Part shown: piece after piece, positions 1 through 40,600 of the stretch | Numbering within the stretch: the stretch's first letter is position 1 | How the letters are laid out: every line of letters starts with the position of its first letter | IMG/VR virus record: IMGVR_UViG_3300036944_000095 | Span: 1-40,600 of that record | Direction: 5' to 3' (one strand) | Source of the DNA: a virus | Length of the DNA stretch: 40,600 nt | Made by a program: the position numbers and the translations under genes | Notes under the pieces: model-generated | The model's input: only the letters and a program-made list of their open reading frames with translations | What the model was told of the DNA's origin: nothing | The model's database searches: none

Positions 1-71
1 TTAGAGTCTGTTGGACCGTTGTAGCCCATCTGAGTTAGCAAGCTGTGTTGCTGTTGGGGTGTAAAGTCCAA
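1..71 (-). CDS. possible 5' end of a gene running off the left edge (partial)
   Basis: After an in-frame stop, the minus strand is open to the window edge. It has no ATG before residue 16, but a TTG at 71 has a GGAG Shine-Dalgarno 7 nt upstream (79-82), and a promoter-like sequence lies at 98-124. The frame reads MDFTPQQQHSLLTQMGYNG and onward for about 23 codons. It would be the next leftward gene after the fibre chaperone. The product is not recognised. The frame is short and the start is non-ATG, so this is tentative. Confidence 0.4.
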   Translation of the reverse strand, partial: MDFTPQQQHSLLTQMGYNGPTDS

Positions 72-97
72 GGTATCTCTCCAGAAGTTTGTTCTAT

Positions 98-124
98 ATT
101 ATACTAAGAGGGAAGTTTATGCAA
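98..124 (-). promoter_or_regulatory. candidate sigma-70 promoter (TTGCAT-N15-TATAAT)
   Basis: On the minus strand there is a perfect TATAAT at 98-103 and TTGCAT at 119-124. The 15-bp spacer is shorter than ideal. It lies between the fibre chaperone gene and the partial leftmost gene, and would start a transcript about 20 nt before the TTG at 71. Confidence 0.4.
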
Positions 125-140
125 CCCTTATTTTAGGGTT
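123..140 (-). other. small stem-loop at gene end
   Basis: AACCCT (123-128) and AGGGTT (135-140) form a perfect 6-bp stem with a 6-nt loop that includes the stop codon of the upstream gene. No U-run follows on the minus strand, so it is a weak terminator at best and may only mark the boundary between two transcripts. Confidence 0.35.
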
Positions 141-480
141 TGACAGGCCAGATCACATTTTGAGGGAAACCATCTTGGTTAGGTACATCAAGTAGGTTAC
201 GACGATATTTTGCCAGTGCTTGTTGTTCTGCTTCTGTAAGGTCGTTCCAACGTAGGACGTTAGTGGCGATAGGGTCAACAACGGTAATGAGTAGGTAGTT
301 TCTCTCTCCCCTTACCAAATCCGCCTCTGTTGGCTGAACTGAAACGGTTACAACTTTCGTCAACCCAATTACAGAAAGTTCTTCATCTGTCCACAGGTCA
401 ACGATGTTCTGTGGGTGCTGGACCCCGTTAATAGGTTCTCCCTGCCAAATGGTCCCGTCATTACTGATGCAGTGTGTCAT
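133..480 (-). CDS. tail fibre assembly chaperone-like protein
   Basis: The protein has 115 residues. Its C-terminal third (about 78-115) has the pattern W-LTEAEQQAL-YR-LLD-P-Q-GFP-V-WPVKP, which is typical of the C-terminus of phage tail fibre assembly / tail assembly chaperone proteins. The N-terminal part holds NGVQHP and a WTDEEL stretch. It is the gene immediately downstream of the fibre and the lectin-like protein, the usual place for a fibre chaperone. ATG at 480 is preceded by GAGGA. The family call rests on the C-terminal motif and position; specificity for this fibre is inferred. Confidence 0.6.
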   Translation of the reverse strand: MTHCISNDGTIWQGEPINGVQHPQNIVDLWTDEELSVIGLTKVVTVSVQPTEADLVRGERNYLLITVVDPIATNVLRWNDLTEAEQQALAKYRRNLLDVPNQDGFPQNVIWPVKP

Positions 481-487
481 TCATTCC

Positions 488-1153
488 TCATGGACTAGGG
501 GCCACGGCAGATGAGCCGAGAGCGTAGCTAAAGTATTCAATCGTCGTTCTGTTGGTGGCATCACCGGGGGCATACGTCCCTAGGATAATGTAATTTCCAG
601 ACGCAATCTGTGTCTGGGTCCAGCTATTCTGATAAGAACCGGGTTCGCTTGACCCATCCATCCACCACTTAGCACGAATATTGGTCCCAACCGCCCCGCA
701 TCTTAGCCATGCCTTATTTCCTTTAGTCATCCCAGATAAGACCACGGAGTTTTGCGCGAACCCTGTCGCATATTTGGCGAGGTTGCCCACGTCTAAGGGA
801 TTGCTTCCACCCGTACCTAATGTTGCGACATACTGGGTGTCAGTCGCTAACTCAGTGGTGGAGGAGCGAAACCATACCCCTATATAACCTCGGTTTGCCT
901 GCGTTACTGGGGGAACAGTAAACTTAACCAAGATGTTAATATCGGTATGGGGTAAAAAGAGTGCAAGACCATTGTTTACGGTATTATTTTGGGTTACGCC
1001 CCGCCCACTTACGGAGGGAACGATAGCAAGGGTAGTAGCGGCTGGTCCAGTTTTTCTAAGATCATGCGGGGCCACATTAAGGCTATAACCCAAGAAGTCA
1101 TTCTTGTTCCATGCCTTATAGGCTGGTGGGACTATTAGGTTATTATTGATCAT
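488..1153 (-). CDS. putative distal tail / receptor-binding protein, beta-sandwich-like
   Basis: The protein has 221 residues, is rich in Thr, Gly, Asn and aromatics, and has almost no charged clusters. This suggests a beta-sandwich (lectin- or laminin-G-like) fold. Segments such as GYIGVWFRSS, AWLRCGAVG, RAKWWMDG and IEYFSYALG resemble the strands of carbohydrate-binding modules, with WWMDG as a possible ligand loop. The start codon overlaps the stop of the fibre gene by 4 nt (ATGA), so the two are probably translationally coupled. Receptor binding is inferred from position and composition; no specific family is recognised. Confidence 0.5.
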   Translation of the reverse strand: MINNNLIVPPAYKAWNKNDFLGYSLNVAPHDLRKTGPAATTLAIVPSVSGRGVTQNNTVNNGLALFLPHTDINILVKFTVPPVTQANRGYIGVWFRSSTTELATDTQYVATLGTGGSNPLDVGNLAKYATGFAQNSVVLSGMTKGNKAWLRCGAVGTNIRAKWWMDGSSEPGSYQNSWTQTQIASGNYIILGTYAPGDATNRTTIEYFSYALGSSAVAPSP

Positions 1154-3006
1154 GGGATGGCCCTTGCGATAGATGCCAGAATATTACCGCTGGAGAGTAC
1201 TGTGTACAGGATAACATCTCGTGCGTTTGCAGTCGTTGTAAGCACTGGCGTCTGACCACCAAACCATTTCCAGTCAGCAGCATAGGACAGTGTTCTAAAG
1301 CCTGTTGCATCCTGAGTTACAACAATAAAGCCACTCATGCCAACCACTTGGTTTGTGGGAGTTCCAAGCGTCCTGTTACCAGCTAGTGTAACAGAGAAGT
1401 TTGGGCCGTTTGCCATATCGACTGCTATCGTTGCCGCATCTGTGAGTGCTGACGCAGCTTTATTTAGCGCAACACTGGACCCGTTTACTGTTGGCGTACC
1501 TGTGAGAGCAGGAGAAGCAAGAGGAGCTTTAGCATCAAGTTGGGTCTGGATAGCAGAGGTAACACCGTCTGTATAATTAAGTTCAGCAGCCGTTGCAGTC
1601 AAACCAAGGTTAACTAGAGCGCCAGCAGCATCAGAAGCCCCAGTTCCACCATCAACTACAGCAAGGTCAGTAATCCCAGAGATAGAACCTCCAGTGATAG
1701 TTACAGCAGATGCAGCCTGAGTTGCAATAGTACCAAGCCCAAGGTTTGTTCTCGCACCAGCAGCATCAGAAGCCCCAGTTCCACCATCAACTACAGCAAG
1801 GTCAGTAATCCCAGAGATAGAACCTCCAGTGATTGTTACTGCAGAAGCATCTTGCGTTGCGATAGTGCCAAGACCTAAGCTAGTTCTAGCACCAGCAGCA
1901 TCGGTTGCGTTAGTGCCGCCATTGGCTAGAGGTAACGTACCAGACACATGGGTGGTCAAACCAACCTTACCATAGGAAGGAGCTACGCCAACACCACCAG
2001 AGATCAGGGCGTTACCCGTAGCAACGTCAGCAAGTTTGCTTAGCACACCTGAAGCAGATGCGTATAGGATGTCACCAATAGTATAGGAGGAGATACCTGT
2101 ACCACCATCAGCCACAGCCAAGTCAGTAATACCTGTAATAGTCCCACCCGTAATAGACACTGCAGAGGCTGCTTGAGTAGCAATAGTGCCAAGCCCAAGG
2201 TTTGTACGTGCAGTGGCAGCATCAGAAGCACCTGTACCACCATCAGCCACAGCCAAGTCAGTAATCCCAGAGATAGAACCGCTGGTAATAGTTGCTGCAC
2301 CAGTAACCGTAAGCGTTCCGGGAACCACTAGGGTAGCAGGAAGACTAACCACAGGGCTTACACCCTCACCAGTGCCAGAGGTTACAGTAACCTGATTGGT
2401 TGTGCCAGAGATGCCAGCAACGTAGTTACCCGTAGTGTCCGTACCCAGTGCTACAGAGTCAGCCTGAATAGTAGCAGTGATTGTGACGTTTGCAGAACCA
2501 TCAAAGGATGCGGAACCTGCGACATCACCACTCAGAGCGATTGTACGAGCAGTAGCCAATTTGGTTGCCGTGGCAGCATTACCCGTCAGATCGCCAGTAA
2601 TAGCACCAGAAGCATTCACCGTAGTGAAGCTACCAGCAGCAGGAGCAGTAGCACCAATAACCGTAGCATCAATCGTACCAGCATTGATATCAACAGTGTC
2701 AGCAACAAGTGAGTCGATGTTAGCAACACCGTCAATCCACAAGTCTTTGTACTCTCTCGTGGAACTGCCTAGGTCTAACACGTTGTCAGTCTTTGGCAAC
2801 ACGCTTGTAGCACTGATAACAACGTCCTGTGCTGGACCAACAACAAGGATTGGCGCACCATTGCCTGAAGTCCCATCATGGACATGCCCAGTGCTGGCAT
2901 TGAAAGCAGTTACAATCGCATCAAACTCTGCATCAAGGTCATCAGCATTGATGACACTCCCGTTAGAGATGTTGTTTGCGGTATCCTGACGTACATATCC
3001 AGTCAT
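1150..3006 (-). CDS. tail fibre protein with 45-residue repeats
   Basis: The protein has 618 residues. The N-terminus (MTGYVRQDTANNISNGSVIN, then HVHDGTSGNGAPI near 42-54) resembles the virion-attachment end of podovirus fibres. A segment around 70-170 is followed by repeats of a unit built on ITGGSISGITDLAV, DGGTGASDAAGAR and NLGLGTIATQ, a pattern common in fibre shafts. One copy is interrupted by a longer insert (ISSYTIGDILYASASG region). The C-terminal 130 residues (TDGVTSAIQTQLDAKAPL onward) form a non-repetitive tip domain ending WKWFGGQTPVL. It probably trimerises and contacts the host. It lies 4 nt downstream of the tail-tube gene. Confidence 0.85.
   Translation of the reverse strand: MTGYVRQDTANNISNGSVINADDLDAEFDAIVTAFNASTGHVHDGTSGNGAPILVVGPAQDVVISATSVLPKTDNVLDLGSSTREYKDLWIDGVANIDSLVADTVDINAGTIDATVIGATAPAAGSFTTVNASGAITGDLTGNAATATKLATARTIALSGDVAGSASFDGSANVTITATIQADSVALGTDTTGNYVAGISGTTNQVTVTSGTGEGVSPVVSLPATLVVPGTLTVTGAATITSGSISGITDLAVADGGTGASDAATARTNLGLGTIATQAASAVSITGGTITGITDLAVADGGTGISSYTIGDILYASASGVLSKLADVATGNALISGGVGVAPSYGKVGLTTHVSGTLPLANGGTNATDAAGARTSLGLGTIATQDASAVTITGGSISGITDLAVVDGGTGASDAAGARTNLGLGTIATQAASAVTITGGSISGITDLAVVDGGTGASDAAGALVNLGLTATAAELNYTDGVTSAIQTQLDAKAPLASPALTGTPTVNGSSVALNKAASALTDAATIAVDMANGPNFSVTLAGNRTLGTPTNQVVGMSGFIVVTQDATGFRTLSYAADWKWFGGQTPVLTTTANARDVILYTVLSSGNILASIARAIP
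1622..1832 (-). repeat. near-identical 135-bp tandem repeat in the fibre gene
   Basis: About 76 bp beginning at 1622 recur almost unchanged beginning at 1757, an offset of 135 bp that matches the 45-residue protein unit. More diverged units occur upstream in the gene, to about 2300. The near-identity of these two copies suggests recent duplication or homogenisation. Confidence 0.85.
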
Positions 3007-3010
3007 GTCT

Positions 3011-4549
3011 CTACTTTCTTCCGTTTACTTTATACTCAAGGACAGCAGTATCTAGGCTGAATGAGGGGTTCGTTGAGATGTCTTCAATTCGCAGAGAGAT
3101 AGTTTTACCACTACCAATTAGGTTTGCGTTGTAAACATCGTCTAGTAGGCTCCCATATAGAGAAGTCCCAAAGATAGCCGAAGGACTTCCATAGATAGAA
3201 ACACCTGTACCACTGCTCTCTAAAAGTATTGTGGTTACTGGTGTGCTGTTATAGTTTGCAACCTTGTAGATATCAAAGTCTACACTCAGGTTAACCGAGA
3301 AAGTACCCGTGATCTCTGTATACAAGGCTACCTTGTAGAAGGTCTTGCGTATCTGAGGGTCATCAATAGGCATATGTGGAGAGCGATAGATTGCCTCGAT
3401 GTTTGATCCATCCCGACTAGCCCCAGACTCCATACGATACACGTAGCCTGTGTCATTGCCAAAGACAATAAACTCTCCACCAGCAACATAACGGCTGTCT
3501 GCAACGTAGACCTTAAACCCACTAAGGGTAGCCCAGTTAACATTAGTCGAACCTTGGTCAGCAAACTGTGTACCAATTAGACCCTTAGCATTATCTAAAC
3601 TTACAGATGTACTATAAGCAAAGACCCTGTACTGTGCTTTTTCTCTGATCACTAGGCTTGTAAAGACTTGTGTGCTATTAACAAAAGTGATAGCATCTTT
3701 ATTGATTGGAGAAGAAGCCACACCAAGCCCAAAGTCACCGATACGCTCAGTTGCACTCAGAAGACGTAGACCATCCGCAGCCATGAACATAATGTCACCG
3801 CCGACTTCCTGAATAGTCTCGCCATGCAAACAACCAATATCATCTGTGATAGGGACAAGCTGAAAATCTGCTATGCTATTACCTACAAGGCGTCTAATCT
3901 TGTTTTTAGTAAAGATGATGAGTTGGTCACGGAACACAATCAAGCCAACAATGTTCTGTCCCACATTGATAGAACCACCACCAGAAGCCGAACTGAAGTC
4001 TGTGTCGAGGTAGGGTGCAGAAAAATATAACAGTGGACCCTTAGCACAAAAGATGGAGTTCTTAAAGAGTGCAACTCTCTCCGTACCCAATAAGTCTCCA
4101 CTAATAGTAGCAAAGCTCATTGTGTTTGCAGTGACGTTGTAGATGGCAGGATGGTTAACCCCGTCCACAAAGAATACTTTGTCACTACCGTTAAAGTTAT
4201 AGGACACAGCCTGAACACGACCCCCAAGCAGGGCTGCACTTCCTAAAGAAGTCCAAGTTGTACCACTACCAACATAATACTGAGATAGGTTACTGGCATT
4301 CTTTCTGACTGCAACAACTTGTGTCTCATTAAGAACCTTGAGTCCAAGCACTGGACCTGAGCCAGCCAGTACCGTAGAGCTAAACTTTGTGTAGCCCAAC
4401 ACCTTCTTGTAGCCACCCTCTTTGGAAGGCTCAAAGTTCTGCAGTAAAGTTGCCGAACCAACCTTCTGAAGACCCTGTTGTAGCGCACTCATATTGGAGA
4501 TTAGGCCACCCCCGAACTCGATTGGGAATGTTTGCCACTGTGAAGGCAT
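3011..4549 (-). CDS. tail tubular protein B-like / tail nozzle protein
   Basis: The protein has 512 residues. The N-terminus FPIEFGGGLISNMSALQQG and LLQNFEPSKEGGYKKVLGY match the opening of podovirus tail-tube / nozzle proteins, in which a short N-terminal tail precedes a beta-propeller-like body. Repeated patches (VLGLKVLNETQVVAVR, QLIIFTKNKIRRLVG, GDIMFMAADGLRLLS, SRYVAGGEFIVFGNDTGYVYR) look like propeller blades. The start overlaps the stop of the upstream adaptor gene by one base (TAATG). Position between adaptor and fibre supports the call. It could equally be named a P22 gp10-like stabilisation protein. Confidence 0.7.
   Translation of the reverse strand: MPSQWQTFPIEFGGGLISNMSALQQGLQKVGSATLLQNFEPSKEGGYKKVLGYTKFSSTVLAGSGPVLGLKVLNETQVVAVRKNASNLSQYYVGSGTTWTSLGSAALLGGRVQAVSYNFNGSDKVFFVDGVNHPAIYNVTANTMSFATISGDLLGTERVALFKNSIFCAKGPLLYFSAPYLDTDFSSASGGGSINVGQNIVGLIVFRDQLIIFTKNKIRRLVGNSIADFQLVPITDDIGCLHGETIQEVGGDIMFMAADGLRLLSATERIGDFGLGVASSPINKDAITFVNSTQVFTSLVIREKAQYRVFAYSTSVSLDNAKGLIGTQFADQGSTNVNWATLSGFKVYVADSRYVAGGEFIVFGNDTGYVYRMESGASRDGSNIEAIYRSPHMPIDDPQIRKTFYKVALYTEITGTFSVNLSVDFDIYKVANYNSTPVTTILLESSGTGVSIYGSPSAIFGTSLYGSLLDDVYNANLIGSGKTISLRIEDISTNPSFSLDTAVLEYKVNGRK
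3248..3276 (-). promoter_or_regulatory. candidate internal promoter (TTGATA-N17-TATAAC)
   Basis: The minus strand has -35 TTGATA (3271-3276), a 17-bp spacer and -10 TATAAC (3248-3253), a 10 of 12 match. It lies inside the tail-tube gene about 240 bp before the fibre start, so it could give separate fibre transcription. A match of this quality can occur by chance in a window this size. Confidence 0.35.
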
Positions 4550-5241
4550 TATTTATTCCTTACGGTCGAACGGATGTACTCGTAGCGGTTGATGTACAAG
4601 GTTCTCAAAGCCTTAATACCATCCTCAAACTTCTTCTGGCTAAGCTGAGAGCTTTCATTGTCACTCAAGAATGTGTGGGCATAGACCATAGCACCCTCGA
4701 CAATAACGTGGCGAAAGTCTGCTGGAATGCTTGGTACATCCGAGTATACGTCGAGTGGTGTTATCTTACGGTAGTACTCATACTTAATAGGGTATGCTTT
4801 GTCTGGGGAGGGTACTACACCATACTGGAGTGAGGGTGTGCGGAACACAAAGCGTGGCAGGGTGCGAATCCCATCCGAAGTATTATACTCATAGTCTAAG
4901 TACTTGTCAAGGTAATCTTCATAAGAGATTATTTGGAGTTTTACTGTTTCGTTACCCAGTGCATCATCCCTTGCAATACGGAAGGAGTCCATGTCAAGAG
5001 TTTTGGCATCACTGGGAATATCGTAACGTACAGTACCTGCAACAAGAGCCTCACTCTGAGACACATGGTTGAAAGGCCACTCAAACTGTTGTTGGTTGAT
5101 GTCGTAGATAGCAGAGTTAACCCCATCCTTTACCGCAGTATAGAAACCTACAGCACCTGAGAATGTGGAGGAGGTTAGTTCTACCTCGTTGGCACGACGA
5201 TTTACATCGTTGACTAGGCCGAGGAAATTATATGCAGACAT
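4549..5241 (-). CDS. tail tubular protein A-like / head-tail adaptor
   Basis: The protein has 230 residues. The N-terminal region (NFLGLVNDVNRRANEVEL, then VKDGVNSAIYDINQQQFEWPFN near 34-56) is the helical pair typical of phage head-tail adaptor / tail tubular A proteins. A beta-rich middle follows (VAGTVRYDIPSDAKTLDMDSF), then YEDYLDKYLDYEYN and a C-terminal helical segment. It probably forms the ring between portal and nozzle. An SD-like GAGGGA lies upstream of the ATG at 5241. Its place just before the nozzle gene supports the role. Confidence 0.7.
   Translation of the reverse strand: MSAYNFLGLVNDVNRRANEVELTSSTFSGAVGFYTAVKDGVNSAIYDINQQQFEWPFNHVSQSEALVAGTVRYDIPSDAKTLDMDSFRIARDDALGNETVKLQIISYEDYLDKYLDYEYNTSDGIRTLPRFVFRTPSLQYGVVPSPDKAYPIKYEYYRKITPLDVYSDVPSIPADFRHVIVEGAMVYAHTFLSDNESSQLSQKKFEDGIKALRTLYINRYEYIRSTVRNK
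4882..4910 (-). promoter_or_regulatory. perfect-consensus sigma-70 promoter inside the adaptor gene
   Basis: The minus strand has TTGACA (4905-4910), a 17-bp spacer and TATAAT (4882-4887), matching all twelve consensus bases with ideal spacing. It sits within codons for DKYLDYEYNTS of the adaptor gene and points toward the nozzle, fibre and chaperone genes. Promoter function is inferred from the match alone. Confidence 0.6.
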
Positions 5242-5272
5242 TATCTATATTCCCTCAGGGTCCAGTAGAAAG

Positions 5273-5303
5273 TTAAAAGAGTACCCCCGTGAAGGGATAC
5301 TCC
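5273..5303 (-). terminator. Rho-independent terminator after the decoration-like gene
   Basis: On the minus strand, GAGTATCCC and GGGGGTACTC form a stem (GAGTA/TACTC, a T-G wobble, CCC/GGG) with a short loop, followed by TTTT (plus-strand A75-A78 of this line). It sits 18 nt past the stop of the 135-residue gene and is almost a copy of the terminator at 5761-5788. Confidence 0.75.
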
Positions 5304-5320
5304 TTGTTAGCCTAAGCTAA

Positions 5321-5728
5321 TTAAGCCAAGGTGTCGCGGTCAACTTCTGCAGCAGGCAGAACCGAGTCATTAACGTCAGCAACCAACGCCCAGATACGAG
5401 CCGAGGTCGTGCCGGGCGAACCCGTGATGGAGGTCAAAGCATCAATGGTGTCAGCAGCAGCGATGAAACCGGGGGTAACACCAGCCTTGATAGTACCTGC
5501 AGCAGTGTTGCTGATCGAAGTAGCAGCCATGAAGGTAGTCGTACCATCGTTAGCAGCAACGGTGAAGGTCGTTACCGTAGGGACGGTAGACAAAACTTCC
5601 ACACCAGCAGCCAAAACAATCGTACCAGCAGGCACAGCGGGACCAACAGTCGTACCCGAAGTAGCGGGCAGCGTTACGTACTTCTCAACAAGCACAGCTT
5701 TGTTACGAAGGGATTGCGAAAGAGCCAT
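5321..5728 (-). CDS. putative capsid decoration protein
   Basis: The protein has 135 residues, is extremely rich in Ala, Thr and Val, and has few aromatics: LPATSGTTVGPAVPAGTIVL, VPTVTTFTVAANDGTTTF, and so on. This composition is typical of small beta-structured head decoration or head-fibre proteins. It lies directly downstream of the major capsid gene and is bracketed by two near-identical Rho-independent terminators, which suggests it is expressed at a level set by read-through. An AAAGGAT Shine-Dalgarno precedes ATG 5728. The role is inferred from position and composition; a specific family is not recognised. Confidence 0.5.
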   Translation of the reverse strand: MALSQSLRNKAVLVEKYVTLPATSGTTVGPAVPAGTIVLAAGVEVLSTVPTVTTFTVAANDGTTTFMAATSISNTAAGTIKAGVTPGFIAAADTIDALTSITGSPGTTSARIWALVADVNDSVLPAAEVDRDTLA

Positions 5729-5760
5729 TTTATAATCCTTTCCTAGATTTATGGCAGAGT

Positions 5761-5788
5761 TAAAAAGTACCCCCGAAGGGATACTCTA
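5761..5788 (-). terminator. Rho-independent terminator after the major capsid gene (UUCG loop)
   Basis: On the minus strand, AGTATCCC then TTCG then GGGGGTACT then TTTTTA forms a GC-rich hairpin closed over a UUCG-type loop and followed by five U. It begins 13 nt after the capsid stop codon. The loop and stem make it very stable, and it should limit transcription into downstream genes. Confidence 0.8.
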
Positions 5789-5801
5789 GTGTAACTTACC
5801 A

Positions 5802-6875
5802 TTAGGCAAGGTTGTACTTTGCAGTAGCGATTGCTTCTGGACGCAGAATCTTACGGCCATACAAGTGCATACCACGGATGATGTCCGCAAACGAGTCTTG
5901 GTCACGGTAGGTTTCGGTCTTGTTGATCTGCTCAGCGGTAGCAACAGCCGAGTCATGACCAGCAACGATCACACCGTAGTTAGCATTCTGGTTTGCAACG
6001 CCAGTGGTAGCAGCACCCGTACCAACCGAAGGCAGGTTGTTCGAGACATACACACGGAAACCATTCCAGTTCGTCAGAACCAGACCGTTACGCAGTGCGC
6101 CAGAGTCACCGAAGTCAGCATTCAGGAAGCGCGAGTCTTCGTCCATCAGGACTTCCATCAGCACGGGGTCGATCACAACCCAACGGCCAGCCTTGTCAAC
6201 ATTCTGTTGATCCAGCAGACGGCCCATACGGTTGATCAGCATGACAGGCGACACGTACTCAGTAGGCAGAGCAGTAGCGCCGGGCAGACGAGCAGCCACA
6301 GGGATCGAGTGTTCGCCAGCAGAGGCGGTCGTGATGTTGCCGAAGGAACCCTTCTTGAGCTTCATCGTGGTCAACAGTTCGTCGGAACCAGCAGTCGTGA
6401 CAGCTTTCGTGCCGTTCACAATGTCATTCACAGCGCCTGCATTCGTGTTCAAAGCAGTCTGCTTGTAGCCCGACAAGTAGCCCAGAACTTCTTGGTCATG
6501 CTGGTCAGCCAAGCGGTAAGCCGCACGGTTGGTAGCCAAGTCCATGAAGTTAACGTGCGAGTGGGCTTCTTCGATGTCGTCGATCTTGAAGGCAAAGTAG
6601 TTAGCCTTGTCGATCACCAGCGAGAAGTCAGCATCCTGCAGGTCTTGTGCCTGTACCTGAGTACCACGAGCATAAGACGAGACAGAGATTTCTGGCTCTT
6701 TGATGATACGAACGGTGTCACCCTGAGCAGCAATCTCACCGAAGTAATCCGAATTGGTAATGTCGCCAACGATGGTTGCCTTACGGAAAGCAAGTTGGAC
6801 TTTCTTGGAATAGATAACAGACGAGAAGTTACCATTAGGCAAATTGCCGTAGCTGGGTGCAGTTTGGAAAGCCAT
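5802..6875 (-). CDS. major capsid protein
   Basis: The protein has 357 residues. It starts MAFQTAPSYGNLPNGNFSSV and continues with YSKKVQLAFRKATIVGDITN and GEIAAQGDTVRIIKEPEIS, a pattern shared by P22-coat-like capsid proteins of uncultured podoviruses. The middle carries the E-loop / spine features (FSLVIDKANYFAFKIDDIEEAH near 84-105, then MDLATNRAAYRLADQHDQEVL), and WVVIDPVLMEVLMDEDSRF with GFRVYVSNNLP is the typical late A-domain segment. It lies between scaffold and decoration genes. A TAGGAG Shine-Dalgarno precedes ATG 6875. It has its own promoter and terminator, consistent with very high expression. Confidence 0.85.
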   Translation of the reverse strand: MAFQTAPSYGNLPNGNFSSVIYSKKVQLAFRKATIVGDITNSDYFGEIAAQGDTVRIIKEPEISVSSYARGTQVQAQDLQDADFSLVIDKANYFAFKIDDIEEAHSHVNFMDLATNRAAYRLADQHDQEVLGYLSGYKQTALNTNAGAVNDIVNGTKAVTTAGSDELLTTMKLKKGSFGNITTASAGEHSIPVAARLPGATALPTEYVSPVMLINRMGRLLDQQNVDKAGRWVVIDPVLMEVLMDEDSRFLNADFGDSGALRNGLVLTNWNGFRVYVSNNLPSVGTGAATTGVANQNANYGVIVAGHDSAVATAEQINKTETYRDQDSFADIIRGMHLYGRKILRPEAIATAKYNLA

Positions 6876-7035
6876 GAGAAATACTCCTATGATATTTGGC
6901 TTTGATAAGAAGCTAAACAGAGCTATAAGAGGCTGAGCCTTTCCTAGGGTGCATCTTCTCTTTCGGTTGATCTACCTACGAGAGACGGGCCTGTACTTGT
7001 CAGGTGGGTCTTATTTAGTTTAGACTTTGTGGGAA

Positions 7036-7082
7036 GCAAGTAGCTGTGGGTGTCTACACTGTGAGAGGCCGATGCTACTTGC
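7036..7082 (-). promoter_or_regulatory. hairpin predicted at the 5' end of the capsid mRNA
   Basis: GCAAGTAGC and GCTACTTGC (7036-7044 and 7074-7082) form a perfect 9-bp stem around a 29-nt loop. The outer base lies about 5 nt from the -10 box at 7087-7092, so a transcript from that promoter would start at or within the stem. The remaining leader (to 6876) is about 160 nt and holds no open reading frame worth calling. Confidence 0.55.
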
Positions 7083-7086
7083 CATA

Positions 7087-7114
7087 GTTATACGAAGTTT
7101 GCCTTAGATGTCAA
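7087..7114 (-). promoter_or_regulatory. sigma-70-like promoter for the capsid gene (TTGACA-N16-TATAAC)
   Basis: The minus strand has TTGACA at 7109-7114, a 16-bp spacer and TATAAC at 7087-7092, an 11 of 12 match. It lies in the only sizeable gap of the structural arm (6876-7117), just after the scaffold stop and before the capsid gene. Confidence 0.65.
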
Positions 7115-7117
7115 GGA

Positions 7118-7969
7118 CTATCTTGCACCGCCAGTAACATCATAGACAAATGTACCAGCCTGCATTGCAGCTTGAATACGCTTCTGCATTTTATCAAAGG
7201 TGTCCATGTTCATCTTGGCTACCTCAGACTCACGGATAGTATCAGTACCACTCTCAAGGTCAACGCTAGACTTGTTCTTGGTAGTCACAGAGGAAGCAGC
7301 TTCCTTAGCACTGGCTTTCTTTGCAGCAGGATTCAAACCCTTGTCTACCTTGTAGAGGTCAATGACACGCACAACTGCACGAGCATCTTCTTCATTCTCG
7401 TAGAGTACGTCCTGTACCCACTTAGGTTGTTCGTCTGCCCAGTTGTGGAAAGCATCAGACTTACGCAGATCATCAAAGTCTGGGTGACTCTCACGGATTG
7501 CATTCAGTGCCTTGTTACGGGCAGTCTCAGTAGTCATTTGCTCATACTCAGTGAACTGGCGCTCATACTTTGAGAGCTTCTCATTGGCCTTCTTCTCTGC
7601 AATAGTCTCCACGATGGAAGCTACGTCAGGGTATTTACGTGACCACTCTGCAATATCCTCGTCCGACTTAGGGGGAAGGATCGTCTGGTTCGTGGGCTGG
7701 GCTTTCAAAGCCTCTAGCTTCTTCTCCCACTCCTTCTCCTTCTCAGACATATGACGACGAAGATCACCATAACGCTTCTTGAAGGAACGCTCTTCTGCGT
7801 CTGCGGGTTCTGCCTCTGCTTCTACAGCAGGTTTCTCTTCTACAGGTTCATCCTCTACAGGTTCCTTACCCTGCATCAGGTCATTCAGTTCCTGCTCTGC
7901 ATCAGCAATGCGCTGACGGTTACGACGATTAGAAGCATTGGGGTCTACGTAAACTTGAGTGATAGCCAT
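7118..7969 (-). CDS. capsid scaffold protein
   Basis: The protein has 283 residues, is highly charged and largely helical: repeated Glu/Ala/Pro (PVEDEPVEEKPAVEAEAEPA near 36-55), then RSFKKRYGDLRRHMSEKEKEWEKKLEAL and a coiled-coil-like stretch EKKANEKLSKYERQFTEYEQM. A compact C-terminal part (FDKMQKRIQAAMQAGTFVYD) may contact the capsid shell. The lack of Cys, the charge pattern and placement directly upstream of the capsid gene are standard for podovirus scaffolds. An AAGGAT Shine-Dalgarno precedes ATG 7969. Confidence 0.75.
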   Translation of the reverse strand: MAITQVYVDPNASNRRNRQRIADAEQELNDLMQGKEPVEDEPVEEKPAVEAEAEPADAEERSFKKRYGDLRRHMSEKEKEWEKKLEALKAQPTNQTILPPKSDEDIAEWSRKYPDVASIVETIAEKKANEKLSKYERQFTEYEQMTTETARNKALNAIRESHPDFDDLRKSDAFHNWADEQPKWVQDVLYENEEDARAVVRVIDLYKVDKGLNPAAKKASAKEAASSVTTKNKSSVDLESGTDTIRESEVAKMNMDTFDKMQKRIQAAMQAGTFVYDVTGGAR

Positions 7970-8010
7970 GTGTTATCCTTTATAGTGGGGTCAGCCTAGA
8001 CTGAGTTGCC

Positions 8011-11000
8011 TTATTGTTTTCCGCCAAGACCTTTTGACTTGGGGTTAGTCTTCTTTGGTTTAGTTACAAGTCCACCATCCTCAAAACCTGCTCGTCCACC
8101 CTGAGGGGTTTTAGTTGGGACGGTGACTGTCTTGTTACCAGCAGGGGTTGAAACTACTTTGGTGGTTGTTTTTGCTGGTGCTGAGGTTGGAACAGAAACT
8201 CGCTGTGGTCCTGCTGGTGTGTTCACAACTTTAGAAGCACCTGTGGCAGCATTAGCAGCAGCCTTAACTGCAGGAGTATTCACAGCACTGGTTGTAGGGG
8301 AACTAGTAGGACGCTTTGGTGGAGCCACACTTGCACTAGCTGGGAGACTTCCTGTACCACCACCAGAGCTAGACTTAGGCTGTTGAACTGGTGCTTTCTG
8401 TGTGGGTGCAGTGGGTGCAGTTCCAGCAGCTTTATCTTTTTCTTCTAGGGTTTTCAGATACTGTACACCCGTACCCGCAAGTTTAGCTTTAATCAGACCC
8501 TGCTGCACGGTAGGAAGGTTTGAGATATAAGCAGTGGTTGCTTCCGTCAGCTTCTTGTATTCCTCTGTACCAGATAGACCTTGAGCCTCCATACGTAGTA
8601 GAGCAGCATTGGCTTCTGCTACATTCTGTACTTTCTTGCCAGAACTTACTGCTGCAGCACCGAGTGACAGTGGCATAAGACCCGTAGCGAGTCCAACAGC
8701 ACCAGCCACCTTAGCCCCAAACTGGCCTGAGGTATCCTTAAGGGCATTCATCCCAAACTCGTAAGGGTTGCTGTTGATAGCATCATAGTTCTTGTCAGCC
8801 CACGAGGAGTAGTTGTAGTTGCTTGAGGTGGGGTCATTATCATCTTCGTTGGGGCTTGAGTCGTTAGAAGAACCGCCAGAAGACTCTCTTGGTTGAGACT
8901 TAGTTGCGTTGTAGGTATCTTCCAGTGTCTGTGACCAAGGAACAAAACCTGCAGGGATAGCACCAAGTGCTACACCGTCCATGAACTGTATGCCCTGCTT
9001 CTCACCAGTGGAGGGGTTAAAGTACTGGCGTGTCTCCATAGTAGAGTTTGTACCTAAGCCAGTTGGAACAGTTGGAGTTAGGTTAAACTTGGTGCGGTCA
9101 AAGCCTACAACATCACCACCCACAGCCATCCCAGTGGACCCTAGAGCCTGCTGAAGCATTTGCTCTTCCTCAGGGCTAAGCTCGTCCATGCTGTCTTCTG
9201 CGGGTACTCCCTGTGCGTCTACGGGTGTACCACCAATGCGACCATTGGCTTCCATGTCTGACAGACCCTCTTTGGCTTTAGTCCGAAGACCCTCAAAGAA
9301 GCTGACACCGAAGTATCGCACTACGTCTGCTGGAACGACATACTCGCCCTCAGACAGCTTGGCGTCTACATCATCACGAACTTCCGAAGCCAAAGCTCCG
9401 GGCGGGATATCGTTGCCTGTGACGGGTTCACGAGACATGCCATCATCAGCCATCCCACCTTCTTGCATTAGCTCATCCATCTGTCTATCCTCTACCATGC
9501 CACCTTCGGCAAATCTTCCAACCTTAAAGTTTGCATCCTTGACACCACTGAAGTCAATTTGGATTGCCGTACTATCTAGTGTTTGCTCTACCCCATTAGC
9601 ATACCCCTTGTCACTGAAGTATGGTAGGTCAATGGTTTTTATCTGGATACCCTCCCCGAACTCTTCTTTAAGTTGGGAGATAAAGTTCTGCACACCATCC
9701 TTGTAGGTCTTAGTAAAGCCACTAGACTTACCCATATAGCTGTCATACTCTTTAGAGCCTAGTCGCGCTCTCCCAGAAGTTACGATGCGTTGCAAGTTAG
9801 GTATGACAATAGAGGATACACCCTCTTGGCTTGCCTTAGACATTGCAACTTGTAGTGCCAGACGAACAGCATCCGAGTCTTCTGTGAGTGGTGACTTACC
9901 AATAGCCCGCATACGCTTTTCTGCTATAGGAGGAGACTCATAGGAGTATTTCGTGATCTGGTCTAAAAAATCGTTTGGCTTATAGTCTGCATTACCAAAC
10001 TTGCGTCCCATTTCCTTGATGTCAAAAGTTTCACGTAGCTTGGCTGCTCTTGCTTCAAGTTTAGCTTCTTCTTCTGCAGAGACAGGCAGTCCATCTTTCT
10101 TTGCCTTAGACAGTCGAGTATCTTCTGAACCTATTGTAAAATACTCTGTTAGAGCTTCTTTGTTCTTCTTGTAGAAGGCTTTGTCTTCTTTGCTCATGGG
10201 CATGTTTTCAAGGAGTTCGCCGTAAGCTGCTTCCCTTGAGACTGGTCCACGAGGTTTTGCTGCACCCTTCTGCACAAGGTCTGACTGTATCTCTTCTACT
10301 AAAAGATACTGCTCACCATCATTGTTCTCTCTTACAGAGACACGGGAGTGGGCAATAGTTTCATCGTTGTAGTGTGTTCTATCCATGTTAGGGTAGAAAG
10401 CTGGGGAGTCAGGGGAGTTTGGAGTAGCATCCACGATGAGTGTAGTAGATGAAACTTCTCTGTCCTTAACCTGTTGACGTTGAGTACTAGCATTAGCTGG
10501 GTCATCAACTTCTTTTGCAGTAACCTTATAAGCCTTGTTCTCTGCGAGAGCCACAGCCTCTTCTCTGGTGTAGCGTTTCATAGGGTCAACACCTAGGTCC
10601 ATAGCGTCAAGCTCTGCCCTACGTACACCCTGAGCTTTTGTCTGCAAGAACTTTACAAGCTCACTACCCTTGAAACCTTTTGCGGGAAACTCTACAGACT
10701 TAATTGCCTCAACAGTTGGGCTGTAGAACTCCATAAGGGATTCAGGGTTCAGTTCAAGTTTACCCTCACCTGTTGTAGCAAACATCTTTGGCTTAGCTAC
10801 TATAGGTTTTGCACCACCAAATAGCCAACTTGCTGCTGTCTGGTTCTCAGGCTGCATAGCCAGCATCTGTGCGTCTGTGTTTAGTTTCTTCCTAAGCTCT
10901 TCCTCACTGTTAGCAGGAAGCCTTGCAGTTGGCATGTCGTTGTCGCCATAGAAAGGTTTTTCACCGACTCTAGCATACGTAGAGTATCCCATAGATGCTT

Positions 11001-12369
11001 GGTCATAGACATCAGATGGCTTGGTCTTCAGTCTTGCCTCTGGGGTAAGTTTTGCCCACAACTGTGCAGCACGAGCTTCAAGCTCCCCCGGATTTTCTTC
11101 ATACTTCATATAGGCTAATCTTTCTAGCCTATCCCTATCTGCGATAAACGCATTCATAGCAGAGTCAGCTTTTTTATATAGCTCGTCCATCTCTGCTACA
11201 GTAATATTCTTACTGTTAAGACCTTTGTTATATTCCGACATAGCGGCTTTGGAGGATTGTTCCAGTTTGTTGAGGTTATCTACATCTTGTTTCATGTCTC
11301 CAGCGGCAGTAACCCAAGGGCCAATCTTTTCCCACTTACCTGTTACAGGGCTTTTTTCAATACTTCTATCAAGGAACCATTTAGAGGCTGCACCACCAGA
11401 TGTTCCCTCAACCGCCTGAACACCATGCTGTAATTCATGTAGTACTACGTCCAATATGCCATCTGGTGTATTATCTTCTAGACTAGCCAAACTAAGGTTA
11501 AGTTGTTTCTTACTGGCATTAAAGCTACCATTGCCCTTTTTAATGTCTGGGTCAAAGGTGATCTCAAAACCTTTAAGTTGTGGGTAGTTTTCGTATATCT
11601 CTGGAAAGTCGATAACGTCAGAAATACCTAGACTAACCTTACCGCTTTCCCCATTAGCTTTTTGGGCAGCAGATAGGCTTGGCACTGTTTGCTTGAGTGT
11701 GTCAAAGTCTTTGACAGAAGCTCCAGCAGGGTCAATGTTAAAGACAGGTCTGGGGGAATCCCCTATTTGCGGCAGATACTGGATGCCAGTCTGTTCATAA
11801 ATCTTCTGGGGGTCTTCTCCAGCCATATCAAGGAGGATTGCTTCACCCTCTTTTTCATTAGGGAACTTCTTGGCCTTTGGTCCACCAAAGATGCGGGTTA
11901 CGTTTGGGTCATACCCATCCAGTAATCTTGGTGCAGAAGCCCCAGCCATCATACCTGCTACATTGAAAGCATCTTGAGTTGTAGCGTTAGGGTCACTAAA
12001 AGAACTTACTGTCTTAGCGATACCCTCTGCTACACCCTTGGCTAAGCCTGTTGCCGTTCCAAGTGGGTCTTCTGTGACAGCTTTGTATGCAGAGCCTACG
12101 TTCTGAGCTATGTTACCCGCACGTTCACTTAGGCTAATGTCTTTTTGCACCACGGGCTGGATTGTGTAAGTATTACCAGCGATATTCTTTCTGATCTTAA
12201 AACCAAGTTCATCATAACCAACAATCTGGTCATCATCTGGCATAGACCCCACAGGCAGAGCCATAGGATCATACTTATACCCATCAATCTCTGGCAAATC
12301 AAAAAGACCATCATCCTTAGGCTTAACTTGCTCACTCAACATAGCATCAGTTTGTTCATATGGGGTCAT
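8011..12369 (-). CDS. large polyvalent virion protein with zincin-like metallopeptidase motif
   Basis: The protein has 1452 residues. Residues about 170-430 contain VVLHELQHGVQ (HExxH at 311-315) followed about 110 residues later by NPGELEARAAQ, the GExEAR signature seen in zincin-like domains of large polyvalent phage proteins. A second module carries DRTHYNDETIAHSRV and LLVEEIQSDLVQ, another polyvalent-protein signature, and ends with an RLALQVAMSKASQEG segment. Then come EGGM repeats, a conserved LSEGEYVVPADVVRYFG block, a helical Ala/Gly region (KVAGAVGLATGLMPL) and a Pro/Thr/Ala-rich basic tail. No tape-measure protein is seen. By size and place beside the portal, this is probably an internal virion protein ejected with the DNA. 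Peptidase activity is inferred. Confidence 0.65.
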   Translation of the reverse strand: MTPYEQTDAMLSEQVKPKDDGLFDLPEIDGYKYDPMALPVGSMPDDDQIVGYDELGFKIRKNIAGNTYTIQPVVQKDISLSERAGNIAQNVGSAYKAVTEDPLGTATGLAKGVAEGIAKTVSSFSDPNATTQDAFNVAGMMAGASAPRLLDGYDPNVTRIFGGPKAKKFPNEKEGEAILLDMAGEDPQKIYEQTGIQYLPQIGDSPRPVFNIDPAGASVKDFDTLKQTVPSLSAAQKANGESGKVSLGISDVIDFPEIYENYPQLKGFEITFDPDIKKGNGSFNASKKQLNLSLASLEDNTPDGILDVVLHELQHGVQAVEGTSGGAASKWFLDRSIEKSPVTGKWEKIGPWVTAAGDMKQDVDNLNKLEQSSKAAMSEYNKGLNSKNITVAEMDELYKKADSAMNAFIADRDRLERLAYMKYEENPGELEARAAQLWAKLTPEARLKTKPSDVYDQASMGYSTYARVGEKPFYGDNDMPTARLPANSEEELRKKLNTDAQMLAMQPENQTAASWLFGGAKPIVAKPKMFATTGEGKLELNPESLMEFYSPTVEAIKSVEFPAKGFKGSELVKFLQTKAQGVRRAELDAMDLGVDPMKRYTREEAVALAENKAYKVTAKEVDDPANASTQRQQVKDREVSSTTLIVDATPNSPDSPAFYPNMDRTHYNDETIAHSRVSVRENNDGEQYLLVEEIQSDLVQKGAAKPRGPVSREAAYGELLENMPMSKEDKAFYKKNKEALTEYFTIGSEDTRLSKAKKDGLPVSAEEEAKLEARAAKLRETFDIKEMGRKFGNADYKPNDFLDQITKYSYESPPIAEKRMRAIGKSPLTEDSDAVRLALQVAMSKASQEGVSSIVIPNLQRIVTSGRARLGSKEYDSYMGKSSGFTKTYKDGVQNFISQLKEEFGEGIQIKTIDLPYFSDKGYANGVEQTLDSTAIQIDFSGVKDANFKVGRFAEGGMVEDRQMDELMQEGGMADDGMSREPVTGNDIPPGALASEVRDDVDAKLSEGEYVVPADVVRYFGVSFFEGLRTKAKEGLSDMEANGRIGGTPVDAQGVPAEDSMDELSPEEEQMLQQALGSTGMAVGGDVVGFDRTKFNLTPTVPTGLGTNSTMETRQYFNPSTGEKQGIQFMDGVALGAIPAGFVPWSQTLEDTYNATKSQPRESSGGSSNDSSPNEDDNDPTSSNYNYSSWADKNYDAINSNPYEFGMNALKDTSGQFGAKVAGAVGLATGLMPLSLGAAAVSSGKKVQNVAEANAALLRMEAQGLSGTEEYKKLTEATTAYISNLPTVQQGLIKAKLAGTGVQYLKTLEEKDKAAGTAPTAPTQKAPVQQPKSSSGGGTGSLPASASVAPPKRPTSSPTTSAVNTPAVKAAANAATGASKVVNTPAGPQRVSVPTSAPAKTTTKVVSTPAGNKTVTVPTKTPQGGRAGFEDGGLVTKPKKTNPKSKGLGGKQ

Positions 12370-12557
12370 TCTGCATTAACCTTGTCACGGAGCTTCTGGA
12401 GTTTACGTAGTGCTAGTAGCTCACCCTGAGCGCGATGAATGTCTACAGGGTCTTTGACTTGCTCCAGTGTTTTATAACACAGTTGGATCATGGTGTCAAG
12501 TTCTGTGAGGAACTCAGGCCACAGCTTGGGGTCGTTTACGAGGAGCTTGAGACTCAC
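12366..12557 (-). CDS. small helical protein between portal and polyvalent protein
   Basis: The protein has 63 residues: SLKLLVNDPKLWPEFLTELD, then a helical segment ending AQGELLALRKLQKLRDKVNAE. It is short and highly helical, with no Cys and no signal. It overlaps both neighbours by 4 nt (ATGA), so translation is coupled through portal, this gene and the large protein. Similar tiny helical genes are common next to podovirus portals; no function is known to me. It also contains a promoter-like sequence for the downstream gene. Confidence 0.65.
   Translation of the reverse strand: MSLKLLVNDPKLWPEFLTELDTMIQLCYKTLEQVKDPVDIHRAQGELLALRKLQKLRDKVNAE
12471..12499 (-). promoter_or_regulatory. candidate promoter for the polyvalent protein gene (TTGACA-N17-TATAAA)
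   Basis: The minus strand has TTGACA (12494-12499), a 17-bp spacer and TATAAA (12471-12476), an 11 of 12 match with ideal spacing. It lies inside the 63-codon gene, about 100 bp before the start of the 1452-residue protein. Confidence 0.5.
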
Positions 12558-14626
12558 TGCATACCTCCACCAGTGTTGGCACTGAACCCCTGCTCTCCGG
12601 GAACAGGCACAGAGCCAGTCCCAATGTTACCACCACCAGAACCAGTGGTGTCCTGTGCCTGTACTCCTGCTGGAGCCTGTGGAGCTTGTGGTGGTTGGGG
12701 TTGAGACGCTTGGAAGGTCTTGAGGATTTCAGCCTGAATGGCTGCACGTTGCATAGAGTTAGCAACCTTGTCTGGGTCAAGCTCCATCGACTTAGCAATC
12801 TCACGAACGATGTAGTCCAGACGAGCGAAGGGTGCAAGGATTGGGTTCTGTACCACACCAAGGAACTGCATCAGGCGTTGCGAACGTACTTCATTAGCCA
12901 TCAGTGACTCAGTACCAGCAGCCTTAACTTCTAGGTCACCCTTAATCTCTGGGTCAAAGTCAAACTGCATATTGAAGCTGAACAGAGCCTTGCCCAGTGG
13001 AGCCAACAGGTAGTCGTCAATGTTCTTCACCACAGTACGGATCGAACCGTTAGCAGCAGACATAAGCATAGAGATGCCTGACGCTGTACGGCCTACACCA
13101 GAGATACCAGTCTGACCATATGCAAAGGATGGGAAACCAGTAGACTCATCTGCAAGCACACGAGCCTTGTCAAACATCTGCATATTCTCGTTGGACACGT
13201 TAGGGAACTTCGTGCCAAAGATAGCCTGTCCGGGCGCTCCACCCTGACGACGAAAGACTTTTCCGGGGTAAACTGCAAGGTCTTGTCCGGGAACTAGGTT
13301 AGTCTCGTCAATCTCGATCAGTAAGTTACCACTGAGGGCAGCGTTGTCTACAGCCATACGCATGAAGCCGTTCATTAGGGTCTGCGTGTCGTCCATGTTC
13401 TCAGCAATACCAATGCCCCACATGGAGTACGGGTTCACTTCATATGGAACTACATAGAATGGGATCAGTGTTGGAGTGAATGGGTTGAGGACCAAGCGCA
13501 GGATACGCCCGTTGCACAGCCAGATGTTCACTGCAATGTTTTCTTTGCTCTTAAGCTCACGAGGTATAGCCACATTGTGGTTTTCCAGAGTGGTTCTCTC
13601 AATGTTACCCCAGAACTCTAGGACTTCAAAGCGTTCCGTATTGATCTGCTGTGTGTCGTCTTCCATAGCCTGTTCCCACCACTCTTTGATGTAGTTGGGG
13701 CCATGCTTGAGTGCAATCTTAATCTCATTGTCACGGAAGAAGGGACGAGTAGCCAGCTTGCGGACTTCGCTGTAGGACATCTTGTGACGCTCAATGACGT
13801 ACTCAGCCTCTTCCATGCTGTGTGCATCTGGGTCTGGGTAGAAGTTCCACACGGATACGTTAGACACCATTGGGACAGTCTTAATCACAGGAGAGTAGTT
13901 CCCCTTATCATCCCACTTGGGGTATTCCTTGTCAATAGCAAACGGACCCTTCATAATGCCCGTGCCAAACAATGCACACTCTAGTGCAGTGGAGCGTAGG
14001 TGCTTGTTAGCAGAAGACTCTTCCAACTGGTCATGGATTTTCTTTTCCATCTTCTTGGCTGCAATCATGGCAGGCTCAAAGGTGATCTGTGTGGGGGTCA
14101 GTCCGGGGCCGGGACGAATATCCTCAATCGGCTCAAGGTCTTTCTTCAGGCTACCCAGACGTTCACGGTAGTCCTGCATCGTCTCTCCGGGAAGTAGTGG
14201 CTCAATACCAGCAGCCTTCTCAGCCTTCTTAACATCATCATTGGTTTCAATGTGTACTGACTCAACCACACCCTCAGGCAGGGTCGTAGGGTCAATAACA
14301 ATAGGGAACTTACCGTTACCAAACAGAACTTCTGTCATCTGACCAAAGGCAGCAAGAACCTTAGTCTTTGTAACCTTAACAAAAACCCGTGACTTCTCTG
14401 TGCTGGTAAACTGTACGTCCGCACTGTACATGCCACGGTAGTTCTTGTATGCAGTGATCCAACGAGTCTCTTCTGTCTGTCGTGCAGTTTCAGCCTTGTT
14501 GAAACGCTCAGTGACATAGGCTACGATACTACCCGCAGCCTTGTCTGTAGGAGTATCACCAGAGGTGTCTTCAACAGCCAGCATCTTTGTGCTATCGGTC
14601 GAGAGGGTATCTTCTTTCATCTTCAT
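12554..14626 (-). CDS. portal protein
   Basis: The protein has 690 residues, in the range of P22-type portals. Recognisable blocks are FNKAETARQTEETRWITAYK (N-terminal helix), VKVTKTKVLAAFGQMTEVLFG, HLRSTALECALFGTGIMKGP, SVWNFYPDPDAHSMEEAEYV, PFYVVPYEVNPYSMWGIGIA, and ISMLMSAANGSIRTVVKNID, the stem/clip helices of podovirus portals. The C-terminus (about 640-690) is a low-complexity Gln/Pro/Gly tail. It forms the dodecameric DNA entry ring. It is the first gene downstream of the terminase. ATG at 14626 or 14620 (MKMKEDT) are both possible. Confidence 0.9.
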   Translation of the reverse strand: MKMKEDTLSTDSTKMLAVEDTSGDTPTDKAAGSIVAYVTERFNKAETARQTEETRWITAYKNYRGMYSADVQFTSTEKSRVFVKVTKTKVLAAFGQMTEVLFGNGKFPIVIDPTTLPEGVVESVHIETNDDVKKAEKAAGIEPLLPGETMQDYRERLGSLKKDLEPIEDIRPGPGLTPTQITFEPAMIAAKKMEKKIHDQLEESSANKHLRSTALECALFGTGIMKGPFAIDKEYPKWDDKGNYSPVIKTVPMVSNVSVWNFYPDPDAHSMEEAEYVIERHKMSYSEVRKLATRPFFRDNEIKIALKHGPNYIKEWWEQAMEDDTQQINTERFEVLEFWGNIERTTLENHNVAIPRELKSKENIAVNIWLCNGRILRLVLNPFTPTLIPFYVVPYEVNPYSMWGIGIAENMDDTQTLMNGFMRMAVDNAALSGNLLIEIDETNLVPGQDLAVYPGKVFRRQGGAPGQAIFGTKFPNVSNENMQMFDKARVLADESTGFPSFAYGQTGISGVGRTASGISMLMSAANGSIRTVVKNIDDYLLAPLGKALFSFNMQFDFDPEIKGDLEVKAAGTESLMANEVRSQRLMQFLGVVQNPILAPFARLDYIVREIAKSMELDPDKVANSMQRAAIQAEILKTFQASQPQPPQAPQAPAGVQAQDTTGSGGGNIGTGSVPVPGEQGFSANTGGGMQ

Positions 14627-14638
14627 ATCCTATATAGG

Positions 14639-16255
14639 TTAGTAGCCAAACTTGCTGTCAGCAATGTGGTGTCCGATATTCGGGGTCTGGTCAGAGTCAA
14701 ACATTCCAGTACTTGGTCGAGTCATAACACCATAGCGTAGGGCGTCATACAGGTGGTCCTCAGAGTGGGTATCAACATCCTCAGAGTTTGACTTACTGAG
14801 TGGGATGGAGGGTAGCTGAGAGATCAGGTTCTTGCAGTTATTGAAGAACACCATCCGTGGTTCCCCAGTGTAGTCATCAACCTGCAGCAGCCTGTGTATC
14901 TCGTTCTTACCAGCAATACGTGAACCCTTGCTTCTGTCTGCTGGACGCCATCTGCATCCCTTGAGGATCATACGTTCTGCAATGCTTGGACCAGTATCAC
15001 CACGCTTGTGCCAGAGGGAAGAGTCAAGAACTCCGTAGCGTATCTTCTCGTTATACTCTAGGCCCAGAATCTTGTCTGCTAGGTCTTCAGCCAAAACCTT
15101 AGACACGTAGAGTTCTCTGTAGACTATCAACTGTCCGCTTGGAGCAATGGCAAACCACAGGATGCCACTGTAGGAACTGTAGCCGTAGTCTGCTGCACGG
15201 AATCTGGGCCAGTTGTTGGGGATGTCAAATGGTTCAATGGTGTGTAGTCTACGGTTAAACTCTGCGAAGGCTGCACCCTCTGCTACATCCCAGTTACCTT
15301 CGAGTAGTTGCTTACGCTGGTACTCAGGCAGGGACATAAGGTTAGCTTCGTACATCCCATCTTCAGCAAGGTATGGGTTGTCATACAGAGTTGCAGGAAT
15401 AAACCTGCGTTGGAACAGTGGCTCACCAGCACGGCTATGACCCTGAGGCCACACGAGTTGGTCACCTGTGTCTGGGTCAATCGCCCAGAATGCCTTGCCG
15501 GGTTTTGCAGGGTCAATGAAGGCTTTCTTCACCCAGCTATGTCCAGCACCTCCGGGGTTAGTGGTAGCCCGTTGGTATAGTTTCAAGCCACTCGCTTTGG
15601 TAGTACGTAGACGAGAACGCATATAGTTCCAAGCAAAGGGACTAGCCCACTGGGTCAGTTCGTCGAAGCCAATCCAGTTATATGCCTGACCCTGATAGCG
15701 AGTAACGTCATCATCTGCATCAAGGTAGCTCATCCAGAGTGTTGCACCTGATGGTGCTACCCAAGTCTTGTCTCGTTCTAGGAACTTGATTCCGGGAATA
15801 GCCTTGGGGTATAACACCTTGGAAACTGAAACGAGTTCTCTGAGTTCTTCCGTAGACTTACGTACAAGCAGCATCTTAGCATGTTCGTTGTTCAGGAAGC
15901 GTACAGGGTCTGCCAACATAGCGTAGGACTTACCACCACCAGCAGCACCACCATACAGAACCTCTTGTTCGTCAGCAGAAAGGAAGGCTGTCTGTGGACC
16001 ATCGTTAGGCTTAAAGATAACCTCTCTGGCCTTCTTTACGTCAATCGGTGCTGGTTTCGGTTGGGCTGGAACTGTCAGCTTGATCTCTTGTGGCTGCTCC
16101 TCCAACTCTGGCTTCGAGCTTTTCGGCTTTCGCAATGGCTTCTTGATACCTTTGGGCAAAGTATCTGTGTGTTGCAGCTTCTGTCTTACGCTTGTATTCA
16201 AGTTTAATCCTCTTATACAGACCAACGTGAGAGATAACTCTGCCACTCTGCTCAC
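14639..16255 (-). CDS. terminase large subunit
   Basis: This is the DNA-packaging ATPase/nuclease. Walker A is YGGAAGGGKS (about 101-110), Walker B YNWIGFDELTQ, then the coupling region RATTNPGGAGHSWVKK. Nuclease acidic residues are visible in RAADYGYSSYSG, YGVLDSSLW and DHLYDALRYG. The frame first opens with GTG at 16255 directly after two stops. The first 40 or so codons there are clearly the out-of-frame shadow of the 146-residue HTH-like protein; terminase-like sequence starts near KPELEEQPQEIKLTV (about 16,110). No ATG with a Shine-Dalgarno precedes Walker A. Translation therefore starts internally at a non-ATG codon, or follows a +1 frameshift from the overlapping gene. Confidence 0.88.
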   Translation of the reverse strand: MSRVAELSLTLVCIRGLNLNTSVRQKLQHTDTLPKGIKKPLRKPKSSKPELEEQPQEIKLTVPAQPKPAPIDVKKAREVIFKPNDGPQTAFLSADEQEVLYGGAAGGGKSYAMLADPVRFLNNEHAKMLLVRKSTEELRELVSVSKVLYPKAIPGIKFLERDKTWVAPSGATLWMSYLDADDDVTRYQGQAYNWIGFDELTQWASPFAWNYMRSRLRTTKASGLKLYQRATTNPGGAGHSWVKKAFIDPAKPGKAFWAIDPDTGDQLVWPQGHSRAGEPLFQRRFIPATLYDNPYLAEDGMYEANLMSLPEYQRKQLLEGNWDVAEGAAFAEFNRRLHTIEPFDIPNNWPRFRAADYGYSSYSGILWFAIAPSGQLIVYRELYVSKVLAEDLADKILGLEYNEKIRYGVLDSSLWHKRGDTGPSIAERMILKGCRWRPADRSKGSRIAGKNEIHRLLQVDDYTGEPRMVFFNNCKNLISQLPSIPLSKSNSEDVDTHSEDHLYDALRYGVMTRPSTGMFDSDQTPNIGHHIADSKFGY

Positions 16256-16481
16256 TAAGCCAAGCTGCTACTGCACGGTAGGAGTAACGCTTAAGGTGTT
16301 TCTTTGCTTGCTCTAGGAGTTCTAGTTCCTTAACAACAGGAAGTAGCACATCCTTATCTTCGGTGTCTTCTGAATACCCAAAGGGTACTTGTCTGCCTAT
16401 GCGAACAACTGGCTTCCACTCGAAGTGGTCACCATGATCTGTGGGCTTAGGTAGCTTCCATTCTTTTTTGATCTTTGCCAT
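16041..16481 (-). CDS. HTH-like protein overlapping the large terminase (possible terminase N-terminal part)
   Basis: The protein has 146 residues: KKEWKLPKPTDHGDHFEWKP, RIGRQVPFGYSED, then LLEQAKKHLKRYSYRAVAAWLSEQSGR with ISHVGLYKRIKLEYKRKTEA, which looks like a helix-turn-helix DNA-recognition segment, and a charged helix ending AIAKAEKLEAR. The last 20 residues are low-complexity Ser/Thr. As far as I recall, similar sequence lies upstream of or joined to terminase genes in related podoviruses. It overlaps the terminase frame by about 215 nt, with the terminase in the +1 frame. ATG 16481 has no Shine-Dalgarno and lies 6 nt from a promoter -10 box. Confidence 0.7.
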   Translation of the reverse strand: MAKIKKEWKLPKPTDHGDHFEWKPVVRIGRQVPFGYSEDTEDKDVLLPVVKELELLEQAKKHLKRYSYRAVAAWLSEQSGRVISHVGLYKRIKLEYKRKTEAATHRYFAQRYQEAIAKAEKLEARVGGAATRDQADSSSPTETSTD

Positions 16482-16487
16482 GTGAGA

Positions 16488-16516
16488 CTTATACTAGATT
16501 TTGCTATACTTGTCAA
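16488..16516 (-). promoter_or_regulatory. promoter for the terminase region (TTGACA-N17-TATAAG)
   Basis: The minus strand has TTGACA (16511-16516), a 17-bp spacer and TATAAG (16488-16493), an 11 of 12 match. Only 6 nt separate the -10 box from the ATG at 16481, so the message would start at or next to the start codon. Confidence 0.6.
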
Positions 16517-16875
16517 TCACTGCTTTTAGCTGGCAGGATAAACAATGGTGTGTCAGTCTCAACCTTAAGCTCATCCTTGGCCTTGAAGCCACCACGGTCT
16601 AGGATATCCTTGGCTGCAATCATCTTCTCTTTGTTACCAAGAGCAGTTGGGTCTTGCATAACCTCGAACATACTGAATGCAGCCTTGACGCCTACATGAG
16701 CAATGAACTTCTTGGTAAGCTCAGCGATCTCATCCTCAAGACTGTTTACAATCTCTTTGGTGGAGTAGTTATCACTGTAGCCAGCCAGCTTCTTAGCTTG
16801 CACAAAATCCCCCCGTGCCTCTTCAAAAAGCACGGAGAGAAAACGCTGTTGGTTGTCGGTAAGTTCCCTAGCCAT
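16513..16875 (-). CDS. terminase small subunit-like protein
   Basis: The protein has 120 residues from ATG 16875; a TTG at 16887 would add four residues. MARELTDNQQRFLSVLFEEA, then GDFVQAKKLAGYSDNYSTKEIVNSLEDEI, has the layout of small terminase proteins (the T-x-K/N-Q-x-x-F opening and an HTH with KLAGYS). Residues 55-85 are helical, followed by KEKMIAAKDILDRGGFKAKD, which also recurs in this family. It would bind the packaging site and recruit the large subunit. Its position upstream of the large subunit agrees. Confidence 0.75.
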   Translation of the reverse strand: MARELTDNQQRFLSVLFEEARGDFVQAKKLAGYSDNYSTKEIVNSLEDEIAELTKKFIAHVGVKAAFSMFEVMQDPTALGNKEKMIAAKDILDRGGFKAKDELKVETDTPLFILPAKSSD

Positions 16876-16879
16876 CTTC

Positions 16880-17239
16880 TTATCCAATCGGAATAAATGT
16901 TTCGGTCACGGTGCAGGAAGCATCCAAGTGGATAGCACTCCCACTAGTACCAGAGACAGTCAAGGTTTCTCCAGCTTGTAGGATGAGAGTCGCCCCAGTG
17001 AAAAGAACAAACTCCCCAGAAGCAATATTTTTACCACCAAGGATGTGAACTTGATCACCGTTGGTGTTCCAGAAAGCCTTCACACTGGGAGTGCCTGTCA
17101 CACCTGTAAGCAGTAGCATAGACACTTCAGCAACACAGTTTGCAGGACAAGTATAAAGAGTATACACAGTCCCACTCACTAGGCAGCTTACAGTTGTACT
17201 GCGAGTTCTTGCAGCTTTGCCAGAAGATACTAGAGCCAT
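16880..17239 (-). CDS. hypothetical beta-rich virion-associated protein
   Basis: The protein has 119 residues: repeated Thr/Ser/Val/Gly, YTLYTCPANCVAEVSMLLL, VLFTGATLILQAGETLTVSG and a C-terminal TVTETFIPIG. The pattern of short beta strands with Cys and Gly resembles small phage head-fibre or tail-associated jelly-roll proteins that start with a signal-less MALVSSG. It overlaps the upstream end of the small terminase region. Function unknown; a minor structural role is plausible from composition and location. Confidence 0.6.
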   Translation of the reverse strand: MALVSSGKAARTRSTTVSCLVSGTVYTLYTCPANCVAEVSMLLLTGVTGTPSVKAFWNTNGDQVHILGGKNIASGEFVLFTGATLILQAGETLTVSGTSGSAIHLDASCTVTETFIPIG

Positions 17240-17242
17240 TAC

Positions 17243-17752
17243 TTATCCCTTGAACTTCGAGAGTCCACCCTTGGTAGTCAAGGCCCGCTTCATGCGCTCG
17301 AAGGTAGTCTCTTTCTTGGGACCAATCTTAGAGCTATATGCAGCATCAGACTTAGCTGGAGCAGCAGGGGTTTTAGGCTTGTTGGATGCTTTAGCTTTAT
17401 CACGAGCAGCAGTAGCCTCAGCCTTGGCTTTATCCATCATGCTCATAGCAGGCTTAGCCTTAGGCATACCTGCAGCCTTACCCTCTGGACGAGCAGAAGC
17501 ACTGGTCATTGGCTTAGCCTTAGCCTTTTCTGCAACCTTACCAGCAGTGCTACGAGAAGCACCAGACTTTGGGTTCAGGCCAGCAGGACGTGCTGCGGGC
17601 TTGTCACTTGCAGTTGGAGCAGCCTGCTTCTTCTCAGTAGCATAGTCAGTCGAGTACGTACCGACTTTACCATTCTTATCTTTCCAAGTGAAGGTCTTAC
17701 CTGCACCCAACTCTGCGCGTCTCTTAGCGAACTCTTCCTTAAACGTAGCCAT
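17243..17752 (-). CDS. Lys/Ala-rich basic protein
   Basis: The protein has 169 residues from ATG 17752; a GTG at 17761 would add three. FKEEFAKRRAELGAGKTFTW and KDKNGKVGTYSTDYATEKK form a short ordered N-terminal domain, followed by about 120 residues of Ala/Lys/Pro low complexity (KAKAKPMTSASARPEGKAAG, KAKPAMSMMDKAKAEATAAR). The C-terminus is basic (FERMKRALTTKGGLSKFKG). The N-terminal block is a motif I associate with small phage proteins of unknown function. The basic tail suggests DNA binding or packaging with the genome; this is inference. Confidence 0.65.
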   Translation of the reverse strand: MATFKEEFAKRRAELGAGKTFTWKDKNGKVGTYSTDYATEKKQAAPTASDKPAARPAGLNPKSGASRSTAGKVAEKAKAKPMTSASARPEGKAAGMPKAKPAMSMMDKAKAEATAARDKAKASNKPKTPAAPAKSDAAYSSKIGPKKETTFERMKRALTTKGGLSKFKG

Positions 17753-17754
17753 AA

Positions 17755-17895
17755 TTAGCACTTACCTTTCTTAGCCATGCCACCCTTAGCCATACCTTTT
17801 TTGACAGTACCACCCTTGGCCATCTTAGCCATAGGCTTAGCCTTAGCTGTCATTCCACCCTTAGCCATCATAGCTTTGTCTTTACCGTACATCAT
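17755..17895 (-). CDS. 46-residue MAKGG-repeat basic peptide
   Basis: The peptide has 46 residues, opens MMYGKDKAMMAKGGMTAKAK and ends GMAKGGMAKKGKC. It is built almost only from Met, Ala, Lys and Gly, with the MAKGG unit repeated and a single terminal Cys. It is too short and too low in complexity for automatic callers, but lies in a tight series of minus-strand genes with 2-3 nt gaps on both sides. It is probably translated with its neighbours. Lys/Gly-rich peptides of this kind occur in other phages beside DUF6496-type genes. Function unknown. Confidence 0.6.
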   Translation of the reverse strand: MMYGKDKAMMAKGGMTAKAKPMAKMAKGGTVKKGMAKGGMAKKGKC

Positions 17896-17897
17896 AA

Positions 17898-18080
17898 CTA
17901 TTTCTTCCCTTTGAGTTTACCCGCTTCGCTCAATGCGATAGCGATTGCTTGTTTCCGACTCTTCACAACTCGTGCTTTCTTTGGCCCCTTAGGGTCAATG
18001 CCAGAGTGCAACTTCTTGTCCTTGAACTCGCCCATAACTTTGGCGATCTTAGCCTGTGCTTTAGCGGTCGGCTTAGCCAT
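17898..18080 (-). CDS. DUF6496-like small basic protein
   Basis: The protein has 60 residues. It starts MAKPTAKAQAKIAKVMGEFK, then KLHSGIDPKGPKKARVVKSR and KQAIAIALSEAGK. The 'KVM-EFK-KLHSG ... VVKSRKQAIAIALSEAG' pattern matches the small phage/bacterial family I know as DUF6496. It is strongly basic. Its start abuts the stop of the 126-residue gene. Function unknown; a nucleic-acid-binding role is plausible from charge. Confidence 0.7.
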   Translation of the reverse strand: MAKPTAKAQAKIAKVMGEFKDKKLHSGIDPKGPKKARVVKSRKQAIAIALSEAGKLKGKK

Positions 18081-18460
18081 TATGATTTTCCTTTGGCTTT
18101 GGACACCTTGGCTGCAATAGCCTTGGGTTGTTTCACGAACTGCTTACCTGCTGCTGTGCCTGCACGTTTAGCTTTGGTGGTGGCAGCATACTCAGCGGGG
18201 GTTAGAGCTTCACGAGCTTTCTTTGGGAGGTAGCGTTCACCAGTCTTATTGGATGGCTTACCACTCTTCGTACCCCAGTCTTCCTTGGTCCACTTGGTGA
18301 GTGACTTCTGGGCTGATGTCTTTTCCCCAGAGTACTTACCACCAGCGTCCTTGTAGAGTTTACCTGCAAGCTGCATAGCTCTAGCAGAATGTTCCCCACC
18401 CATCTTAGCCTTAGCTTTGGCTTTAGACTTTTCCCAAAGAGCTTCGTTGGTGCGTCCCAT
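18080..18460 (-). CDS. DUF5872-like basic protein
   Basis: The protein has 126 residues. The N-terminus MGRTNEALWEKSKAKAKAKM with GGEHSARAMQLAGKLYKDAG is followed by LTKWTKEDWGTKSGKPSN and ERYLPKKAREALTPAEYAAT, a very recognisable DUF5872 pattern (W-T-EDWGTKSG...GERYLP..A...L). It ends in a basic Ala/Lys tail. This domain recurs in giant viruses and phages with unknown function. It is one of four consecutive basic proteins between terminase and lysis genes. Confidence 0.75.
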   Translation of the reverse strand: MGRTNEALWEKSKAKAKAKMGGEHSARAMQLAGKLYKDAGGKYSGEKTSAQKSLTKWTKEDWGTKSGKPSNKTGERYLPKKAREALTPAEYAATTKAKRAGTAAGKQFVKQPKAIAAKVSKAKGKS

Positions 18461-18462
18461 GA

Positions 18463-18855
18463 CTATTCTTCTTCCTCGTACTCAGCCATAGGATCACAGT
18501 TTTCCCATGCTTGGCAGACACGCAGGTTGTGGCAGATGAAGTCAAACTTCTTGCAGTAACCCCGACCACCACCAGTGGCATCAAACTCATTGAATGGTAC
18601 TTGGTCCAGAGCCTTGAGCATCTTCGGGGTGTCCACAAAGTACTCGCAGTTGGCACAAAGCTGACGACGAGCCTGATCCTCATCAATATCCCAGACCTTA
18701 GCAATCTCTGACCAGAAGGGTTTGTTGTCGTCAGGCTTCTCAGACCCAACCTCTGGGCCAAGTGTCCAGTATTCCATCAGCCAAGCAGTTGTTTCTTTGT
18801 TTTCTGCAGCAGTTGGAATCTTTTCAGAGGGAATCATCAGTCCGTACATTACCAT
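18463..18855 (-). CDS. hypothetical Cys-rich acidic protein
   Basis: The protein has 130 residues. Four to five Cys in the second half, CANCEYFVDTP ... GGGRGYCKKFDFICHNLRVC, suggest a metal- or Fe-S-binding site. The N-terminal part (MIPSEKIPTAAENKETTAWL) looks globular and acidic, and the protein ends in a Glu run. I recall similar Cys-pattern proteins in other podovirus genomes beside structural genes, without known function. Its start overlaps the neighbouring upstream gene by 7 nt. Confidence 0.6.
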   Translation of the reverse strand: MVMYGLMIPSEKIPTAAENKETTAWLMEYWTLGPEVGSEKPDDNKPFWSEIAKVWDIDEDQARRQLCANCEYFVDTPKMLKALDQVPFNEFDATGGGRGYCKKFDFICHNLRVCQAWENCDPMAEYEEEE

Positions 18856-19142
18856 TTTACCTTATGTGACCAGTACTTTGCAGACAGCTTCGTGGTGGGC
18901 TTACCCTGAGCGTTATGTCTAGCATAGTAACTCTTTTTTCTTGCTTTATCTGCGGGAGTAGAGGGATTATCACCTGCACCTACCACACCCTGCTGTCCAA
19001 AACGTACAACCTTGTACTTGTCACCCTCTTTAGCAACAACAACATGGGATTTGGTGGCATGAGAAGGGGTCTTCTTGGGTTTATTTACGCCAGAGACGCC
19101 TAGTTCCGCCATTTTAGTTTTGATACGAGGTGGGACAGCCAT
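18849..19142 (-). CDS. hypothetical small basic phage protein
   Basis: The protein has 97 residues from ATG 19142, which has an AGGAT Shine-Dalgarno; the frame is open further upstream but that part overlaps the spanin gene. The core SHVVVAKEGDKYKVVRFGQQ with RKKSYYARHNAQGK and LSAKYWSHKVKW is a pattern I know from many phages (VVA-EG-K-K-VRFGQQG ... AKRKSFKARH ... YWA-KVKW). It has no assigned function. The conserved basic C-terminus could contact nucleic acid. The first 43 nt overlap the 3' end of the lipoprotein gene. Confidence 0.7.
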   Translation of the reverse strand: MAVPPRIKTKMAELGVSGVNKPKKTPSHATKSHVVVAKEGDKYKVVRFGQQGVVGAGDNPSTPADKARKKSYYARHNAQGKPTTKLSAKYWSHKVKW

Positions 19143-19525
19143 AAGTAAATCCTGTTTCCGATGTCTTGGGGTGTTGGGAGGAGCCATCCTAGCAGAAGTA
19201 GCAAGATAACCCACGGTGGAGTCTCGTTGATGGTGACTTTACCTACGGTTTCAGCCTTAATCTTGTTATCCTGAGCCTGAACTTGCTCAACTCTGTTGGC
19301 GTGACCCTCGATTTTCTCAATCTTTTGGTCGCCAGTGGTTACAGACTTACCGACTGTCTGGGTTGCTGTCTTCGCCACTTGGGTGTTGGCTGCTACGTTG
19401 GGTCCACCCCCTGTTAGGAGCTTCATTGGTAGGCTGCTGCATCCCGCTAGAAGACTTCCCGAACCAGTCAAGGCCAAAAGCAAGAGCAGCAAACGTAAAG
19501 ATCGGCCAAACGAGAACTTCGACAA
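19100..19525 (-). CDS. lipoprotein with C-terminal membrane segment, putative u-spanin
   Basis: The protein has 141 residues. The N-terminal signal (SLRLLLLLLALTGSGSLLAG) ends in a lipobox LAG/C with Cys29. The periplasmic middle is helical and polar (QKIEKIEGHANRVEQVQAQD). A C-terminal membrane segment lies at about 105-118 (WVILLLLLGWLLP). A lipid anchor at one end and a transmembrane segment at the other is the architecture of unimolecular spanins, which fuse inner and outer membranes at lysis. The start is TTG 19525 with AAAGGAT 8 nt upstream. It overlaps the holin-like gene by 179 nt in another frame, as Rz/Rz1 pairs often do. Confidence 0.65.
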   Translation of the reverse strand: MSKFSFGRSLRLLLLLLALTGSGSLLAGCSSLPMKLLTGGGPNVAANTQVAKTATQTVGKSVTTGDQKIEKIEGHANRVEQVQAQDNKIKAETVGKVTINETPPWVILLLLLGWLLPTPQDIGNRIYLWLSHLVSKLKWRN

Positions 19526-19604
19526 GACTTACATCCTTTATTTCAACAACATAAGCCAACCACACTAAGAGGGCTACAGCGATTTCCCTCTTGTAAGTCT
19601 TCAT
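19347..19604 (-). CDS. holin-like small membrane protein
   Basis: The protein has 85 residues. There are two hydrophobic segments: about 8-25 (IAVALLVWLAYVVEI) and 28-46 (LVEVLVWPIFTFAALAFGLD), then a polar C-terminal tail of about 38 residues lying over the lipoprotein gene. ATG 19604 overlaps the upstream stop as ATGA. Position inside the lysis cassette and two-helix topology suggest a holin. The polar tail could be a by-product of the overlap. An i-spanin role is less likely because the tail is not helical-looking. Confidence 0.55.
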   Translation of the reverse strand: MKTYKREIAVALLVWLAYVVEIKDVSLVEVLVWPIFTFAALAFGLDWFGKSSSGMQQPTNEAPNRGWTQRSSQHPSGEDSNPDSR

Positions 19605-19834
19605 GTCAACCCGCCGTTAATAACCCATACAACAGCAGCAGAGATAAAACCGCCAATAACAAACAAAACTGATTTATCACGAAACTCTGTCCTACGCTTT
19701 TCAGCATTACTCATGTTCTCAACCGTCTTGTTCAGTACGACAATGGTGAGGTTGAGTTCGTTAATGGTTGCACAGAGCCTAGAGATTTCTTCTTCAAGTC
19801 TCTCTACTCGACGGATTGTATCTTCTTCACCCAT
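19601..19834 (-). CDS. coiled-coil membrane protein, XhlA-like
   Basis: The protein has 77 residues from ATG 19834 (TGATG overlap with the endolysin stop; a GTG one codon upstream is the alternative). Residues 5-45 form a heptad-rich coiled coil (RRVERLEEEISRLCATINEL), followed by a basic patch and a C-terminal membrane helix at about 58-72 (SVLFVIGGFISAAVVWVI). Coiled coil plus a C-terminal anchor is the layout of XhlA-type haemolysin/holin partners. A role in lysis timing is likely from its place directly after the endolysin. Confidence 0.65.
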   Translation of the reverse strand: MGEEDTIRRVERLEEEISRLCATINELNLTIVVLNKTVENMSNAEKRRTEFRDKSVLFVIGGFISAAVVWVINGGLT

Positions 19835-20241
19835 CACTTGTAGACCTTAGCAGACAGTTGGTGATGCGGTGCGTCCCAGCCCCAGTCCCAGCCATGCTCC
19901 ATAGCAATACCTAAGTCTTTAGCAGCCTGCTTCATGGCTTCGTAGATAGGCTTGTAGGCATCCCAGTCGTCTGAGTTAGGGATACCATCCATGTCGTGGT
20001 CACCCTTGTATGGGTATGGGTGCAAGTCTACAGCATGTCCAGTGAGATGTCGAGAGTTCATGGTACGGCTAGCACCACTGGCTACCAACTTCTTCTGACG
20101 CTCTAGGGTACGCATACCCTCACCTACGGTAAAGTCTTGGGTCGTGATTCCGATTGCTCTTTGGACCACCTTGATGAGATCAGGATGAACACCTGTTAGA
20201 TTCTTAGTTGATGTTGGTCCTAGAGTTAGGCTCATTCCCAT
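19834..20241 (-). CDS. endolysin, M15-family peptidoglycan peptidase
   Basis: The protein has 135 residues. The M15 zinc peptidase motifs are visible: SRHLTGHAVDLHP (His and Asp ligands, about 63-75) and the C-terminal WGWDAPHHQLS with the final His ligand; FTVGEGMRT is the usual upstream block. The D-rich insert DHDMDGIPNSDDWDAYKP is typical of phage L-alanyl-D-glutamate peptidases. It has no signal peptide, so it needs a holin for export. Starts at 20241 and 20235 are both possible; the second overlaps the upstream stop as ATGA. Confidence 0.9.
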   Translation of the reverse strand: MGMSLTLGPTSTKNLTGVHPDLIKVVQRAIGITTQDFTVGEGMRTLERQKKLVASGASRTMNSRHLTGHAVDLHPYPYKGDHDMDGIPNSDDWDAYKPIYEAMKQAAKDLGIAMEHGWDWGWDAPHHQLSAKVYK

Positions 20242-20474
20242 TCCCTTTTTCGATCTGGCTCAAAGACATCACGCTTCTTAAGGTGACCTTCAAGGTACAT
20301 AGCTCTCTCAACACGATCAAGGCTGTACTTCACACCAGTCTTCTGGTGGATAGCCTCACGAACATAGAAGACATCTGACCGAGGGATGTGTACCCTCTGT
20401 AGGACATTTTCGTCACCAGCAGCTAGTGCCTTGTAGAACTGTCCAAGTACGTCTTCATCAGCGAAATACTTCAT
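20232..20474 (-). CDS. hypothetical acidic/basic helical protein, first gene of the leftward arm
   Basis: The protein has 80 residues: MKYFADEDVLGQFYKALAAG, then RSDVFYVREAIHQKTGVKYS and LDRVERAMYLEGHLKKRDVF. It is globular-looking and helical, with no Cys, no signal and no recognised family. The layout (FYVREAIHQKTGV--SLDRVERAMYLEG) suggests a small winged-helix-like DNA-binding or structural protein. Its ATG lies 5 nt after a TATAAC box. The nearest Shine-Dalgarno-like GGAG is 11 nt upstream. It overlaps the endolysin start. Confidence 0.6.
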   Translation of the reverse strand: MKYFADEDVLGQFYKALAAGDENVLQRVHIPRSDVFYVREAIHQKTGVKYSLDRVERAMYLEGHLKKRDVFEPDRKREWE

Positions 20475-20479
20475 CTGTA

Positions 20480-20507
20480 GTTATACTCCAAGCTCTTCCA
20501 TAGTCAA
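20480..20507 (-). promoter_or_regulatory. leftward promoter at the start of the late arm (TTGACT-N16-TATAAC)
   Basis: The minus strand has TTGACT (20502-20507), a 16-bp spacer and TATAAC (20480-20485). The first gene's ATG is at 20474, so the predicted transcription start falls on or beside the ATG. It is the last promoter-like site before the leftward genes. Confidence 0.6.
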
Positions 20508-20582
20508 GCATATTCTTGTTTGAACTACAGAAGAAATTATTTTCTAGGGGGTACTTGAAAGTGACTTTCTCCTACCTACGTA

Positions 20583-20727
20583 TATACTTAAAGAGATACA
20601 TGATGTTGTACCTTATGCTTCATTATGCTTTTCCTTTATATTTCTACTAAGAATATATAATACTTAAGGTATCTTAAGGAAAGCATAGGGTACTCATGGT
20701 GTATCTCATGATGTAGCTTTAAGTATA
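20583..20727. repeat. AT-rich interrupted inverted repeat
   Basis: TATACTTAAAG (20583-20593) pairs with CTTTAAGTATA (20717-20727), and GTACCTTATGCTT (20608-20620) pairs with AAGCATAGGGTAC (20681-20693, one mismatch). ACAT-ATG blocks between them also partly match. The arms are about 55 bp with interruptions, around an AT-rich centre. Confidence 0.6.
20655..20670 (+). repeat. 16-bp shared element ATATAATACTTAAGGT, copy 1
   Basis: This 16-mer recurs exactly, in inverted orientation, at 31837-31852 ahead of the integrase gene. Both copies are in noncoding AT-rich DNA with extra TTAAG boxes. Confidence 0.7.
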
Positions 20728-20734
20728 CTTAAGT

Positions 20735-20763
20735 AAGATACCCGCGATCCAACCTTTTGTCAA
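20735..20763 (-). promoter_or_regulatory. second leftward promoter candidate (TTGACA-N17-TATCTT)
   Basis: The minus strand has a perfect TTGACA (20758-20763), a 17-bp spacer and TATCTT (20735-20740). It overlaps the edge of the AT-rich inverted repeat, so it could be regulated by whatever binds there. Confidence 0.4.
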
Positions 20764-21012
20764 GACCCTAACTACTATTTATCTAAGAATAATCAAAATA
20801 CAGGAGATACCTAAGGTCAGACCATGCTGAATCCCCCGCCTTCTGGTGTACAGCCCTTGGATAGCTAAAAGACGCAAGGAGAGAGACGCTGGGATGGGTC
20901 TAAGAGTTTTTCTAGGTCAGGGTAGCGGAGACATCTTCCTGCTCTGTAGGGTGTCTCCTAGGGCTTCTACAACTGTGGTATCATAATACCCCATATACGT
21001 TCATCATCATGC

Positions 21013-21043
21013 TGTTAACCATGTACCAACATAGTGGTTAACA
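21013..21043. promoter_or_regulatory. TGTTAACCA inverted repeat, possible operator
   Basis: TGTTAACCA (21013-21021) and TGGTTAACA (21035-21043) are perfect 9-bp arms separated by 13 bp. The same TGTTAACC half-site forms the tight dyad before the tRNA gene (28583-28601). Confidence 0.5.
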
Positions 21044-21229
21044 CATATTGAAACTACTCCCCGCTGGCAGTGTGGGTATACGCATACGGGACACCCCCCC
21101 GTGGCCCATGCCTGCCCCCCTATGCCCGGACCTGACGTATAGGTATAGGGCTTCGCCCCAGAATCTTGGGATCGGCTATGTCAACCCACTGATAACATTG
21201 AGGAAAAAACAGAATGAATCTTTCTGCTT

Positions 21230-21474
21230 TACCTTCGGTATGACAACAGACGGCCAGCTTTCCGCATGATGTCGCAATGCAGCAAGGCGATGCACCACAA
21301 CGCCCCTCGCAATGTCATGTCACAACGCTACCCCCACCCACCATGTGCTTTTCCTTGCGCATTATGCCCACCAAAAGATTGCCACTCCACAGCTCCCCTT
21401 TTCGACCCCTTTACCTTCGGTAAGTATATGTCGGACGGTCCGACAGGTCAGCTTTTCGGCAACTACCTACGGTA
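21230..21474. repeat. three TTACC/GGTAA mini-hairpins
   Basis: TACCTTCGGTA (21230-21240), TTACCTTCGGTAA (21411-21423) and TACCTACGGTA (21464-21474) are short dyads with a 3-nt centre. Two related forms with 6-nt centres occur at 35951-35966 and 36001-36016 around the gap after thyX. Confidence 0.55.
21429..21445 (+). repeat. 17-bp dyad TGTCGGACGGTCCGACA, copy 1
   Basis: Perfect 7-bp arms TGTCGGA/TCCGACA surround CGG. It is preceded by A-TA and followed by G as in the other copies. It lies upstream of the first early gene (starts 21570). Confidence 0.85.
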
Positions 21475-21569
21475 AAAAAGCACTTGACAACCGATTCGTT
21501 TTGTCGTTTTGTTAATAGGCCAAGTCGGCAAATCACTTGAAACACCCCAAAGGGGAACGGAGAAAAATC

Positions 21570-22163
21570 ATGGCTAACATTGCTAACGTAGTTATCTCGT
21601 CGGATTCCATCGTCATGGTCGGCAAGAAAAAGTTCACCCTTGACGCTGCGGTAAAACACGCCGTTGCCGTCTATGATGCCATGTGGTTGCTCCAAGAGCA
21701 AATGCTTGGGCATTACAAGGAAATCGGGGAAATCCTCTTGGGATTGCAAAGCCTATTCGGTGACAACAAGGTTGCCTTTGGCAAGTATCTTGAAGGATCG
21801 GACCTAGGTCAAATGTCCCGCCAAGATCGTTCAGATGCCATGTTCCTTGCATCCAACTGGACTAAAGTCCAGCAACTCAATAAGAATGGCGCTTTGGATA
21901 CTCTTGGAGTATCGGCAATCCGTAAGCGGCTCAAAGCTGCCGAAGGCAAAGCATCTGGTGCTGGAAAGCGCAAGGAAGATCAGGTTGCATCCCCTAAAGG
22001 GGAAGGCGAAGCAGAAGGTTCTGCCCCTAAGGCAAAGCCTGCCGCTGTCCAGTCCGAAGCAGAGCTTGCCGAAATGGTCATGCAGATTATCGTAGATAAT
22101 AAGTTCAGCATGGCGGTGTTCGCCAAGGCACTAGTGGCTGCAAAGGCAAAGCAGGGGGTGTAA
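21570..22163 (+). CDS. first early gene, DUF3102-like protein
   Basis: The protein has 197 residues. ATG 21570 is chosen over 21537 because GGAGAAAAATC precedes it and it follows the CCCC/GGGG hairpin. LQEQMLGHYKEIGEILLGLQ and KVAFGKYLEGSDLG with SRQDRSDAMFLASNW resemble DUF3102-type proteins (related to ParB-like DNA-binding proteins), in which a helical block with W/F and 'S-R-A-R-Y-M' motifs occurs. The middle (130-165) is a Lys/Ala/Gly linker, and the C-terminus is helical. As first gene right of the control region, ended by its own terminator, it is a good candidate regulator of the dyad elements. The regulatory role is inferred. Confidence 0.6.
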   Translation: MANIANVVISSDSIVMVGKKKFTLDAAVKHAVAVYDAMWLLQEQMLGHYKEIGEILLGLQSLFGDNKVAFGKYLEGSDLGQMSRQDRSDAMFLASNWTKVQQLNKNGALDTLGVSAIRKRLKAAEGKASGAGKRKEDQVASPKGEGEAEGSAPKAKPAAVQSEAELAEMVMQIIVDNKFSMAVFAKALVAAKAKQGV

Positions 22164-22170
22164 ACCCCCT
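22153..22170 (+). other. hairpin over the stop codon of the first early gene
   Basis: AGGGGGT (22153-22159) and ACCCCCT (22164-22170) form a perfect 7-bp stem with loop GTAA that includes part of the stop codon. It precedes the U-run terminator 24 nt later. Confidence 0.55.
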
Positions 22171-22193
22171 ACTACACCACATCACAAGGCATT

Positions 22194-22212
22194 AACCCCT
22201 ACGGGGGTTTTT
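22194..22212 (+). terminator. Rho-independent terminator after the first early gene
   Basis: AACCCC (22194-22199), loop TACG, GGGGTT (22204-22209), then further T residues give a compact GC stem and a run of five T from 22208. It makes the first early gene a separate transcription unit. Confidence 0.75.
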
Positions 22213-22237
22213 GTCGTTGGGCAAAGCCCAAAGGATA

Positions 22238-22254
22238 TGTCGGACGGTCCGACA
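22238..22254 (+). repeat. 17-bp dyad TGTCGGACGGTCCGACA, copy 2
   Basis: Identical to copy 1 over all 17 bp. It lies 26 nt after the terminator, at the beginning of the next unit, and is followed by the hairpin ATCCCCTAAGGGGAT (22261-22275). Confidence 0.85.
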
Positions 22255-22260
22255 GGTAGC

Positions 22261-22275
22261 ATCCCCTAAGGGGAT
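22261..22275 (+). other. CCCC/GGGG mini-hairpin
   Basis: ATCCCC TAA GGGGAT is a perfect 6-bp stem with a 3-nt loop. Similar short CCCC-AAA-GGGG dyads lie at 21545-21555 before the first early gene. No U-run follows. Confidence 0.45.
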
Positions 22276-22310
22276 AGATTGGAGAACGTGATGCGATACG
22301 TGATGATGAC

Positions 22311-22529
22311 ATGATCCACAGGCGTGACAGGATGGCGCGTCGAGCGGACAAGTGGTGGCGCAGTGTGTGGCACATACAGATGTGTATGTCTGGGCATGGC
22401 ATTTCGATGGGGCCAAAACCCTTGACAGATGGGGCCGAGAATGCCAAGGTAATTGGACTAAAGCGAAACACCAAACGATATGTCGGATGGTCCGACAGGT
22501 CAAACCAGCAGGAGGATGAGAATGTATGA
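22311..22529 (+). CDS. doubtful small frame between two dyad copies
   Basis: The frame has 72 codons: MIHRRDRMARRADKWWRSVW and onward, overlapping the next gene by 8 nt. No good Shine-Dalgarno precedes either ATG, and the frame reads straight through dyad copy 3. Composition is not clearly protein-like. If it is not a gene, 22276-22480 is noncoding leader containing a lone TTGACA (22422-22427). Confidence 0.25.
   Translation: MIHRRDRMARRADKWWRSVWHIQMCMSGHGISMGPKPLTDGAENAKVIGLKRNTKRYVGWSDRSNQQEDENV
22481..22497 (+). repeat. 17-bp dyad, copy 3 (TGTCGGATGGTCCGACA)
   Basis: It differs from copy 1 by C to T at position 8, which falls in the 3-nt centre, so the 7-bp arms are intact. It ends 24 nt before the start of the next gene. 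Confidence 0.85.
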
Positions 22530-22770
22530 CCATGTAGACGACCAGATCACCCGTGATGTGCTGAACCTAGGGTGGGCTGATGAGGTCAATATCACGCTGG
22601 CTTTGTCCTTCGCTGACCAGTGCTTGCAGGCTGACCAGCACAATGAGGATGTGCCGCATGAGGTGTATGATATGCGGGCTGAACACCTTATGGATGCGTA
22701 TGATACGTGGCATGAGATCGGTGATGTAGAACAGTCCATCATTGCTTTGCGTTTATTTTGGGAGGTATGA
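22522..22770 (+). CDS. small acidic early protein, unknown
   Basis: The protein has 82 residues from ATG 22522, chosen because GGAGGAUGAGA lies just upstream; the frame also opens at an ATG inside dyad copy 3 (22480). MYDHVDDQITRDVLNLGWAD and ALSFADQCLQADQHNEDVPH are acidic and helical, with a final helix EQSIIALRLFWEV. No family is recognised. Small acidic early proteins are often inhibitors of host enzymes, but nothing specific is visible. Confidence 0.7.
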   Translation: MYDHVDDQITRDVLNLGWADEVNITLALSFADQCLQADQHNEDVPHEVYDMRAEHLMDAYDTWHEIGDVEQSIIALRLFWEV

Positions 22771-22771
22771 T

Positions 22772-23041
22772 ATGTGGAAAGCAACTAAGGTAACGGTGAT
22801 GATGTCCTATGTGGACCTAGAGTGGGAGCGCCAAGTGGGTGGCATCACACAACACATGATGGTGTGTCTCTACTCTGAGGATATGTATGTGAAGGTGACC
22901 TGTTCAACTGCTATCAAGGAGGAGGAGCATCGGTTCGCTCGTGCCTTCTTTATGCAGGATATGTATCGTCGCCCCCTGCATGATGATGAGGCGCTGGAAC
23001 GTCTATTCAATGAGGTATTCTTCAACGGAAAGGATTGCTAA
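22772..23041 (+). CDS. early protein of unknown function
   Basis: The protein has 89 residues from ATG 22772, with GGAGGTATGAT upstream and the previous stop overlapping the Shine-Dalgarno region. MWKATKVTVMMSYVDLEWER is followed by a beta-rich stretch and a helical C-terminus (EEHRFARAFFMQDMYRRPLH, then LERLFNEVFFNG). No recognised family. It is closely spaced with both neighbours, one base and two bases apart, so probably one operon. Confidence 0.7.
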   Translation: MWKATKVTVMMSYVDLEWERQVGGITQHMMVCLYSEDMYVKVTCSTAIKEEEHRFARAFFMQDMYRRPLHDDEALERLFNEVFFNGKDC

Positions 23042-23042
23042 G

Positions 23043-23312
23043 ATGATGATCACGATGAAATCCCAGATGTCTGGTGTCACCCGCACCTTGGACATTGACA
23101 TGACCCAAGACCAGTATGACAACTGGTTGTATGGCACTGACCTAATCCAAGACGCCCTGCCACACCTGTCGGACAGCGACCGCGAGTTCCTGCTGACGGG
23201 CATCGTGGATGAGGAGTGGGATGCACTCACAGTGGACTATGATGATGGGTGGGATCACGAGGATGACTTCCTTGAGGATGATCCCTCTGAGGATGGGATG
23301 TTGTGGGCCTGA
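23043..23312 (+). CDS. small acidic early protein, common phage type
   Basis: The protein has 89 residues from ATG 23043; AAGGA lies 8 nt upstream. The core TLDIDMTQDQYDNWLYGTDL followed by IQDALPHLSDSDREFLLTGI and DEEWDAL is a motif I recognise in many small uncharacterised phage proteins ('IQDAFP-LS---REFL-TG-T-EEW'). The rest is an acidic tail (DDGWDHEDDFLEDDPSEDG). Function unknown. The strong negative charge could mimic nucleic acid, which is speculation. Confidence 0.75.
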   Translation: MMITMKSQMSGVTRTLDIDMTQDQYDNWLYGTDLIQDALPHLSDSDREFLLTGIVDEEWDALTVDYDDGWDHEDDFLEDDPSEDGMLWA

Positions 23313-23362
23313 TGGGTTGACAGACTACTGCGTGGTAAGGCAACCAACTGAGAGGATAAGCT

Positions 23363-23551
23363 ATGCGTGGGATTTGGTTTTGTTTACTTGCCAGTGGTGA
23401 GTTACTTGCTATTGGTGACTGTGGTGACTTTGATTGTGCAGAGGATATAGCACTAGACCTCGCCTGTGGTGAGCCTATTATCTGGATACTGGATCAAGAA
23501 ACAGCAGAGCAGTGGGCCGCAAGGTTGAATGCTAACCTGCCAAAAGTTTAA
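23363..23551 (+). CDS. small early protein, unknown
   Basis: The protein has 62 residues: MRGIWFCLLASGELLAIGDC, then DFDCAEDIALDLACGEPIIW and AEQWAARLNANLPKV. An AGAGGATAAGCT Shine-Dalgarno precedes ATG 23363. Three Cys and an alternating strand/helix pattern suggest a small folded domain. No family recognised. It ends 10 nt before dyad copy 4, so it may close a transcription unit. Confidence 0.65.
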   Translation: MRGIWFCLLASGELLAIGDCGDFDCAEDIALDLACGEPIIWILDQETAEQWAARLNANLPKV

Positions 23552-23560
23552 CCAAGGATA

Positions 23561-23577
23561 TGTCGGATGGTCCGACA
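23561..23577 (+). repeat. 17-bp dyad, copy 4 (TGTCGGATGGTCCGACA)
   Basis: Identical to copy 3 (T in the centre). It ends 14 nt before the ATG of the next gene and so overlaps or abuts its ribosome-binding region (AGGAGAACACG). Confidence 0.85.
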
Positions 23578-23591
23578 GATAGGAGAACACG

Positions 23592-24014
23592 ATGGACTAC
23601 TTGAGCAAGACGCTGCCCCTGTATGCGTATGAGATTGATGGGTGGGTGACTGTATACCGCCATGACGAGGTGGAGTGGGATGATGGTCGCCCCTATGCCG
23701 AGGGACAACACGTTGAGCATACCGCTGACGAGCCTGCCACATGGTGGACAGTGGGTGTATACACTAGCTACCAGCAGTATGGTGGGCCTGAGGAGGGCGG
23801 ATGGTATTACTACGCTGGTGACCTGACATGGCATGGCGCGATGCGGTTCTTCGATGACTACGCCGAGGCCTTTGCCTATGCACAGAAACTGTGGGTCATG
23901 GTGTATGACGAGAACAAACGTGAGGGCAGCACAGAGGTGCGCCTGACTGTCCGCTGCACCACCGAGGCTATGCCTGACACACACTACCCAAGGAAACGAC
24001 CCTACTACAGCTAA
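23592..24014 (+). CDS. hypothetical aromatic-rich early protein
   Basis: The protein has 140 residues. It is unusually rich in Trp and Tyr (WVTVYRHDEVEWDDGRPYAE, TWWTVGVYTSYQQYGGPEEG, WYYYAGDLTWHG), with a helical stretch FDDYAEAFAYAQKLWVMVYD. It looks like a compact alpha/beta domain and has no recognised family. AGGAG lies 7 nt before ATG 23592, directly after dyad copy 4, so its expression is a good test of the element. Confidence 0.7.
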   Translation: MDYLSKTLPLYAYEIDGWVTVYRHDEVEWDDGRPYAEGQHVEHTADEPATWWTVGVYTSYQQYGGPEEGGWYYYAGDLTWHGAMRFFDDYAEAFAYAQKLWVMVYDENKREGSTEVRLTVRCTTEAMPDTHYPRKRPYYS

Positions 24015-24021
24015 ACCCTTG

Positions 24022-24050
24022 ACAGGTGTGGTTCCTTGGGCTACACCTGT
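24022..24050 (+). other. intercistronic stem-loop
   Basis: ACAGGTGT (24022-24029) and ACACCTGT (24043-24050) are perfect 8-bp arms with a 13-nt loop and no U-run. The stem overlaps a TTGACA (24019-24024). A 17-bp-spaced TACACC is only a weak -10. It could be an operator, an RNA-processing site or a weak terminator. Confidence 0.45.
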
Positions 24051-24074
24051 TGAACCGAACACAAGGAGACGACA

Positions 24075-24665
24075 ATGACTACGGCAGTAAGAAACATCCT
24101 GAGGGTATACAGGATGGCAACAGAGGTGGAACACCTGCATGGCACAACATGGTATGCACAGGCTTGCGTCCATGCACAGGCTATTGCTGACCACCATCAG
24201 GTTCCACTGCGGGTTGTGGTTGGTGTTATTGCTGCACTGTCACCCAATAATAAGTGGGAGCGCAACACTAAGGATGCGGACACGATGATCGCTGCCTACC
24301 TGCGTGGTGATCCCGTCGAGGTGTGTAAGCCTAGCACCTACACTAAGATGCGTGACAAGGCGTGGCTGATCATTGCCTCTATGCCTGACACAGATGACGA
24401 GGTGATGCGTCTGCTCAAGGGGCAGAAGATCATGTCGTTCTTCAAGAACATCATGGGCTATGACACCGTGACTATTGATGGTCATGCCTACAACATTGCT
24501 CGTTACAAGCGAGTGACCTTGACAGACGATGATACTAACATTAGTAAGTCGGTCTATCTGGAAATGCAGGAAGCCTACCAACGTGCTGCAAAGCGAGTGG
24601 GCTTGAAGGTTTACCAGCTACAGGCTATCACATGGGTAGTCTGGAAGCGTATCCACAACATCTAA
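24075..24665 (+). CDS. DUF7178-like phage protein
   Basis: The protein has 196 residues. The pattern TTWYAQACVHAQAIADHHQV ... GVIAALSPNNKWERNTKDAD ... KGQKIMSFFKNIMGYDTVTI, then DGHAYNIA and a final QLQAITWVVWKRIHN recurs in many phage genomes; I know it as DUF7178. The ALSP-xxxW-xN and TIDGHA blocks and the QAITWVxWRR end are invariant-looking, so an enzymatic role on nucleic acid or nucleotides is possible, but none is established to my knowledge. AAGGAGACGACA precedes ATG 24075. Confidence 0.65.
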   Translation: MTTAVRNILRVYRMATEVEHLHGTTWYAQACVHAQAIADHHQVPLRVVVGVIAALSPNNKWERNTKDADTMIAAYLRGDPVEVCKPSTYTKMRDKAWLIIASMPDTDDEVMRLLKGQKIMSFFKNIMGYDTVTIDGHAYNIARYKRVTLTDDDTNISKSVYLEMQEAYQRAAKRVGLKVYQLQAITWVVWKRIHNI

Positions 24666-24680
24666 ACAGGAGTGACACAG

Positions 24681-24899
24681 ATGTTTATTATCTTCGCAAC
24701 TAAGAGCCTGAACGATGGGACTTCGGGCTTCCGCTTCAACGTGATGGGTCAGAAGGGTTTGACCCGCAAGCGTAAGCACAAGCACATCAACTGGGGGATC
24801 AAGCATGATGACTGCATGACCGCCATCCACATGGGCAAGCGCAGTGTGTACTTTGAACACAAGGCAACGCCACGTAAGCTGCGCCACTTCGCTGGTTAA
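24681..24899 (+). CDS. small basic early protein
   Basis: The protein has 72 residues from ATG 24681 (AGGAG 8 nt upstream; a GTG three codons earlier lies inside the Shine-Dalgarno region and is rejected). It reads MFIIFATKSLNDGTSGFRFN, then GQKGLTRKRKHKHINWGIKH and YFEHKATPRKLRHFAG. It is strongly basic with many His and Lys, so nucleic-acid binding is plausible. No family recognised. Confidence 0.65.
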   Translation: MFIIFATKSLNDGTSGFRFNVMGQKGLTRKRKHKHINWGIKHDDCMTAIHMGKRSVYFEHKATPRKLRHFAG

Positions 24900-24906
24900 T
24901 CTAATG

Positions 24907-24932
24907 GTCACACTGGGTTCGCTTAGTGTGAC
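24907..24932 (+). other. intercistronic stem-loop
   Basis: GTCACACT (24907-24914) and AGTGTGAC (24925-24932) form a perfect 8-bp stem with a 10-nt loop in the gap between two genes, without a U-run. It precedes the gene that carries dyad copy 5 in its coding sequence. Confidence 0.45.
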
Positions 24933-24962
24933 TAGTTAGGTCAATCAAACAGGAGAAACGAT

Positions 24963-25103
24963 ATGACGGACCGTCCGACAGATAAGCTGCAACTGATGCT
25001 ACTGGGTATGTGCGAGAAGCTACTGCCCAAGACTACCGAGCGTAGCAATCAGGCGCTGATCACCCTGCTTCAAGACATACGCAAGCAACTGGAGGCGAAA
25101 TGA
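24963..25103 (+). CDS. 46-residue early protein whose first codons are the 17-bp dyad
   Basis: The protein has 46 residues: MTDRPTDKLQLMLLGMCEKL then a helical remainder ending LLQDIRKQLEAK. AGGAGAAACGAT gives a good Shine-Dalgarno for ATG 24963. The stop overlaps the next ATG (ATGA), so it is part of a coupled operon. The first six codons are dyad copy 5, so here the element is translated in frame. It is probably a helical oligomer or peptide regulator; no family recognised. Confidence 0.65.
   Translation: MTDRPTDKLQLMLLGMCEKLLPKTTERSNQALITLLQDIRKQLEAK
24964..24980 (+). repeat. 17-bp dyad, copy 5 (TGACGGACCGTCCGACA), inside a coding sequence
   Basis: It differs from copy 1 at one arm position (T to A at 3) and in the centre (CCG for CGG). 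It is the only copy with an arm mismatch and the only one whose ATG is clearly used as a start codon. Confidence 0.75.
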
Positions 25104-25327
25104 TTAAGCGCATTCATGTGAACCAGCACACCATCAGGGCTAACAACACGGCAGACGAGAAGCTGCCACCCCTGTCGGTCAAGACATACAACAGCAACAC
25201 CCTCTGCTACGAGGTGACTGTGCTTGGGCCTAGTAAGATCGTGTATAGCCCAGACAAACCCCTGTCGTGTGGTGCTAAGGTGTGGGTAGAGACAGAGGCA
25301 GAGGTTCTGATGGTGACAACGCAATGA
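25100..25327 (+). CDS. small early protein, beta-rich
   Basis: The protein has 75 residues: MIKRIHVNQHTIRANNTADE, then PPLSVKTYNSNTLCYEVTVL and KVWVETEAEVLMV. The strand-rich pattern looks like a small barrel or OB-like fold, but no family is recognised with confidence. I recall similar small phage proteins with HVNQH-IR-N. It overlaps both neighbours by 4 nt (ATGA). Confidence 0.7.
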   Translation: MIKRIHVNQHTIRANNTADEKLPPLSVKTYNSNTLCYEVTVLGPSKIVYSPDKPLSCGAKVWVETEAEVLMVTTQ

Positions 25328-25710
25328 TACCAAGTGATACACCAGTGGGCATGGATAACTGTGGCATTGTGTCTGTTGCTATGCTTGCTGGCCTGTCATA
25401 TGCTGAGACTGAGCGTATGTTCTGGGAGATGTTCATCAAGTCAGACATGACTACAATCTGGGACAGGATAGAGGTGATCCAGAGGATTGGCTTGACAGTC
25501 CTTGAAGAGAAGCACTATAGAGTTAAGCCGACACTAAAGAAGTGGCTGATCACAACATATGATCCAGCATACGACTACCATGTGTCGTTGATAGGTCATG
25601 CTGTTACGGTACGTAATCACCTGTTGTTTGATCAGGAGTTTGCGTCAGGTGTGCCAGCAATACGATCACCATTCACCCGTAAGCGGATCACTGCTTACCT
25701 AAAACTGTAG
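25324..25710 (+). CDS. papain-fold peptidase-like protein
   Basis: The protein has 128 residues from ATG 25324, overlapping the previous stop as ATGA. DNCGIVSVAMLAGLSYAETE places a Cys at the start of a helix, and about 70 residues later YDYHVSLIGHAVTVRNHLLF has a His in a strand context, followed by DQEFASGVPAIRSPF. That Cys-helix / His-strand order is the layout of papain-like (C39/NlpC-like) folds, and similar small phage proteins exist. Activity and target are not known. The assignment rests on motif order only. Confidence 0.55.
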   Translation: MIPSDTPVGMDNCGIVSVAMLAGLSYAETERMFWEMFIKSDMTTIWDRIEVIQRIGLTVLEEKHYRVKPTLKKWLITTYDPAYDYHVSLIGHAVTVRNHLLFDQEFASGVPAIRSPFTRKRITAYLKL

Positions 25711-25716
25711 GAGAAC

Positions 25717-25914
25717 ATGATGTATCATACTATGGACGACCTTGTAGAAGGCGCGATGATTATCAAGACACTGAACAAGGCGGAGAAGAAAGAGTTGCAA
25801 GACCTGATCAAACTCTACTGGGAGTCATACTATAATCCACCAGAGGGTGTCATTGGGGTGGGTAAGATCACCTATGCTGAGAAGCAGATAGTGCTGGCAC
25901 AGGTGAAGCCATGA
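25717..25914 (+). CDS. small helical early protein
   Basis: The protein has 65 residues: DLVEGAMIIKTLNKAEKKEL, then DLIKLYWESYYNPPEGVIGV and a C-terminal ITYAEKQIVLAQVKP. It appears mostly helical. TAGGAGAACA precedes the first of two ATGs (25717 and 25720). The stop is overlapped by the next ATG. No family recognised. Confidence 0.65.
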   Translation: MMYHTMDDLVEGAMIIKTLNKAEKKELQDLIKLYWESYYNPPEGVIGVGKITYAEKQIVLAQVKP

Positions 25915-26066
25915 TAGTCTATATCGTATGGTTCGAGGGTGCGTTAGGTGAGACTGACCTTGTAGAAATCTTTGCATCAGAGGAAAAGGCTAAGGCTTAC
26001 CTCAAGGAACACCGCACCTTTGGTAACGAGGGTTTGTATCTGGAAGAGTATGAGGTTGAGCAATGA
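25911..26066 (+). CDS. 51-residue early protein
   Basis: The protein has 51 residues: MIVYIVWFEGALGETDLVEI followed by FASEEKAKAYLKEHRTFGNE and a final LEEYEVEQ. The beta-helix-beta pattern with 'VEIFASEEKAKAYL' resembles small phage proteins in which a strand is followed by a helix (ferredoxin-like half). ATGA overlaps on both ends show tight translational coupling. Confidence 0.7.
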   Translation: MIVYIVWFEGALGETDLVEIFASEEKAKAYLKEHRTFGNEGLYLEEYEVEQ

Positions 26067-26230
26067 TCTATGATGAAACAGAACACTTGACAGAGCTTGA
26101 TGCTAAGTCTAAGGGTGAAGCCTTCAAGTCTTACTGGGGTTGGGGCTATGACCCTACCTACCGAGTATACTACAGTGAAACCAAGGGTGTGTGGGTGTGT
26201 GATGCAAGACGATACTCAAGCTGCGACTGA
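26063..26230 (+). CDS. 55-residue early protein, aromatic-rich
   Basis: The protein has 55 residues: MIYDETEHLTELDAKSKGEA, then FKSYWGWGYDPTYRVYYSET and a C-terminal VWVCDARRYSSCD. It looks protein-like (YWGWGYDPTYR) and begins by overlapping the previous stop (ATGA). It overlaps the following gene by 29 nt. No family recognised. Confidence 0.65.
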   Translation: MIYDETEHLTELDAKSKGEAFKSYWGWGYDPTYRVYYSETKGVWVCDARRYSSCD

Positions 26231-26372
26231 CAAGTTTGTGGAACACGCTGCCCTGATCATGCGTCAGACGGGTGTTACAGTGGGACAAGCTAGGTTCTTT
26301 GCATGGTGCGAGGGACCAGTGGGATATGCAAATCGTTTAGAGAAAGAGGATGAACAAGATGACATTCTATGA
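26202..26372 (+). CDS. 56-residue early protein
   Basis: The protein has 56 residues from ATG 26202: MQDDTQAATDKFVEHAALIM, then RQTGVTVGQARFFAWCEGPV and an acidic end. It is helical. The Shine-Dalgarno is poor (G/T-rich), so it probably depends on coupling to the overlapping upstream gene. The frame is open further upstream but is there out of phase with the well-formed preceding gene. No family recognised. Confidence 0.5.
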   Translation: MQDDTQAATDKFVEHAALIMRQTGVTVGQARFFAWCEGPVGYANRLEKEDEQDDIL

Positions 26373-26697
26373 GTGGAAACAAAACAATTCTGGTGGTGTG
26401 TTCTTTGTTAACGAGAACCTATCCAATCGTGTGGTGATTGAGGCTGACACCTATGAGCAAGCAGAGGCTAAGGCTTTTGACTTTGGCATCTACTATGAGG
26501 GATGCCGTGATGGTCGTGACTGTGACTGCTGTGGTGATCGCTGGTATGAGGGCGACGAGTTGTCCGAGCGTGACCTAGAGGGCAAGACACTTGATGAATA
26601 CTTGCAGTGGATGGCTGACCAGTATGGTTGGGAAGACCCTGACATCATCGTTCACTATGCTGATGGCACAAAGAAAACATTCACGGGGAGAAAGTAA
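26350..26697 (+). CDS. DUF7296-like phage protein
   Basis: The protein has 115 residues. TFYEWKQNNSGGVFFVNENL, VIEADTYEQAEAKAFDFGIY, then YEGCRDGRDCDCCGDRWYEG is a pattern I recognise as DUF7296, found in many phages: the 'F--RQNNSGG', 'IVEA', 'YFDGC--G-DCSCCGDRW' order. The Cys cluster CDCCGDRW looks metal-binding. Function unknown. The ATG overlaps the previous gene by 23 nt with AGAGGATG upstream. Confidence 0.7.
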   Translation: MNKMTFYEWKQNNSGGVFFVNENLSNRVVIEADTYEQAEAKAFDFGIYYEGCRDGRDCDCCGDRWYEGDELSERDLEGKTLDEYLQWMADQYGWEDPDIIVHYADGTKKTFTGRK

Positions 26698-26895
26698 ATG
26701 AGTGAAAAGATTGTGGCTGGCTTAAGTGAAGAAGCCATTGGAATACTAAGTATCTTCTTTGGGTTGCCAACGCTCTTTGCTGTGCTTATAGTGTTAGGTA
26801 GCTGGGCGCAACCTCCAAGCCAGATGGAAATCTGTATCAACGCTGGCTATGAATACATAGAAGGTAACTGTGGAAAGGACTTGACCAATGACTGA
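26698..26895 (+). CDS. small single-pass membrane protein
   Basis: The protein has 65 residues. One hydrophobic segment at about 12-38 (IGILSIFFGLPTLFAVLIVL) is followed by a short outside region with two Cys (MEICINAGYEYIEGNCGKDL) that could form a disulfide. It is immediately after the previous stop and overlaps the next gene by 8 nt. It could act in the inner membrane (superinfection exclusion or an antiholin-like role); this is speculation from topology. Confidence 0.6.
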   Translation: MSEKIVAGLSEEAIGILSIFFGLPTLFAVLIVLGSWAQPPSQMEICINAGYEYIEGNCGKDLTND

Positions 26896-27247
26896 CTTTG
26901 ATCCAACAACAAACCGTGTCCAGTTTGGGATGCTGACTCACGACGAACAACTTGCGCTGCAAGAGTGGCCTCATGGGTGGGAGTTTTATGATTACGGTGG
27001 GTGGAGTACTACACCATCGCCATATTGGGAGAATTATACGGCATACCGAGGCAAGCCTAAGCCACCTGTGGTAGTTACAACATGGACACCCATCTATGCT
27101 ACTGGTGCGACAGGGTTTGCCTATGAAAGCCTTGAAAGGGCGCGTCTTGTGGGTAATGAGTCAGGTCGGACGGTTGGTGTCATGCGTCTGGATATTACCG
27201 ATGGTGTGCCACAAGCTAAAATTATAGGGAGATATGACTATGACTAA
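26888..27247 (+). CDS. hypothetical early protein
   Basis: The protein has 119 residues: RVQFGMLTHDEQLALQEWPH with GWEFYDYGGWSTTPSPYWEN and YTAYRGKP, then a beta-rich second half (VVVTTWTPIYATGATGFAYE). 'GMLT-DEQ-ALQ-W-HGWEFY--GGW' is a pattern I have seen in short phage proteins. It contains no catalytic motif that I can identify. The start overlaps the membrane protein gene. Confidence 0.65.
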   Translation: MTDFDPTTNRVQFGMLTHDEQLALQEWPHGWEFYDYGGWSTTPSPYWENYTAYRGKPKPPVVVTTWTPIYATGATGFAYESLERARLVGNESGRTVGVMRLDITDGVPQAKIIGRYDYD

Positions 27248-27374
27248 ACTTCGTGACATTGCTATCATCGTATGGCTGCTGTTTAACACTATCCCACAGG
27301 CACAGGCATGGTATCTTGTGCAGGTTGATATGCACTATGAGTTGTATGCGGTGGAGGCGGGGCTATGGGAATGA
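27240..27374 (+). CDS. 44-residue exported peptide
   Basis: The peptide has 44 residues. The N-terminus MTKLRDIAIIVWLLFNTIPQ continues AQAWYLV, which reads as a short signal peptide with an Ala-x-Ala cleavage site (AQA/W). The mature part would be about 20 residues, ending AVEAGLWE. It overlaps the neighbouring genes by 8 and 10 nt. It may be a periplasmic effector or a small membrane protein; unrecognised. Confidence 0.5.
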   Translation: MTKLRDIAIIVWLLFNTIPQAQAWYLVQVDMHYELYAVEAGLWE

Positions 27375-27700
27375 CGATACCTGAAAAAGTTTGGGTCTGG
27401 GAAGGTGGGAAGTATCCCGACAACAATAAAAGAATCTGGACCCCCTCTGAGTATGATGAACTTGGTGATGGTATGTGGGGAGGAGATTATTATTTCCGTG
27501 GTGATTATGTAGAGAAACTTGAAGCCAAGCTAGCTGAGGCCATCGAAGGTCTTCGGTTTTATGCAGAACAGGCGGATTATGAAGAGCAACTCATTGTGCG
27601 GGATTGTGGGTGCTGCTCTTACTTAGACAACCCTATCATCTTAGACGACAAGGGGAACCTTGCCCGTAAAGTCCTTAAAAAACTGGAGAAAACAGAATGA
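27365..27700 (+). CDS. hypothetical early protein
   Basis: The protein has 111 residues. An aromatic-rich N-terminus (TIPEKVWVWEGGKYPDNNKR, IWTPSEYDELGDGMWGGDYY) is followed by a helical stretch EKLEAKLAEAIEGLRFYAEQ and a Cys pair VRDCGCCSYLDN. GGAGG lies upstream of ATG 27365; ATG 27371 is two codons further. The mixture of WVWEGG and 'YVEKLEAKLAEA' recalls phage proteins that carry a C-terminal helical segment. Function unknown. Confidence 0.6.
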   Translation: MGMTIPEKVWVWEGGKYPDNNKRIWTPSEYDELGDGMWGGDYYFRGDYVEKLEAKLAEAIEGLRFYAEQADYEEQLIVRDCGCCSYLDNPIILDDKGNLARKVLKKLEKTE

Positions 27701-27867
27701 CACCCTATGCACAATACAAAGCATGGTGGATGCGATGGGCATCAAGCGGTTGGGATGACAAGGAAAAAGCATGGGAAGAATACATCAACAGCCTAACCTT
27801 GTACGAGTTGATGGAAACCCTTGAGCTTTACGAGAGGAAAGAGCATGATAGTAATATCCCTGTATGA
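27697..27867 (+). CDS. 56-residue Trp-rich protein
   Basis: The protein has 56 residues: MTPYAQYKAWWMRWASSGWD, then DKEKAWEEYINSLTLYELME and TLELYERKEHDSNIPV. It appears mostly helical with many Trp and Tyr, and starts by overlapping the previous stop (ATGA). Its last 23 nt overlap the methyltransferase-like gene. No family recognised. Confidence 0.6.
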   Translation: MTPYAQYKAWWMRWASSGWDDKEKAWEEYINSLTLYELMETLELYERKEHDSNIPV

Positions 27868-28567
27868 CTACACTGGTGAGGCAGTAAAGCCTTGGGCTAA
27901 GGCTGGCTACGAGTGTCACTGCTATGACATTCAGCATGACGACACTAAGGTTGACCGCTTCCCTAGTGGTGGCTCTATCCACTACCTCAACGCTGACCTA
28001 CAGAACCTAAGCAATGTGACCTACCTGTGGTGCAGCTACGTGGGTAAGCCTGTAGTGTTTGGCATGGCCTTCCCAGTATGCACTGACATGGCTGTGTCTG
28101 GTGCTGCATGGTTCGAGGCTAAGCGTCAGGCTGACCCTGCCTTCCAGACGAAAGCATCAGACTATGCCAAGTGGTGCAGTATGTTCTTCGAGAACTTCCG
28201 TGTGCCATACTTTGTGGAGAACCCTGTGTCTGTGTTGTCAACGCTGTGGCGTAAGCCTGACTACACGTTCAACCCCTATGAGTATGGTGGTTACATACCA
28301 GAGGATGAAGCAGAGCATCCCACATGGCCTGACTACATTGCACCACGTGATGCCTACCCCAAGAAGACTTGCCTGTGGGTAGGTCGTGGGTTCATGATGC
28401 CAGTGCCTAAGCCTGTTGTAGTTGAGGCAGGGTACAGCACACAGCACCGCAAGTTGGGTGGCAAGAGTATGAAGACCAAGAACATTCGTAGTGCTACCCC
28501 ACGGGGATTTGCACAGGCTGTCTTCGAGGCAAACAAAAAGGGACTGTGTTGGCATCCAGACCCTTGA
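27845..28567 (+). CDS. C5-cytosine methyltransferase-like protein
   Basis: The protein has 240 residues from ATG 27845 (AGGAAAGAGC upstream). The N-terminus MIVISLYDYTGEAVKPWAKA resembles the SAM-binding motif I of DNA methylases, and AGYECHCYDIQHDD matches the following acidic loop. FGMAFPVCTDMAVSGAAWFE carries a Cys in the position of the catalytic PPC/FPV-C loop of C5-methylases. PYFVENPVSVLSTLWRKPDY resembles the ENP/ENV-type motif VI, and KLGGKSMKTKNIRSATPRGF is a conserved C-terminal block. No restriction partner is visible. It may protect phage DNA, but target and activity are inferred. Confidence 0.65.
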   Translation: MIVISLYDYTGEAVKPWAKAGYECHCYDIQHDDTKVDRFPSGGSIHYLNADLQNLSNVTYLWCSYVGKPVVFGMAFPVCTDMAVSGAAWFEAKRQADPAFQTKASDYAKWCSMFFENFRVPYFVENPVSVLSTLWRKPDYTFNPYEYGGYIPEDEAEHPTWPDYIAPRDAYPKKTCLWVGRGFMMPVPKPVVVEAGYSTQHRKLGGKSMKTKNIRSATPRGFAQAVFEANKKGLCWHPDP

Positions 28568-28582
28568 CTGACAGATAACAAT

Positions 28583-28601
28583 AGGTTAACAGTGTTAACC
28601 T
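28583..28601. promoter_or_regulatory. 19-bp palindrome AGGTTAACAGTGTTAACCT before the tRNA
   Basis: Perfect 9-bp arms surround one central base, 4 nt before the tRNA and 15 nt after the methyltransferase stop. The half-site TGTTAACC is the same as in the dyad at 21013-21043. It could be an operator or an RNA hairpin. Confidence 0.5.
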
Positions 28602-28605
28602 GAAT

Positions 28606-28682
28606 GATCCCATAGCTCAACTGGATAGAGCAAAAGACTTCTAATCTTTAGGTTGTAGGTTCGAGTCCTACTGGGATCACCA
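28606..28682 (+). tRNA. tRNA-Arg (anticodon UCU), CCA encoded
   Basis: The acceptor GATCCCA/TGGGATC (28606-28612 with 28672-28678) has discriminator A and an encoded CCA. The D stem is GCTC/GAGC. The anticodon stem AAAGA/TCTTT has loop CTTCTAA, giving anticodon UCU at 28640-28642. The T stem GTAGG/CCTAC encloses TTCGAGT. All stems pair fully, so the gene looks functional. It decodes AGA/AGG. Confidence 0.95.
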
Positions 28683-28697
28683 AGTTTCACAATGATA

Positions 28698-28714
28698 TGT
28701 CGGACGGTCCGACA
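28698..28714 (+). repeat. 17-bp dyad TGTCGGACGGTCCGACA, copy 6
   Basis: Identical to copies 1 and 2. It lies between the tRNA and the rIIA-like gene, ending 13 nt before that gene's ATG. Confidence 0.85.
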
Positions 28715-28727
28715 GATGGAGTAAATC

Positions 28728-30671
28728 ATGCAGACGAATACAAATCTACGTGTGGTTGAGAACAACAGCCACTCATCCAAGGACTTCACGATCCAAGCAT
28801 CAGGCAAGATGTTCCACATGGTTATCTCTGGCCTCTACTCGAACAAGCCACAGTCAATCACCCGTGAGATTTGGTCCAATGCTTTTGATGCACACTCAAT
28901 GGTGGACAAGCAGGACGTACCCTTCGAGGTCAGCTTCCCTACGTCACTGAACCCTGTGTTCTCATGCCGTGACTTCGGTGCAGGTATTGCACACGAGAAC
29001 ATGGAGGGTTTCTATACGGTGCTTGGTCACTCCACCAAGGAGGATACCAACAAGGCTGTGGGCAAGTGGGGTGTGGGCCGTATGTCACCTATGTCATACA
29101 CTGACACATTCTCTGTGGTGTCCCGTCACAAGGGCATGGTGGCATACTACTCCATCCAGCTTGGGCCTGATGGATCACCACAGCTTCACGTTCTGGCTGA
29201 GCCTATGCCCACCAATGAACCTGACGGACTTGAGGTATCCTTCCCCGTGAAGCGTGAGGATATCGCATCCTTCCAACGTGCAGCAGAGGTTGTGTCATAC
29301 GGCTTCAAGGTTCCACCCACTGTGAAGAACTCGCAGGAGAAGCAGTTCCAGCCTATCACTAAGTCCTTCACTGGGGATGGCTACTACTTCTACAACGATA
29401 GCCGACTGTCTGGACCCTATGCACAGATGGGTTGTGTCCTCTATCCTATCTCTGGAGCTGTCCTCAATGCTGGCCTACTGCCTAGCAACAACCGCAACAT
29501 CGTGTATGAGTTTGACATTGGTGACCTTGAGGTTACTGCATCCCGTGAGGCACTGAGCTACGGTCCGAATGACCCTACCCTCAAGAGCTTGGAGAAGAAG
29601 CTCAAGCTGGCAAAGAGTGGTATGGTTGCTGAGGCACAGAAGGAGATTGACGCTCAGCCTTCAATGTATCGTGCCATGAAGCTGGTCATCAAGTACAGCC
29701 GACTGCTTGGTGATACTGGATACCACTGGCAGGGTCTGCCTGTTAAGACAAGTGCCATAGACTTGAAGTATCCTCACATGGCATACCATGTGGGCAGCAA
29801 GGGGTGGAACAACAAGACCATTGGGTTTGGCCTTGATCATAGCGTCTATGCAGGGTCTGACTACACCATCTATGTGCAGGACTTGAAGGACAGGAAGGGT
29901 AATGCACGAGCCGCTACCCGTATTGCTGCTGCACTCAAGAGCAACGAGCGTTACATCTGGGTCAAGCTAGAGTTGGACAGACCTGAGACAAAGACTAGTC
30001 TTGACCAGATGATCCACGACCTTGGCTACCCAGTGGTGTACGTCAAGAACTTGCCTGATGATGGACCTATTGTGTCTGGCAAAAGGGGTAAGTTGTCTGT
30101 GTCTACTCTTGTCAGGGATCGTCGTGTTCCCCATGACCTGTCCACCGAGGACTTTGACAATGGTGGATACTTCTACCCAATGTTAGACGGTAATTATCCT
30201 GAACACCTTATGACCCTACGCACCCTCATTGAGCAGCAGTTGGGTATGCCAGTCATCCTCGTGCCTAAGCCTATGTGGAAGAAGTTTGAGACTGCTACAC
30301 AGTGGAAGCCACTACTCCCAAAGGTGGACGCTATGATCAAGCAGTATGCAGCCGCAGCACAGATTGTGTTGGGTAACCAGTATGCTTGCTACCCATTCAC
30401 AAGACTGCGTGGATTGAGTGGTTGCAAGGGTATCCTTGCCCAGTTCTCACGGCAGACAGAGGGTGCGGCTACCACACAGTTCATGGGCCTAGGTCAGTCT
30501 GTCTGGGACAAGCAGTTCCAGCGCCTAAGCCTGCCACTAATTAACAACGACAGGGTTATCACAGAGTACAACAATGTACTTGACAAGTATCCCCTGTTGA
30601 AGTTATACGAAGGGGGTGAGAAGATGAAGACTCACTTCCTGCACTACGTCAACCTCATCGACAACGCATAA
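28728..30671 (+). CDS. rIIA-like: rIIA-like protein (GHKL-type ATPase)
   Basis: The protein has 647 residues. GHKL ATP-binding motifs are visible near the N-terminus: ITREIWSNAFDAHSMVDKQD (N box), CRDFGAGIAHENMEGFY (G1-like DxGxG), and GKWGVGRMSPMSYTDTFSVV (G2 / GxGxxS-like). The rest matches the layout of T4 rIIA-like proteins in other phages. It is followed by the rIIB partner. In T4 these proteins affect lysis inhibition and exclusion by a prophage; the function in other phages is unknown. It is set directly behind dyad copy 6 with GGAGTAAATC before the ATG. Confidence 0.75.
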   Translation: MQTNTNLRVVENNSHSSKDFTIQASGKMFHMVISGLYSNKPQSITREIWSNAFDAHSMVDKQDVPFEVSFPTSLNPVFSCRDFGAGIAHENMEGFYTVLGHSTKEDTNKAVGKWGVGRMSPMSYTDTFSVVSRHKGMVAYYSIQLGPDGSPQLHVLAEPMPTNEPDGLEVSFPVKREDIASFQRAAEVVSYGFKVPPTVKNSQEKQFQPITKSFTGDGYYFYNDSRLSGPYAQMGCVLYPISGAVLNAGLLPSNNRNIVYEFDIGDLEVTASREALSYGPNDPTLKSLEKKLKLAKSGMVAEAQKEIDAQPSMYRAMKLVIKYSRLLGDTGYHWQGLPVKTSAIDLKYPHMAYHVGSKGWNNKTIGFGLDHSVYAGSDYTIYVQDLKDRKGNARAATRIAAALKSNERYIWVKLELDRPETKTSLDQMIHDLGYPVVYVKNLPDDGPIVSGKRGKLSVSTLVRDRRVPHDLSTEDFDNGGYFYPMLDGNYPEHLMTLRTLIEQQLGMPVILVPKPMWKKFETATQWKPLLPKVDAMIKQYAAAAQIVLGNQYACYPFTRLRGLSGCKGILAQFSRQTEGAATTQFMGLGQSVWDKQFQRLSLPLINNDRVITEYNNVLDKYPLLKLYEGGEKMKTHFLHYVNLIDNA

Positions 30672-30680
30672 GGAGCAACC

Positions 30681-31547
30681 ATGCGTATTCCATATACACT
30701 CTCCCAAGACAGCATCACCGTCTTTGCTGGTGGCAAGATGCACACTGTCCTGTCTGGACACAAGAACTTTGACCTGCTGCGGGATCACCTCAAGCAGGCT
30801 GAACATTCCATCGAAGTGATCATGCGTCTGGCTGACCGTGAGCAGAACATCCGTGACTCTGCCGCTGGCTCTAAGGTGGAGATTGTTCACGGCACTGTGT
30901 ACTACGAGGGCCAAGAGCTTAACAACACACTGACTAACAAGCTGCTGAGCCTGTTGGATGAAGGCTTCGATGTTACACCGTGGGTCAAGTTCCTTGAGAA
31001 CCTGATGCTGAACCCATCCTTCCGTTCACGGGAATGTCTGTTTGGTTTCTTGGAGAACTTCAATGCACCAATCACACAAGCGGGTAACTTCATTGCCTTC
31101 AAGCGTATCCGTCAGGACTGGATGGACATTCACTCTGGGACTATGGACAACAGCGTAGGCACTGTAGTAAAGATGGACCGTGCGAAGGTTGACGACGACC
31201 CACAGCACACCTGTTCATCTGGCTTGCACGTTTGTGCTGACCAGTACCTGACACACTTTGCTGATGCAGCCAACTCCCGCACGGTGGTGGTTGAGGTTAA
31301 CCCTGCCAATGTGGTTGCGGTTCCCTACGACTACAACTTTGCGAAGATGCGGGTGTGTGAGTACAAGGTGGTCGAGGAGATTGAGCCAGCACGTATCCCA
31401 GAAATCCTTGACAGTGAGATGTATGGTGACTACTATCCTCTTGAGGATGACTTCAACTACCCTGATGAAGAAGATACTGATTTCTGGGATGATGAGGAGG
31501 ATGATGCTGGTAAGTGTGGTGATCCAGACTGCTGGTGTGTGAACTGA
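30681..31547 (+). CDS. rIIB-like: rIIB-like protein
   Basis: The protein has 288 residues. The block NLMLNPSFRSRECLFGFLEN followed by PITQAGNFIAFKRIRQDWMD and a later TCSSGLHVCADQYLTHFADA is the recognisable core of rIIB-like proteins in many phages. The C-terminal 45 residues are acidic (DYYPLEDDFNYPDEEDTDFW) and end in a Cys cluster GKCGDPDCWCVN that may bind metal. It starts 9 nt after the rIIA-like stop with AAGGAGCAACC upstream. Confidence 0.8.
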   Translation: MRIPYTLSQDSITVFAGGKMHTVLSGHKNFDLLRDHLKQAEHSIEVIMRLADREQNIRDSAAGSKVEIVHGTVYYEGQELNNTLTNKLLSLLDEGFDVTPWVKFLENLMLNPSFRSRECLFGFLENFNAPITQAGNFIAFKRIRQDWMDIHSGTMDNSVGTVVKMDRAKVDDDPQHTCSSGLHVCADQYLTHFADAANSRTVVVEVNPANVVAVPYDYNFAKMRVCEYKVVEEIEPARIPEILDSEMYGDYYPLEDDFNYPDEEDTDFWDDEEDDAGKCGDPDCWCVN

Positions 31548-31618
31548 TGAAGTCAATCATGTCGGAAGTGTTAGGGATACTATTCTTTGTAGTAGTATTC
31601 CTGATGATCTTTGCATAG
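31547..31618 (+). CDS. 23-residue membrane peptide
   Basis: The peptide has 23 residues, MKSIMSEVLGILFFVVVFLM IFA, one continuous hydrophobic helix after a short N-terminus. The start overlaps the rIIB-like stop by one base (TGATG). It would be an inner-membrane peptide. The length is below normal calling limits, so it may be noncoding, but the purely hydrophobic composition and coupling favour a gene. Confidence 0.45.
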   Translation: MKSIMSEVLGILFFVVVFLMIFA

Positions 31619-31627
31619 GGTAGTAAG

Positions 31628-31837
31628 ATGTACAGTGTTATCGTAAGAGACGACTTGGGTGTAGTAGCTAGGTCAACCCTTGATGGGTTGGCTGAGGCTG
31701 TCTCCTTTGGCAGAGAAGAAAGCCTAGAAGGTAATAGTATCACCATCTATGAGGCAGTGCAAGACGCAAGTGGCGACATACTACACACCCATAAGGTTCT
31801 CTCTATGGTCATGCCTAAAGAGACACCTTATGTTTAA
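31628..31837 (+). CDS. small early protein, unknown
   Basis: The protein has 69 residues: MYSVIVRDDLGVVARSTLDG, then LAEAVSFGREESLEGNSITI and YEAVQDASGDILHTHKVLSM. The beta-strand/helix alternation suggests a compact domain. AGGGTAGTAAG precedes the ATG. It is the last gene before the noncoding stretch ahead of the integrase, and its 3' end touches the shared 16-mer. No family recognised. Confidence 0.65.
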   Translation: MYSVIVRDDLGVVARSTLDGLAEAVSFGREESLEGNSITIYEAVQDASGDILHTHKVLSMVMPKETPYV

Positions 31838-31852
31838 CCTTAAGTATTATAT
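31837..31852 (-). repeat. 16-bp shared element ATATAATACTTAAGGT, copy 2 (inverted)
   Basis: This is the exact reverse complement of 20655-20670. It lies at the end of the gene before the integrase and next to the palindrome at 31850-31865. The two sites are about 11 kb apart in the genome. Confidence 0.7.
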
Positions 31853-31865
31853 CTCTTAAGAGATA
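31850..31865. promoter_or_regulatory. 16-bp palindrome TATCTCTTAAGAGATA ahead of the integrase
   Basis: A perfect 16-bp palindrome in an AT-rich 113-bp gap (31838-31950), joined to the shared 16-mer by three bases and followed by further TAAGTA-type boxes. It could be an operator controlling the integrase. No clear -35/-10 pair is seen around it. Confidence 0.5.
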
Positions 31866-31950
31866 AGTACCTAAGTAATACATAAAGAGAGAGAGGGTAG
31901 CACATGATGATGACTTATGCAAGTGCTGCCCTCACACAGAAAGGATTACC

Positions 31951-33030
31951 ATGAAGTATACAAAGAAGGTTACCCTAAAGGATGGGTCAACTGTCTATAG
32001 GTTTAGTCCACCTGAGGAAGTCAGGAAGGCTGGTGTCGTTGCCTCTCAAACCTTTGAGGATGGCAGGGCTGCACGTTATGAGATACCCCGACTACTCGAC
32101 AAGATAGCAGCATACCGTAAAGGATATATCAAAGAGGGTAACGTAGGGCCAACGTCCAAGGTCAAACACATCATCAACTACTACCTGTTGTCCAAGCAGT
32201 ATGCTTCCCTTGCCAGTAGTTCGCAACTTAAGTATGAGGCTGAGCTACTCAAGGTGTCTGGTATGTGGTTGGGTGATCTGCCTGTCAACAAGCTGACCGC
32301 TAAGCTGTGCAACGAGGCATACGAACAGTGGGTCACTGAACACTCAGTGGCACGGGCTAATGAACGTGCTAGACTGTTCTCCGTTGTGCTAAACTATGCA
32401 CGATCATTGGACCTTGTGAATGACAACCCAATGGGCAAGGTCAAGAAACTCAAGCACGAACCCTCAACACCCATCTGGAAACAGGATCAGGTTGAGTTGC
32501 TTCTTGAGACAGCCTTCAAGGAGTTCAAGTGGAGAAACGTGGGGCTTCTCGTGATGATGTGCTACGAGTGGGCGCAACGACCCACAGACATCTGCCACCT
32601 GACATGGGACAGGGTTGACCTGACTGCGGCTAGGGTGTCCATCAAGCAGTCCAAGCGTGGGGCCGAGGTGTTCCTGCCCATTGATGAACCCCTGTTGAGT
32701 ATGCTTAAGCAGCAACAGGATGACTGGGGGTTCCAGAAGTTAGTGGTCCCACACCATCGTATAGCTGATGGAGCTTATGTACCGTTGACACCAGTGTACT
32801 TTGGTCCTATACTTCGCTCTATCAAGGTGGCGTGTGGGCTACCAGAGGATTTGAAGATAGGTCACTTGCGTAAGACAGCTATCAATGAGTTCGTGGCAGC
32901 GGGCGTTGACAGCACTGGGATCATGCAGGTGACAGGACACAAGAACATCAGCAGCCTCAACCCATACATGAGGCACACATACAACGGTGCTAAGACAGCA
33001 CAGGGTATTCGTAATGGGAACAAGACATGA
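31951..33030 (+). CDS. int: tyrosine recombinase (integrase)
   Basis: The protein has 359 residues. The catalytic domain shows the tyrosine recombinase set: first Arg in YEWAQRPTDICHLTWDRVDL, a Lys in VSIKQSKRGAEVF, His-x-x-Arg in KIGHLRKTAINEF, His in TGHKNISS and the nucleophile Tyr nine residues later (LNPYMRHT). The N-terminal 170 residues include a core-binding-like helical domain (KLTAKLCNEAYEQWVTEHSV). AAAGGATTACC precedes ATG 31951. It would join phage and host DNA at attachment sites; no att core could be identified. It shares an operator-like 16-mer with the main control region. Confidence 0.88.
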   Translation: MKYTKKVTLKDGSTVYRFSPPEEVRKAGVVASQTFEDGRAARYEIPRLLDKIAAYRKGYIKEGNVGPTSKVKHIINYYLLSKQYASLASSSQLKYEAELLKVSGMWLGDLPVNKLTAKLCNEAYEQWVTEHSVARANERARLFSVVLNYARSLDLVNDNPMGKVKKLKHEPSTPIWKQDQVELLLETAFKEFKWRNVGLLVMMCYEWAQRPTDICHLTWDRVDLTAARVSIKQSKRGAEVFLPIDEPLLSMLKQQQDDWGFQKLVVPHHRIADGAYVPLTPVYFGPILRSIKVACGLPEDLKIGHLRKTAINEFVAAGVDSTGIMQVTGHKNISSLNPYMRHTYNGAKTAQGIRNGNKT

Positions 33031-33242
33031 TCTTCGATAAAAATATTGACCTATCTAGGTATGTACTTAAGTGCCATAACTGTGGTTCAAAAAGGTTACG
33101 TCCTCAAAAGTTTGATCTAGAGTATGGCCTTGCGTTTCGTGATAATGGGGAGTATTGCCTAGAGTGCAGGGATTGTTCTATTGCTGTCTACCCAAAAGAA
33201 GATTTGAAACTTAAACAGCCCACAAAAGGGAACAAGACATGA
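33027..33242 (+). CDS. small zinc-ribbon-like protein
   Basis: The protein has 71 residues. Two Cys pairs, YVLKCHNCGSKRLR and YCLECRDCSIAVYP, are about 27 residues apart, suggesting a zinc-binding treble-clef or ribbon fold. The start overlaps the integrase stop as ATGA, so the two are probably co-translated. It could be an accessory DNA-binding protein for recombination, but that is inference from position. Confidence 0.6.
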   Translation: MIFDKNIDLSRYVLKCHNCGSKRLRPQKFDLEYGLAFRDNGEYCLECRDCSIAVYPKEDLKLKQPTKGNKT

Positions 33243-33334
33243 TGGAATGGGATGAACCCACACACTTCGAGGATGCAATGAGGTACTTCTCTGCATCCCG
33301 CTACAACAGACCTACACAACAAAAGGAAAACACT

Positions 33335-33697
33335 ATGGCTACCAACAAACTCTATCAAATCAATATCTCTGAGGCTACTGCGAAGTACGGACACAAGCTG
33401 GCTGTTGACAGCACTGGCAAGTGGGTCATGGAACTTAAGGGTACTGGCGAGGTTCGGTCCTATGACAAGAGCTTGATCGAAGAGGTTATGCCTTACACGG
33501 TTGCAGTGCAGTTCGAGAGCAACAAGCAAGTCTACCAGTATCTTGCCAACAAGGATCAGGTAGAGCTTAACGCCTTCTACATCTTTGACTCCCCAATGGG
33601 TCGAGCCATTGTACAGGTGACCAAGCTCGACACCAAGTCGTCTGCTGCTACTGTCGAGTTCAAGCCTCTGGCTAAGCTGACGACTGAGCTTGTCTAA
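33335..33697 (+). CDS. hypothetical phage protein of a common type
   Basis: The protein has 120 residues from ATG 33335 (AAAAGGAAAACACT upstream). The frame is open back to 33239, where an ATG overlaps the previous stop (ATGA), so a 152-residue form with 32 extra residues is possible. The core MATNKLYQINISEATAKYGH with KLAVDSTGKWVMELKGTGEV and VEEVMPYTVAVQFE-type sequence is a pattern I know in many phages ('LYQIN ... KLAV.S.GKWVME.KGTGEV ... PYTV'). Function unknown; a beta-rich fold is likely. Confidence 0.7.
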   Translation: MATNKLYQINISEATAKYGHKLAVDSTGKWVMELKGTGEVRSYDKSLIEEVMPYTVAVQFESNKQVYQYLANKDQVELNAFYIFDSPMGRAIVQVTKLDTKSSAATVEFKPLAKLTTELV

Positions 33698-33906
33698 TGT
33701 ATCGCTACTTCCACCGTATCATTGTTGCGCTGAGCGTCTTGATAAATGTTATCCTTGGTGGTGACAACAATCAGACGTTCAGTGCTAGGAACTATGAGTG
33801 GCAGCGGCATGAACTGCCTAACCTCTGCGTGGTGATTGACTTCTTCCTTGGGGAGGATCACTGCATGGAGTGTTGGGTTTACTGGAAAGTTAGGAAGGAT
33901 TGGTAG
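33697..33906 (+). CDS. small membrane-associated phage protein
   Basis: The protein has 69 residues. A hydrophobic N-terminal helix (YFHRIIVALSVLINVILGGD) is followed by NQTFSARNYEWQRHELPNLC and a final HCMECWVYWKVRKDW. The 'LNVILGG--NQTFSAR' and 'DHCMESWVYW' motifs are ones I know from many phage and prophage proteins. They lack a known function. The start overlaps the previous stop (TAATG). Confidence 0.75.
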   Translation: MYRYFHRIIVALSVLINVILGGDNNQTFSARNYEWQRHELPNLCVVIDFFLGEDHCMECWVYWKVRKDW

Positions 33907-34134
33907 ATGACAGAACTAAAAGTTGTGCCTCAGGTTATCGTCAAGAACCTGTACGGACTTAGCCGCAGTAAGGGTGACTGGGTGTTGCTTACACCTGTTA
34001 TGATGGACGACATCAGCAAGCTCGAAGAGATTGTGAATGACATCTTCGACATGATTGATCAGGGTGGTCGCCATGTTTCTCTCTGGACCTTGATGTTCAA
34101 GCCAGAAGATTTCAGCGCGTTTAGGATTGAATGA
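33907..34134 (+). CDS. hypothetical protein
   Basis: The protein has 75 residues: ELKVVPQVIVKNLYGLSRSK, then LLTPVMMDDISKLEEIVNDI and a C-terminal VSLWTLMFKPEDFSAFRIE. Mixed strands and helix, no Cys, no signal, no recognised family. It begins directly after the previous stop and overlaps the next ATG by 4 nt. Confidence 0.6.
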   Translation: MTELKVVPQVIVKNLYGLSRSKGDWVLLTPVMMDDISKLEEIVNDIFDMIDQGGRHVSLWTLMFKPEDFSAFRIE

Positions 34135-34277
34135 TGGTCAGCTTTACCCTAGAGCAACACCTAAGAGAGCTTGGCCTATCACCAGCAAAGAAACCTGAGG
34201 CTAATAGCCCACCGCCACCAAACAAGATTCCCTTCAACGATCCCCGTGATCCTGTAACTGGAGAGGTTCCATTCTGA
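34131..34277 (+). CDS. 48-residue Pro-rich protein
   Basis: The protein has 48 residues: MMVSFTLEQHLRELGLSPAK, then a proline run (NSPPPPNKIPFNDPRDPVTG) and GEVPF. A short helix precedes a disordered Pro-rich tail, possibly a peptide that binds a partner protein. It overlaps both neighbours, by 4 nt at its start and 1 nt at its end. Confidence 0.55.
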   Translation: MMVSFTLEQHLRELGLSPAKKPEANSPPPPNKIPFNDPRDPVTGEVPF

Positions 34278-34477
34278 TGAACACCGTAAACCTATTGACA
34301 CTGGACCAACGCCTAGCTATTGCCAAGGCTTACCTAGACGAGAACATCACGATCCGCACGATTGCTGACCTATCTGGTGCATCAGCTTCTGACATTGCGA
34401 ACATCGCCCGTGAAGTCTTGGGAAAGAAATACTTTAAGACACGCTACAAGAAACCTAAGAGCGAGGCGGTGGCATGA
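34277..34477 (+). CDS. small helix-turn-helix protein
   Basis: The protein has 66 residues: LTLDQRLAIAKAYLDENITI then RTIADLSGASASDIANIARE, which reads as a helix-turn-helix (helix, GAS turn, recognition helix), with a basic C-terminus KYFKTRYKKPKSEAVA. It could be a small DNA-binding regulator. It is the only clear small HTH protein in the right arm and so a candidate partner of the TTAAG or TGTTAACC elements, but no link is shown. Confidence 0.55.
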   Translation: MNTVNLLTLDQRLAIAKAYLDENITIRTIADLSGASASDIANIAREVLGKKYFKTRYKKPKSEAVA

Positions 34478-34740
34478 CACACATCAACTACCCTGAGTAT
34501 CCCCTTATGAACACACCGTCTCCTGTCTTAACTCCACAGGTAGGTGTTATGTTATGCCGTAAGTGCAACAAGGATATGAACCTTGGCATCTACACCAAGC
34601 AGACCTATACGGGTGGCATGGAAGACTTCGCAGGGGATGGCTACTCAAGCACCTTCTCTGCGGGTGGGACAGGTAAGGTTGATGTGTGTTGGAAGTGTCC
34701 TGACTGTGGGCGCAGTGTTACGAAGGGAGCCGCAGAGTGA
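34474..34740 (+). CDS. zinc-ribbon-like protein
   Basis: The protein has 88 residues. Two Cys pairs, VMLCRKCNKDMNLGIY and VDVCWKCPDCGRSVTK, separated by a Gly/Ser/Thr loop, suggest a zinc ribbon. The N-terminal 25 residues look disordered and Pro-rich. The start overlaps the HTH gene stop (ATGA). Role unknown; nucleic acid binding is plausible. Confidence 0.6.
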   Translation: MTHINYPEYPLMNTPSPVLTPQVGVMLCRKCNKDMNLGIYTKQTYTGGMEDFAGDGYSSTFSAGGTGKVDVCWKCPDCGRSVTKGAAE

Positions 34741-35036
34741 ACCTAGATAAGAAAGCCCAAGAGTTTATCGCAGTGAAGCCAAACCTTATGGTCCCTTGGT
34801 TTCTTATGGCAAGCTACTTGTACTACCACGAGAACGAGAGTATGTTCTCTGATGAATACTACGATGCTCTGTCAAAGGAGTTGCTACTTAAGTGGGATCA
34901 GGTTGAGCATAGCCACAAGTACTTGATTGAGGTAGATGACTTGATGGCTGGCAGTATGTACAGACTAAAAGAGTTGGACTACCCTTCTATGTGTAGGGCA
35001 GGGGCGCTATTCTTAATGAAGGAGCTGAAGGAATGA
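34737..35036 (+). CDS. hypothetical protein with ligase-like YY-SD-YDAL motif
   Basis: The protein has 99 residues starting with GTG 34737, which overlaps the previous stop. MVPWFLMASYLYYHENESMF with SDEYYDALSKELLLKWDQVE resembles the N-terminal helical 'YY---P-ISD-EYD-L--EL' segment of NAD-dependent DNA ligases, which occurs alone in some phage proteins. The adenylation domain is missing, so ligase activity is not expected. It is helical throughout. Confidence 0.55.
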   Translation: MNLDKKAQEFIAVKPNLMVPWFLMASYLYYHENESMFSDEYYDALSKELLLKWDQVEHSHKYLIEVDDLMAGSMYRLKELDYPSMCRAGALFLMKELKE

Positions 35037-35266
35037 TTTGTTTTATTGCAGCATGGTTACTGACAGGGTTTGCTAGTGCTATCCACTGGCCCTTTGTTTT
35101 GCGGCGGTCACTGGCAAGAGAACACCCCCTGTTATTCAGTATGGACGAACCTCTGTTAGACTTTTATGAGGCTGAGTTCTGGTTCATAGCAACCCTGATG
35201 ACATCGGTAGGACCAATAGGTTTCCTTGTGACATACTTAACCTGTCGAAAGGATTTCTGGAAATGA
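35033..35266 (+). CDS. small two-segment membrane protein
   Basis: The protein has 77 residues. Hydrophobic segments lie at about 1-18 (MICFIAAWLLTGFASAIHWP) and 50-68 (FWFIATLMTSVGPIGFLVTY), with a charged stretch between. It overlaps both neighbours by 4 nt (ATGA). No family recognised. The position between the ligase-like gene and thyX gives no clue to function. Confidence 0.6.
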   Translation: MICFIAAWLLTGFASAIHWPFVLRRSLAREHPLLFSMDEPLLDFYEAEFWFIATLMTSVGPIGFLVTYLTCRKDFWK

Positions 35267-35961
35267 TTACAGCTACATACGATGAACATATGGGATCAGA
35301 CCTCAGTGTCGTTAATAAAGCACGGGTATCCTTTGGGAAGAAGTCTGAGTGGGAATATGGAGACGATGGAACACACTATCTGTCCTACAAAGATGCAAAG
35401 CTAATCAAGTATCTGGCCGAGCATAAACACTTCGCACCCTTTGGTCACTCTTTTGCATCGTTCCATATCAAAGCACCTATCTTTGTTGCTCGTCAACTGG
35501 TTAAACACAAGTTCATGCGATGGAGCGAAATCAGTCGTCGTTACGTTGATGATGAACCTGAGTTCTATATGCCAGAGGTATGGCGGGGTAAGTCTAAGGA
35601 CAAGAAACAAGGGTCTGCTGGTGTTGTAAAACTAACAGACTTGAATTGTTTTGGGGAAGAGTTTCAAGGGAACTTCGGTGAGATTGACTTAGCAACTGAA
35701 ACTTGGGATATGGCTCAAGATGCGGTAACAATGTATGAGACACTGATAAAGGTAGGAGTAGCACCAGAGCAAGCACGTATGGTCCTACCTCAATCGACTA
35801 TGACTGAGTGGTATTGGTCAGGATCACTTGACGCCTTCGCAGATATGGCTAAACTACGTTGCAAGGAGGACACGCAGTATGAAACACGGCTGGTAGCAAA
35901 CCAGATCAGCGAGAAGATGAAGCAACTGTTCCCAGTGTCATGGGTAGCACTTACCGAGTAA
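35263..35961 (+). CDS. thyX: flavin-dependent thymidylate synthase
   Basis: The protein has 232 residues, the usual ThyX length. KYLAEHKHFAPFGHSFASFH is the conserved opening. The ThyX signature RHR-x7-S is present as KHKFMRWSEIS followed by RRYV, so both outer Arg are Lys. The C-terminal block PEQARMVLPQSTMTEWYWSG is standard ('EQAR-VLP--T-TE---SG'). It makes dTMP from dUMP using FADH2 and methylene-tetrahydrofolate. It overlaps the upstream stop (ATGA). Confidence 0.9.
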   Translation: MITATYDEHMGSDLSVVNKARVSFGKKSEWEYGDDGTHYLSYKDAKLIKYLAEHKHFAPFGHSFASFHIKAPIFVARQLVKHKFMRWSEISRRYVDDEPEFYMPEVWRGKSKDKKQGSAGVVKLTDLNCFGEEFQGNFGEIDLATETWDMAQDAVTMYETLIKVGVAPEQARMVLPQSTMTEWYWSGSLDAFADMAKLRCKEDTQYETRLVANQISEKMKQLFPVSWVALTE

Positions 35962-36028
35962 GGTAAAAACGTAGGGGTTTGCGGAGAATGTGGGGTTTAT
36001 TTACCGCAAAAGGTAAGGAGAATAACTC

Positions 36029-36316
36029 TTGGAAACTGATGAAGACTATATGTGTCCCAACTGTGTGACACCTTGGAAATGTAACGGACCACACCTGATG
36101 GAGGAAGCTATGACTAAACGTGAAGTACGCTGGAGTATGCTTAATGACGATCTGAAAGCAGACATTGCCCTTGAACTATTCGGAGAGTTACTAGAGGAAG
36201 CAGAAGCTCAACTAGAAATCATGGGGGAGTTACCAGAGGATTGGACAGAGAAAGACCTCAAGGCAATGCACAAGGTGTGTAAGTTTCTGTCAGCTTACTA
36301 TGTGCTTCCAAGCTGA
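36029..36316 (+). CDS. small helical protein with N-terminal Cys motif (TTG start)
   Basis: The protein has 95 residues from TTG 36029, which has AAGGAG 8 nt upstream. METDEDYMCPNCVTPWKCNG gives a C-x2-C ... C pattern that would be lost with the alternative ATG 36110 (also with GGAGG upstream, 68 residues). The rest is helical and acidic (DDLKADIALELFGELLEEAE, AMHKVCKFLSAYYV). CPNCVTPWKCNGPH looks conserved, which favours the TTG start. Function unknown. Confidence 0.6.
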   Translation: METDEDYMCPNCVTPWKCNGPHLMEEAMTKREVRWSMLNDDLKADIALELFGELLEEAEAQLEIMGELPEDWTEKDLKAMHKVCKFLSAYYVLPS

Positions 36317-36331
36317 CAGTATCTACGATCA

Positions 36332-36359
36332 TTGACATTCGTGTCTCTTAGGGTATAAA
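36332..36359 (+). promoter_or_regulatory. sigma-70-like promoter for the replication genes (TTGACA-N16-TATAAA)
   Basis: TTGACA (36332-36337), a 16-bp spacer and TATAAA (36354-36359) match 11 of 12 consensus bases in the gap before the primase-helicase gene, leaving a leader of about 33 nt to the TTG. Confidence 0.65.
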
Positions 36360-36398
36360 CTTCCACAGATACATACGATCATAGAAAGGAGAAGAGAC

Positions 36399-37970
36399 TT
36401 GGGTGAGCATCCCCATCAGGCATGTCCCTTCGAGGCGTGTAAGAGTTCTGACGCATTTGCTTGGAACGACAACGGGTTTGGTAAGTGCTACTCATGTAAC
36501 GGTAGCTACCCACCTAAAGGTATGAGAGGGTTAAAGGCTTGGGCCAGAGAGAGGTATCCCGTGAAAGAGCAAGTTGATATTAAGTCTGTCCCAATCTCAG
36601 GGTCTACCTATGACGAGATTAGGGGCATTGACCCAGACGTATGCAAGCTGTATGGCATCCAGCTACAGCTTAGTGCAGACGGTAAGCCTATCCGCTATGC
36701 GTTCAAGCATACAGATAACGTCAAGTACCGTGGCTATGACGAGAAGGTATTCTGGACGAAGGAGAGGGGTAAACCCTTTGATGATCTGTTTGGTCCTGAC
36801 TTCAATGCTGGAACGTCAAAGAAAATCTTCATCACCGAGGGCGAGTTTGATGCTGCATCCCTGTATCAAATCCTAGGCAAGACCTACCCAGTCAAGTCCC
36901 TGCCCAGTGCCAGCATTGGTGACAAGTTCATCAAGAAGAACTACAAGTATCTGTCCACCTTCCAAGACATCATCTATGCTGGTGAGCTTGACGAAGCAGG
37001 ACGCAGGGCAGCAGAGGTTCTGTATGCAGCCTTCCCTAAGAACTTCTGGTATGTCCCTATGTCCCAGTACAAGGATGCCAATGAGTTCCTGATGGCTGGT
37101 GCTGGTGACACCCTCAAGTGGGCAGCGATTAAACCACAACGCTACACGCCAGACAACTTCTTCTGTTCTGATGATGCAGTTGACGAGGCTATCCGCAAGG
37201 AGAACCCATACAGCTATGTCCCAACTGGTCATGCTGGCATCGACGAGAAGTGCCGTGGCTTGGTCAAGGGTGGCCTGACCTTCATCAAAGCACCCCGTGG
37301 CATGGGCAAGACAGAGGTTGTGCGCTTCTTCGAGATGGCTATGCTGGCTGACCCTGATGAACGCATTGCCCTACTGCATATGGAAGAGATGAAGTCCACA
37401 ACTTACCGTGCTATGGCTACCTATGAGTTGGGTGTTAACGTGCGTACAAAGGATGATGCTCGTGATAACGGGGTCAGCGAAGAGGATGTCATTAAGGCTG
37501 CACAGAAAGCCACCAAAGCAGAGCGTACAATCATCTTCGAGATGCGGGTGCATGATGACCCCATGAAGCTGCTTGAGTACGTGCGTATGGCTGCGTCTGT
37601 GTATGGTGCAGGGTATCTGTTCATTGACCATGTGCAGCGTCTAGCCTACCTGTCCAATGCTGGTGTGGATGGTGCAACCTCGACGCTTACCTCACTGGGC
37701 GCACAGATGGCACAGCTTGCCAAGGAGTTGAACATTGGTGTGATCTTTATCAGTCAGGTCAACGAGGATGGACGCACTAAGTACGCCGCAGCACTAGAGG
37801 AAGAGGCTATCATCTGTATCAAGATTGACCGAGATGTTGAGAGTGAGGATGAGGTGGAGCAGAATACTACCCACTTTAAGGTTGACAAGAACAGACCATT
37901 CGCTAAACTTGGTGATGCAGGTTCACTATACTACGACTCAGAGACAACAATCTTAAGGGAAGGTTTCTAA
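36399..37970 (+). CDS. primase-helicase (T7 gp4-like)
   Basis: The protein has 523 residues from TTG 36399 (AAAGGAG 7 nt upstream). The zinc-binding domain has C9, C14, C30 and C33 (ACPFEAC ... KCYSC). The primase TOPRIM-like part has KKIFITEGEFDAASL (acidic Glu147) and IYAGELDEAGRRAAE. The DnaB-like helicase has Walker A APRGMGKT (298-305), Walker B-like YLFIDHVQRL and the late GVIFISQVNEDGRTKYAA block. It unwinds DNA at the fork and makes primers for the polymerase encoded next. Not all helicase motifs could be checked. Confidence 0.85.
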   Translation: MGEHPHQACPFEACKSSDAFAWNDNGFGKCYSCNGSYPPKGMRGLKAWARERYPVKEQVDIKSVPISGSTYDEIRGIDPDVCKLYGIQLQLSADGKPIRYAFKHTDNVKYRGYDEKVFWTKERGKPFDDLFGPDFNAGTSKKIFITEGEFDAASLYQILGKTYPVKSLPSASIGDKFIKKNYKYLSTFQDIIYAGELDEAGRRAAEVLYAAFPKNFWYVPMSQYKDANEFLMAGAGDTLKWAAIKPQRYTPDNFFCSDDAVDEAIRKENPYSYVPTGHAGIDEKCRGLVKGGLTFIKAPRGMGKTEVVRFFEMAMLADPDERIALLHMEEMKSTTYRAMATYELGVNVRTKDDARDNGVSEEDVIKAAQKATKAERTIIFEMRVHDDPMKLLEYVRMAASVYGAGYLFIDHVQRLAYLSNAGVDGATSTLTSLGAQMAQLAKELNIGVIFISQVNEDGRTKYAAALEEEAIICIKIDRDVESEDEVEQNTTHFKVDKNRPFAKLGDAGSLYYDSETTILREGF

Positions 37971-37989
37971 CATATGTTGCACACCACCC

Positions 37990-38017
37990 TTGACAAAGGG
38001 GCATTTAATGTTATAAC
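37990..38017 (+). promoter_or_regulatory. sigma-70-like promoter (TTGACA-N16-TATAAC)
   Basis: TTGACA (37990-37995), a 16-bp spacer and TATAAC (38012-38017) match 11 of 12. It lies between the primase-helicase and HNH genes. An ATG at 38024 is 6 nt after the -10 box; the Shine-Dalgarno-preceded ATG is at 38048. Confidence 0.65.
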
Positions 38018-38047
38018 TAACACATGAGATTTCTTAAGGAGGATCAG

Positions 38048-38515
38048 ATGAGTTCTAGACTGTGTGAAAAGTGTGGTGAGCCTATACCAGAGGCCAGAAG
38101 AAAAGACGCAAAGTATTGTTCACATAAGTGTGGGGAACACACAAGAAAGAAGAGACACTACGACCTTAACCCAGAGCTATACAAGAGTAAGCGAGAGAAA
38201 GCAAACCTTAAACTACAAGACAGAATCTTTACTAGGGTAAAGTCTCGGTGTAAGCAAAAAGGTATCCCGTTTGACCTAACCTTAGAGGACATTATAATAC
38301 CCACCCATTGCCCCGTGTTAGGTATGGAGTTAATTGTAGGTAAAGGTAAAGGGGGTTGGATACACTCTTCACCCTCTCTTGATAGGATCAGGCCACATCT
38401 TGGTTACACTAAAGGGAATGTAAGAGTGATTTGTGCGAGGGCTAATCTGCTAAAGAGTGATGCAACCATAGAGGAGCTTGAAAAGGTTCTTGAAGACCTT
38501 AGGAGAATACTTTGA
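38048..38515 (+). CDS. HNH-type endonuclease-like protein
   Basis: The protein has 155 residues from ATG 38048 (AAGGAGGATCAG upstream; ATG 38024 would add eight residues). The N-terminus has a zinc-finger-like CEKCGEPIPEARRKDAKYC with SHKCGEHTRKK. The C-terminal part has HCPVLGMELIVGKGKGG, SPSLDRIRPHLGYTKGN and VRVICARANLLKSDATIEEL, a pattern I know from phage HNH-like endonucleases. The usual His-Asn-His triad is not plain, so the active residues need checking. It sits between primase-helicase and polymerase genes, as mobile nucleases often do, and its stop overlaps the polymerase start. Confidence 0.65.
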   Translation: MSSRLCEKCGEPIPEARRKDAKYCSHKCGEHTRKKRHYDLNPELYKSKREKANLKLQDRIFTRVKSRCKQKGIPFDLTLEDIIIPTHCPVLGMELIVGKGKGGWIHSSPSLDRIRPHLGYTKGNVRVICARANLLKSDATIEELEKVLEDLRRIL

Positions 38516-40386
38516 TCCTACTAGATTGTGAGACAGACGGACTGCTACACCAAGCAACGAAAGTCCATGTTCTCTCATGGACAACGGATGGCAAGTCGAT
38601 CAACTCTACTAATAACTACAGTGATATGCGTGACATACTCAGTGGGGCTGACAGTCTCATTGGGCATGACATCTGCCGCTTCGATGTGCCAGTCCTAGAG
38701 AAGCTCCTTGGTGTTACCATCAAGGCTAAGCTCTATGACACACTGCCTATGTCTTGGGTGATCAACACTGACCGCTTGATCCACGGGCTTGAGTCCTTTG
38801 GTGTAGACTTCGGTATCCCTAAGCCTGTGGTCACGGACTGGGTTGGCCTAACCTATGAGGAGTACAAGCATCGTTGTGAAGAGGATGTGAAGATCAACTG
38901 GATGCTGTGGCAGAACCTGCTCAAGCGGTACAAGATGTTGTATGGCAAGGACACAGACAGCATGGAGAAGTTCTTCCAGTACCTCACATTCAAGATGCGT
39001 GTGGCACACAAGGCTAGTGCTGCTGGATGGCGCATTGACAAGAAACTTGTGACTGAATCTCTGGCTACCCTAGAGAAGTTGCAGGTTGAGAAGGTCGAGG
39101 AACTACGTGGTGTCATGCCTGATGTGGTCAAGTATACCACTAAGTCCAAGCCTGAGAAGATGACCATCAAGGATGGGTCACACAGCAAGGCCGCACTGGA
39201 CTGGTTCAAGATACTTGAGGACAGTGACCTACCGTTGTTCCATGAGGATGACATCACTGTGGTCAAGAGCAAGGAGAAGGCTAACCCTAACTCCTCTGAT
39301 CAGGTCAAGGACTGGCTGTTCTCCTTCGGGTGGGAGCCATGCACCTTTGACTACAAGACCAATGATGATGGCAGCGAGAGGCTAGTCCCACAGGTCCGCA
39401 AGGATGGTGAGCTTGCACCATCTGTGAAGCTACTTATTGAGGATCACCCAGAGGTTGGTGTCCTTGATGGGCTTACCGTCTTGCAGCACCGCAAGTCTAT
39501 CTTCGAGGGTATGCTTGAGTCAGAGGTTGATGGGTATGTCAGTGCAGAGGTTGCTGGCCTAACCAACACACTACGCTTCAAGCATAAGAAGCCACTGGTT
39601 AATCTTCCCGGAGTTGATAAACCTTGGGGCAAGGAAATCCGTGGTGCGCTTATTGCTGACGAGGGTACAGTCCTGTGTGGTGCTGACATGGTATCCCTTG
39701 AGGCTACCACCAAGCGTCACTTCATCTTCCCCTATGACCCTGACTATGTGGCAGAAATGTCAGTCAAAGGGTTTGACGAACACCTTGACCTTGCTGTACG
39801 TGCAGGCTACATCACTCGTGAAGACTATGAGTTCTACACACGGGCTGACGAGGATACTGTGAATGATGTGTCTCGCTACAAGGCTATCAAGAAGACACGC
39901 AAGAAGTTCAAGCCTGTGAACTACAGCGCAGTCTATGGCGTGGGTAAGAGCAAGCTGGCTAGGACTACGGGTATGCTAGTGTCAGAGGCTGGTGTCCTGC
40001 TTGAGGCATACTGGGAACGCAACTGGGCTGTCCGACAGTTCGCTAAGGAACAACAAGTGAAGACCCTTAACAAGCAGATGTGGGTGCGTAACCCTGTCAA
40101 TGGCTTCTGGTATTCACTTCGGTATGAGAAGGACATCTTCTCCACGCTAAACCAGTCCACTGGGGCATACTGCTTCGACCAGTGGGTGGCACACTACCTG
40201 ACCAAACGACCGAACATCGTGGGTCAGTTTCACGACGAGTCTATCAATCGCATCCCAGTGGGTGAGGAGAAAGAACATGAGTCAGTTCTCCGTTGGGCCA
40301 TTGAGAAGGTGAACGAGAAGCTCAAGCTAAACATTAAGCTGGATATTGATGTGCAGTTTGGTGTACGATACGCTGACATTCATTGA
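38512..40386 (+). CDS. DNA polymerase, family A (T7-like)
   Basis: The protein has 624 residues from TTG 38512, with AGGAG six nt upstream and the start inside the HNH gene end (TTGA). Exonuclease motifs: LLDCETDG (Exo I, D5 and E7), SLIGHDICRFDVPV (Exo II) and YKHRCEEDVKIN (Exo III, Tyr and Asp). Polymerase motifs: GADMVSLEATTKRHF (motif A, DxxSLE), KKTRKKFKPVNYSAVYGVGK (motif B) and GQFHDESINR (motif C, HDE). Length and layout match phage replicative Pol A enzymes, with proofreading intact and no 5'-3' nuclease domain. Confidence 0.92.
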   Translation: MILLDCETDGLLHQATKVHVLSWTTDGKSINSTNNYSDMRDILSGADSLIGHDICRFDVPVLEKLLGVTIKAKLYDTLPMSWVINTDRLIHGLESFGVDFGIPKPVVTDWVGLTYEEYKHRCEEDVKINWMLWQNLLKRYKMLYGKDTDSMEKFFQYLTFKMRVAHKASAAGWRIDKKLVTESLATLEKLQVEKVEELRGVMPDVVKYTTKSKPEKMTIKDGSHSKAALDWFKILEDSDLPLFHEDDITVVKSKEKANPNSSDQVKDWLFSFGWEPCTFDYKTNDDGSERLVPQVRKDGELAPSVKLLIEDHPEVGVLDGLTVLQHRKSIFEGMLESEVDGYVSAEVAGLTNTLRFKHKKPLVNLPGVDKPWGKEIRGALIADEGTVLCGADMVSLEATTKRHFIFPYDPDYVAEMSVKGFDEHLDLAVRAGYITREDYEFYTRADEDTVNDVSRYKAIKKTRKKFKPVNYSAVYGVGKSKLARTTGMLVSEAGVLLEAYWERNWAVRQFAKEQQVKTLNKQMWVRNPVNGFWYSLRYEKDIFSTLNQSTGAYCFDQWVAHYLTKRPNIVGQFHDESINRIPVGEEKEHESVLRWAIEKVNEKLKLNIKLDIDVQFGVRYADIH

Positions 40387-40396
40387 GGGAAAGATC

Positions 40397-40549
40397 ATGG
40401 AAAAGAAAATCGTAGGCTTGAAGAAGTTGACCAAGCCAAACAGTATCCCTGTGCGTCTGGCAGCAGGGGGTAAAGAGTTGGTTCGGGACAACTCGAAGCA
40501 GAGAAAATATCGTGTGGCAGGCGAGAAACCTCTTGCACAATCAAACTAA
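40397..40549 (+). CDS. 50-residue basic protein
   Basis: The protein has 50 residues from ATG 40397 (AGGGAAAGATC upstream): MEKKIVGLKKLTKPNSIPVR, then LAAGGKELVRDNSKQRKYRV and GEKPLAQSN. It is strongly basic and follows the polymerase by 10 nt. It could be a small DNA-binding or polymerase accessory protein; no family is recognised. Longer upstream frames lie inside the polymerase gene and are not used. Confidence 0.55.
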   Translation: MEKKIVGLKKLTKPNSIPVRLAAGGKELVRDNSKQRKYRVAGEKPLAQSN

Positions 40550-40585
40550 TATCTGTTACTATTACACATCACAAAGGAGCTACAC

Positions 40586-40600
40586 ATGGGAACACGTAAA
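40586..40600 (+). CDS. 5' end of the next rightward gene (partial)
   Basis: AAAGGAGCTACAC precedes an ATG at 40586 followed by GGAACACGTAAA (MGTRK). The Shine-Dalgarno and spacing are good, and the direction agrees with all genes of the right arm. The gene leaves the window after five codons. Confidence 0.6.

Follow-up and report, generated by a model that had tools for sequence, protein, structure and literature searches.

Zincin-like metallopeptidases (MPTases) of polyvalent proteins are described by Iyer et al. (2017, PMC5512222) as having an HExxH motif, a later glutamate-bearing helix, and a variable insert. The MuF polymorphic toxins of temperate phages, in the account of Jamet et al. 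(2017, PMC5576092), join a constant N-terminus to a variable C-terminal effector and are encoded in the packaging/head module. The HMO-2011-type phages have been described as a dominant marine group, membership of which requires that DNA polymerase, capsid, and TerL all be of the HMO-2011 type (PMC9038755).

The window analyzed here, 40,600 nucleotides of viral DNA, encodes a 1452-residue protein together with a portal-terminase packaging module (Table 1). An earlier note had picked out a protein of this length with HELQH and GELEAR motifs, several joined modules, and a low-complexity tail, and each of these holds: the ORF is single and unbroken, both motifs are located in it, two of its modules (Z and E) each occur elsewhere without the other, and the final ~160 residues have a Pro/Thr/Ala/Lys composition. 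The strand, the exchange of cargo, the GNAT-like look of module E, and the GG motifs had escaped it. The portal of the window is related (56-70%) to those of CRP and HMO-2011 phages, and the gene order (portal, 1452-residue protein, next gene, coat) is the same in HMO-2011, CRP-207, and CRP-9; by these two features the phage can be assigned to the HMO-2011-type podoviruses. A PDB sequence search with the whole protein returned no match at E values up to 1, and Pfam matches to Ribosomal_L5_C and GP68 were taken as chance.

Table 1. Positions in the window of the 1452-residue protein gene, its parts, and its neighbors
Feature	Residues	Position	Strand	Remark
Whole gene	1-1452	8011..12369	-	1452 codons
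Module Z	150-487	10909..11922	-	LPD23 + zincin-like metallopeptidase
LPD23 match	160-195	11785..11892	-	under Pfam cut-off
HELQH	311-315	11425..11439	-	
GELEAR	428-433	11071..11088	-	presumed third zinc ligand
Module E	505-959	9493..10857	-	GNAT-like predicted fold
VEEIQSD	691-697	10279..10299	-	
FAEGGMV	953-959	9493..9513	-	cargo/core border motif
Constant core	960-1452	8014..9492	-	
LSEGEYVVPAD	1005-1015	9325..9357	-	tape-measure-like stretch in core
FEDGGLV	1429-1435	8065..8085	-	C-terminal GG tail, then basic end
63-aa ORF		12366..12557	-	portal/1452-aa gene interval
Portal protein gene		12554..14626	-	
Scaffold-like gene		7118..7969	-	named by position only; phrog_13678, function unknown

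By its multiple unrelated domains and its portal-terminase context, the protein appears to be a phage-type polyvalent protein, presumably injected with the DNA. The likeness to the phage proteins described in PMC5512222 extends to the HExxH motif, the later glutamate helix with a variable insert, and the LPD-type neighbor. It differs from that description in that the modules are cassettes that go, at a single locus, with one constant C-terminal core and occur in both fused and separate forms, and in that near-identical phages differ only in the part ahead of the core (the cargo). As described in PMC5576092, MuF toxins likewise combine constant and variable effector parts in the packaging/head module, but here the order is reversed, with a variable N-terminus and a constant C-terminus; no Pfam match to the MuF family was found in the window protein, proteins P0002 and P0003, 76 cargos, or seven core members.

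Module Z appears to belong to the known LPD23-associated, zincin-like polyvalent metallopeptidases, in keeping with the zinc peptidase-like domain proposed earlier: LPD23 adjoins the HExxH motif, which is followed by the glutamate motif. The LPD23 match itself scores below the Pfam threshold, and LPD23 neighbors also occur among the zincin relatives. Any HExxH arose in 8 of 20,000 shuffles of the 1452-residue protein, and HExxH with a downstream [GV]ExE[AS][RQ] in only one of 20,000. H[DE]xxH is present in 166/166 relatives, partly by construction because HExQH was a search pattern; the third motif is found in 140 of the 162 whose sequence extends far enough downstream and is absent in 22 (shuffles, 0.75). 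The earlier note had proposed structure prediction as a check, with a zinc-less fold counting against it; no such fold was obtained, and the predicted model (pLDDT 83.5) places both motifs on helices, but its matches in a PDB structure search are mostly coiled coils. These dominate because of the insert in the module (the model has a helical hairpin at its residues 206-276), and the VIA rows likewise fall on parts of the insert that are helical or coiled coil; selecase stands at Foldseek rank 2 (E 0.36), and the zincin profile retrieves IrrE from the PDB at E 0.035. Motif columns of the fold alignment are invariant by construction, since only rows having both HExxH and the third motif were admitted. 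Module Z is best regarded as a candidate zinc-dependent protease.

Module E corresponds to the second module that had been noticed around AHSRV (residues 673-677) and VEEIQSD. It obtained no Pfam family name, and tblastn against named phages gave no match. Its predicted fold most resembles the GNAT acyltransferases: VIA rows are mostly acetyltransferases, with Z scores up to 8.5 (ICL2, 9obo, over 138 residues) and 7.5 over 148 residues for Mom of phage Mu (8bv8), with which it shares the predicted order of elements. Identity is 3-15% in the listed rows, and the best Foldseek match in the PDB has an E value of 0.16. The module differs from GNAT enzymes by a long helical insert and, in a 24-row alignment, has no invariant glycine after the EIQSD strand, where GNATs have their acetyl-CoA glycine loop (after strand 4). 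A designed protein retrieved at E 0.014 in a PDB sequence search was ignored.

In HMO-2011-type phages the core is encoded between the portal gene and the virion gene that follows. As to the noted lack of a tape measure, the neighboring virion genes match podovirus-like families, but all seven core members tested weakly match two PHROG tape-measure profiles (best E 2.4e-5). The likeness is a weak match at the LSEGEYVVPAD region, over a short stretch only and within a podovirus-like gene set.

Close relatives differ in their cargo. The window and loci L003, L004, L016, and L017 belong to sister phages with about 83-96% identity in their other virion proteins, yet in front of the core the window has zincin and E, L017 zincin, L016 E, L003 an unrelated cargo, and L004 nothing. 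(An ART identity for the L003 cargo rested on likeness by eye and recall, and Pfam gave no family; L181, on the same contig as L017, was left out of later core counts.) Similarly, L188 and L189 have 99.4% of the portal in common and unrelated cargos. On a portal tree of 63 rows we count 26 state changes, bearing in mind that the core loci are metagenome assemblies, in which a chimeric contig could imitate exchange. At the level of sequence, the N-terminal half is exchanged on a constant core at recurring borders among near-identical phages.

We consider it about an even chance that the gene encodes a carrier-plus-cargo protein, a polyvalent effector that occupies an exchangeable slot, is delivered by the virion, and acts in the new host. 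The constant core, encoded beside the portal, would join the head or portal region and exit with the DNA, and cargo fused ahead of it would go along; a cargo protein with its own gene just upstream may travel likewise. The zincin and the GNAT-like module would then both act on host or defense molecules in the cell just infected, the zincin as an effector in its own right and not merely as scissors for E. Self-processing was indeed proposed for polyvalent-protein MPTases by Iyer et al. (2017, PMC5512222), citing processing of DdrB in phage P1, and Z precedes E in all three of the 77 cargos that have both; a zincin that cleaves the long protein into units, either ahead of packaging or once the protein has entered, is a rival reading, though one we think unlikely. 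E occurs without Z in 23/77 cargos and Z without E in 9/77, three of the latter as separate ORFs (42/77 have neither), and the sister phages L016 and L017 carry one module each. Since each is found in the other's absence, freeing E is unlikely to be the zincin's sole purpose.

The other cargos bear on where such effectors might act. Pfam and PHROG scans covered 76 of the 77 cargos, the 98-residue cargo of L217 being left out, and returned hydrolase-like matches to Hydrolase_2 (one), CHAP (one), NlpC/P60 (two), and PHROG tail lysozyme (seven), many of them weak (e.g., NlpC/P60 in L204 at E 0.013). Entry of the 1452-residue protein with the DNA is made more likely by its lying beside the portal and by the fact that some relatives carry these cargos, which resemble peptidoglycan hydrolases, in the corresponding slot. 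The lysozyme-, CHAP-, NlpC/P60-, and SleB-like matches would also suit cargos that mainly aid envelope passage, with the zincin cleaving a protein of the envelope, or one linked to the cell wall, as the DNA enters. We regard this as quite improbable: ART-PolyVal (2/76), a methyltransferase (one), and the GNAT-like E fit the cytoplasm better, and a membrane helix common to the cargos was rejected, with segments in 5/64 against 5.9 expected (19-residue window, hydropathy >=1.6, first 300 residues).

Fused cargos of many kinds, 57 in all (12 of them cut at the 5' end), are in frame with the same core, itself part of a virion-gene cluster, at the same border. This speaks against the rather improbable alternative of an unpackaged cargo that is produced late in infection and works within the cell making the phage, for instance against superinfection or host functions, its fusion to the core being incidental. 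That alternative draws on packaging being something we infer and on cargo-sized ORFs that stand apart, upstream of the core, in 18/87 core loci, so that fusion is not needed. The search for separate ORFs was confined to loci with fewer than 300 residues ahead of the core motif; two of the 18 loci (L234 and L236) have no portal in view, and L248 combines a short fused part with a separate ORF. In L195, a small ORF resembling the 63-residue ORF of the window lies between cargo and core.

Most cargo/core borders have an FxxGGxV-like motif. A GG[LM]-Lys tail ends 66 of 76 cores and is missing from 10, a count that describes a homologous family because the pattern was written after those C-termini were seen. 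The tail is absent from TerL (0/58), portal (0/69), scaffold-like (0/69), and capsid (0/59) proteins and is rare in other ORFs (14/504 of at least 80 residues; 7/475 of shorter ones). Eight of 20 separate cargos are without it, and those that have it are mostly E homologues, which limits its independent recurrence. A ribosome-binding site as the source of the motif was mostly rejected on codon counts: GGAGG encodes both glycines in 14/57 junctions (0.25), 4/67 C-terminal tails (0.06), and 134/1011 other GG pairs (0.13), a modest excess at junctions that leaves room for a minor contribution there. More tentatively, and with some doubt, we suggest an open effector-loading slot in HMO-2011-type phages, in which one and the same assembly partner would recognize any protein with an FxxGG(L/M)V end, whether fused to the core or free and encoded just upstream, and load it into the virion. 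On this view the GG motif would serve as a packaging address and the cargo genes would exchange as plug-in cassettes, like polymorphic toxins turned end for end.

What looks new beyond the known polyvalent metallopeptidases is the exchangeable cargo on a constant core at one portal-side locus. A single slot of this kind beside the portal would show what HMO-2011-type phages bring into cells at the start of infection. The near-identical sets (the window with L003, L004, L016, and L017; L188 with L189) amount to swap experiments done by nature, in which the roles of the individual modules can be told apart, and they speak against the zincin as a mere processing tool. The GG end motif, if a true packaging address, would offer a transferable tag with which to load proteins into phage particles.

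In the window, a virus record of 40,600 bases, the open reading frame (ORF) of 1452 residues lies within the structural genes, the minus-strand order being TerL, portal, a 63-aa ORF, the gene under study, a scaffold-like gene, the major capsid protein, and tail proteins with a fiber. Its product comprises module Z (residues 150-487), module E (505-959), and a constant C-terminal core (960-1452); whatever precedes the core, fused or as a separate upstream ORF, is termed cargo, and its place the slot. The portal shares 56-70% identity with its counterparts in HMO-2011 and the listed CRP phages, and the annotations of HMO-2011, CRP-207, and CRP-9 run from the portal through a small ORF, a large hypothetical gene, and the next gene to the coat. 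The structural module is therefore HMO-2011-like in the two respects compared, portal sequence and gene order. The integrase-like look, by eye, of one ORF suggests a temperate phage. The amidase label on one tail-position gene may be misleading. In a related locus, L195, an ORF similar to the 63-aa one stands between separate cargo and core.

Features of the window
Feature	Position	Strand	Remark
TerL	14639-16255	minus	
Portal	12554-14626	minus	
63-aa ORF	12366-12557	minus	portal on one side, cargo gene on the other
Gene under study	8011-12369	minus	ORF of 1452 aa
Scaffold-like gene	7118-7969	minus	named from position alone
Major capsid protein	5802-6875	minus	
Tail-position gene	3011-4549	minus	matches phrog_5107, named amidase (E 6e-48), plus structural families
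Repeats within the tail fiber gene	1505-2299	minus	204-nt repeat, four copies
Small ORF	17755-17895	minus	several MAKGG units along with basic residues (MAKGGMTAKAKPMAKMAKGG...); reminiscent of how the core proteins end in GG
33-nt inverted pair	22235-22267 / 24951-24983		2.7 kb apart, surrounding GGACGGTCCG-like palindromes
Adjoining ORFs, 647 and 288 aa	28728-31547	plus	by eye resemble an rIIA/rIIB pair
ORF, 359 aa	31951-33030	plus	by eye resembles a tyrosine integrase

Sister phages differ in what they carry in the slot. The portals of L003 and L004 are 96% and that of L016 88% identical to the window's, while the L017 contig, which is without a portal, has a scaffold-like protein at 86% and a capsid at 94%; some tail proteins of L016 and L017 are more distant (the one at 4549-5241 and the one after it, at about 57-61%). 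Ahead of the core, L004 has no cargo, L016 has E, L017 has Z, and the window has both; L003 shares the window's first 13 residues, followed by unrelated cargo. DNA homology with L004 extends to 12371, stopping two bases short of the window's ATG, and returns at 9479 (residue 963). In window residue numbers, the homology breaks lie at 13 and 951 for L003, 6 and 503 for L016, and 484 and 953 for L017. L188 and L189 are 100% identical in TerL (435 aa aligned), 99.4% in the portal (704 aa), and 96% in the core (228 aa), and among their ORFs above 250 aa nothing else matches at E 1e-5; the two cargos measure 1139 and 988 aa.

A census of the best 80 of at least 293 core-profile loci and 8 known loci gave 87 loci, since L017 and L181 are one contig and L181 was omitted. 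Ahead of the core motif, 28 of the 75 5'-complete genes have 40-59 aa and 47 have 81-1670 aa. There are 57 fused cargos and, in 18 loci, 20 separate ORFs no shorter than 100 aa; by profile, 9 of these 77 contain Z only, 23 E only, 3 both (Z always ahead of E), and 42 neither, the 41 last-named of at least 100 aa forming 17 clusters. In 23 of 26 cases, no more than 11 aa separate module E from the cargo end. At the thresholds used, and with a number of the matches weak, Pfam and PHROG families in 76 cargos include Phage_L5_gp82 (10), LPD23 (8), DUF6782, ART-PolyVal, NlpC/P60, and SprT-like (2 each), and Hydrolase_2, CHAP, and a methyltransferase (1 each); PHROG tail lysozyme (7) and several endolysin families are also among them. 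On a 63-row portal tree, eight cargo/fusion states require 26 changes (minimum 7), a value reached in 0 of 200 shuffles (mean 35.7); thus, cargo states switch often, yet kin phages tend to share them.

The cargo-core junction is itself marked by a motif, GGx[VIMLA] in 52 of 57 fused cargos and the stricter [FYMLA]xxGGx[VI] in 38, often followed by a Met that matches the start of unfused cores. RFNKGGLV or RFAEGGLV is the typical ending of E cargos that are separate. A C-terminal GG[LMIV] is found in 66/76 cores and 12/20 separate cargos, against 14 of the 504 remaining ORFs at least 80 aa long and none of the TerL (58), portal (69), scaffold-like (69), and capsid (59) proteins. Codon choice does not support a ribosome-binding site as the main reason for the motif, and phage, C-terminal, and GGLM were not found together in the open-license PMC literature. 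Upstream of the terminase, L004, L006, L176, L237, and L247 also carry small ORFs tagged like the one at 17755-17895. As for the core, tblastn of the whole protein matched 15 records of named phages: in 14 the alignment covers parts of residues 907-1160, in the remaining one the zincin part; tape-measure profiles weakly match the LSEGEYVVPAD region in 7/7 members.

The motifs named in the earlier note all lie in this ORF: HELQH begins at 311, GELEAR at 428, AHSRV at 673, and VEEIQSD at 691. Shuffled versions of the protein contain HExxH in 8 of 20,000 cases and HExxH with [GV]ExE[AS][RQ] in one. The earlier note's proposal of a zinc peptidase-like domain is supported by several features of module Z. 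Residues 160-195 match Pfam LPD23 below its cut-off (E 0.0063; 9.7e-6 computed for one genome), and LPD23 adjoins HExxH in all five viral relatives scanned, exceeding the cut-off in L013 (7e-16). Profile scans confirmed at least 404 stretches from viral contigs, of which 80 were retained, and 114 from genome contigs, again with 80 retained; H[DE]xxH is present in 166/166 relatives, partly by construction, and the third motif in 140 of the 162 that extend far enough downstream (shuffles, 0.75). The AlphaFold2 model (54 sequences; pLDDT 83.5, pTM 0.79) places HELQH on helix 153-172 and GELEAR on a separate helix, 278-289 (both in model numbering), with a long helical hairpin between. This hairpin dominated the PDB structure search; selecase, a metallopeptidase, ranked second in Foldseek (E 0.36). 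Weak sequence matches of relatives are to the metallopeptidase families Zn_peptidase_2 (0.0012), SprT-like, and DUF6782, and the best PDB match of the profile is IrrE (0.035). In two relatives, L011 (3439-6651; HemolysinCabind 1.2e-16) and L014 (1317-4415, where they are visible), RTX-type repeats precede the zincin in one protein. Module Z fits a known kind, the MPTases that Iyer et al. 2017 (PMC5512222) describe as the commonest domain of polyvalent proteins, with HExxH, a Glu on a subsequent helix, and inserts that vary.

No Pfam family covers module E in the scan of the window's protein. The L016 version is 85-88% identical, and separate ORFs upstream of the core (L195, L200, L202, L205, L208, L210, L242) show 25-30% identity, over partial length in L200, L210, and L242; an EIQSDWHQ version occurs in larger proteins elsewhere. 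H666, H674, R676, E693, Q695, and D697 are invariant in a 24-row alignment. In the model (pLDDT 78.8, pTM 0.73), strands 111-117, 133-145, 167-177, and 183-192, a helical insertion, helix 327-344, strand 349-353, helix 380-403, and strands to 448 follow a predicted GNAT-like order. Of the 50 VIA comparisons listed, from a pool chosen by Foldseek at PDB E-values of 0.16 or worse, 43 read as acetyltransferases, AtaTR and Elp123 among them. One more is phage Mu Mom (Z 7.5), five are ICL2/Rv1916 (best Z 8.5), whose C-terminus is GNAT-like, and one is titled transcriptional regulator; the tool warns that Z values under 8 may reflect just a common arrangement. BFVD gave 17 matches at E 0.001 or better, two being large-polyvalent-protein entries and most others unnamed or uncharacterized. 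Module E probably adopts a GNAT-like fold, with acyl transfer as a candidate activity; EIQSD retrieved only papers with unrelated titles from the open-license PMC literature.

The literature drawn on comprised parts of PMC5512222, PMC5576092, PMC9038755, PMC8528129, and PMC6918029; no HMO-2011 virion proteomics was found in the open-license PMC literature. The chief rival reading of module Z gives it a role in self-processing. Each of the two modules occurs without the other, and some of the Z copies that lack E are separate ORFs; therefore, freeing E does not require Z, and these sequence distributions favor Z as an independent effector. From their position, the fusion of cargo to core, and the hydrolase-like slot mates, we infer that cargo and core would be packaged into the virion. 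The locus is best accounted for as a slot for virion-delivered cargo.
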